Below, one piece after another: positions 1 through 37,712 of a stretch of DNA of 37,712 nt. The notes beneath the pieces were generated by a model. It was not told the DNA's origin. It worked only from the letters and a program-made list of their open reading frames with translations, and made no database searches. Location of the stretch: positions 1-37,712 of the forward strand of contig JAURQH010000002.1 of assembly GCA_030836185.1 (NCBI GenBank). Reading direction: 5' to 3'. The translations under genes and the position numbers were made by a program. Each line of letters starts with the position of its first letter. Position 1 is the stretch's first letter. The DNA is from Planctomycetota bacterium (GTDB taxonomy: Bacteria > Planctomycetota > Planctomycetia > Planctomycetales > Planctomycetaceae).

Positions 1-127
1 AGTGGAACGCACCTTCGCCTGGTTGAAGTATCTGCGGCGATTGGGGATGCGTTGGGAGTATCATGCTTTTTTGTTTGAAGGGTTCTGGCAACTCGGCTGC
101 GTGTTCACTATTCTCAAAGGGTTATAG
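1..127 (+). CDS. IS5-type transposase, C-terminal fragment (cut by window edge)
   Basis: Only the last 41 codons are in the window, read in frame from base 2 to a TAG at 125-127. The peptide begins VERTFAWLKYLRR and continues through RWEYHAFLFEGF. This matches the end of IS5/IS4-superfamily DDE transposases, where the conserved ER.F.WL..RR segment surrounds the catalytic Glu. The start and the first two Asp residues of the DDE triad lie outside the window. Just after the stop, the bases GACAAGCTC may belong to the right terminal inverted repeat, but the left end is not visible for comparison. I cannot say whether the element is intact. Confidence 0.72.
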   Translation, partial: VERTFAWLKYLRRLGMRWEYHAFLFEGFWQLGCVFTILKGL

Positions 128-169
128 GACAAGCTCTAATCATTTTCTTATCCATAATGAACGATACAG

Positions 170-188
170 TCATGGTTAATAGCCATGA
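170..188. terminator. Small hairpin between IS fragment and kinase gene
   Basis: TCATGG at 170-175 pairs with CCATGA at 183-188 across a 7-nt loop, 11 bp beyond the kinase stop codon. The stem is only 6 bp and has no U-tract on the minus-strand side, so it is at best a weak terminator for the kinase transcript. Confidence 0.25.
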
Positions 189-198
189 TTGACGGCTG

Positions 199-2535
199 TT
201 ATTCTTGCGTGTTTAATCGAACCTCGAGCGCCCAACCTTCTGTTCGCCCACTCTGCTTGTGGTAGAGGTGTCCAAACACCAGATTGTTATTTGTAATTCC
301 AGTACAGCGATGCAGGATCAGGTCATCCTGCTTGATATTGCTATCGGCTAACAGATCGGCAATTAAGAACACCCCACGTCCTGGCACCCACAACCACGCC
401 CCTTCTGAAGGTGAGTAGCCACAGACTATCGTTCCATCTGAATTCATGCCCTTGATGATATTTCCTCGATAGCCAGCTTCCTGTTCAACAATAGTCTTTG
501 AGTGCCTCTCGAAGATCGCCAATTCATTGCTATTTGAGAGCGTCCCGGTGAGGAGTTCTCCATCTTGTGAAATTGCCACAGGGATAAATTTCTCGTTGGC
601 ACGGGATGCCAACTCCAAGTCCTGGAAACCCTCCTCACGTCGGTAGAGAAAATAGGATCGCTCCTGCTCCCCGTTGACATCAATTATCCTCCAACCTACG
701 GCGGTGGAGCCATCCCAAGTCCCATCAATAAATCCGAGATCACTGTAAGTGATCCCATCCGTTTCAAACTGTTCGATGCCGGTTTGAGGTGTCCAGCGAG
801 CCAGAGATGGCAGCCCTAATGGGCCATAATTTTCTCCCCAAAGGCATTCGCCGTTTCCACACATTTGCCTTGGCCGGAATGACGAGCGAAAATTAAGCTG
901 CCGCCACTCATCCTTCTCAAATAACAATGTCTCGCCGCTCATTTCTCGACAAAGAATCCGTGAGCCATCGGGAGTCGTATCGACAGCCTGGAAAATTGGA
1001 GACAATGACTTTGTGAGATATTCAAAGCCCTGCAGATTACTCCACCGGAATCCTCTCCATCCTCCAGACGATGACTCCTTGCAGTCACCAATGACAACTA
1101 ACTCCCCATTCACAAGAGCACCAGCTTTAGGCACCAAAACATTAAGCGGAGAATCGGGGGAAAACTTTTCAAAACGGATTACTTCGACGATAGTATCTTG
1201 CTGAAGTAATTCGTCCGGTTCGGTCGAATGGGTTTGGACTGACGCCAGTCCTGGCAGGGGCAAGGAAGGCTCCGAAACATCAAAAAAGGAAAATGCAGCC
1301 AAGCCCACAATCATGAGCAAAGCAAACGCGACTAAATATCGATTCTGCTTAAAAATAAACTTCGTTGTCGACTGAGAATAAAACTCAGCAGATGTATCGG
1401 CCTGCGATATCATGTCGACCAGAGGCAATAAGCGATGGCCTCGAGACTCTAGCTCGACCACCGGTATGATCTCAGATGTTGTTCGAGACCTTTCATCGGG
1501 GTTCCGAGCGAGCATCTGCTCAAGAAGCAAATCGATGCGTTTTGACAACCCGGGACAATGTGAAAGAACCGAAGGGGTAGATTCTCCCAACATCGCCCGG
1601 GTTTTTTTCAGTGGATTGTTGTATCGCTCATGTGAAAACGGCGTTACCCCTGTCAGCAACTTGTAAAACGTGACACCCAAGCTATAGATATCTGCACGAT
1701 GATCGACTGAACCCGAATCCAAAGCTTGCTCGGGAGCCATATAATCCAGCGTGCCCATTACTTGGCCGGTGCGAGTTAACTCATCCTCCTCAAACAATCC
1801 TCCGATTTGAGCTAACCCGAGGTCGAGAATTTTGACCTGACCGTCGCGCGTCAACATTATATTGGAAGGCTTGATATCTCGATGAACGAGACCTTGCTCA
1901 TGGATATATTGCAGACCAATTGCGGCCTGTCTGATGACTTCGCAGGCATCGGAAATGGATAATGTTCCCGATTGACGAATGAGCGACGAAAGATTGACAC
2001 CTTCCATCATTTCCATCACTAAATACGGCTGACCGTCCGCTTCTCCGGCATCCAACGCACGAACAATATTAGGATGATCCAATTTCCCAATGGCTCGCAT
2101 TTCACGCTGGAAACGAGCGACTGCTTTCGGGTTCTTCATCCGGTTGGCCGGGAGAGTTTTAAGGGCAACCTCTTTGTTGAGAGAAATATTGATCGCCCGG
2201 TAGACAGCCCCCATGCCGCCAGATCCTAAATGTGCGATCAACCGATAATTACCGATCAAACTTCCCACGCGATTCTGATCATCGCGGGAGACATAACCAG
2301 TTTCTAAAGAAGAATAGTCCAGAAGATGAGTCGCGGCGGCAATTGCCTGCTCACACTCACCTTCCTGAAGATAACTCCACTCACTCTCGGGCAGAGGCTC
2401 TTGTAGCAAATCGATGTAACCATCGAGTTCGTCGATCAAGCTATGCAACGACACCGTCGACGGATCCTCTGCGTTGGCGGCAGTACCGTGCTGTTCTTCG
2501 TAGTCAGCCAGTAATTTGTCGATGTAATCGGTCAT
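199..2535 (-). CDS. Transmembrane Ser/Thr protein kinase (PknB type) with C-terminal repeat sensor domain
   Basis: This 778-residue protein has an N-terminal leader of about 95 residues, then a complete Hanks-type kinase domain (about 97-360). Visible features are the glycine loop GSGGMG (104-109), the ATP lysine in VALK (126), the catalytic loop HRDIKPSN (218-225), DLG in place of DFG (238-240) and the APE motif (267-269). One transmembrane helix (about 400-417) follows. The remaining 360 residues carry repeats of the type G...GW/GY...L/W.W, like HAF-type beta-propeller repeats, for example GYSPSEGAWLWVPGRGVF. The kinase is therefore probably cytoplasmic with an external sensing domain. I chose the ATG at 2535, which begins MTDYIDKL; the frame stays open to a TTG at 2658. 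The sigma-factor gene lies 166 bp upstream on the same strand and may be co-transcribed. The ligand and substrates are unknown. Confidence 0.9.
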   Translation of the reverse strand: MTDYIDKLLADYEEQHGTAANAEDPSTVSLHSLIDELDGYIDLLQEPLPESEWSYLQEGECEQAIAAATHLLDYSSLETGYVSRDDQNRVGSLIGNYRLIAHLGSGGMGAVYRAINISLNKEVALKTLPANRMKNPKAVARFQREMRAIGKLDHPNIVRALDAGEADGQPYLVMEMMEGVNLSSLIRQSGTLSISDACEVIRQAAIGLQYIHEQGLVHRDIKPSNIMLTRDGQVKILDLGLAQIGGLFEEDELTRTGQVMGTLDYMAPEQALDSGSVDHRADIYSLGVTFYKLLTGVTPFSHERYNNPLKKTRAMLGESTPSVLSHCPGLSKRIDLLLEQMLARNPDERSRTTSEIIPVVELESRGHRLLPLVDMISQADTSAEFYSQSTTKFIFKQNRYLVAFALLMIVGLAAFSFFDVSEPSLPLPGLASVQTHSTEPDELLQQDTIVEVIRFEKFSPDSPLNVLVPKAGALVNGELVVIGDCKESSSGGWRGFRWSNLQGFEYLTKSLSPIFQAVDTTPDGSRILCREMSGETLLFEKDEWRQLNFRSSFRPRQMCGNGECLWGENYGPLGLPSLARWTPQTGIEQFETDGITYSDLGFIDGTWDGSTAVGWRIIDVNGEQERSYFLYRREEGFQDLELASRANEKFIPVAISQDGELLTGTLSNSNELAIFERHSKTIVEQEAGYRGNIIKGMNSDGTIVCGYSPSEGAWLWVPGRGVFLIADLLADSNIKQDDLILHRCTGITNNNLVFGHLYHKQSGRTEGWALEVRLNTQE

Positions 2536-2701
2536 AAGAGATTCCAGGAGTTGGGAGCAGATCACTCCCCGGCGACTCGCGACGGAATACCATCTCCCGA
2601 CGAAGCCTCCGGGTACTAAGAACCGAAGCTCGTTACTCGAAAAAGTATTTACTGACAAAAGAAGGGAGATAAAGTCAGTAGCAGAATGAGTTTAAGATTT
2701 T

Positions 2702-3283
2702 CTAAATTCGTCCCAGCTCTTCCTTGAGCCGACGTAAAATACGAAATTTTGCCTGCCGAACACCAACTTCGGTCAGCTTCAGATCTGAGGCAATTTCTGC
2801 AACGGGGTGATGATCTACGGCAAGACGCCAGAATGCCTGCCAGGTATGTTCTTCAAAATCACCACGGATTTGCTCGAGTGCTTGCCGTAAGAGAAATGCC
2901 TGGCTCTGCCGAGTGAGGGGGTGGTCCAGCTCTTCCGGTTCGGGGATACTTTGCAGAAAAGACTGAAAATCGCTACCACCGCGTGGAGTCCGATCAACCG
3001 AGGGTTTTCCCTCACGGTCTCGCACACAATTGCGTGTGATCGTCCATAACCAACCTCGAAAGCTTTGATGTTCGTATCGATTGATGGCCTTCAGGACAGA
3101 CTGAAACACTTCCTGGACGAGGTCGGAGGCATCTTCGGGAGAGAGACCAAATTGCCGACCCCAACAATAAACTAACCCTCCATAGATTTTCGTAAAGCGT
3201 TCCCAAGCTTGCGGATCAAACTGCTCCATCTGGCGCAGTAGACCTGTTGAAGTGGAAAATGGGGAGTGTGACGTAGTCGTCAT
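2702..3283 (-). CDS. ECF-like RNA polymerase sigma-70 family factor
   Basis: This 193-residue protein has a region-2 helix set (about 15-85) containing DLVQEVFQSVLKAI and the promoter-melting segment FRGWLWTITRN. A linker of about 40 residues leads to a region-4 helix-turn-helix (about 125-190) containing VAEIASDLKLTEVGVRQAKF. Region 1.1 and region 3 are absent, as in ECF sigma factors, and the layout matches the planctomycete-expanded group. The ATG at 3283 is preceded by AAGGA with 8-nt spacing; the frame is open further upstream but that part has no sigma homology. No anti-sigma factor is adjacent. The kinase downstream is the obvious candidate regulator, although that link is inferred from position only. 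Confidence 0.88.
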   Translation of the reverse strand: MTTTSHSPFSTSTGLLRQMEQFDPQAWERFTKIYGGLVYCWGRQFGLSPEDASDLVQEVFQSVLKAINRYEHQSFRGWLWTITRNCVRDREGKPSVDRTPRGGSDFQSFLQSIPEPEELDHPLTRQSQAFLLRQALEQIRGDFEEHTWQAFWRLAVDHHPVAEIASDLKLTEVGVRQAKFRILRRLKEELGRI

Positions 3284-3385
3284 GGGAAGTCCTTGCCCAT
3301 CAAATTGTGATCGACAGGATTCTAACAGGTTTTCCTCTATTAGCTCAATTTCATTTTTTCGATCGAAATCAAACAAAATGCGCGC

Positions 3386-3419
3386 AAAAAAAGGAGCCGC
3401 CATCTTGGCGACTCCTTTT
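3386..3419 (-). terminator. Rho-independent terminator of the ammonium transporter gene
   Basis: On the minus strand AAAAGGAG plus TCGCCA pairs with TGGCGG plus CTCCTTTT around a short loop, with one small internal mismatch, and the stem runs directly into six T residues. It lies about 30 bp beyond the amt stop codon and separates amt from the sigma-factor gene. Confidence 0.85.
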
Positions 3420-3449
3420 CGAGTTGCTGCTAACACGAACTGATCAAGA

Positions 3450-4928
3450 TCAGTCGTTGTAGGCCGGCATTCCATGCTCGACGATATCCAGTCCTTTAAT
3501 TTCCTCTTCAGCAGAAACGCGAAGCATTCCGATTGCTTTGAGGATAAAGAACAGGATGAACATTGTCACAAACGCCCAGACACAGATGATGACGGTTGAC
3601 TTGATTTGCACCATCAAAAAGTCTGCTCGTGTCATATCGGGAAAGTCAGCCAGTGGAATGTCACCGAAGATACCGGTAGCAATACCACCCCAGACACCAC
3701 AGGCTCCGTGGACCGGGAAAGCACCGACCGGGTCGTCGATTTTCAGTTTATCCAAGGCGAGGATCGCCAGAACAACAATCACACCGGAAACAGCACCGAT
3801 GATGAGTGCCTCTTCCATCGATACTCTATCACAGTTGGCAGTAATACCGACTAGTCCAGCCAAGGCACCATTGAGAGCCATTGAGAGATCGGGCTTGCCG
3901 AACATTCCCCAAGAGAGAGCCATAGCAATGACAGCTCCCGCCGCGGCAGACAAGGTAGTTGTCACTGCTATATAAGAAGTTGCTTCAGCGTCAAGATTGG
4001 ATGTGTAAGCTAATTGTGACCCTGGGTTAAATCCGTACCAACCGACCCAGAGGATGAATACACCCAAGGCAGCCATAGGAATGTTGTGTCCCAGAATCGG
4101 TTGTGATTTTCCGTCTTCGGAATAGCGACCAATACGGGGGCCGAGCAGAATGGCACCCGCCAAACCGGCGAATCCACCCACAGCGTGTACCACAACAGAA
4201 CCGGCGAAATCCTGGAATCCCTGGGCATCTAGTACTCCACCACCCCATTTCCACATACCCGAGATTGGGTAAATGAGACCGGTCAGGATTGCACTATAGA
4301 CGAGGTAACCAGTGAACTTCATACGTCCTGCGACGGCACCCGAAACAATCGTGGCAGCCGTTGCCGCAAAGGCAACTTGAAACAGAAAGTCTGAAGAGTA
4401 ACTGATTCCATAGTCTAAATCATAAGCACTACCAAAATCTGGATTGTCTCGTCCGAAAGGACCAAAACCGGGCCAGTAGAACCAAGCTCCCGCACCATCA
4501 TCGCCCGGATACATCAATCCGAACCCGATGAACAGATAGAGAATGGCACCCACAGAGAGGTCCATCAGATTTTTGGAGAGAATGTTGACAGCGTTTTTGG
4601 AGGAGTTGAAGCCAACTTCCACCATGGCAAAACCGGCCTGCATGAAGAGCACGAGCACCGCGCAAATCATCATAATCATGGTGTTCATGCTGTAGGCGAT
4701 TTCTTCCTTCTTGAAGTAAGGAGTTTCTTCTTCAGCGGGTGCTGCATCTTCTGCGCCCGCTTCTTCGCCTTCTTCCGCAGCAGCCTCTTCTTCTGTCTCT
4801 TCTGCGGGGGTTTCTTCCGCAGTCGTCTCGGGCGTTTCATCTTGCGCCCAAGCAGGTACGTTTGTCGCTGGTCCGCCAATGAGGACCGCTCCGACGAGGA
4901 ATGCCAGGAGCACTCTGTGCAAATTCAT
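3450..4928 (-). CDS. amt: Ammonium transporter, Amt/MEP/Rh family, with acidic N-terminal extension
   Basis: This 492-residue inner-membrane ammonium channel begins with a signal-like hydrophobic segment (about 1-28). A linker of about 40 residues rich in Glu, Ala and Thr (30-68) follows, then the polytopic Amt core of about eleven helices. The family signature is visible at DFAGSVVVHAVGG, with the first pore histidine at 248; the second is at 407 in VHGACGVWGG. The ATG at 4928 is preceded by AAAAGGGA at good spacing; an in-frame upstream codon at 4952 is less likely. A sigma-54-type promoter lies about 210 bp upstream and a strong terminator follows the gene, so it is probably a single-gene transcription unit under nitrogen control. 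No glnB gene is adjacent, which is a common partner elsewhere. Confidence 0.95.
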   Translation of the reverse strand: MNLHRVLLAFLVGAVLIGGPATNVPAWAQDETPETTAEETPAEETEEEAAAEEGEEAGAEDAAPAEEETPYFKKEEIAYSMNTMIMMICAVLVLFMQAGFAMVEVGFNSSKNAVNILSKNLMDLSVGAILYLFIGFGLMYPGDDGAGAWFYWPGFGPFGRDNPDFGSAYDLDYGISYSSDFLFQVAFAATAATIVSGAVAGRMKFTGYLVYSAILTGLIYPISGMWKWGGGVLDAQGFQDFAGSVVVHAVGGFAGLAGAILLGPRIGRYSEDGKSQPILGHNIPMAALGVFILWVGWYGFNPGSQLAYTSNLDAEATSYIAVTTTLSAAAGAVIAMALSWGMFGKPDLSMALNGALAGLVGITANCDRVSMEEALIIGAVSGVIVVLAILALDKLKIDDPVGAFPVHGACGVWGGIATGIFGDIPLADFPDMTRADFLMVQIKSTVIICVWAFVTMFILFFILKAIGMLRVSAEEEIKGLDIVEHGMPAYND

Positions 4929-5045
4929 GTTTGTCCCTTTTCTGTTTTTCACGGTGAATCGTTTTCCAGGTTCGCAATCTGCGCGTACGCTCTACGCAGA
5001 AAATTCGGACGTGTTTCGATCCCCGGCTTGCTGTCTCCATTGCGA

Positions 5046-5063
5046 GTCTTCCGTCGGGAAGAC
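5046..5063 (-). other. Hairpin in amt leader
   Basis: GTCTTCC (5046-5052) and GGAAGAC (5057-5063) form a perfect 7-bp stem with a 4-nt loop. It lies inside the predicted untranslated leader of amt. No U-run follows, so it is more likely an RNA-stability or regulatory structure than a terminator. Confidence 0.4.
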
Positions 5064-5090
5064 GCCGGGTCGTCTGTGACTGTTTTGTTA

Positions 5091-5119
5091 GCCATGCCTT
5101 CTACCTCCATGGGCATGGC
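5091..5119 (-). other. Hairpin at 5' end of amt leader
   Basis: GCCATGCC (5091-5098) and GGCATGGC (5112-5119) are perfect 8-bp inverted repeats with a 13-nt loop. They lie just downstream of the predicted transcription start near 5124, so they could cap the 5' end of the amt mRNA or form a protein-binding site. Confidence 0.4.
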
Positions 5120-5134
5120 ACAAGGGTAACGAAA

Positions 5135-5150
5135 AGCAATTGGCGTGCCT
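5135..5150 (-). promoter_or_regulatory. Sigma-54 (RpoN) type promoter for amt
   Basis: The minus strand reads AGGCACG-CCAA-TTGCT. The sigma-54 consensus is TGGCACG-N4-TTGCW, so only the first base differs. The essential GG and GC dinucleotides are 12 nt apart, as required. The predicted start site is near 5124. It faces amt, a classic nitrogen-regulated sigma-54 target in other bacteria. Confidence 0.75.
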
Positions 5151-5508
5151 GACAGGAAACCCTCAGATCGGGATTTTCTCTAAAGTCCTTAGAAAACAGT
5201 GCTTTAGAAGCCTAAAAAAACCACGAAATTCCTGACCACGACACCCGGTTGCTCATCAAATGTGCGAGTTGCCCGATCTCCGTGCGAGATCTTCAGGCAT
5301 CTCGCCGCACAATCTTCAGACTCGCTGTAAGCTGGATCCTGAAAAGATGTTCCGACTCGTGTGTTGCGTCCTTTTTGTCGTTCATCAGAGCCATTCCGGC
5401 CGATCGATTGACTATCTTTTCGGCAATCAAGGGATATACTGAAATCAACTTCGGTATTGTGCGAAAAAGAATCGTTCACAGTTCAAATTTACAAAGTGAG
5501 ACAACGCC

Positions 5509-5757
5509 ATGGCTGCCTACAACAAGTACGATCCCCGACTGGAATCACTTGTCGTGGAAACAAAGACCTTCTGGGATGAAAGCGTTTCCGATTTGTCTGA
5601 GGAAGACCGCGAAACGGTCGCTCACGCAATACACGCAGCAGCGCATCTGGCTGACAAAGTCAATTATGAACGAGCCCATACCGGCTTCACTCGCGAAGTG
5701 ACCGTTAATGCTGACACGATTCAAAAGCTGTATCAGGACAATCTGCAAGCTCAATAG
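5509..5757 (+). CDS. Small conserved-looking protein of unknown function (82 aa)
   Basis: I do not recognise a family. The 82-residue product is soluble, acidic in its first half and probably mostly helical, with no signal peptide, membrane segment or Cys. Start MAAYNKYDPRLE at an ATG preceded by GTGAG at 5496-5500, a weak ribosome site. The frame shows ordinary codon use and ends 51 bp before the aldose epimerase-like gene on the same strand, so the two may be co-transcribed. It could be a structural or regulatory small protein; nothing in the sequence decides this. Confidence 0.7.
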   Translation: MAAYNKYDPRLESLVVETKTFWDESVSDLSEEDRETVAHAIHAAAHLADKVNYERAHTGFTREVTVNADTIQKLYQDNLQAQ

Positions 5758-5808
5758 TTCCTGCTCGTTGCGTCTTCATCTGCTGATTGATTCCAAGCGG
5801 GGTGCGCT

Positions 5809-6762
5809 ATGTCTGATGTCGTTGAACTGTCAATGCCCGATTCTCTGACGACCGCAAAGATTACACCGACTCTCGGCTTCAACTGCTTTAACTTCATCGT
5901 TCATCAAGACGGAAAATTCTTTTCTCTGATCGACGCTGAAGAGAGTTTTCCGCAAGCCGATTCTCGCCCCAGCGGTCACGGCATCCCATTGCTGTTTCCA
6001 TTTCCGAATCGGATCCGAGGCGATCATTTTGAGTGGGAGGGAAAAACTTACCCACTTCCGCTCGATCAGGTTCCGTTTAACAAGACAAACGCCATTCATG
6101 GCTTCTGTCTTGATCGTCCTTGGCGCGTGATCAAGCAAAGTGGTCATCGCGTCACGGCAGAATTTCAATTGTCGGTCGATGCTCCCGAGAGGCGCGAGTT
6201 TTGGCCTGCCGACTTTCTCATTCGCTGCACTTACACCTTGAGCGATGCTGCATTGTCGTTGGATGTTGAAATCGAAAACCCTGACTCCGTTCCACTTCCC
6301 TGGGGATTCGGTACACATGCTTATTTTCGACTTCCCTTGAGTTCCCAAAGTCAGGTCGGCGATTGCCTGTTTCAAGCGCCGGTCGATTCACAATGGGAAC
6401 TCGAAGAATGTTTGCCAACCGGCCAAACCGGTCCTCTCACAGGGCCTCTTAGTGAACTGCCTGAAGGCATTCGCATGGGTGAAGTCTCGCTTGATGATGC
6501 GTTTCGGCTCATTAACAGAGTGGAGCGATGTGAAATTATGGATGAAGCCGTCGGATATCAGATTACCCAATCATTCAGTCCGGAATTCACTCAAATGATC
6601 ATCTTTACGCCTCCCGGTCGCGATGCAGTCTGCTTGGAACCGTACACCTGCATGACCGATGCGGTGAATTTCACCGAGATCGAAACCGGATGGCAGGTTC
6701 TGGCTCCGGGGGAATCCCAAAGTTTGAATGTCACAATCGCACTGGAACCGATTGTTGCGTAA
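5809..6762 (+). CDS. Aldose 1-epimerase-like protein (galactose mutarotase superfamily)
   Basis: This 317-residue cytoplasmic enzyme of the mutarotase beta-sandwich fold should interconvert alpha and beta anomers of a hexose or a sugar phosphate. Family landmarks are PFPNRIRG (65-71), the first histidine in AIHGF (97), the catalytic histidine in GFGTHAYFRL (170), SLDDAF (227-232) and the general-base Glu in CLEPYT (277). The length is typical. The ATG at 5809 follows GCGGGGTG; a second in-frame ATG eight codons later is possible. The upstream neighbour is 51 bp away. The exact sugar cannot be read from the sequence. Confidence 0.88.
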   Translation: MSDVVELSMPDSLTTAKITPTLGFNCFNFIVHQDGKFFSLIDAEESFPQADSRPSGHGIPLLFPFPNRIRGDHFEWEGKTYPLPLDQVPFNKTNAIHGFCLDRPWRVIKQSGHRVTAEFQLSVDAPERREFWPADFLIRCTYTLSDAALSLDVEIENPDSVPLPWGFGTHAYFRLPLSSQSQVGDCLFQAPVDSQWELEECLPTGQTGPLTGPLSELPEGIRMGEVSLDDAFRLINRVERCEIMDEAVGYQITQSFSPEFTQMIIFTPPGRDAVCLEPYTCMTDAVNFTEIETGWQVLAPGESQSLNVTIALEPIVA

Positions 6763-6893
6763 AGAGTGCGGTTTACGCGGATTGCACTGGTATTACAGGC
6801 TCATCTCTGGCATCCTGAAGAGACTCGCCAACGTGAACGGTCAGGACGGACCCTGCTGAATCCGAGGCTTTGTTCTCCGGGGGAGATTCTGCC

Positions 6894-9800
6894 GTGCTCT
6901 TCGACAATCTTCGAAATTCGGTTTTGAAATTCGTAACGGCTCTCAGCCTAACAATAGTCTGGGGTTTCAGCGGTTCACCGGTCTCTGCCCAAAACGTCTC
7001 GGGCCCCGCAACAACCACTGCCGTTGAGTCGCACGATCACTCCCACGAATCTCACTCTGACAAGATTCCGAAAGAGTCGGAAAAGCGACTGCCCTGGTTT
7101 CTGAGAGAACATCAGCTCGTTCGTCAACACGCCGTCGAATTTTCAGGGAAGCCTTTCAAACCCGAACCACAAACAGATCGGGTTCTGCTTCTCATTCGCA
7201 ATTCTGATTATGGCATTGTTTACGAAGGCAGCAACAACGGGCATCGTTATCTGATTGGTCAAATCCACTTGATCAATAACACGAAAAAACCCGCCACCAT
7301 GACCCGCAAAGGTGTGCAAATTCAATTGGAGGATGAGGCCGCAGTTCCGCAATCAACGATCCCAGAAAAAGTGCGCGGCCATTCATTTCAAATTGAAAAT
7401 AGTCGTTCGATGAGTTTTGGGAATCTGGACCGACCGGATAACGTCACCGTCAAACCGGGTGAAGCCGGTTCGATGTGGTTCTATTTTGATGAACTTTCGG
7501 CAAGTTCTTCGTTCCCCGAAAGCGTGTTGACGGTAGAAGTCGATGGCAAGCCTGTGACGATCTCTTTGCACGAGCATGTGATCGGCCAACTCCGCTTGCG
7601 CAGAGAACGAATCGGCCCCAACGGCGCTTTGGCACTCATCCATGTCGGGGGGCGTCTCAACATCCTGGGATTGTCAATCATCTCCGATATTCTCGACAGC
7701 TTGCAGGATCAGAAAGTATTTCGAGCAGTGATCCAATGGGATCAGTCGGTCGAACAAATTGATTCCGGCGTCATGAATTTGTTATATCAGTACGCAAATA
7801 CTCTCGGACAGGACAACAATAACAATCGCCCCGATCAACGGTATCCAATTCTTTCCAAGAGCCTGCGGGAGGTGCATCTCGTACATACTCCCGGTCATAA
7901 CTATTCGTCATCCAATCAACGGAAAGTCACCCATAAAGAACCCATTGAAGCAGTGACTGCCGCGTTATGGAGTTTGCTGAAGTCTCTCCCCAAAGAGGAA
8001 TTATTGCGTCAAATTCAATCGGGACACCCATTGGTCAAGCCAGCCGCACTCACAGCAGGTGCAGCGTTACTCTCTCCACAAGAGCTTCCTATCATTCTCG
8101 AACTCTCGCAACAAAAAGACGACAAAAACTTACAGTTTGCCGCTGTTCATGCCTTACGACAGTTCGGCGATCCCGTCGCCGTCAAGCGACTGCTGGAACT
8201 GGCCGAGAGTTCTTCAGAAGAGATCACATCGTTGGCAATCGCGTGCCTCACACAATCCCGGTTTGAGACGGGACGCACCGCTCTGCGCGAACTCTTGAAA
8301 ACCGCCGAAGGGGAGAAGCGGTTACAGCTATTAAAAGTGATCGCTGAGAATCCCTCCCCGGCTTTTGCAGAGTTGTATTACGACAATGTGATCGACCAGA
8401 AGTCGAAAATTCGAGTCGAGTCTCTGGAAGCACTCAACGCGGTCGGGCATCCCGAATTACATCAACTCTTACGACGCACTCTGGATGACTCCGATGATGG
8501 TCTTCGCGAGGCGGCCTTCAAAATTGTGCTTCAGCTTAAAACTCCCGAGTTAGAACCTTTGATCGAAGAGCTTGTGCTCACACGATTGGAAGCGGGTGAG
8601 CTCGACTCCGCGATGCAGAATTATTTGCGCCAAAACAAAAACCCTCGTGCTGTCCCTTACTTACTCGACCGATTGGTTAAGAACAGGAAAGAGCAAAGCG
8701 AGCGACAGATGCTAATTCCTTTGTTGTCGGCATTGGGCGACGAACGGATCGAGCCAATTTTTTCCGAACTGTATAAAGAGATTTCGGAGTATGAGAAACG
8801 ACAGGTCCTGGAGGCATTAGGAAATCTTCAGTCGTCAAATTTTCTGGAATTCGCTCGTGAAGCACTCGCTAGTGAAAGCTCTTCACTCGTTTATGCCGCC
8901 ATCGATCACCTGTCTCACTACGATAGTCGAGAAGCCGAACAGATTTTGATCGAAGGTTTAAGTCGGATCAAATCGAAGTCTTACTTCAACCTCGCCAACG
9001 CGATTGCACAAATTGGGTCGAAAGAAGCCGCCGAAACCTTACGAGCTGCGATCAACTCTGAAAATCCCGACATGCGAAAAGCAGCCAGAAACGGACTGAG
9101 ATACTATCACCAACGCCTTCCCGGATATCAGTACATCTCTCAAGCAATGTATCGAATGCGTCAACGCAAATGGGAGGAAGCCTTGGATTACATTCAAATT
9201 GCCCTCGAGATTGATAGCAAACTGGCACGCGCCTATTCCGTGAAAGGAGACATCCTTCTCAAGCTCAAGAAAATTGACGAAGCCGATGAAGCCTATCAGA
9301 CAGCCTTGAAAATCGATGCTTCCACAGGAGAGGCGATGGCTGGACGGTTACGAATTCAAGCTCGAAAAGGAAAGATCCCGGAAGCCTTGGAAGCGATTCA
9401 GAAAGGGATTGCCCAGTTTCAGGAAGAGCCGGAGTTCGAATACCAAGTAGGACTCCTTTACGCTGATGCCGTCAACTTGACCAGCGGTCGCGACCCTGAT
9501 GACCCGTTGAAGAAAGATCAAACGCCCAAAGATGATTCACCGGACGAGAAGCCCCAAGAGAAACTAACCGAGAAACCGACCGAGAAAATCGAAACGCCGC
9601 AAGATGAGCAATCGAAAAAGCAGCTTGCCTTATGGACCAATGAAGTTCTTAGCTGGGTCTCTAATGCGGCCCGGCATGGATTTCGAGACCGATCTTTGAT
9701 TCAGAATACGCCCGAATTGGAACCCTTTAAGACTCACCCCGATTACTCAAAAGCCGTTAACGGTCAGCTTCCAGAAAGGCCCGTTGTGGCTGCTGATGAA

Positions 9801-9926
9801 AACTCCAAACAGGCCTCCCAGATTGAATCCGTTCAAGAAGGCGATGTTGTGATTTTGCAGGTTGGCGGTGAAGTGGGTGATGGCAACAATATCGTTATCG
9901 ATTTACCGTCCCCTCCCGCGCGATGA
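6894..9926 (+). CDS. Large secreted HEAT-repeat and TPR protein
   Basis: This protein has 1010 residues. I chose the GTG at 6894 because a strong GGGGGAG site lies 8 nt before it. The product then begins MLFDNLRNSVLKFVTAL with a clean signal peptide ending near SAQN. Next comes a histidine-rich patch (HDHSHESHS), a beta-rich region (about 75-240) and a long helical solenoid of HEAT-like repeats (about 350-770; for example LQFAAVHALRQFGDP). Two or three TPR units follow (about 775-880), then a charged linker rich in EKP/TEK and a short C-terminal tail. It is probably a periplasmic scaffold for protein binding. No catalytic motif is visible. The cobalamin adenosyltransferase gene starts 88 bp after its stop. 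Confidence 0.85.
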   Translation: MLFDNLRNSVLKFVTALSLTIVWGFSGSPVSAQNVSGPATTTAVESHDHSHESHSDKIPKESEKRLPWFLREHQLVRQHAVEFSGKPFKPEPQTDRVLLLIRNSDYGIVYEGSNNGHRYLIGQIHLINNTKKPATMTRKGVQIQLEDEAAVPQSTIPEKVRGHSFQIENSRSMSFGNLDRPDNVTVKPGEAGSMWFYFDELSASSSFPESVLTVEVDGKPVTISLHEHVIGQLRLRRERIGPNGALALIHVGGRLNILGLSIISDILDSLQDQKVFRAVIQWDQSVEQIDSGVMNLLYQYANTLGQDNNNNRPDQRYPILSKSLREVHLVHTPGHNYSSSNQRKVTHKEPIEAVTAALWSLLKSLPKEELLRQIQSGHPLVKPAALTAGAALLSPQELPIILELSQQKDDKNLQFAAVHALRQFGDPVAVKRLLELAESSSEEITSLAIACLTQSRFETGRTALRELLKTAEGEKRLQLLKVIAENPSPAFAELYYDNVIDQKSKIRVESLEALNAVGHPELHQLLRRTLDDSDDGLREAAFKIVLQLKTPELEPLIEELVLTRLEAGELDSAMQNYLRQNKNPRAVPYLLDRLVKNRKEQSERQMLIPLLSALGDERIEPIFSELYKEISEYEKRQVLEALGNLQSSNFLEFAREALASESSSLVYAAIDHLSHYDSREAEQILIEGLSRIKSKSYFNLANAIAQIGSKEAAETLRAAINSENPDMRKAARNGLRYYHQRLPGYQYISQAMYRMRQRKWEEALDYIQIALEIDSKLARAYSVKGDILLKLKKIDEADEAYQTALKIDASTGEAMAGRLRIQARKGKIPEALEAIQKGIAQFQEEPEFEYQVGLLYADAVNLTSGRDPDDPLKKDQTPKDDSPDEKPQEKLTEKPTEKIETPQDEQSKKQLALWTNEVLSWVSNAARHGFRDRSLIQNTPELEPFKTHPDYSKAVNGQLPERPVVAADENSKQASQIESVQEGDVVILQVGGEVGDGNNIVIDLPSPPAR

Positions 9927-10014
9927 CTTTGGTTTTTTCACATCCATCGTCTATGATAGCAATCTAGCATCTATCCAAATTTCTCGTCTGAGCTGTACGA
10001 AATCATTATTAGCT

Positions 10015-10611
10015 ATGGTCTATCTCAACAAAATATATACCCGCGAAGGTGACTCGGGACAAACTTCCCTCGGAAGCGGAGAACGAGTCCCGAAAACTCA
10101 TCCTCGCATCATCGCTTACGGCGGCACCGACGAACTCAATGCGATTCTCGGTCTTTTAATCAGCAGCGGTTTGGCAGGCCCTTGGAGCGTTCGAGTCCAA
10201 CATATTCAGAACGATCTGTTCGATCTTTCTGCCGACTTGTGCATCCCGGAAAGTGACAAGCCACCCGAACATCCACCTTTGCGTGTTTCCGAAATTCAAG
10301 TCCAGAAACTGGAAGAGTGGATCGATGAAGCCAACGAGACGCTCGAACCACTCACCAGCTTCATTCTTCCCGGTGGGTCTCCCATGTCGGCATGGATGCA
10401 TCTCGCGCGAACGGTCTGCCGGCGTGTCGAAATTGACGTACTTCGGCTCGCGGAAAACGAATCCGTCAATCCGCAAGTCACGTCGTATCTCAATCGGCTC
10501 TCGGATCTGCTATTCGTTCTCGGTCGGCATTTCAACGAAGATGGCAAAGCTGATATTCTGTGGGAACCGGGAAAAAATCATCCCGCGGATGCACCCACTC
10601 ACAACGAATGA
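10015..10611 (+). CDS. Cob(I)alamin adenosyltransferase, PduO/MMAB type
   Basis: This 198-residue cytoplasmic enzyme transfers the adenosyl group of ATP to cob(I)alamin to make coenzyme B12. The N-terminal ATP-binding signature is plain: IYTREGDSGQTSLGSGERV, followed by GGTDELNAILG. The C-terminal helices carry SFILPGGS and ARTVCRRVE, whose arginines line the active site in this family. The length fits a single-domain PduO enzyme. The ATG at 10015 has no clear Shine-Dalgarno site, but homology begins only three residues after it. It is convergent with the YTV-repeat gene, 12 bp away. No B12-dependent enzyme is in the window. Confidence 0.94.
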   Translation: MVYLNKIYTREGDSGQTSLGSGERVPKTHPRIIAYGGTDELNAILGLLISSGLAGPWSVRVQHIQNDLFDLSADLCIPESDKPPEHPPLRVSEIQVQKLEEWIDEANETLEPLTSFILPGGSPMSAWMHLARTVCRRVEIDVLRLAENESVNPQVTSYLNRLSDLLFVLGRHFNEDGKADILWEPGKNHPADAPTHNE

Positions 10612-10623
10612 CCCCTCGCCCGG

Positions 10624-11262
10624 TTATCGAAACGTGCGAAACACCGATGCTGCCGAACGACCAATCGGTCGTTTCGCTGCAGACCCGACCGACGATGCCG
10701 GCACATCGTCATAAGAGGGTGAGTCCGAATGGAGTTGTTTCAGATCCATCACTTCGGCACTCGGCGGTAACTTGCTCGCTGTTTGAGGAGGTGCAAACGC
10801 TTGAACGGGAAGGGTGGGTTGCGCCATCATCGGTGCATAGGCGGTTGAGACCGGACGATAGCCGTAGGCGGATTGTGTATGAAATATTGTTTGTGGTTGA
10901 TAGACCGTTCTGACTTCAGGAACCTGACGAGTGACCGTATAAGGCACCATGCGTGTGTATTGCTCTTGTTTGTAGACAGTGACCGGTACCATGCGGGCCA
11001 CAGTTTCTTGGCGGTAACGTGTTTCGTTGACATTGCGATAGGTGACTTGCTGACGGGGGACAAGTGTTGTTTCCTCACACCCACAGGCCACCGGTGCACA
11101 GCAAGGATTGACCGCCGCACTTCGTAGTGGAGCAACGACCGGTTTCGGTGCGTGACAGGTATCAAACGGTCCTCGCCGACCTAAGAATTGCGATTCGGCA
11201 GATGAACTTCCCGAGAGGGCAATTGTGGCGGTGATCAGAACAATTTTTGGCAGTCTCAACAT
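10624..11262 (-). CDS. Secreted YTV-repeat protein (planctomycete envelope type)
   Basis: This 212-residue protein has a signal peptide (about 1-25) and then a Cys-containing segment with CCAPVACGCEE. A run of short beta-prone repeats follows, built on V-x-Y/T-R-x-V-P, for example RMVPVTVYKQEQ and RMVPYTVTRQVPE. The tail is rich in Pro, Ala and Ser. Such YTV repeats are, as I recall, characteristic of planctomycete cell-envelope proteins. The ATG at 11262 is preceded by GAGGAG at ideal spacing, and a perfect small hairpin abuts that site. The gene is convergent with the adenosyltransferase gene and divergent from the GH15-like gene. Its role is probably structural; no enzymatic motif is visible. 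Confidence 0.82.
   Translation of the reverse strand: MLRLPKIVLITATIALSGSSSAESQFLGRRGPFDTCHAPKPVVAPLRSAAVNPCCAPVACGCEETTLVPRQQVTYRNVNETRYRQETVARMVPVTVYKQEQYTRMVPYTVTRQVPEVRTVYQPQTIFHTQSAYGYRPVSTAYAPMMAQPTLPVQAFAPPQTASKLPPSAEVMDLKQLHSDSPSYDDVPASSVGSAAKRPIGRSAASVFRTFR
10656..10673. terminator. Possible bidirectional hairpin between convergent genes
   Basis: AACGACC (10656-10662) and GGTCGTT (10667-10673) form a perfect 7-bp stem with a 4-nt loop. It lies 45 bp past the adenosyltransferase stop and inside the last codons of the YTV gene. There is no real U-tract, so termination is uncertain. Confidence 0.3.
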
Positions 11263-11273
11263 GATTGGCTCCT

Positions 11274-11289
11274 CGCGACTGAAGTCGCG
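11274..11289 (-). promoter_or_regulatory. Hairpin adjoining the ribosome site of the YTV-repeat gene
   Basis: CGCGACT (11274-11280) and AGTCGCG (11283-11289) are perfect inverted repeats. In the mRNA the stem ends right at the GAGGAG ribosome site that serves the ATG at 11262. It could modulate translation, or could be one of the small dispersed palindromes frequent in these genomes. Confidence 0.4.
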
Positions 11290-11439
11290 CAGCAGAAAAG
11301 TCAGTGAATCAGGTATCCCTAAAATCGGCACAATTAAGGGATTCCCTTGAATCGAAATTATCGATTGAGTGTGTCACAATGCATCGCTGACAAACTTAGC
11401 GTGCGAAGCGTTTCTCAGGAAGATCTGCGGAGGGATCCT

Positions 11440-12756
11440 ATGACTTTGGTGATTCATCACCCGGAACTGAAGCCATTCATTGAACAACCTTGGACGCTGC
11501 AATCGCTCGATGAACTGGTCCAGTTGCTGAGTGATCGGGGAACGCTCAATTTTCGACCGTTGGAAACGGGCTTATTTCCGGCTGCCGACGCCGACTCTTA
11601 CACCGGCTATCACAATGTCTGGGTGCGAGACAACATCCATCTCGCACATGGTTTTCTCGCGGTGGGCGAAAAGGAAACCGCCGCGAATGTCATCCACGGT
11701 TTGACCAAATTCTTTCTCACCCAGCAACCAAAAATCGACAAGATTATTTCTGGAGATCTCGACCCTTCTGACCATATGAATCGGCCCCATATTCGATTTG
11801 ATGGGGCCTCCCTCTCGGAATGCGATGAGAAATGGGCACACGGCCAGAACGACGCACTCGGTTATTATCTCTGGCTGACCAGCCTGATGGTGACACAGCA
11901 CGATTTGAAGTTGAATGCGGAGGAGCTGCAATTACTCGCCCGCTTTCCCAAATACTTCCACGCGATTCAATACTGGCAGGACAAAGACAGCGGACATTGG
12001 GAAGAACTCAAGAAAGTCGAAATGAGTAGTGTCGGTACGGTCGTGCGAGGATTACAGGCGTGGGAAACGCTGCTCAAAGTTCCTCAAGAACTGCCGGGAC
12101 TCACGGGTGGAGAACGCGAAACTCTGCTGCACGAATGCGATGAACTCCTTTCGCACGGCATGCAGAGACTCGCCAAAACTCTTCCCTGGGAGTGCAAGTC
12201 GGACAACGAAAAAGAACAACGCCAACACGATGCAGCGTTGCTCTTTTTGATCGCTCCTTTGGGGCTACTCGACGCCAACGATGCGCAGGCGAAAACTATT
12301 CTCGATGGAATCTTGAAACATCTGGCTGGAGACATTGGTATTCGCCGATACCTGGGAGACTCTTATTGGTGTGCCGACTATAAACTGAAGTTCGACGAAG
12401 AATCTCGGACGAGTGACTTCAGCGATGACATCGGTAAGCGAGATGCGTTACTTAATGAAGGACAAGAAGCGCAGTGGTGCATTTTCGATCCCATCGTTTC
12501 AGTCATCTACGGACAACGATATTTGCAAACAAGCTCGGAAGCCGACCTGACCACCCAGATGTATCACCTTGATCGATCCGTGGCCCAAATCACCGGCCCC
12601 GATCGTGACTGGCCCGAGTTCCGATGTCCCGAATCGTACTACTTGGCACAGGGTGAATGGATTCCCAACGATGTCAATCCTCTGTTGTGGACCCAGGCCA
12701 ATCTGAAATGGGCCATTCATCAGGCGAAGCTTTCGCTGGAGAAATTTTCTCAATGA
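11440..12756 (+). CDS. Glycoside hydrolase family 15-like protein (glucoamylase / phosphorylase-kinase alpha type)
   Basis: This 438-residue protein has no signal peptide. It has the alpha/alpha-barrel pattern of GH15-like proteins: YHNVWVRDN (57-65), then ECDEKWAHGQNDALG (127-141), which is the QNDALG signature near the first catalytic acid, and a C-terminal segment with WPEFRCPESYYL. Members hydrolyse alpha-glucans or, in the phosphorylase-kinase-like branch, may only bind them. The ATG at 11440 follows GGAGGGATCCT, a strong ribosome site; upstream in-frame codons lack one. It is a single gene, divergent from the YTV gene and convergent with a DUF1501 gene. A cytoplasmic role in glucan or glycogen turnover is plausible but is an inference. 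Confidence 0.8.
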   Translation: MTLVIHHPELKPFIEQPWTLQSLDELVQLLSDRGTLNFRPLETGLFPAADADSYTGYHNVWVRDNIHLAHGFLAVGEKETAANVIHGLTKFFLTQQPKIDKIISGDLDPSDHMNRPHIRFDGASLSECDEKWAHGQNDALGYYLWLTSLMVTQHDLKLNAEELQLLARFPKYFHAIQYWQDKDSGHWEELKKVEMSSVGTVVRGLQAWETLLKVPQELPGLTGGERETLLHECDELLSHGMQRLAKTLPWECKSDNEKEQRQHDAALLFLIAPLGLLDANDAQAKTILDGILKHLAGDIGIRRYLGDSYWCADYKLKFDEESRTSDFSDDIGKRDALLNEGQEAQWCIFDPIVSVIYGQRYLQTSSEADLTTQMYHLDRSVAQITGPDRDWPEFRCPESYYLAQGEWIPNDVNPLLWTQANLKWAIHQAKLSLEKFSQ

Positions 12757-12802
12757 GCGATAAGAATGAGGAAGTGTTTAACAGGAGGACACAATGTAAT
12801 TA

Positions 12803-12836
12803 GGGTGGCTGGGGACGAACGCAGTGAGCCCCCCAG
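12803..12836. repeat. Short palindromic repeat starting GGGTGGCTG
   Basis: The 9-mer GGGTGGCTG (12803-12811) is identical to the terminal 9-mer of the 78-bp palindrome at 35215-35292. CTGGGG (12809-12814) pairs with CCCCAG (12831-12836). It sits between convergent genes and looks like a member of a dispersed intergenic repeat family. Confidence 0.5.
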
Positions 12837-12851
12837 AACGTGCCAAAAATA

Positions 12852-14213
12852 TCATCCGCCGATCAACTGTGTAATCGGTGTGCCGCGTTCGGCGAGATGA
12901 ATCGGTCGGCCTGCACGATTCTCTAATGTCTGGTGAGCATTGAGTCCCATGTGGTGATAGACGGTCGCGGTGATGTCCTGCGGATCGAATGGAAGGTCGG
13001 CCACGTACTCTCCCCGAGGTGTCGATGAGCCGATGGTTTGTCCCATCTTCATTCCACCACCCGCAAATAGGACACTGAAGGTGTGTCCCCAGTGATCGCG
13101 GCCTGCGGCAGAGTTCATCCTCGGCGTGCGACCGAATTCTCCCATCGCGACGACCAACGTCTGTTCCGATAATCCACGATCTTCGAGATCACGAACCAAG
13201 GCTGCCAGTGCGACATCAAATGGAGGAATCAACTTGTTGGCACCTTCTTCGGTTTTGTAGCGGTTAGCGGTGCCATGATGATCCCACGGCTCGCAGTTGA
13301 CCGTCACAAAAGAAACTCCCGATTCCACCAACCTACGAGCGAGTAAAGCACTTTGTCCAAAAGTGTGCCGACCGTAATCATCGCGAAGCTTATCCTCTTC
13401 CTGCGAAATATCGAAAGCATCACGAACGCGAGAACTGGTCAGCAATTCGAAAGCATTTTGCTGATGCGAATTCATATCGACCGCGTTTTGTTCAGCCGCC
13501 GAACGATGTAGGTCAATCGTCGAAAGCAACTCGCGTCGATGTTCCAACCGGTCGAGAGTGAGTCCTCCCTGTAAAGCGAGGTTTTGGACTTTGTAGTTCG
13601 ACTTGTTGGGATCGGAATTCACAACGAACGGATCGTGCCCTCCTCCCAGATAAGTCGCATAATGGAACAGGTTGTCGGTCCCACCGCGCAAATGTGGTAC
13701 GCCGACATAGGCGGGCATCCCGCGCGAGTTACTCCCACACAAACGGGATATCACCGAACCCATCGCGGGGCGTTTCTGTACACGATTATCGGGAGCATTG
13801 AACGCCGGGCCTTCATAACCCGTCAGCATCCAATGATTGCCTTTGGTGTGATCTCCTGACTTATGGCAGACCGAACGCACGATGGAAACCTTGTCGGCAA
13901 TCTTCGCCTGTTCGGGTAACAACTCGCAAAATTGTGTTCCCGCCACGGATGTCGAAATCGCACCGAATGGTCCTCGATATTGATCGACGGCATCCGGCTT
14001 CGGATCCCAGGTTTCCATATGACCGGGACCACCACTCATCCAGAATAAGATCACGCTCTTGCCGTGATTTTTCTTGGTTGGACCTTCGCCGGCCATAGCG
14101 GCGCGCACTGCTAGGTAGTCAGACAGCGTTAAACCGCCAACACCTAATAACCCGGCTTGCACGAATGAACGGCGAGTGACGGCATCCCGCGAATTTCCGA
14201 AAACAGTCAACAT
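12852..14213 (-). CDS. Tat-exported DUF1501 protein (lone copy)
   Basis: This 453-residue protein has a Tat signal, TRRSFVQAGLLGVGG (13-27), and then a DUF1501 domain, a family related to the alkaline phosphatase/sulfatase fold. Landmarks are FWMSGGPGHMETWDPKP, GDHTKGNHWMLTG, VNCEPWDHHG, MGEFGRTPRMN and AAGRDHWGHTFS, which supply the His and Asp residues expected for metal binding. The ATG at 14213 has only a weak ribosome site. DUF1501 genes usually follow a DUF1549/DUF1553 gene; this copy has none next to it. It is divergent from a secreted hydrolase gene across a 189-bp promoter region. The biochemical reaction of the family is not established. Confidence 0.9.
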   Translation of the reverse strand: MLTVFGNSRDAVTRRSFVQAGLLGVGGLTLSDYLAVRAAMAGEGPTKKNHGKSVILFWMSGGPGHMETWDPKPDAVDQYRGPFGAISTSVAGTQFCELLPEQAKIADKVSIVRSVCHKSGDHTKGNHWMLTGYEGPAFNAPDNRVQKRPAMGSVISRLCGSNSRGMPAYVGVPHLRGGTDNLFHYATYLGGGHDPFVVNSDPNKSNYKVQNLALQGGLTLDRLEHRRELLSTIDLHRSAAEQNAVDMNSHQQNAFELLTSSRVRDAFDISQEEDKLRDDYGRHTFGQSALLARRLVESGVSFVTVNCEPWDHHGTANRYKTEEGANKLIPPFDVALAALVRDLEDRGLSEQTLVVAMGEFGRTPRMNSAAGRDHWGHTFSVLFAGGGMKMGQTIGSSTPRGEYVADLPFDPQDITATVYHHMGLNAHQTLENRAGRPIHLAERGTPITQLIGG

Positions 14214-14402
14214 CGATAGGGCTTTCTCGACTGAAGCATCAAAGACCGCACATGTATTGAATCAGATCCTTCACGACACCTCAAGCTCTGTTTGTTATCA
14301 CGGATTATTTCGGACGTGCCTGAGGAGAGAATTGGCAGTACGATAAAATCGTAGGTTGAGAGCCTGGAATTCCAACTCTCAATTTGATTCTGAGTCCCTG
14401 AC

Positions 14403-16304
14403 ATGGAAATTTTTATGCGTTTGGCGATCCTTATTAGTGCCTTGTGTCAATTAATGTCCTTCAACGCGTTGCAGGCACAGGAAACATTGCCTCCATTAAG
14501 AGATGGCCAAACACCACAGAACTTCGCTGAAATGTGGTCGGGTTTCGATCCGCGGGCAGAACCTCTGGAAACGGAACTTCTGCATGAGTGGGAGGAAGAG
14601 GGAGTGGTCCTTCGAGTGGTGAGATTTCGTATCGGTATTTTCAAAGGTCAGAAAGCTCATTTGGCGGCCGTCTATGGATTCCCAAAGGGAGGTCGTAATC
14701 TTCCCGGTCTATTACAAATTCATGGTGGTGGTCAGTATGCCGATTACAAAGCCTGTTTACTGAATGCCAAGCGAGGTTATGCCACACTTTCCATCGCATG
14801 GGCTGGAAGAATCTCTGCACCCGATTATCGGGTCAATTCGGATATCGTGAAACTGTTTTGGGAGAATAAAACCGACGACCCCAACTACAAGCTCACCACA
14901 GATTGGGGAGCCGTCGATGGTTATCACGCACCCAGTCGAAATCCCGGCAATGTGTTCCCTAGCGCAAAAGCGGCCAGTTGGACATTAGATGCGGTTGAAT
15001 CGCCACGCAACAGTGGTTGGTTTCTCTGTGCCGTCGCGGCACGCCGCGGTTTAACATTCTTGGAACAACAAGCCGAAGTGGATCCTGATCGATTGGGTGT
15101 CTACGGCCATTCGATGGGTGGAAAACTGACCGTCATGACGGCACCCGATCCACGCGTCAAAGCCGCCGCTCCTTCCTGCGGAGGCATTAGTGATCGCACA
15201 AATCAAAGCTCTCTGTTTCAATCAACCATCGGTGACGATGTCAGCCTCAAAGAAATCTCGGTCCCCATAATTTTCCTCAGCCCGGCCAATGATTTTCATG
15301 GACGCATTCGCGATTTACCCTCAGCCGTGGAAGAGATTCAAAGTGACGACTGGCGTGTCACATGCTCACCCCATCACAACCATCAAGACACGCCGCCTTA
15401 CGAAGTCGCCACATTGTTGTGGTTCGATCAACACCTGAAGAAGACGTTTAAGTTCCCTCATACGCCAAGATCCCGTCTTAACCTTCAAACACCCGACGGC
15501 ATCCCATCGTTGACAGTTCAATCAGACTCTTCTCAGCCCATCGTTTCCGTCGATGCGTTCTATACACAGCATGGCAAACCGCAAGATGAGCCAGCCGAGC
15601 ATGAGAACACCATGCATCGTTTTTGGCACCATGTGAAAATGAAACCCTCAAAAGAGGGCTGGACGGCTGAACTTCCCGTCAGTAACACTGACTCACCACT
15701 TTGGGTGTACGCCAATGTTCGGTATTCGCTGGAGGCACCAGTCACAGGAGCCGGTTATTACTATCGTGAATACACAGCCAACACGTTCAATATCTCTTCG
15801 TTATTGAAAAAGATTGAAGCTGACGAACTCATCGCGGCTAATGTTCAGGCAACCAAAAAGCCTTCGGCTCTCATTGAAAGTTATGTAGGAGACTGGGAAA
15901 AAGAATGGTTCACATATCGACCTGACGAATGGGCACGAACCACCCATAAGCTCTACGACGCAACTTACCAAGCCCCTGCAAATGCCAGTCTCTCATTAGA
16001 GATTTTTGCCGATGAGGCCAACGAACTCGTCATCTTGGTTGATGATCACGCTGCTGTCGTTGAGTTGTCGGGACAAAAGAAGTGGCAAACGGTTAACCTC
16101 TCGCCCAACGATTTCAAAAACTTTTCTGAGGAACCACTTCTTAACTGGAACGACATCAAACGGTTGACTCTCAGCCCCACAGAACGTCTGAGGCCAAAAC
16201 GTGGCGATGCCCGAGCTTCACGTATAATCGGTAATAAATGGACCGGGGCCGACCCGCGTTTTCGAAATCTGCGATGGGTCCGTTCGTCTGCCGAGTCTCG
16301 GTAG
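14403..16304 (+). CDS. Secreted alpha/beta hydrolase (acetyl-xylan esterase / dienelactone hydrolase-like) with C-terminal extension
   Basis: This 633-residue protein has a signal peptide ending near LQAQ (about 26). The alpha/beta-hydrolase core (about 60-360) shows an oxyanion HGGG (107-110) and the nucleophile elbow GHSMGG with Ser 237. An acid residue is likely in SPANDFHG and the catalytic His in CSPHHNHQD. The 270-residue tail resembles a beta-sandwich; it has no named domain I can assign. The start is either the ATG at 14403 or the one at 14415; neither has a clear ribosome site. With the sulfatase 79 bp downstream it may form a two-gene unit for breaking down esterified, sulfated polysaccharide. 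The substrate is not determinable here. Confidence 0.82.
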   Translation: MEIFMRLAILISALCQLMSFNALQAQETLPPLRDGQTPQNFAEMWSGFDPRAEPLETELLHEWEEEGVVLRVVRFRIGIFKGQKAHLAAVYGFPKGGRNLPGLLQIHGGGQYADYKACLLNAKRGYATLSIAWAGRISAPDYRVNSDIVKLFWENKTDDPNYKLTTDWGAVDGYHAPSRNPGNVFPSAKAASWTLDAVESPRNSGWFLCAVAARRGLTFLEQQAEVDPDRLGVYGHSMGGKLTVMTAPDPRVKAAAPSCGGISDRTNQSSLFQSTIGDDVSLKEISVPIIFLSPANDFHGRIRDLPSAVEEIQSDDWRVTCSPHHNHQDTPPYEVATLLWFDQHLKKTFKFPHTPRSRLNLQTPDGIPSLTVQSDSSQPIVSVDAFYTQHGKPQDEPAEHENTMHRFWHHVKMKPSKEGWTAELPVSNTDSPLWVYANVRYSLEAPVTGAGYYYREYTANTFNISSLLKKIEADELIAANVQATKKPSALIESYVGDWEKEWFTYRPDEWARTTHKLYDATYQAPANASLSLEIFADEANELVILVDDHAAVVELSGQKKWQTVNLSPNDFKNFSEEPLLNWNDIKRLTLSPTERLRPKRGDARASRIIGNKWTGADPRFRNLRWVRSSAESR

Positions 16305-16383
16305 TCATGTATTAGTGAAGCGGATGCATCATCGACTTGTTGGAAAATCACTCAACCATTGGTTAAAAAAAGGAACTTCACGA

Positions 16384-17775
16384 ATGCGTTCACATACAGC
16401 GATAAGTCTTACACTGACCATTCTTCTTAGCAGTTTTTCAACTTTATTAAACGCTGCCGACAAGCCGAATGTGCTGTTGATCGCCATCGACGATTTGAAC
16501 GACTGGGTTGGTTGTCTTGGTGGGCATCCGCAAGCCCGTACGCCCCACATCGATGCGCTCGCAAGCCGAGGGACGCTTTTCACCAACGCACATTGTCAAG
16601 CTCCCATCTGCAATCCTTCACGTACCAGTCTCATGCTGGGTCTGCGGCCATCGACGACTGGAATTTATATCAATCAGCCATGGTTTCGCTCTACAAAACA
16701 GAATAAGGATCGTGTCACGTTGTCCCAATACTTTCACCAGCACGGCTATCAGACGCTCACCACCGGAAAAATCTATCATGGTTCACGCGTCGATAAACCC
16801 TCCTTTGAAGTGGTCGGTCCCTTACCAGGACAACGACAGAAGATCGACGAACGGCTTGTCACCATCGGAAAGACACGCAGCGGGTTATGGGACTATGGCG
16901 CGCAGGAGTATGACGAAGATTTATTCGGCGACTATGTTGACACTTCGTGGGGAATCGAACAGCTTCAAAAAGATCACGACAAGCCGTTCTTTCTAGCGGT
17001 GGGTCTCTATCGTCCACATGTTCCATGGTACGCACCACAACGATTCTTTGACAAACATCCTCTCAAACAAATCAGCCTTCCCAAAGTGCTCGATAATGAC
17101 CGCGACGATCTTCCCCCCGCTGCAACCGAACTGACCGCCAATCCCACGCCCCCCGCTCACGACTGGTTCATCGAGCAGAACCAATGGAAACCGGCTGTCC
17201 AAGCATTCCTCGCGTCGTCCAGTTTTACCGATGATCAGGTGGGCCGTCTGATGGAAGCTCTCAACAAAAGTAAATACTCCAAGAATACGATTGTCGTTCT
17301 CTATTCCGATCACGGGTTTCATCTGGGAGAAAAACAGCGTTGGGCGAAACAATCCTTGTGGGAGCGTTCCACACGTGTGCCGTTCATTATCTTTCAACCG
17401 GGACAAAAGCAAGCACAACGCTGTGCTCAACCGGTCGAACTGATGAGCATCTATCCAACCTTATTAGATTTGTGCGACTTACCTGCCCGAACCGAGTTGG
17501 AGGGAGTCAGCCTGCTGCCGTTACTTGATGACCCAAATAGCAATTGGGAACACCCGGCAATCACCACCTATCAGCGACACAATCACGCTGTTCGCAGCCG
17601 AGACTTCCGTTACATTCGCTATGCTGACGGCAGTGAGGAACTTTACGATCACCGCAATGATCCGCGCGAATGGCACAACTTGGCAGGCAACTCTAAATAC
17701 CGCGAAATCATGGACGAGCATTCCAAGTGGCTGCCGAAAGAAAATGTCCCCGAAGCCCGTAAGAATTCCAAATAG
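16384..17775 (+). CDS. Secreted sulfatase, iduronate-2-sulfatase-like
   Basis: This 463-residue protein has a signal peptide ending near LNAADK and the S1-type sulfatase fold. The metal site starts with IDDLND (two Asp at 36-37). The formylglycine motif is CNPSR with the modified Cys at 76, followed by LMLGLRP. The distal metal motif is YSDHGFHLGEKQRWAKQSLW, and the domain ends with the usual YDHRNDPREWHNL segment. It should remove sulfate esters from a glycan. The ATG at 16384 follows AAAAGGAA; in-frame codons upstream lack signal-peptide character. An anaerobic or aerobic formylglycine-generating enzyme is needed for maturation and is not in the window. Confidence 0.93.
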   Translation: MRSHTAISLTLTILLSSFSTLLNAADKPNVLLIAIDDLNDWVGCLGGHPQARTPHIDALASRGTLFTNAHCQAPICNPSRTSLMLGLRPSTTGIYINQPWFRSTKQNKDRVTLSQYFHQHGYQTLTTGKIYHGSRVDKPSFEVVGPLPGQRQKIDERLVTIGKTRSGLWDYGAQEYDEDLFGDYVDTSWGIEQLQKDHDKPFFLAVGLYRPHVPWYAPQRFFDKHPLKQISLPKVLDNDRDDLPPAATELTANPTPPAHDWFIEQNQWKPAVQAFLASSSFTDDQVGRLMEALNKSKYSKNTIVVLYSDHGFHLGEKQRWAKQSLWERSTRVPFIIFQPGQKQAQRCAQPVELMSIYPTLLDLCDLPARTELEGVSLLPLLDDPNSNWEHPAITTYQRHNHAVRSRDFRYIRYADGSEELYDHRNDPREWHNLAGNSKYREIMDEHSKWLPKENVPEARKNSK

Positions 17776-17887
17776 CAATTTCGCAATTCAGTAGTTGAGT
17801 CACACATTTTGAGCTCATCTCAGTTAAACTACATCCAAGTTTATTCCGAAGAAGACGTTCTCTATCCACCACATTCGAGAAGTTAAC

Positions 17888-18133
17888 ATGCCCATGCAAG
17901 TGCGATCATTTTATTGGTCAATCATGCTGCTGCTCTCTCAAATCACTTTGTTGATCGCTGCCGATGGAACCAAACCGATTACCAATAAAGGTGTTGTCTT
18001 TGCCGAAAAGGATGGGGGGGGCGATCTGAAAACATCGAACGTCAAAGAAACCAAAGCAGGCAGCAAAGAGAATCTCGGCACTCCTCCTTCAGACACCGAT
18101 CAGGATTGGCTGGTGGTTGTCCAAAAGAAATAA
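17888..18133 (+). CDS. Small secreted protein of unknown function (81 aa)
   Basis: The 81-residue product begins with a hydrophobic signal peptide (MPMQVRSFYWSIMLLL and onward, ending near IAADG). A hydrophilic, Lys/Gly-rich mature part of about 55 residues follows. I do not recognise a family. The ATG at 17888 follows GAGAAG. A run of eight G residues at 18014-18021 encodes consecutive glycines inside the mature part. The gene lies 112 bp after the sulfatase and 100 bp before the DUF1549 gene on the same strand, so it may be co-expressed with them. Confidence 0.6.
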   Translation: MPMQVRSFYWSIMLLLSQITLLIAADGTKPITNKGVVFAEKDGGGDLKTSNVKETKAGSKENLGTPPSDTDQDWLVVVQKK

Positions 18134-18233
18134 TCACTCGGCAGCATTTTCTCGTTGGATAATCTCTTAAATCAGCGTATATTGATAAGTGCCCGCCACG
18201 ATTTCCTCGATTTTAACCCACCTGAATGCCGCA

Positions 18234-20420
18234 ATGATCCGCACGTTGATCACATGCTTTCTGCTACTTGTCTCTGCGCAAGTTGTTTATTCGGAAGAAG
18301 TTCCGGCATCAATCGATTTTGAAAACGATGTCATGCCGGTGCTGACGAAGTTCGGCTGCAATTCCGGGGCGTGTCACGGGAAAGCCCGCGGACAAAACGG
18401 ATTTCAGTTGTCTCTACTCGGATTCGATCCGAATTTTGACTACGAAGCACTCGTCACAGAGTCCCGAGGGCGCCGTGTGTTTCCGTTTGCTCCCGAGAAA
18501 TCGTTGTTGCTGACCAAACCGTCAGGCAAGTCTCCGCATGGTGGGGGAATGCGTTTGCCGATTGATTCGGAAGGTTATCAAATTCTGGCCCGTTGGGTCG
18601 AAACGGGAATGCCACGACGAATTGAAGGGACTCCCAAACTCCAGAAGATTATTGTCACACCAACCGACCAAGTGCTGACTTACGACGCGAATCTACAACT
18701 CTCAGTCATCGCACATTACTCGGACGGGTCCACGCGCAATGTCACTGAAATGTCCGATTATCAATCCAACGAAAGCGGCATCGCGCAGATTGACGAACAG
18801 GGATATATCACGGTCAGTAACATCGTGGGTGAAGCCGCCATCATGGCTCGCTACATGGGACAGATCGATGTTTGCAACGTGGCGGTCCCTCGCCCTGAGA
18901 AAATTTCTGCCGATGTTTATACGGCGTTACCTCAAAACAATTTTATCGATGGTCACGTCTGGAACAAACTTCAGCGTCTGCATTTGAAACCCTCCGATCC
19001 CGCAAAAGACACGATCTTTCTGCGTCGTGTTTATATCGACATTATCGGTCGCGTGCCGACAGTGGAGGAAACCGAAATATTCCTTGCTGAGAAGACTCCT
19101 GAGAAACGTCAGTTACTGATTGACGATTTGTTGTCGCGACCCGAGTATGCCGAACATTGGGCGAATAAATGGGCCGACTTATTGCGACCAAACCCGTATC
19201 GTGTCGGCATCAAGGCGACTCTCAACTATGACGCCTGGATTCGGGACGCATTTCGTAAGAATCTGCCGCACGACGAGTTTGTACGCGGATTGATCACCGC
19301 GCAAGGAAGCACCTTCCGCAACGGTGCGGTGACTTTATTCCGTGATCGCCGGAGTCCTGATGAATTAACGACCATCATCAGTCAACTATTCCTCGGCATT
19401 CGTCTCGATTGTGCCAAGTGTCATCATCACCCGTTTGAAGTTTGGGGGCAGGACGACTTCTATAGTTTCGCGGCTTACTTTGCCAAAGTGGGTCGGAAAG
19501 GCAAAGGTGTCTCACCACCGATTTCTGGCTCGGAAGAGTTTGTGTTCGTCTCCACCAAGGGAGACGTCAAACATCCTCTCACAAGTGAAGTGATGGAGCC
19601 CCGTCCTCTCTACGGAGAAGCTCCTGAAATTACAAAGGGTTCGGATCCGCGAAAGTCTCTCGCCGCTTGGATAACTTCTCCCGAAAACGCATCGTTTGCC
19701 AAGGTGCAGGTGAATCGTGTCTGGGCTGATCTGATGGGACGAGGCATTGTCGAACCGGTCGATGATTTACGAGCGACAAATCCACCCACCAATGGCCCGT
19801 TGCTCGATGAGCTGGCACAAGACTTCATCAAAAGTGGATTTGACAACAAACATCTGATCCGACGCATTGCCAATTCGTATGTGTACGGCATGAGTTCGTT
19901 GCCGAACGAAACCAACAGTATCGACAGTACGAATTACTCGCGACATTATCGCAAGCGATTAAGGGCCGAAGTATTGCTTGATTCGATTGTGCAGATTACG
20001 GGTCAACCGGAATCGTTTGATGCGATGCCGGCGGGTTCATCGGCCAAAGAGATTTGGACACATCGTACGAAGTCGTTGTTTCTGGATGCGTTTGGCCGTC
20101 CCGATCCGAATCAGGATCCACCCTGCGAACGAACATCTGACACCAGTGTTGTGCAGACATTACACTTGATGAACAGCGAAAGACTGTTCGGCAAAGTCAC
20201 CTCCGATAAATCGCGAGCGGCCGAACTCGCCGCCAGCGAGAAATCAAACGCAGAAGTGATTCAGGAATTGTACCTGTTGTGCTACTCACGCAGGCCCAGT
20301 TCCCAGGAATTGGATTATGCGGTGAAATACTTTGAAAATGACGAGATCGAACGACGACAGACTGTCGAAGATCTCTTATGGGCGCTACTGAATACGCCCG
20401 AATTTGTATTCAAAAATTGA
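18234..20420 (+). CDS. DUF1549/DUF1553 cytochrome-like secreted protein
   Basis: This 728-residue protein has a signal peptide (MIRTLITCFLLLVSAQVVYS). A cytochrome-like N-terminal domain follows, with CNSGACHG (Cys 42, Cys 47, His 48; spacing CX4CH) and a distal GGGMRLP segment. Next are a Big-2-like immunoglobulin domain (about 135-220), DUF1549 (about 235-440) containing CAKCHHHPFE (CXXCH at 393-397), and DUF1553 (about 470-725) containing VNRVWADLMGRGIV. The order is typical for planctomycetes. The ATG at 18234 gives a clean signal peptide; a GTG at 18189 is open but unlikely. It is followed by DUF1501, PPC and WD40 genes. A role in redox chemistry or polysaccharide degradation has been suggested for the family; the reaction is unknown. 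Confidence 0.92.
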   Translation: MIRTLITCFLLLVSAQVVYSEEVPASIDFENDVMPVLTKFGCNSGACHGKARGQNGFQLSLLGFDPNFDYEALVTESRGRRVFPFAPEKSLLLTKPSGKSPHGGGMRLPIDSEGYQILARWVETGMPRRIEGTPKLQKIIVTPTDQVLTYDANLQLSVIAHYSDGSTRNVTEMSDYQSNESGIAQIDEQGYITVSNIVGEAAIMARYMGQIDVCNVAVPRPEKISADVYTALPQNNFIDGHVWNKLQRLHLKPSDPAKDTIFLRRVYIDIIGRVPTVEETEIFLAEKTPEKRQLLIDDLLSRPEYAEHWANKWADLLRPNPYRVGIKATLNYDAWIRDAFRKNLPHDEFVRGLITAQGSTFRNGAVTLFRDRRSPDELTTIISQLFLGIRLDCAKCHHHPFEVWGQDDFYSFAAYFAKVGRKGKGVSPPISGSEEFVFVSTKGDVKHPLTSEVMEPRPLYGEAPEITKGSDPRKSLAAWITSPENASFAKVQVNRVWADLMGRGIVEPVDDLRATNPPTNGPLLDELAQDFIKSGFDNKHLIRRIANSYVYGMSSLPNETNSIDSTNYSRHYRKRLRAEVLLDSIVQITGQPESFDAMPAGSSAKEIWTHRTKSLFLDAFGRPDPNQDPPCERTSDTSVVQTLHLMNSERLFGKVTSDKSRAAELAASEKSNAEVIQELYLLCYSRRPSSQELDYAVKYFENDEIERRQTVEDLLWALLNTPEFVFKN

Positions 20421-20473
20421 TTCGGCTCTTATCATAGAACAAGTGCTTTCATAGCGAGGCCGGGGAGATTCAA

Positions 20474-21817
20474 ATGACTTTATCAAACAATCACAATCGA
20501 AACTGCGAAGGTGTCTCACGGCGAAACGCTCTCAAGCTCGGCTTGGGTGGCACGCTGGGACTCGGCTTAGCCGATGTCCTTCGCATGCAAGGTTTGGCGA
20601 GCGAGTCGTCAGGAAGCTTCCCGGTCAAAGCCAAGAGTTGCATTCTGATTTGGCTCGATGGTGGTCCGACGCATTACGAAACGTTCGACCCGAAACCCGA
20701 CGCACCTTCTGAAGTGCGCGGTGAGTTTCATACGATCCCAACGCAAGTCCCGGGAGTGCGTTACTCTCAGCATTGCGAACGGCTTGCTTCCATCTCGGAC
20801 AAGTTCGCCATCATCCGGTCGATTCGCCACAATCAGGGGAATCATGGAGCCGGCAATCACTATATGATGACGGGGGCTCCACCACGTATTCCGGTCGGCT
20901 GCGGGGCGTTCGTCAGTTTTCATCCCAGCTTTGGTTCAACCGTCGCTTACGAACGTGGACCCCAAAAAGGGATGCCACCCTACTTTTCAATTCCCTCAAT
21001 GACACGCTCGGGGGGACCAAATTTTCTGGGTGCTCAATATGCCCCGTTTGTGGTTCCCGATGACCCCAACAGAGATAGCTTTCGCGTGCGGGATGTTGCC
21101 TTGCCGAAAGAATTGACGGATGGCCGGTTTGCTCGCCGAAAGTCACTCCGTGAAGGAGTCGACAATCTTCTGCGGATTCAGGATAAAGCGGCTGCCGATC
21201 CAACACTCGCGCTGGATCAATATTACGAACAGAGTTTTGATTTGATGGCTTCGACCGAAGCGCAAAAAGCATTCGACATTCATAGCGAGTCGGGACCACT
21301 TCGCACTCGTTACGGTCGCAGCCCATTTGGTCAACGAGCCTTACTCGCACGACGCCTAGTCGAAGCCGGTGTTCCGTTCGTCACTTTGAATGAAGGTGGC
21401 TGGGATCATCATCGCGGTTTGTTCGATGCATTCAAAAAACGGATGCCTTCCATCGACAACACGGTCGCCACATTAATCGCAGACCTGGAAGAGCGTGGAA
21501 TGCTCGACGAAACACTTGTCTTGCTGCTGGGTGAATTCGGAAGAACTCCCAAAATCAACAAAGATGCCGGTCGTGACCACTGGTCAAACGCGATGTCGGT
21601 TCTGATGGCAGGAGCAGGGACGCCGGGCGGTTTGACGCTTGGAGCCACCGACCGCAAAGGGTACTCGGCCGTTGACCGTGTGTTGTCTCCCGAGAACTTC
21701 GCCTCGACTATTTACACGAAAATGGGAATCGACCCGAACAAGATTTATTACACACAGCAGGGGCGTCCGACGCATCTCGTGAGTGACAAAACCTCGATCC
21801 CCGAGTTAATGTCATGA
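20474..21817 (+). CDS. Tat-exported DUF1501 protein, partner of the DUF1549/1553 protein
   Basis: This 447-residue protein has a twin-arginine signal, SRRNALKLGLGGTLGLGL (15-32), and then the DUF1501 domain. Landmarks are LIWLDGGPTHYETFDPKP, NQGNHGAGNHYMMTG, LNEGGWDHHRG, LGEFGRTPKINKDAGRDHW and a C-terminal QQGRPTHLV. The His/Asp pattern resembles alkaline-phosphatase-like metal sites. The ATG at 20474 follows GGGGAG. It starts 53 bp after the DUF1549 gene, and its stop overlaps the ATG of the next gene by 4 bp (ATGA), which implies translational coupling. It is about the same length as the lone DUF1501 gene at 12852-14213 but clearly diverged from it. Confidence 0.93.
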   Translation: MTLSNNHNRNCEGVSRRNALKLGLGGTLGLGLADVLRMQGLASESSGSFPVKAKSCILIWLDGGPTHYETFDPKPDAPSEVRGEFHTIPTQVPGVRYSQHCERLASISDKFAIIRSIRHNQGNHGAGNHYMMTGAPPRIPVGCGAFVSFHPSFGSTVAYERGPQKGMPPYFSIPSMTRSGGPNFLGAQYAPFVVPDDPNRDSFRVRDVALPKELTDGRFARRKSLREGVDNLLRIQDKAAADPTLALDQYYEQSFDLMASTEAQKAFDIHSESGPLRTRYGRSPFGQRALLARRLVEAGVPFVTLNEGGWDHHRGLFDAFKKRMPSIDNTVATLIADLEERGMLDETLVLLLGEFGRTPKINKDAGRDHWSNAMSVLMAGAGTPGGLTLGATDRKGYSAVDRVLSPENFASTIYTKMGIDPNKIYYTQQGRPTHLVSDKTSIPELMS

Positions 21818-23469
21818 GAGTGCGGGGCACACTACAGATCGTCACACTCTGTTGCGGGTTCATGCCGAGCATCCTCTCGGCGGAAGCACCGGCCATCACG
21901 GCGTTCTCTCCTGCGGGTGGTCAGCGCGGACAAACTGTCGAAGTGACCGCCCAAGGAAAACTGGGAACTCCTCCGCTTTCATTTTGGAGTAATCGCCCCG
22001 AACTGATTGCCACGTTTCCCGAGAAACCCGAAAAGACATTTTCTCTCACGATTCCGGCATCGGCCGCTCCTGGTATGGCTCTTTTGCGAATCACCAACGC
22101 AGAAGGGGCATCGTCTCTGCGTCCTTTCGTGATCGGCGTGATTCCCGAAATCCATGAAACGGAACAGAACGAACAACTTTCTGCAGCACAGAAAATCGAG
22201 TCTCTTCCGGTCACCCTCAATGGTGCTCTCAACAAAAGTGGCGACGTTGACACCTATGCTCTTTCACTCAAAAAGGGACAAACGCTGGTCGCCGAGATGA
22301 CCGCAAATCGATTGCTCGGTTCCCCCATGGATGCCGTGATGCAAGTTGTTTCTGCGGAAGGTTTCGTAATCATCCAGAACGATGATGATCGTGGTAACGA
22401 TCCGCTGATTGCGTACGAAATTCCCGAATCGGGGACTTATTATCTGCGGACGTTCGGCTTTCCTTCAACTCCCAGAAGTACCATCCGCTTTTCCGGGGGT
22501 GCTGATTGGCTTTATCGCTTAACCATCACCACCGGACCATTTGTCGATCATCTACAACCTTTGGCAGTGACGGCGGGTGTCGAAACAACTGCGCAAGCCG
22601 TGGGGTGGAATCTCCCCAGCGCAACGATCATGATACCTGCACAAGCAGAAGTGGGTCTCACCCCATACTTAGTCGATCAATCCGCCAATGACGTTCCACT
22701 GGAAGTGGTCGTGCATCCCGTGATGATCGAACCGAAACCAGAGACGCTGATCAATCAAATCCCCATCATGATCAGTGGTCAGATTCTTGCAGCGGGGGAA
22801 ATTGATGCCTTTCGCATCGACGGGAAAAAAGGAGTCGCGATGGTTCTTCGCGCCGATGCCCGGTCCATCGGTTCGCAACTCGATCCCGTCTTGAGATTGA
22901 CCGACTTGGACGGCAAACAATTGACAGAAGTTGACGATTTGGCCCGCGAAAAATATGACAGTGAAGTCACTTACACGCCGAAAGTCGATGGCCCATTGAT
23001 CGTGGCAATCCGCGACCGATTCGAACATGGAAGCGAACGTCATTACTATCGACTGTCGATCAAACCGCCTGAGGCCGTTGGCTACTCAATGGGAGTCGCT
23101 CAAGATCATTACGAACTGAAAGTAGACGACAAACCGTTGGAGATCCCGGTCATCGTCAATCGTGACAAAGGCTTTGATGAACCTATCGACGTGACAATCG
23201 AGGGTTTGCCACAAGGCGTGACATCAGCAACCGTCGTTTCGGAGCCGAAAGGGGATTCTTCCAAGAAGGTGACACTGAAACTAGAACGGGGAAAAGTGGA
23301 ATCATTTTCGGGACCGATTCGCATCGTCGCCACTTCGAGAGGGGATGCGCCCATTACGACTTCCGCGACTCCTGCATTTTCTCAGGCCGCGGGTATTCTC
23401 GATCTCATCTGGTTAACAGTGATCAAAAAACCTGCCGATAAAACGGCCGAACAATCACCGGAAGAGTGA
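21814..23469 (+). CDS. Secreted protein with IPT-like and PPC (pre-peptidase C-terminal) domains
   Basis: This 551-residue protein has a signal peptide ending near ILSAEAP. An IPT/TIG-like domain follows (about 25-105; ITAFSPAGGQRGQTVEV). Two PPC-type beta-sandwich units come next: one at about 120-240 with GDVDTYALSLKKGQTL and SGTYYLRTFG, and one at about 310-415 with GEIDAFRIDGKKG and PLIVAIRDRFEHG. The last segment is another beta domain. No protease or other catalytic domain is attached. Its start codon overlaps the DUF1501 stop, so it belongs to the same operon. Binding to a polymer or to partner proteins outside the membrane is the likely job. Confidence 0.88.
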   Translation: MRVRGTLQIVTLCCGFMPSILSAEAPAITAFSPAGGQRGQTVEVTAQGKLGTPPLSFWSNRPELIATFPEKPEKTFSLTIPASAAPGMALLRITNAEGASSLRPFVIGVIPEIHETEQNEQLSAAQKIESLPVTLNGALNKSGDVDTYALSLKKGQTLVAEMTANRLLGSPMDAVMQVVSAEGFVIIQNDDDRGNDPLIAYEIPESGTYYLRTFGFPSTPRSTIRFSGGADWLYRLTITTGPFVDHLQPLAVTAGVETTAQAVGWNLPSATIMIPAQAEVGLTPYLVDQSANDVPLEVVVHPVMIEPKPETLINQIPIMISGQILAAGEIDAFRIDGKKGVAMVLRADARSIGSQLDPVLRLTDLDGKQLTEVDDLAREKYDSEVTYTPKVDGPLIVAIRDRFEHGSERHYYRLSIKPPEAVGYSMGVAQDHYELKVDDKPLEIPVIVNRDKGFDEPIDVTIEGLPQGVTSATVVSEPKGDSSKKVTLKLERGKVESFSGPIRIVATSRGDAPITTSATPAFSQAAGILDLIWLTVIKKPADKTAEQSPEE

Positions 23470-23556
23470 TCGACGGGTTCTTGAATAATTGTCGTTGTTT
23501 CTACACGACGGCTAAGCCATCATGAAGATCCACAACCTCCGAACAGGAGACCCACC

Positions 23557-24552
23557 ATGGACGCCACAAAAACTCACCTCGTCCACGATCTTGATCACAA
23601 AAGTCCGCTGATTTCCTGCCGATATCTTCCCGATTCATCGAGCACCGTTTTTATCGGCGCTCAGGATTACAGTGTCTGGCGATACGATTTGGAGACCAAA
23701 GCAAAAGTCGAATACGTCTTCCCCGAGAAAACCTGGGTGCGAGGGATGGCATTTGATTCGACCGGAAAAATGCTTATTACGGCTGGGTTTGATGGCCGGT
23801 TAATTTGGTGGCCAACCGAAGGTGATAGTCCGAAACCGATTCGCGTCATTGATGCGCATCACGGTTGGGTGCGTGCAGTGGCCATCAGTCCCGATGATTC
23901 TCTGGTTGCCAGTGTTGGTAACGATATGGTTGTCCGCTTGTGGAATTTCACAGACGGAACTCTTGTTCGCGAAATGAAAGGTCACGAATCGCACATCTAT
24001 AATGTCGCGTTTCATCCCGACGGGACACATCTCGCCACGGGCGACCTGACCTGTCAATTGATCGATTGGGAAGTGGCCTCTGGGAAACAGGTTCGTTCCT
24101 GGAAAGCCGAGTCTCTGCAAAAGTACGACAAGACCTTCAAAGCAATCATCGGAGGTTTTCGCAGTATGACATTCAGCCATGACGGCAATAAGATTGCCGT
24201 GAGCGGAATCACCAATGTCTCGAATGCCTTTGCAGGAGTCGGGAATCCGTCGGTTGTGGTCTTTGATTGGGAAGCCGGAAAACAACAGATCGAACATCTC
24301 ACGGCGAAAAAAGTTCAAGGCGTCGCCTGGGGAGTGAAAATTCATCCGAGCGGTCTCCGTATCGCGGCAATCGGTGGCCGAGGCGGATACCTGATGTTCT
24401 GGAAGCCCGACGGTGCGGAAGAATTCAGTTCGCTGAAACTGGCTCGTGATGGTCGCGATCTCGATCTTGCCAAAGATGGCTTACATCTGGCAGTGGCTCA
24501 TTCCGACGGACACCTGCGCACTTACAAAATGGACGCAAAAGCGGAATCGTGA
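23557..24552 (+). CDS. WD40-repeat protein
   Basis: This 331-residue protein has about seven WD40-like blades. Examples are KMLITAGFDGRLIWW, SLVASVGNDMVVRLWNF, THLATGDLTCQLIDWE and HLAVAHSDGHLRTYKM. Each ends with the expected W/Y-containing strand. There is no signal peptide, so it is predicted cytoplasmic even though the three genes before it encode exported proteins. The ATG at 23557 follows AGGAG. It lies 87 bp after the PPC gene on the same strand and closes the block. It probably acts as a protein-interaction platform; no enzyme is fused to it. Confidence 0.9.
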   Translation: MDATKTHLVHDLDHKSPLISCRYLPDSSSTVFIGAQDYSVWRYDLETKAKVEYVFPEKTWVRGMAFDSTGKMLITAGFDGRLIWWPTEGDSPKPIRVIDAHHGWVRAVAISPDDSLVASVGNDMVVRLWNFTDGTLVREMKGHESHIYNVAFHPDGTHLATGDLTCQLIDWEVASGKQVRSWKAESLQKYDKTFKAIIGGFRSMTFSHDGNKIAVSGITNVSNAFAGVGNPSVVVFDWEAGKQQIEHLTAKKVQGVAWGVKIHPSGLRIAAIGGRGGYLMFWKPDGAEEFSSLKLARDGRDLDLAKDGLHLAVAHSDGHLRTYKMDAKAES

Positions 24553-24597
24553 GGCAGTTCAATCATCTGCCCACCATTCTTATTGCCACTGATTTCA

Positions 24598-25488
24598 TCA
24601 CCACTGGTAACTTTTTTGTTTGAGAAACCCTTCGATTGCGATACTGCCATTTTTGGCGACCGTCATCATCGTATAGGCAGAGTTTTCTTCGCCCGAACCT
24701 TCCACCATCGCTACCAGCGTGCAGTAATGAATCCCACCAATCTCTTTCAGATCGTTTTGATGGCTGTGTCCCTGAAAGACGGCTTTGACGTTCCCTGATT
24801 TTTCCAGAATTTCACGGACCTTCCGGCAATTACGGACACCATGATTGTTGCTCACATCCAACCGTTGATGCGCAAAAACGATGGTCGGTTTGTCGTTGTC
24901 TTCCAAGTCACCAGCAAGCCACTCCAGTTCAGCGGGAGGGATATTGGCGTCCGTCCATTGGAAGTTTTTGCGTTGATACGGTTTTCCATCAGAGCGGAAA
25001 CACGAATCGAGAACCACAAAGTGAATCCCTTTTTGGTCGAAGGAATAATAGGACTTTTTCTGTTCGACTCCGCTGAGAAATTCCTCTTTGGTCAACGTGT
25101 CAACACAATGATTGCCGAGGATGTAATGACGCTCCTTACAGATGGGAGCAAACTGCTTGTTGATGGTTTTCAAATAGCTTTGCTCGGCATCAACAGAATC
25201 TGCTGCATCAATGAAATCTCCAAGTTCGGCAATAAAGTGGGGCTTTGCCTTTTCAAAGTGAATCGCGGCAGCTTCGAGCTTATCGAGTGTTTCACGATAG
25301 TGACGGCTGCCACGAGTTGGTTTGTCGGCATAATGCATATCAGTAACAAGTCCAACTTTGAGATTGTCGGAGGGGTCTGCTCCCAAAATTGGGTCAACAG
25401 AGTTCATCGCACCGGCTAGTAGAAACAGAGTTCCCTGCTTCAGAATCGTGCGTCGATGGAAAGATCTTGTGGAAAATGAATCGGTCAT
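24598..25488 (-). CDS. Exported metallophosphoesterase (calcineurin-like)
   Basis: This 296-residue protein has a Tat-like leader (RRTILKQGTLFLLAGAM) and a calcineurin-type phosphoesterase domain. The metal ligands are all present: TDMHYAD, GDFIDA, GNH (in ILGNHCVD), FAHQRLD and the C-terminal GHSHQN. Substrates of the family range from phosphodiesters to phosphoproteins, and the sequence does not tell which applies here. The ATG at 25488 has a GAGAG site. It is convergent with the WD40 gene (45 bp) and divergent from the DUF1559 gene across a 374-bp AT-rich region. It appears to be a single-gene unit. Confidence 0.9.
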   Translation of the reverse strand: MTDSFSTRSFHRRTILKQGTLFLLAGAMNSVDPILGADPSDNLKVGLVTDMHYADKPTRGSRHYRETLDKLEAAAIHFEKAKPHFIAELGDFIDAADSVDAEQSYLKTINKQFAPICKERHYILGNHCVDTLTKEEFLSGVEQKKSYYSFDQKGIHFVVLDSCFRSDGKPYQRKNFQWTDANIPPAELEWLAGDLEDNDKPTIVFAHQRLDVSNNHGVRNCRKVREILEKSGNVKAVFQGHSHQNDLKEIGGIHYCTLVAMVEGSGEENSAYTMMTVAKNGSIAIEGFLKQKSYQW

Positions 25489-25862
25489 CAGTCTCTCAAA
25501 TCATGTTGGAAAAAATGTGGGATGTTTCAGTGTAACGAATGTGTCAAATCAACCATTTTGCATTTATCAACTAAATTCACATTATGACTTCTGCATGAAG
25601 AACCCTTCTTGTATTGCTCATTGAATGACAATCGTTTTATTTTATTGCGAACATGCCATGAGCCTAAGCGAGGCTTTCTTCATCGCAATAAGACGCCTTA
25701 ATATTCGGGCCGTTTTCTTTATCGAAGTTTCATCACTCAATGGTTGGATTGTCTACGAAGTATTCTAGCATAGTGCTTCAGAACCAAGCACGGCATTCTT
25801 GAACTTGTAATCAGCAAATCATTCTGGATTAATTCTCGATTCTTTTGCGAAAGGAAACTGAC
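25489..25862. other. Intergenic region between metallophosphoesterase and DUF1559 gene
   Basis: This AT-rich 374-bp stretch must carry promoters for both divergent genes. I could not pick a confident -35/-10 pair. It holds the two-tier hairpin at 25640-25693. No convincing open reading frame or tRNA is present. Confidence 0.55.
25640..25693. ncRNA. Two-tier hairpin, possible structured leader or small RNA
   Basis: TTATTGCGA (25642-25650) and TCGCAATAA (25683-25691) are perfect 9-bp inverted repeats. Inside them AGCCT (25661-25665) and AGGCT (25671-25675) form a second stem. Pairing can extend outward by a U-G and a U-A pair. The structure lies 170 bp upstream of the DUF1559 start. Whether it is transcribed is unknown. 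Confidence 0.4.
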
Positions 25863-26972
25863 ATGAAGAAAACAAAGTCGGACATGAATTTCTCTGTTGA
25901 CGAACAGGGTCAACCCTCCGGGTTCACACTCATTGAACTACTCGTTGTGATCGCGATCATTGCTGTCCTGGTCGCCTTGCTGCTTCCAGCAGTTCAGCAG
26001 GCTCGTGAAGCAGCTCGACGTGCAAGTTGTAAGAACAACTTGAAACAAATCGGGTTGGCACTGCACAATCATCACGACACTCATGGCACATTCCCTCCCG
26101 GTTATGTCTGCTACGACGAATCGGGCAATCGATTCCGAACCGGCGGCTGGCAAAACGGTCAAAATGAGCTTGGGTTTTCCTGGCTCCCCATGCTGATGCC
26201 TTTCATGGAAGATACCGGACGTTGGGAGCAAATTACTGCCTGTGCCGATGATCGTCTCAATACTCACACGCACAACCCTTCTGATCACTGCGAATATTCC
26301 GCCGCCTTCGGAAACATCGGTCGGGAACCTCTAGCCTGGAACATTTGCCCTTCCAACCCACGTGTGAGAAAGATTTTTTCGGACGGTGCATTTGGGTTGG
26401 AATCTCTCGCCAAGGGGAATTATGCCGCCAGTTGGGGATCGGGAAATATGCTTTCCTGGGAGTCGGAAGTCACTGCCGGAGCCTTCGGATGCCTGTATTT
26501 AAGCCAAAATGATATTGTGATCTCTCTGGGAGGATCGGGAGACCGATTTCAGCAAGGCAAGGGAAACGGCTCTAATGATTTCGTTGATGGAATGAGCAAC
26601 ACGGTGGCTGTCAGCGAAGTGATTTCCACCGATGGAACTGATCCCGCCACGACCAGCCGTGACATTCGTGGCGTTTGGATCAATCCCAGTATGGGCGCGT
26701 CCATCTTCTCAGGAGCTCGAACCCCAAATTCGAGAGAACCCGATATCCTTCCCGCTTGCGATGATACGATTCCCGTTGGCGATATTCTTCATTGTACCGA
26801 AGACAATGCAACGGCCGATGTCTTTGCAGCCGCTCGCAGTTATCACACCGGCGGAGTCAACGCCTGCATGGCGGATGGGTCTGTTCGATTTGTGAGTGAG
26901 AATATCGACCTGGTCAATGTGTGGCAGGCCGTCAATACTCGCAACAATGCTGAAGTCGTCGGAGAGTTCTAA
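25863..26972 (+). CDS. DUF1559 prepilin-like protein with H-X9-DG motif
   Basis: This 369-residue protein has a short leader, then the type IV prepilin N-terminus [20 protein letters not shown] (20-40), which should be processed by a prepilin peptidase. The helix continues through [17 protein letters not shown] and [15 protein letters not shown]. The C-terminus carries the DUF1559 hallmark [12 protein letters not shown] and [11 protein letters not shown]. The family is hugely expanded in planctomycetes and is thought to form pseudopilin-like surface structures. The ATG at 25863 follows AAAGGAAA. A long perfect hairpin lies 28 bp after the stop. A truncated paralogue lies on the opposite strand at 30587-30847. 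Confidence 0.94.
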
Positions 26973-26999
26973 AGCGGATTCTGTTAGCCAATACGAGGC

Positions 27000-27037
27000 G
27001 ACAAGCAGATCTGACTTGACTCACAGATCTGCTTGTC
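27000..27037 (+). terminator. Strong stem-loop after the DUF1559 gene
   Basis: GACAAGCAGATCTG (27000-27013) and CAGATCTGCTTGTC (27024-27037) form a perfect 14-bp stem with a 10-nt loop. It begins 28 bp after the DUF1559 stop and is followed by TCTCTTGATT, only moderately U-rich. It probably ends most transcription, or protects the mRNA 3' end, before the lipoprotein gene. Confidence 0.75.
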
Positions 27038-27077
27038 TCTCTTGATTCAACCCTCCCAAAGTACGAAAGCTTGATTG

Positions 27078-27479
27078 ATGATGAGAAGAATCATCCCACT
27101 GACATTTTTCATAATTTGTCCCATCCTCATCACAGGTTGCGGCAGTGACATTCCAGGGAGTGATGAGGCGACTCAAGTCGCCGCAGTCGTGACCTCTGTC
27201 AACGACGCAGCCGGGAGTGAGACCATGTTCAAAGAAATCTTCGTTGGAGGAACGGCTCCCGAAGGCCGCGAGCAATATTTCAGTGCGATTATCGAGATTA
27301 ATGGCACTCCTGACATCAATGGAGAAGAAGCCACAGTCAAAGTCAATATTTCACAGGGTGCTTCTGAAGAGGAAGGTCGTGGGGCCATGGAGAATGAGAA
27401 AATCACCTCGGGAGCAGTGACCTGGACTCTCCAAAAACAGGGAGAGACCTGGAAAATCAAAGATGCACCTCTCCCTTGA
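27078..27479 (+). CDS. Small lipoprotein, unknown function
   Basis: The product has 133 residues. A basic start (MMRRIIPL) and hydrophobic segment lead to the lipobox LITGC, so Cys 21 should be lipidated. The mature part of about 110 residues is acidic and beta-prone, with internal pattern ISQGASEEEGRG and a C-terminal TWTLQKQGETWKIKDAPL. I do not recognise a family, though small lipoproteins often follow DUF1559 genes in planctomycetes. Two adjacent ATG codons (27078 and 27081) can start it; both lack a strong ribosome site. The cytochrome gene begins 9 bp after its stop, so it probably leads that operon. Confidence 0.75.
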   Translation: MMRRIIPLTFFIICPILITGCGSDIPGSDEATQVAAVVTSVNDAAGSETMFKEIFVGGTAPEGREQYFSAIIEINGTPDINGEEATVKVNISQGASEEEGRGAMENEKITSGAVTWTLQKQGETWKIKDAPLP

Positions 27480-27488
27480 TCAACAATC

Positions 27489-28640
27489 ATGAATCATTCG
27501 CTGGTCTTCCAGAAATTTCGTGTTGCCGGAATCGTGATCGCCTTAATCGTGACTTCACTGTTAGGCTGGGAATTCCTGAGAAATCCCGATCATGCTGCCG
27601 AGGAAACGCCTGACGACTTTCAGACCACCGAGTCTCCGGCGGCACGAGATTGGCAATTATTTTTGAGCGATAATTTTGCCGGTGACGAAGCGTGTCAAGA
27701 ATGTCACGCGGAACAATTTGCCGCTCAACAACGGTCGGGACATTCGCGAACAATAACACCAATGTCACTCTCATCCCTCGCAGAACAACTCGAGGGAGAC
27801 GAGTACCAGGATCCCCGTCGCTCGCAGCAACTTCAGTTTGTGAAACAAAATGAGCAGTTTTTTGTTTCGACCGAAGATGACGGACGCGAAGTCAACTTTC
27901 CCGTGAGCTGGTTACTCGGTTCGGGCACGCATGCACAAACGCCGGTCTCCATCGATCCCGGTTCGGGTATGGGGGTCGAATTTCGTTGGACCTGGTTCGC
28001 TGGACGGAAAGAGATCGGGGTCACTCCCGATCATGAACGGTTCGACGATTATCAGCCGGGTTCGCTGGAATGTTTTGGACGCCCGCTGGGAAAAACACAG
28101 GCCCGTGCCTGTATGAACTGCCACGCTACAGCGGTCCCACCAGAAAACGTCCCGGCTTCTCTCGATCACTTCATGGCCAATGTTGGTTGCGAACGGTGTC
28201 ACGGACCTCGAAAAAATCATGTGAAATTGGCTCATCTGGGGCGAGCCGACGAAGCACCACCGGCATTCACATACGACGACCCGGCTGAGTACATGGATCG
28301 TTGTGCTCAATGCCATCGGGATGAGACCAACACGCCCTCCGAGAGCACACCGGGAGAGTTAGCCCGGTTCCAGCCGCTGAGAATGAAACAAAGTCGCTGC
28401 TATTTGGAAAGTCAAAAGACCATGACTTGCTCGACCTGCCACGATCCACACGACCGGGTGACCAATGACCGCAGTCATTATCAGAAATCTTGCCTGTCGT
28501 GTCATTCGGCTCCCGAGCAATCGCACTGCAAAGTTGAGCCTAGCGGAGATTGCGTGAAGTGTCATATGCCAGCGGTTGAATGGTATTCCGGCATCAAGTT
28601 TCACGACCATCGCATTCAAATTCCGCCGGGGGATAATTGA
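27489..28640 (+). CDS. Membrane-anchored heptahaem cytochrome c
   Basis: This 383-residue protein has one N-terminal membrane helix (about 12-30) followed by a periplasmic domain. The domain has seven canonical CXXCH haem sites, whose first Cys residues are at 69, 208, 234, 272, 314, 335 and 355. The first site, ACQECHAEQFAAQQRSGH, and the later clustered sites resemble cytochrome c554-like multihaem proteins. About 135 residues between sites 1 and 2 are haem-free and may form a partner or substrate domain. It should move electrons between quinol-side and periplasmic partners. The stop codon overlaps the ATG of the next gene (TGATG), so the two are translationally coupled. No known reductase subunit is adjacent. 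Confidence 0.92.
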   Translation: MNHSLVFQKFRVAGIVIALIVTSLLGWEFLRNPDHAAEETPDDFQTTESPAARDWQLFLSDNFAGDEACQECHAEQFAAQQRSGHSRTITPMSLSSLAEQLEGDEYQDPRRSQQLQFVKQNEQFFVSTEDDGREVNFPVSWLLGSGTHAQTPVSIDPGSGMGVEFRWTWFAGRKEIGVTPDHERFDDYQPGSLECFGRPLGKTQARACMNCHATAVPPENVPASLDHFMANVGCERCHGPRKNHVKLAHLGRADEAPPAFTYDDPAEYMDRCAQCHRDETNTPSESTPGELARFQPLRMKQSRCYLESQKTMTCSTCHDPHDRVTNDRSHYQKSCLSCHSAPEQSHCKVEPSGDCVKCHMPAVEWYSGIKFHDHRIQIPPGDN

Positions 28641-29671
28641 TGACCGTGACGGCACCACCGGAAAGACCAATCGGTACGAGTGAGAATTCTGGAACCGTTC
28701 CAGAGAGTTCAAATTCGGCGAAAGCACTTCACAATTCGTTCCTGCTTTCACCCGCCATCGATCTGTTTTTTATCATCAATCTGACTTGGCCATTCATCTT
28801 TCTGATCGATGCGGTTGGTGGAGAGACTGTCCATGGCAGCATGTTGTTCTGGCAAGTCTATTTTGTCACAGCCCCGCATCGCTGGATTACATTGTTCCTG
28901 GTGATGTTTGATCGACAACGAACTTCAGGACGAGAAAAATCGTTTCTCGTTATCGGTGGATTGATTGTTGCAGCCTGTTTGAGTCTGAAGCTCGGCACCA
29001 GTTCGTTGCTTTGCCTGGGAGTGATCGATTACTTGTGGAACGCCTGGCATTTTGCGTCTCAGCATCATGGCATCTTTCGACTCTATCAACGCAAAGCCCA
29101 CGTGAATCTGTCACCGACTTCGGCACTCGTGGAAAAATTTCTGTTTCGCGGATTCTTGCTGTATGTGATTGCCCGAGTTGCCGGTGTCGGCTGGGAATTC
29201 AGCGAGTATTCACCCGATTGGGATCTGTCTCAAGTTGATCCGGTGATGGCGGGAATTCGAACCCGCTTTGCGCGTTCCAGTTTACCCGGACTGATGTACT
29301 TCGCCAGTGTTAGCCTCATGTTCCTCAGCCTGCTATACGCAGCTCACCTCGAACGACGACAACTGGTCATTCAATTGTCTCTAGCCTCTGCCGTATTCCA
29401 TTCCATCGAGTACATGGCCATCGTCATGTGGTCCTCTACGACCCCCAAGTATCGAGAACGTCATGATGTTATGGGAAATCTTGCCCGCAGTTGGTTGAGC
29501 TTTCTGACCTTCTTCATTCTGTTTCTGGGAGTCACCAACTACCTGATCGCCGAGGGATACGAAGAGACCTGGATTCTCATCAACCTGATCGTCGCTTTTT
29601 TGCATTATGCCTTTGATGGCATGATCTGGAAATCACGAAAGAAGAAGAGAGCCGAGGGGCAACATGTCTGA
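28640..29671 (+). CDS. Polytopic membrane protein with intramembrane histidines, unknown function
   Basis: The protein has 343 residues. A hydrophilic N-terminus of about 35 residues precedes roughly nine transmembrane helices. Histidines fall inside or at the edge of four of them: APHRW (His 80), WNAWHFASQHHG (His 137, 142, 143), FHSIEY (His 254) and FLHYAFDGMIWK (His 322). That spacing is what one expects of a protein holding haem or metal within the membrane, but I cannot name a family with confidence. The ATG at 28640 shares one base with the stop of the cytochrome gene, and its own end overlaps the next start by 8 bp. It may be the membrane partner of the cytochrome. Confidence 0.85.
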   Translation: MTVTAPPERPIGTSENSGTVPESSNSAKALHNSFLLSPAIDLFFIINLTWPFIFLIDAVGGETVHGSMLFWQVYFVTAPHRWITLFLVMFDRQRTSGREKSFLVIGGLIVAACLSLKLGTSSLLCLGVIDYLWNAWHFASQHHGIFRLYQRKAHVNLSPTSALVEKFLFRGFLLYVIARVAGVGWEFSEYSPDWDLSQVDPVMAGIRTRFARSSLPGLMYFASVSLMFLSLLYAAHLERRQLVIQLSLASAVFHSIEYMAIVMWSSTTPKYRERHDVMGNLARSWLSFLTFFILFLGVTNYLIAEGYEETWILINLIVAFLHYAFDGMIWKSRKKKRAEGQHV

Positions 29672-30677
29672 AAATCAGTCGTTATCGCGTTTGCTGTTGT
29701 TGCTAACGGCGGGAAGTGGCCTGCTCACGGGATGGGCGTTACAGGCGGATGCCGAGTTTTGTCGGTCGGTTTTCGGACGCGCCGATTTACTCTGGATCAC
29801 AATCTTGTCGGTGGTTCCTTTTGGACTTTGGGTGAGCGCTGTCGTCAAACAACGAACGACCGTTCTCGGTTGGGTTGCCGGTTGTGGATTCTTGAGCGGT
29901 TTACTTTGGTTCCAACTGCTGACCACGACATCACAAGACCTTCCCTTCGCCGCGATCCTATTTGGGCATTCGGCAATACTTGCGATGATGACTGCCTTGC
30001 TGGTCTTGATACGCGGATCAATTTCAACCGCAGATAAACCGGCTCTTGTATCGGGTGTCGTCACGCTGATCATGGCAGTCGTCACACCGGTGGTTTATGC
30101 GAATCTGGTGGGCAATCAGTTGGAGAAATCTTTGGGAGAGGCGTTATCGGGACAACGCATCACGCGATCACTCGAACTGACTGAGTCTCTCCAGGCTGTT
30201 CGTCCCCAGATGACGGTCGGCGATCAATCGCTTACTCAACTCTCGAACGCGCTTTCTGAACAGCAAGCTCGCCTAAAACAGTTTTTGGCGTCAACAATTT
30301 CTGCCGGACAGCCCGGTCAACGCATCACTGCCCTGATGCAACTTGATCGCTACGAAGAGGCACTCGAGTTACTCCAACCGATGATCGACAATGTACAATC
30401 TTCATTCATTGCTCTGGATTATGCCGCGCTGTGCCATCAACGATTGAACAACTGGGAAGCAAGTCGGGATCTCTACGCGGCAGCCCGTGACTCCTGGAAG
30501 AATCAAGCGGAGAGCCCTCGTCGAACTGAGTCTCTCCTAAGCGCCTACCGGGGAATCGCCTTCGCTGAAAGGCAACTCGATCATCCTCAAGCGGCAACCC
30601 AACCAAGAAACGGTCCTTCCTCTGCATCTTCCTTTGCAGCCACCCACCCGGGAGGAAAGGTCTTATGGACATCATGA
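29664..30677 (+). CDS. Membrane protein with C-terminal TPR-like region; C-terminus altered by rearrangement
   Basis: The 337-residue product has about five transmembrane helices (residues 7-155), a helical linker, and then TPR-like helices (about 210-310; [14 protein letters not shown] and [18 protein letters not shown]). The last 26 residues, from TQPRN to the stop, do not look like TPR. They are encoded by DNA that on the other strand is the truncated DUF1559 gene, so the original C-terminus seems lost near base 30597. The start overlaps the end of the previous gene. It is the third gene of the cytochrome cassette and probably served assembly or docking. Function after truncation is uncertain. 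Confidence 0.78.
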
Positions 30678-30847
30678 TAGTTGTGCATCGCCAGCCCCAT
30701 TTGTTTCAGATGGTTCTTGCACTGATTCTTCCGTGCTTCTTCTTGCGCTTCGGCAACGGCAGGTAAGAAGAGAGCCAAAAGCACCGCTACCACGGCGGAA
30801 ATCACCAAGACTTCAACCAGAGTAAACCCTCGTCGTTGATTGCGCAT
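30587..30847 (-). pseudogene. Truncated DUF1559 prepilin-like gene
   Basis: Only 86 codons remain. The start [19 protein letters not shown] and the following helix match the DUF1559 N-terminus, as do [23 protein letters not shown]. The frame then stops right after GPFLGWVAA. Normal members run to about 300-400 residues and end with the H-X9-DG motif, which is missing. The ATG at 30847 has a GAGG site. The break coincides with the altered end of the plus-strand TPR gene, which points to one deletion or inversion event. Confidence 0.85.
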
Positions 30848-31124
30848 TTCTGAGACCTCATAGAGAGTGAGTATCGAGAGACGACATTCGGCGGTCGACC
30901 GAGCAGATATCTGTACATTACCAGTCGGCAAGGTATGAAACAAGAAAATCTTGTCCACTCCCTTTCGGTCGATGCCATTGAGAGTTCTCATCCACTTTGA
31001 AAAGACTTTTCTGTAGTGTGAACGGGGAATTGATTTCCTTTCCTTGGCACGCCATGATCAAATCTATCGAAATGATACCTCCCCAGTTTCGTCGTTCGAT
31101 CCGTTGACTCGAAAGTTGCATCAT

Positions 31125-32075
31125 ATGAAAGCCGTCTATTTGGATGAAACGGGGCTCTCTGTCCGTGATGATCTGGAATCGCCCACTCTTCAATCAGACG
31201 AAGTGCTGGTTGAAGTCCTAAAAGCGGGCATCTGTGAAACCGATCTACAACTCGTCAAAGGGTACATGGGTTTTCAAGGAATCTTGGGGCATGAATTCGT
31301 GGGCATCGCGAAAACAGGACCATACACCGGAAAACGAGTGGTGGGAGAAATCAACTGTCACTGTCGTCAATGTGTCTACTGCAAGAGCGGGCTGGGGAAT
31401 CATTGCCCTGATCGTACGGTTCTGGGAATTTTGAACCACGATGGTGCCTTTGCAGAATTAATCGCAGTCCCACAGGTCAATCTCCACACTATTCCCGATT
31501 CACTCAGCGACGACCATGCCACATTTGTCGAACCGGTAGCGGCCGCTTATCGTTTACAAGAACAACTGGCCCTCTCAGGAGACGAGACCATCGTGGTCCT
31601 CGGCGACGGACGGTTGGGAAATTTGTGCGCTCAAGTTTTGAAACTTGCGGGATGCGAACAACTTCTGGTCGTCGGGAAGCATCCTGAAAAACTTGCAGTC
31701 TTGCGAGAGTTGGGAGTCCAGACTGTGACTCTCAAGCAGGTGGAAAAGAAAAATCAAGCGGACATTGTGGTCGACTGTACGGGATCTCCTACCGGTTTGC
31801 CGCTCGCACTCGAATTAGTGAAACCTTGCGGAACTGTTATCATGAAAACCACAGTGGCCGGTGAACATCAATTATCGATGGCACCGCTGGTCATTGATGA
31901 AGTGACGCTGATTGGATCACGTTGCGGTCCTTTTGAACCGGCGATCGCGGCACTCGCTGAAGAAAAGGTGATTGTCGAGCCGTTAATCGGCGGTCGATAT
32001 CCCTTGGAAGAAGCACCGCTTGCGATGGTCAAAGCCGCATCGCCAGGCACATTCAAAATCTTGCTCGAACCCTGA
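31125..32075 (+). CDS. Zinc-dependent alcohol dehydrogenase, MDR superfamily
   Basis: This 316-residue cytoplasmic NAD(P)-dependent dehydrogenase has catalytic-zinc ligands Cys 37 (GICETD) and His 56-Glu 57 (GHEF). The structural zinc is held by Cys 80, 83, 86 and 94 with the usual C-X2-C-X2-C-X7-C spacing. The Rossmann nucleotide motif is GDGRLG (160-165), shorter than the common GXGXXG but fitting. The sequence style resembles threonine- or sorbitol-type dehydrogenases; the substrate is not evident. The ATG at 31125 gives the standard family start MKAVYLDETG; the ribosome site is weak. It is convergent with the BON-like gene, only 9 bp away. Confidence 0.92.
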   Translation: MKAVYLDETGLSVRDDLESPTLQSDEVLVEVLKAGICETDLQLVKGYMGFQGILGHEFVGIAKTGPYTGKRVVGEINCHCRQCVYCKSGLGNHCPDRTVLGILNHDGAFAELIAVPQVNLHTIPDSLSDDHATFVEPVAAAYRLQEQLALSGDETIVVLGDGRLGNLCAQVLKLAGCEQLLVVGKHPEKLAVLRELGVQTVTLKQVEKKNQADIVVDCTGSPTGLPLALELVKPCGTVIMKTTVAGEHQLSMAPLVIDEVTLIGSRCGPFEPAIAALAEEKVIVEPLIGGRYPLEEAPLAMVKAASPGTFKILLEP

Positions 32076-32084
32076 TGGTACAAA

Positions 32085-32321
32085 TCAGTCCCGAATGATT
32101 TCGATTTCGTTTTGCAAAGGTGTAATGCCGACAGCCTTTTGAACGGTTTGGAAGACTTTCGCTCGCTGGAACTCGCTCTTCACGACTCCCTGCAAGATAA
32201 GAGTCTCTTCTTCGATCACAATATCCAGGTTACGGCCGTGGAATGATGCCGATTTCGCAAGGGCAGTACGGGCAACATCGGCCCAGTAGTTCCAATCGGG
32301 ATGACGGCGGAGCGGAATCAT
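32085..32321 (-). CDS. Small BON-like domain protein
   Basis: The product has 78 residues. The middle and C-terminal part (about 30-75) reads DIVIEEETLILQGVVKSEF...VQKAVGITPLQNEIEI. That is the beta-alpha-beta pattern of a BON domain, with the turn after LQG and the closing strand N-E-I-E-I. There is no signal peptide, so a cytoplasmic location is predicted; many BON proteins are instead periplasmic. BON domains bind phospholipids or other proteins. The ATG at 32321 lacks a clear ribosome site. The gene abuts the dehydrogenase stop. Confidence 0.7.
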   Translation of the reverse strand: MIPLRRHPDWNYWADVARTALAKSASFHGRNLDIVIEEETLILQGVVKSEFQRAKVFQTVQKAVGITPLQNEIEIIRD

Positions 32322-32725
32322 AATTTTGATGATTTCGTGAGTTAGGTTTTGAAGTTATTGATTTCCGGCAGAGCGAAATGCTTTATAAAGATGTGTACTG
32401 AGGAAATCGTCAATTCTGGGGACCGATCTGCATCGAAATCGCAGTGAGAACGAGGGATCATACAAGACGCGCTTCGTTCTGCTGTCAGAACCGATTTATC
32501 CCGCAAGGAACGATCACCTCATTTGACTTCCAAAATTCATGTCTTCACAAGCACAGTACCAGAAACGATTTGCGATCTTTTTTTGACCCTGAAAAACTGG
32601 TCTGGACACGTTTCGCGAGATTCTTAAAATTCGTGCCAGAATCGGGCATGATGCCCGTGATCGATCTCAGTGTGAGCCTCTCCCGCAAACTATCGGCTCT
32701 CTCTGATTAATTAAGGACCCAGAAG
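32322..32725. other. Intergenic region upstream of the Pro/Gly-rich lipoprotein gene
   Basis: This 404-bp region between divergent genes carries a perfect 15-bp palindrome at 32643-32657, 69 bp before the lipoprotein start, and AAGGA near 32713 as that gene's ribosome site. An 88-codon open frame on the plus strand (32444-32710) shows no coding character. Nothing else is recognisable. Confidence 0.5.
32643..32657. promoter_or_regulatory. Palindromic operator candidate
   Basis: CGGGCAT-G-ATGCCCG is a perfect inverted repeat of 7-bp arms with a single central base. This is typical of a dimeric repressor site. It lies upstream of the lipoprotein gene at 32726. No regulator gene is nearby. Confidence 0.4.
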
Positions 32726-33685
32726 ATGGATACGTACCAACGTTTCACGTTGTTGGGCGCGTGTGTGGCCACATGGATGTTGGCTGGCTGCGCTGCTCCT
32801 TACCCTTATCAACCTTACCCGTATCAGCAGTCGTATCCCGGCGGAATGTACGGACAACCTGGGTACGCCGCACCCGGCTCGGCTTTGCCTCCGGGCGGTG
32901 TGCAATTGAATGCCCCTACTCCCATCAACCCCGGCACGACTGGCGGTGGTGATGCTCCTATGTGGAGTCCTGACAGTTCTGGTTCAGGCACCTCGGGTGG
33001 AACCAGTTCCGGCGGCGATAACAGCGTCCCCTTTTATGACGATCCATCGGGGGGAGATCTTGGCCCCTCTCCAAATACCCAAAACCCCGACACGTTCAAG
33101 GAAGACAAAAATGCTTTCGGAACTGATGAAAATCCATTCGGCCTGAATGAGACGACGGAATCAACGGGGACCAAAAGTGTTGCCTTTGAAGAAGACCGTA
33201 ATCCCCGCACCACTGAACAACCTCCCATACTTCAATTAGGAGCGGAAGGAAAGACAACACTTGCACGTGATCGCGGTAACGTCTCCGAGTTGAAAGCTCC
33301 CGAACCTATCTCTCTGGCGAGTGCCGAGTTTGAGGAACCGGTGACTCGCGCGGAAGAGACAACCGGGCTGACGCTACCTTACAACCCGGAAGAGATCCCG
33401 AACCCGTTCGGTTATGATGCAGCCGAGTATCAATTCTTAAGAGGATTGGTTTCCTACGATGATAAACTGCAAGCCTGGTCCATTATTTATAACGATAAGC
33501 CAGCTCGCGAGGATGAATATGGGGGTGTCTTTACGCTGGCAGATCATCCCGGCTTGACGGTGCTCAACGACAATGATGTCGTCTACATCGAGGGAGCAAT
33601 CTCCAAGACACTGACCGATGCTTACGGAAAACCACGTTATATTGTCGAGCATTTGAACAAATTGAAACCACGAGCCGCCCAATAA
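32726..33685 (+). CDS. Proline/glycine-rich lipoprotein, unknown function
   Basis: The product has 319 residues. The lipobox MLAGC puts the lipidated Cys at 22. The next 130 residues are low complexity: a Pro-Tyr segment (AAPYPYQPYPYQQSYPGG), then Gly/Ser/Thr runs and an acidic part with ENPFG motifs. The C-terminal 90 residues look like a compact folded domain (YQFLRGLVSYDDKLQAWSI and GLTVLNDNDVVYIEGAI). I do not recognise the domain. The protein is probably anchored in the membrane with a flexible extension that reaches out. The ATG at 32726 follows AAGGA. It appears to be a single-gene unit. Confidence 0.82.
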   Translation: MDTYQRFTLLGACVATWMLAGCAAPYPYQPYPYQQSYPGGMYGQPGYAAPGSALPPGGVQLNAPTPINPGTTGGGDAPMWSPDSSGSGTSGGTSSGGDNSVPFYDDPSGGDLGPSPNTQNPDTFKEDKNAFGTDENPFGLNETTESTGTKSVAFEEDRNPRTTEQPPILQLGAEGKTTLARDRGNVSELKAPEPISLASAEFEEPVTRAEETTGLTLPYNPEEIPNPFGYDAAEYQFLRGLVSYDDKLQAWSIIYNDKPAREDEYGGVFTLADHPGLTVLNDNDVVYIEGAISKTLTDAYGKPRYIVEHLNKLKPRAAQ

Positions 33686-33766
33686 AATCGGCCAATTCTG
33701 ATATCGGCCATTCGTTGAAGTTGCGGCTGCCTCGCGAAATCTGTCTGCTCCTGCTACCTTGAAACC

Positions 33767-33913
33767 ATGCTGATCAAGGTTCTATTCATCGTTGCGTGTC
33801 TGACACTCCCCGTGGTTTGGGGTTGGATCGTCCACGCGCTCTTTCGTGTCATCGAACAAAAACGGTTCGGTCAAGACGATAACGATTCTATTTTCACCGA
33901 CTTCCAAATCTGA
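33767..33913 (+). CDS. Small membrane peptide (48 aa)
   Basis: This is a 48-codon open frame starting at an ATG and ending TGA at 33911-33913. The product begins MLIKVLFIVACLTLP and continues VVWGWIVHALFRVIEQKR, forming one hydrophobic helix, followed by a hydrophilic acidic tail (GQDDNDSIFTDFQI). It ends 11 bp before the TauE/SafE gene on the same strand, so co-expression is likely. The helix-plus-charged-tail layout resembles small membrane-protein partners. The ribosome site is weak, so confidence rests on amino-acid composition and position. Confidence 0.6.
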   Translation: MLIKVLFIVACLTLPVVWGWIVHALFRVIEQKRFGQDDNDSIFTDFQI

Positions 33914-33924
33914 CAGACGACCGC

Positions 33925-34812
33925 ATGGACTTTTCCATCACCGAGTTGATTATCATCGTCGCTGCGGGTAGTGGCATCGGTTGGATTGCTGGCTTGTTCG
34001 GTATCGGTGGCGGATTTCTACTGGTGCCCGTCATGAATATTCTACTCGGTATTCCGGTCGAATATGCGGTCGGAGCTTCCGCCTGCCAGGTACTCGGGCC
34101 AGCAACGACGGCACTGTTAGCGCGTCGCGTACATTGGCGATCATTTCATTTTCCTCTGACACTTGCCGGAGGATTGTTTATCGGAGTCACCGCAGGGACA
34201 TTAACCTTTCAGATTCTGGAAAACCTCGATGAAATCACACTCTTCAATCAATCAGTGGAACCGGCACAAATCAGTGTGCTCGTGATTTATCTGTTGATCA
34301 TGATCGCTATCGGGATTTTTTCCCTCTGGGAGACCAAACGCTCAAAATCTGGTCATCCAGTTTCGGTTGGTTGGTTGGCGAACTGGAATCTTCCACCACT
34401 CGTTCGATTCCGAGAATTTGAAGGGGAACGAATGTCGCTACCCATTGTTTGCTGGTTCGGCGTCAGCATTGGATTTGTTTCTGGTCTACTTGGGATGAGT
34501 GGCGGACTGATTTTAATTCCCGGTCTTGTCTATCTCCTCGGCATGAAAGTCGAAAAAGCCGTCCTGCCGACCCTCGTGATTGTCTGGATGATTTCCTTTC
34601 AAGCGACCGTCGTCCATGCGTGGAATGGTTACGTCGATTTGAAACTGGTTTCTGCATTGCTGCTCGGTGGAACATTTGGCGCACAACTTGGTGCGCGCAC
34701 TGGTCAACAATGGGGCGGCACAAAACTCAGAGAGCGATTCGGTTGGCTACTTCTGACTTCAGCCGCTCTGATCGCATACAAACTGTTTCGTATCTTCACT
34801 CATTCGATATAA
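33925..34812 (+). CDS. TauE/SafE family membrane transporter
   Basis: This 295-residue protein has about eight transmembrane helices in two related halves. Each half carries the family glycine motif: GWIAGLFGIGGGFLLVPVM (19-37) and GFVSGLLGMSGGLILIPGL in the second half. Family members export sulfite, sulfoacetate or other small organosulfonates or organic anions; the substrate is not readable here. Two sulfatase genes in the window would release sulfate, but a direct link is not shown. The ATG at 33925 lies 11 bp after the 48-codon gene. Confidence 0.9.
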   Translation: MDFSITELIIIVAAGSGIGWIAGLFGIGGGFLLVPVMNILLGIPVEYAVGASACQVLGPATTALLARRVHWRSFHFPLTLAGGLFIGVTAGTLTFQILENLDEITLFNQSVEPAQISVLVIYLLIMIAIGIFSLWETKRSKSGHPVSVGWLANWNLPPLVRFREFEGERMSLPIVCWFGVSIGFVSGLLGMSGGLILIPGLVYLLGMKVEKAVLPTLVIVWMISFQATVVHAWNGYVDLKLVSALLLGGTFGAQLGARTGQQWGGTKLRERFGWLLLTSAALIAYKLFRIFTHSI

Positions 34813-34853
34813 GCTGCTCTTCACATACCGGATAATAGTCTCTAGTTCGCCCC

Positions 34854-34997
34854 TCATTCCCGAACACTCAACCGCCGTTTCAAAAATTCAAGAGTTTGAG
34901 ATTCGGGGACACACTTGGTCATACTCTTGAGCAACTTGTTGGCATCCATCAGCTTGCGTCGAAGTTCATAAATGGTTTTCTGAGATCCATCTGACTG
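34854..34997 (-). pseudogene. Possible 3' remnant of a protein-coding gene
   Basis: A minus-strand frame of 47 codons reads, in part, KTIYELRRKLMDANKLLKSM and ESQTLEFLKRRLSVRE before TGA. The composition is protein-like and helical. A stop lies directly upstream and no start or ribosome site exists, so it would be a broken tail. I do not recognise the parent family. Confidence 0.35.
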
Positions 34998-35153
34998 TTA
35001 CAGAAGCACAAAAAAACAAAGTCGATCAAATCCTGTGCGAAAATGTCGGCATCAGAGATGATTCATAACTTTTTAGTTGTAGGACATATAAGATTCATTC
35101 ACCAACTTGGATCGCCTTCAAGCTTAGAGCCGCCGATCAACGCTTAAGTCATA

Positions 35154-35372
35154 GCCCGCCAGCGCGACAGGATTTTGCATGCGTTGTTGTAAGTTGATTT
35201 TGAACAAACTGTTTGGGTGGCTGTGGATGCCCGTCAGGTCACCCACAGAGCATGAATCTGTCTGGGAGCTTCGCTCCGTCCGCCAGCCACCCTCCACGTT
35301 CAACGGTTAGTGATTACGCTATCTCAGATCTCAATCAGGATTTATGTTGATTGATGCAAAATGCTGGCGAGC
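35154..35372. repeat. Nested palindromic element (MITE-like)
   Basis: The outer arms are GCCCGCCAGC...ATTTTGCAT (35154-35163 and 35172-35180) against ATGCAAAATGCTGGCGAGC (35354-35372). That is 18 of 19 paired positions, with an 8-nt insertion in the left arm. Within lies an inner element at 35215-35292 with perfect 9-bp ends GGGTGGCTG and CAGCCACCC. Internal stems TGTGG/CCACA and GGAGC/GCTCC add to it. There is no coding capacity. Confidence 0.6.
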
Positions 35373-35593
35373 TTGCGGGATGGGTCGAACCTGTTGACAA
35401 GCGGAATGTCATTTGAATGCATCCGTTGTGCTTGCGCCCAACGGCTACGGCCTTCAAATTGCCAGAGACTCAAGTCTCCAAAATCCTAAATCCCAATTCA
35501 AATATCGAATTCGCCCAATTCACTCCCCCATCGCAAAATCTCACTCGCTATACTGAACCTGCTCGTCACTTTTGATTGCGACCAAGGTTTAAC

Positions 35594-37069
35594 ATGCGAT
35601 ATCTAACTGCGATGTTTCTGATTCTGTGTCCTGTCTTGCTCTTGGCTCAAGACACCGAAACGCCTCCCCCGTTTGAAGCCGGCGATGATAGCCCCACCAA
35701 CGTCATTCTCATCATGACCGACAATCATGGGGCCTGGACGCTCGGATGTTACGGCAATCCCGATATCGACACGCCCAACATCGATCGCATCGCCTATGAA
35801 GGAATCCGTTTCAAGAATGCTTTCAGCAGTAACGCGGTTTGCTCGCCCACACGCGCCACCTATCTGACCGGTTTGATTCCCTCTCAGCACGGCGTCCATT
35901 GTTTTCTGCGTCGCAACGAAGCCCAGATGGGAGACGATACCTATTGCACCATCGATGAATTCCGCAGCCTGCCGAAAGTCTTCAAAGAGAACGGCTACGC
36001 CTGCGGTCTCGTCGGCAAATGGCATCTCGGTGCCAACATGGAACCCCAAGAAGGCTTCGACGATTATTGGATCACCATGCCTCACGGCGGCACGAGCGAA
36101 TTTTATGATGCGGAAGTCATCGAAGAAGGAGAACTCCATAAAGAGCCCCGCTATCTCACCGATTTGTGGACCGATCACGCCAAAAAATTCATCACCCAAA
36201 ATCAAGAGAAGCCGTTCTTTCTGTTTCTCTCTTACAACGGCCCGTATGGATTGGGGAAACTGCTGCTCAATCCTCCCCGCAATCGACACTACAACAATTA
36301 CGCCGAGGATTTGTTTCCCTCATTCCCGCGTGCTGAGATGCATCCGTGGCAGTTCAACAATAAAGAGTATCTGAACAACATCGTTTCCATTCGCCGGTTC
36401 GCGGCAGAACTCTCGGGTGTCGATGATGGTGTTGGCGACGTCATGGAAACACTGCTCGATCTCGGCTTGGATGATAACACGTTGATTATCTTCTGTGCCG
36501 ATCAGGGATGGATGGGAGGTCAAAATGGTTTGTGGGGAATGGGGGACCATACCCGACCACTCACCGCCTTTGACGGCATGATGAAAGTGCCGTTGATGTT
36601 TCGGCATACGAACCACATTCGTCCCGGGCAAACGTCCGATATTCTGGTCAGCAATTACGACTTGATGCCGACGCTTCTCAGTTACCTCGATCTGGATGAC
36701 AAGAAGAATCTCAACGCCAATTCTCCCGGTCGCGATTTCTCGGAAGCCTTCAAAGGAAAGGACATCCCCTGGCAGGATGTGGTTTTTTATGAGATGGAAA
36801 ACTGCCGATGTGTGCGGACGAAGACGGCTAAATACATCCACCGACATTCCGAGGGGCCGCACGAATTGTACGACCTGACTAACGATCCCGACGAAAAGAT
36901 AAACCTGTACGGCCAACCAAAGCAAGCAGAACTACAGCAAGCGCTGAAAGAAGGACTCGACGCGTTCTTCAAAGTCCACGCCGATCCGAAGTACGACCTC
37001 TACAACAACGGCACCAGCAAAGCCAAGCTACTGTCCGACCCCACCGTCGGACCAACTAGGCCGAAGTGA
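35594..37069 (+). CDS. Secreted sulfatase, S1 family
   Basis: This 491-residue protein has a signal peptide ending near LLAQD. The sulfatase fold begins with LIMTDNHGAWTLGCYGN, where the usual Asp-Asp metal pair reads Asp-Asn. The formylglycine motif is CSPTR followed by ATYLTGL. The distal metal region reads FCADQGWMGGQNGLWGMGD, with Gln where many members have His and Met where many have the active-site Lys. The C-terminal ELYDLTNDPDEKINLYGQ segment is standard. The ATG at 35594 follows AAGG. It is flanked by repeats on both sides and has no operon partner. Sulfate-ester hydrolysis is likely, but the variant residues leave some doubt about chemistry. Confidence 0.9.
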   Translation: MRYLTAMFLILCPVLLLAQDTETPPPFEAGDDSPTNVILIMTDNHGAWTLGCYGNPDIDTPNIDRIAYEGIRFKNAFSSNAVCSPTRATYLTGLIPSQHGVHCFLRRNEAQMGDDTYCTIDEFRSLPKVFKENGYACGLVGKWHLGANMEPQEGFDDYWITMPHGGTSEFYDAEVIEEGELHKEPRYLTDLWTDHAKKFITQNQEKPFFLFLSYNGPYGLGKLLLNPPRNRHYNNYAEDLFPSFPRAEMHPWQFNNKEYLNNIVSIRRFAAELSGVDDGVGDVMETLLDLGLDDNTLIIFCADQGWMGGQNGLWGMGDHTRPLTAFDGMMKVPLMFRHTNHIRPGQTSDILVSNYDLMPTLLSYLDLDDKKNLNANSPGRDFSEAFKGKDIPWQDVVFYEMENCRCVRTKTAKYIHRHSEGPHELYDLTNDPDEKINLYGQPKQAELQQALKEGLDAFFKVHADPKYDLYNNGTSKAKLLSDPTVGPTRPK

Positions 37070-37095
37070 TTTGGGGAATTTTATTTTGTAGGGTA

Positions 37096-37517
37096 GGGGC
37101 CTCCCTGCCATCGATTCAGTGTAAAGAATCGGGGATCTGTGGAACGATGCCAAACTTCAAACGAGCCTATGTTCCGGGTGGAACCTTTTTCTTTACGGTG
37201 GTAACTCATCATCGCACTCCTCTCTTCCAACAAGAGAATGCCCAACGCCTATTGGGAACTGTAATCCGCAAGACACAACAGGAATGGCCATTCAAAATCA
37301 ATGCGATTGTATTACTCCCCGATCATATTCAATTCAATCCTGTGAAACATGGATACGTCAATTCCGCAACAGACTGGAAGGCCTCCAGTATTCACCGCTG
37401 GATCAAAGCGGGTGTGTATCCTCAAGATTGTGGCGGTTCAAATCACCAACCTTTCGACTTTTCTGCAATCGAGGATCAGTGTGGAGAGCCAATCTAAATT
37501 CCCGGCAGGGAGGCCCC
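37096..37517. mobile_element. 422-bp element with 14-bp inverted ends enclosing a deleted RAYT gene
   Basis: GGGGCCTCCCTGCC (37096-37109) and GGCAGGGAGGCCCC (37504-37517) are perfect inverted repeats. Between them sits a REP-associated tyrosine transposase gene with its central part missing. GATTC and GAATC form a further small inverted pair just inside the left end. The arrangement fits a REP-type palindrome pair around its transposase, now non-autonomous. Confidence 0.7.
37147..37497 (+). pseudogene. REP-associated tyrosine transposase (RAYT), internally deleted
   Basis: 116 codons remain, against roughly 150-200 in intact Y1-type RAYT proteins. The N-terminus (MPNFKRAYVPGGTFFFTVVT) and the strand before the HUH motif (INAIVLLPDHI) are typical. 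The sequence then jumps straight to the C-terminal QFNPVKHGYV and GVYPQDCGG segments. The jump removes the second His of the H-U-H metal motif, now read as His-Ile-Gln, and the stretch with the catalytic Tyr. The tandem ATTCA at 37327-37336 marks the likely deletion point. The frame is kept, so a product could be made, but it should be catalytically dead. Confidence 0.82.
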
Positions 37518-37589
37518 CAATGATGTTCGGCACGCTTTTTGCGCATTGGATGTCTTAGTGTAAACTCTTCGTTTTTGCAAAGGAATGCA

Positions 37590-37712
37590 ATGACGAAAAA
37601 CAACCAAAAACTCTCTCAATACGATCCCATCGAAGGGGCGGCCTTCCTGCGTCAGGTCTTCCCTCTGTTGGCACGACTGGCTCCGTCTGGAACAGAACGA
37701 GACAAAGCCAAG
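37590..37712 (+). CDS. Probable IS4-type transposase, N-terminal fragment (cut by window edge)
   Basis: 41 codons run from an ATG at 37590 to the window end without a stop. AAAGGA at 37579-37584 is a good ribosome site. The peptide begins MTKNNQKLSQYDPIEG and continues FLRQVFPLLARLAPSGTERD. This resembles the leader of planctomycete IS4-like transposases, in which a GxxRDxAxNR segment precedes the DDE domain. The catalytic part is outside the window, so the assignment is tentative; another intracellular protein is possible. Confidence 0.5.
   Translation, partial: MTKNNQKLSQYDPIEGAAFLRQVFPLLARLAPSGTERDKAK

Follow-up and report, generated by a model that had tools for sequence, protein, structure and literature searches.

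A large unnamed family of four-histidine membrane proteins with a TPR partner in Planctomycetota, possibly intramembrane metallo-oxidoreductases

A protein encoded in the genome of a Planctomycetota bacterium, predicted to cross the membrane with ten helices, belongs to a large bacterial membrane-protein family that so far is without a name, and a TPR protein is its constant partner. The two proteins are read here as a two-part module, an intramembrane metallo-oxidoreductase with a periplasmic TPR scaffold, at a probability of about 45%; the cofactor, the redox role, the side of the TPR protein and the electron flow are what we infer for it below. The gene is found in a window (the whole stretch of DNA analysed) of 37,712 nt from assembly GCA_030836185.1 (contig JAURQH010000002.1, positions 1-37,712, forward strand), and Table 1 displays the features of its cluster.

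Table 1. Genes and conserved codons of the cluster, with positions in the window.
Feature	Position	Strand	Basis
DUF1559 pseudopilin-like exported protein, 375 aa	25845..26972	+	PF07596 E 1.3e-52, and N_methyl
Small protein, single N-terminal hydrophobic helix, 134 aa	27075..27479	+	No significant Pfam family
Seven-haem c-type cytochrome, N-terminal hydrophobic helix, 383 aa	27489..28640	+	Seven CXXCH; PF13435
Four-histidine membrane protein, ten predicted helices, 343 aa from ATG	28640..29671	+	AlphaFold2 model; no significant Pfam, NCBIfam or PDB match
Membrane-anchored TPR protein, 3' truncated (ORF to 30677)	29664..30599	+	TPR matches below cut-off; similarity to L022 and L134
N-terminal fragment of another DUF1559 gene, at breakpoint	30587..30991	-	PF07596 positions 3-54 of 268 only
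D41 codon, helix 1, invariant	28760..28762	+	94/94
H80 codon, helix 2, invariant	28877..28879	+	94/94
H137 codon, helix 4, invariant; Q141 one turn further	29048..29050	+	Both 94/94
H254 codon, helix 8; E257 after	29399..29401	+	H254 93/94
H322 codon, helix 10, invariant; D326 one turn further	29603..29605	+	Both 94/94

The superfamily was detected by profile search in at least 126 of the 297 genomes of the class, that of the window included; six candidates at most were scored per genome, so the tallies are lower bounds. With systematic sampling confined to the Planctomycetota, only one member turned up outside this phylum (L049, an Acidimicrobiia MAG). The membrane protein of the window has no significant sequence match in Pfam, NCBIfam or PDB. 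Twenty diverse members gave matches to ten Pfam families and one NCBIfam family, in one member each and at best at E 0.042 and 0.093, and Foldseek searches of PDB with two models of middling confidence returned nothing below E 0.001 (best E 0.33 and 0.17). The statement in the first-pass annotation that the set matches no named complex such as NrfHA, Nap, Act or alternative complex III thus holds for Pfam, NCBIfam and PDB. Homologues were found neither in viral contigs nor in plasmids, and the three window proteins have no match in PHROGs at E 0.01. The accessible parts of the literature on planctomycete multihaem cytochromes, DUF1559, heptahaem cytochrome and Blh (including PMC2754498), and of that on uncharacterised membrane proteins with conserved histidines and TPR, give no description of this set.

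Conservation, which is observed directly, is concentrated in a few residues. D41, H80, H137, Q141, G144, H322, and D326 do not vary in 94 distinct superfamily domains, and H254 is kept in 93 of these; the lone exception is L022, whose contig carries adapter-like DNA at that site. In 20 members that are 16-39% identical to the window protein, D41, the four histidines, Q141, and D326 are likewise present without exception, while residue 257 is E in six and Q in most others. Histidine makes up four of the nine invariant superfamily columns, as compared with 12 of the 343 residues (hypergeometric p = 1e-4). Histidines at 80, 137, 142, 143, 254, and 322 had been singled out earlier. All six positions are correct, and H80, H137, H254, and H322 are conserved in 20 of 20 members, but H142 (5/20) and H143 (3/20) are not. 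The prediction of buried intramembrane histidines is borne out by the near invariance of these four, and homologues lacking them, which had been named as evidence against it, were not encountered among the 94 domains beyond the single H254 exception.

The nine helices originally proposed have to be revised. The AlphaFold2 helices and the positive-inside counts, the latter made with helix limits set from the same AlphaFold2 helices, fit ten helices with both ends predicted inside. The model of the window protein has a pLDDT of 77.3 and a pTM of 0.75, and a second membrane-protein model a pLDDT of 73.6, both of middling confidence. Helix 6 (196-212) is only weakly hydrophobic in the window copy (0.06 vs. 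a mean of 1.11 in homologues). No signal of internal duplication was seen between helices 1-4 and 7-10. In the predicted topology H80, H137, H254, and H322 would be placed one each on the parallel helices 2, 4, 8, and 10 at similar depth, 10, 14, 14, and 14 residues from the outer helix end.

This arrangement bears on the reading first given to the locus, a two-haem b cytochrome in which haems ligated by H80/H137 and H254/H322 would carry electrons from quinol on to the periplasmic seven-haem cytochrome. Within the pairs the histidines are separated by 57 and 68 residues and sit on parallel helices, and the cytochrome gene overlaps the membrane gene, as would suit such a protein. However, the similar depth of the histidines would argue against a stacked trans-membrane haem pair, and no cytochrome b, NrfD or similar quinol-reactive model is among the Pfam and NCBIfam matches of the 20 diverse members. 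A glutamine or aspartate one turn from a histidine is unusual beside haem axial ligands, and the invariant Q141 and D326 are therefore atypical. Together with the neighbourhoods described next, this makes a b cytochrome an unlikely reading.

The overlaps reported for the three genes are real, TGATG at 28638-28642 joining cytochrome and membrane gene and eight bases being shared by the membrane gene and the TPR ORF, and the seven CXXCH motifs of the cytochrome were confirmed by recounting. The cytochrome scores 35.1 bits against PF13435 Cytochrome_C554 (cut-off 20.8), which places it among c554-like proteins, and gives weak alignments to three chains of solved structure, including MccA and cytochrome c554; it differs from the c554 type in having seven haems and belonging to a separate planctomycete subfamily, for which we know of no partner. 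A tree of 36 rows covers the loci whose profile match reached E 1e-40 or better. Left off are duplicate records of a locus (L017, L020, L039, L042, L044, L047, L051, L052), partial matches (L055, L056), and matches that are weaker or distant (L018, L019/L038, L021, L096, L132, L133, L135-L146, and others). In seven of these 36 loci, which fall into two groups on the tree, the cytochrome is found near the membrane gene, a linkage that would also suit a b cytochrome. In the other 29 it is missing within 7 kb; the flanking sequence reaches 5.7 kb or more in both directions in 18 of these and is shorter than 5 kb on one side in 11. Genome G001, of the same genus, has its best homologue of the cytochrome (68%) on one contig and the membrane gene on another, and that homologue is accompanied by DUF1559 and the small protein with no membrane gene beside it. 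A seven-haem cytochrome also adjoins one distant superfamily member (L096), and a protein with at least three CXXCH lies within 7 kb of 11 of the 94 members. That the membrane protein so often lacks a cytochrome nearby, an outcome named beforehand as refuting, contradicts the fixed three-gene redox unit and leaves a fixed quinol-to-cytochrome module unsupported; some clades have added the cytochrome, which is not part of the core. NrfHA, Nap, Act, and alternative complex III likewise have a membrane protein encoded beside a multihaem cytochrome, whereas the linkage is optional here and no such models are among the matches of the 20 members. Planctomycete DUF1549-DUF1553 (PSCyt2-PSD1) and DUF1501 pairs lie between the cytochrome and the membrane gene in L022 and L134, and adjoin a fused paralogue in the window's own genome, but are absent from the window's cluster and gave no match near the membrane gene in eight loci. 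Large two-haem ORFs beside L023 and L030 may be further PSCyt2-PSD1 cases.

The TPR protein, by contrast with the cytochrome, is the constant partner. The gene following the membrane gene has TPR evidence in 33 of 36 close loci. At least 120 residues extend beyond the last motif in 19 of the 94 members, and TPR was found in all 14 of these that were scanned, distant members throughout (L132, L133, L136, L139, and ten more), which are directly observed fusions. The window's TPR protein resembles its L022 and L134 homologues (E 2.2e-38 and 3.1e-38); L134 passes the Pfam threshold (TPR_2, 36.4 bits vs. a cut-off of 27) after a membrane anchor, while the truncated window copy alone stays below it (TPR_12, 19.6 vs. 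30.1). The ORF had been taken as intact to 30677, but the similarity to L022 breaks off at 30599, which leaves about 70 of the 400 residues of that homologue without a counterpart, and the last part of the ORF runs antisense to the DUF1559 fragment. A search for the missing end elsewhere in the genome gave two other weak matches (E 4.2e-4 and E 0.005), the first of which spans the missing region and lies in a 353-residue TPR ORF that has no C-terminal motif and is therefore not the lost end.

The wider unit consists of a DUF1559 pseudopilin, the small exported protein, the membrane protein, and the TPR protein. Of the 36 loci, 32 have a DUF1559 gene no more than 7 kb from the membrane gene, and 16, the window counted, have a homologue of the small protein (phmmer) near it. 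The membrane protein might then act as an accessory to the exported pseudopilin or in its assembly, instead of as a redox enzyme, with the cytochrome a passenger of DUF1559 clusters, as its company in G001 would suggest. This is quite improbable, as DUF1559 genes are very numerous and lie within 3 kb of only 43 of the 94 members, and the invariant histidines would be left unexplained. For Planctopirus limnophila, one study gives 68 DUF1559 paralogues (PMC10632474).

Other neighbours are redox proteins of a different kind. A flavin amine oxidase stands beside the distant subfamily in nine of the 94 members (Pfam-checked in three), and one locus, L236, has an ALO-type flavoprotein neighbour. Linkage to redox enzymes, the cytochrome included, in unlike subfamilies speaks against a transporter or receptor for a metal, haem or small molecule, in which the histidines would form a transit or sensing site scaffolded by TPR. 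Such a role would agree with a polytopic protein with buried polar residues, and with scanned fusions that carry TPR only and no catalytic domain, yet a fixed H-Q-H-H-D set would be more typical of a bound cofactor; it is considered improbable. For most of the superfamily no redox protein is recognised among the neighbours, an observation that counts against a metallo-oxidoreductase.

A likeness to the Brp/Blh proteins (PF15461, BCD) was noticed post hoc. These are also polytopic, with four His motifs in equal order and an Asp within a turn of some of the histidines. The His spacings are 57, 117, and 68 here and 53, 107, and 67 in seven BCD proteins (invariant H34, H87, H194, H261), a similarity that may be fortuitous. 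According to PMC9227343, Blh activity requires His21, His78, His188, and His192. However, motif 3 is HxxE/QY here and HxxxH, with a second His, in BCD, so the four-His pattern of Brp/Blh is not reproduced. Ten helices are predicted here versus seven for BrpA (PMC4110020), and unlike Brp/Blh the membrane protein has a TPR partner. Comparison of the family and BCD profiles by hhalign gave probabilities of 0.3% and 0.1%, and global mode did no better, the BCD profile containing seven sequences of which two are 91% alike. PF15461 is absent from the matches of the 20 diverse members at E up to 5, a search in which HMMER filters can lose weak matches, and from the window's own genome, and the BCD profile matched no solved structure. 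Membership of the BCD/Blh family was consequently rejected. A distant relative or analogue of these beta-carotene 15,15'-dioxygenases, cleaving an isoprenoid or lipid with intramembrane His-bound iron, is very improbable.

The four buried histidines and the partner protein suggest an uncharacterised membrane metal- or haem-enzyme. In the metallo-oxidoreductase favoured here, H80, H137, H254, and H322 would form one buried cofactor site together with Q141, D326, and D41, and the cofactor would most likely be a non-haem metal, because Q and D lie one turn from His. The membrane-anchored TPR repeats would face the periplasm, docking partners or substrate, and the redox chemistry would probably act on a membrane-held or exported substrate. 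Electrons may be given or taken by varying partners, the periplasmic seven-haem cytochrome in the window's clade and the flavin amine oxidase in the distant subfamily. The broader claim, of a new class of intramembrane metallo-oxidoreductases without a family name, with D, H, HxxxQ, H, and HxxxD on five helices, a periplasmic TPR dock, electron partners that differ by planctomycete lineage, and often more than one copy per genome, is doubtful at present.

Planctomycetes are known for their unusual membranes. A family as common in the class as this one, whose four-His membrane site hardly varies and for which Pfam, NCBIfam and PDB offer no significant match, is a clear gap in annotation, and its invariant residues are ready targets for mutagenesis. 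If a metal or haem is bound, the family would represent an unrecognised membrane enzyme.

The three overlapping open reading frames (ORFs) recorded by the first-pass annotation are borne out, with their overlaps, as is the count of seven CXXCH motifs in the cytochrome. The cytochrome lies above the Pfam cut-off for Cytochrome_C554. The membrane protein gave nothing significant against Pfam (best PF01312, E 0.12) or NCBIfam, and no named quinol-cytochrome complex in these databases fits the set, in agreement with that annotation. The TPR ORF contains hydrophobic helices and has TPR matches under the Pfam cut-offs. It is clearly similar to its homologues in loci L022 (E 2.2e-38) and L134 (E 3.1e-38), and the L134 homologue passes a TPR cut-off.

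Features of the membrane protein genes and their neighbours in the window and at homologous loci
Feature	Position	Strand	Remark
Cytochrome ORF	27489-28640	+	overlaps membrane protein ORF
Membrane protein ORF	28640-29671	+	overlaps cytochrome and TPR ORFs
TPR ORF	29664-30677	+	overlaps membrane protein ORF
DUF1559 gene, N-terminal fragment	30587-30991	-	profile positions 3-54 of 268
Adapter-like DNA inside membrane gene	L022 2687-2705	-	one mismatch in 19 bases
Paralogue, membrane domain fused to TPR repeats	L132 4785-6884	+	contig C26, own genome
Second seven-haem cytochrome, overlapping 778-residue protein	L100 1705-5110	+	contig C94, own genome
Amine oxidase/synthase-like cluster with distant superfamily member	L223, L224, L225, L228-L232, L237

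Searching with the single sequence, the membrane protein was found in 19 of 59 genomes, its own included, and in public genomes at 18 loci, of which 17 carry planctomycete titles and one belongs to an Acidimicrobiia MAG. The latter, L049, is the single close homologue outside Planctomycetota and represents either transfer or a binning error. A 17-member profile gave matches in 31 of 343 genomes from the phylum and extended to distant members, including a paralogue of 699 residues in the own genome. With a profile built from 20 diverse members, which share 16-39% identity with the window protein, matches were obtained in 126 of 297 genomes from the class. Nine columns are invariant in these 20, namely D41, H80, H137, Q141, G144, Y149, H254, H322, and D326. 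All of 94 distinct, full-length superfamily domains keep D41, H80, H137, Q141, G144, H322, and D326, and H254 and W330 are found in 93, Y258 in 92, and Y149 in 91; since the domains were picked at a threshold of E 1e-10, using a profile whose members already carry the residues, the selection favours this invariance, though it does not force it. The sole H254 exception is L022, where DRKSVV precedes the site. The DNA at this point matches a sequencing adapter with one mismatch in 19 bases, and the exception is thus probably an artefact.

AlphaFold2 models were obtained for the window protein (pLDDT 77.3, pTM 0.75) and its homologue in L046 (pLDDT 73.6, pTM 0.72). Neither gave a Foldseek match in the PDB below E 0.001, and a profile search of PDB sequences gave no match up to E 5. 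Nine helices had been annotated, whereas the loop charges over 17 rows are compatible with ten and both ends inside (mean K+R per loop 1.8-4.2 for inner and 0.5-1.1 for outer loops, with helix limits taken by us from the AlphaFold2 model). In the predicted ten-helix topology helices 2, 4, 8, and 10 share one direction, and the four histidines lie 10, 14, 14, and 14 residues from their outer ends. These essentially invariant histidines, with Q and D one turn off, point to a predicted site for a bound cofactor. Because the nearby Q and D are polar, we favour a metal over haem.

There is evidence for a TPR-type product of the next gene in 33 of the 36 close-family loci. It comes from phmmer with the window TPR protein in 24 loci, the window included, from phmmer in a smaller set for L161 (E 0.00089), and by Pfam at E 0.01 in eight of ten other loci scanned, six of the eight over a cut-off. 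In L026 and L027 the Pfam scan found no TPR in the following multi-helix ORF, where the contig ends, and L049 has neither a TPR nor a DUF1559 neighbour within the stretch examined. A DUF1559 gene is located at most 7 kb from the membrane gene in 32 of the 36 loci; L030, L050, and L054 also have none within this distance, the last two being cut close to the gene. The small protein encoded before the cytochrome has a homologue in 16 of the 36. Of the 94 superfamily members, 19 extend for 120 residues or more past the last motif, and TPR was found in all 14 of these that were scanned. As the same two parts occur both split and fused, gene architecture provides strong evidence that they act together. 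The repeats would face the periplasm: the fused paralogue L132 has one extra hydrophobic stretch after the inner C-terminal end, which would place them outside. This is also the side on which the cytochrome and the exported DUF1559 protein are expected. L132 is followed by genes for a PSCyt1/DUF1549/DUF1553 protein and a DUF1501-like protein.

The window TPR gene is truncated at its 3' end. The ORF does run to 30677 as annotated, but TPR similarity extends only to base 30599, where the match to the 400-residue L022 homologue ends and leaves 73 residues uncovered. The end of the ORF is antisense to the DUF1559 fragment. The C-terminus of most TPR homologues, for instance in L022, L134, and L155-L160, carries a single-cysteine motif that the window copy has lost. 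In 21 of 24 proteins the final 30 residues contain G, S, or A plus Cys (exceptions: window, L031, and L037), and 12 of the 24 have FGC at the C-terminus. A search of the own genome did not recover the missing end. The breakpoint with its reversed DUF1559 fragment may reflect either a genuine rearrangement or an error of assembly.

When it comes to the cytochrome, its presence beside the membrane gene is optional. The first-pass annotation described an overlapping three-gene redox cassette, but the cytochrome lies within 7 kb in just seven of the 36 close-family loci (window, L022, L134, L155, L158, L159, and L160). It was not seen in the remaining 29: in 18 of these the sequence extends at least 5.7 kb to either side, and absence is unsure in the 11 with less than 5 kb on one side. 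Two changes on the tree account for the seven, which form the clades window, L022, L134, and L155 (99/96) and L158-L160 (100/100). L155 has the gene order of the window, while in L022 and L134 DUF1549/DUF1553 and DUF1501 genes separate cytochrome and membrane gene. L158-L160 display the order membrane-TPR-DUF1559-small-cytochrome, and L156 and L157 the same minus the cytochrome. One genome, G339, has a locus with and a locus without it. In the same-genus genome G001 one contig carries DUF1559, the small protein, and a cytochrome (68%) with no membrane gene beside them, and another contig a membrane gene cluster without cytochrome; in G002, also of this genus, the membrane protein has no match. 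Taken as a whole, the cytochrome family has matches in 31 of 59 genomes. In four of 15 stretches around such matches (L097-L100) it directly adjoins a protein of 716-778 residues with 8-9 hydrophobic stretches, and the two scanned belong to no Pfam family. The L100 pair, in the own genome, resembles those of L097-L099; its larger protein has no Pfam family either and contains nine hydrophobic stretches.

Other redox neighbours are found elsewhere in the superfamily. The distant member L096 directly adjoins a seven-haem cytochrome, and L236 lies beside an ALO-type flavoprotein. At nine of 94 loci, distant members share a cluster with proteins related to a flavin amine oxidase and to a membrane spermidine-synthase-like protein (PF01593 in three of three oxidases and PF01564 in two of two synthase-like proteins scanned). 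No redox neighbour was recognised for most superfamily members, and an ICMT-like protein, DUF6766, sulfatase-TPR, and a phosphodiesterase-like protein are found beside others. As the supporting neighbours change between subfamilies, the evidence for a redox role is moderate only.

The Brp/Blh dioxygenases have the same number, order, and rough spacing of histidine motifs. A relationship is not supported by profile comparison, and the likeness is thus at most an analogy. The membrane protein is assigned to no known family; in general terms it belongs with polytopic membrane proteins that have a buried poly-histidine site.
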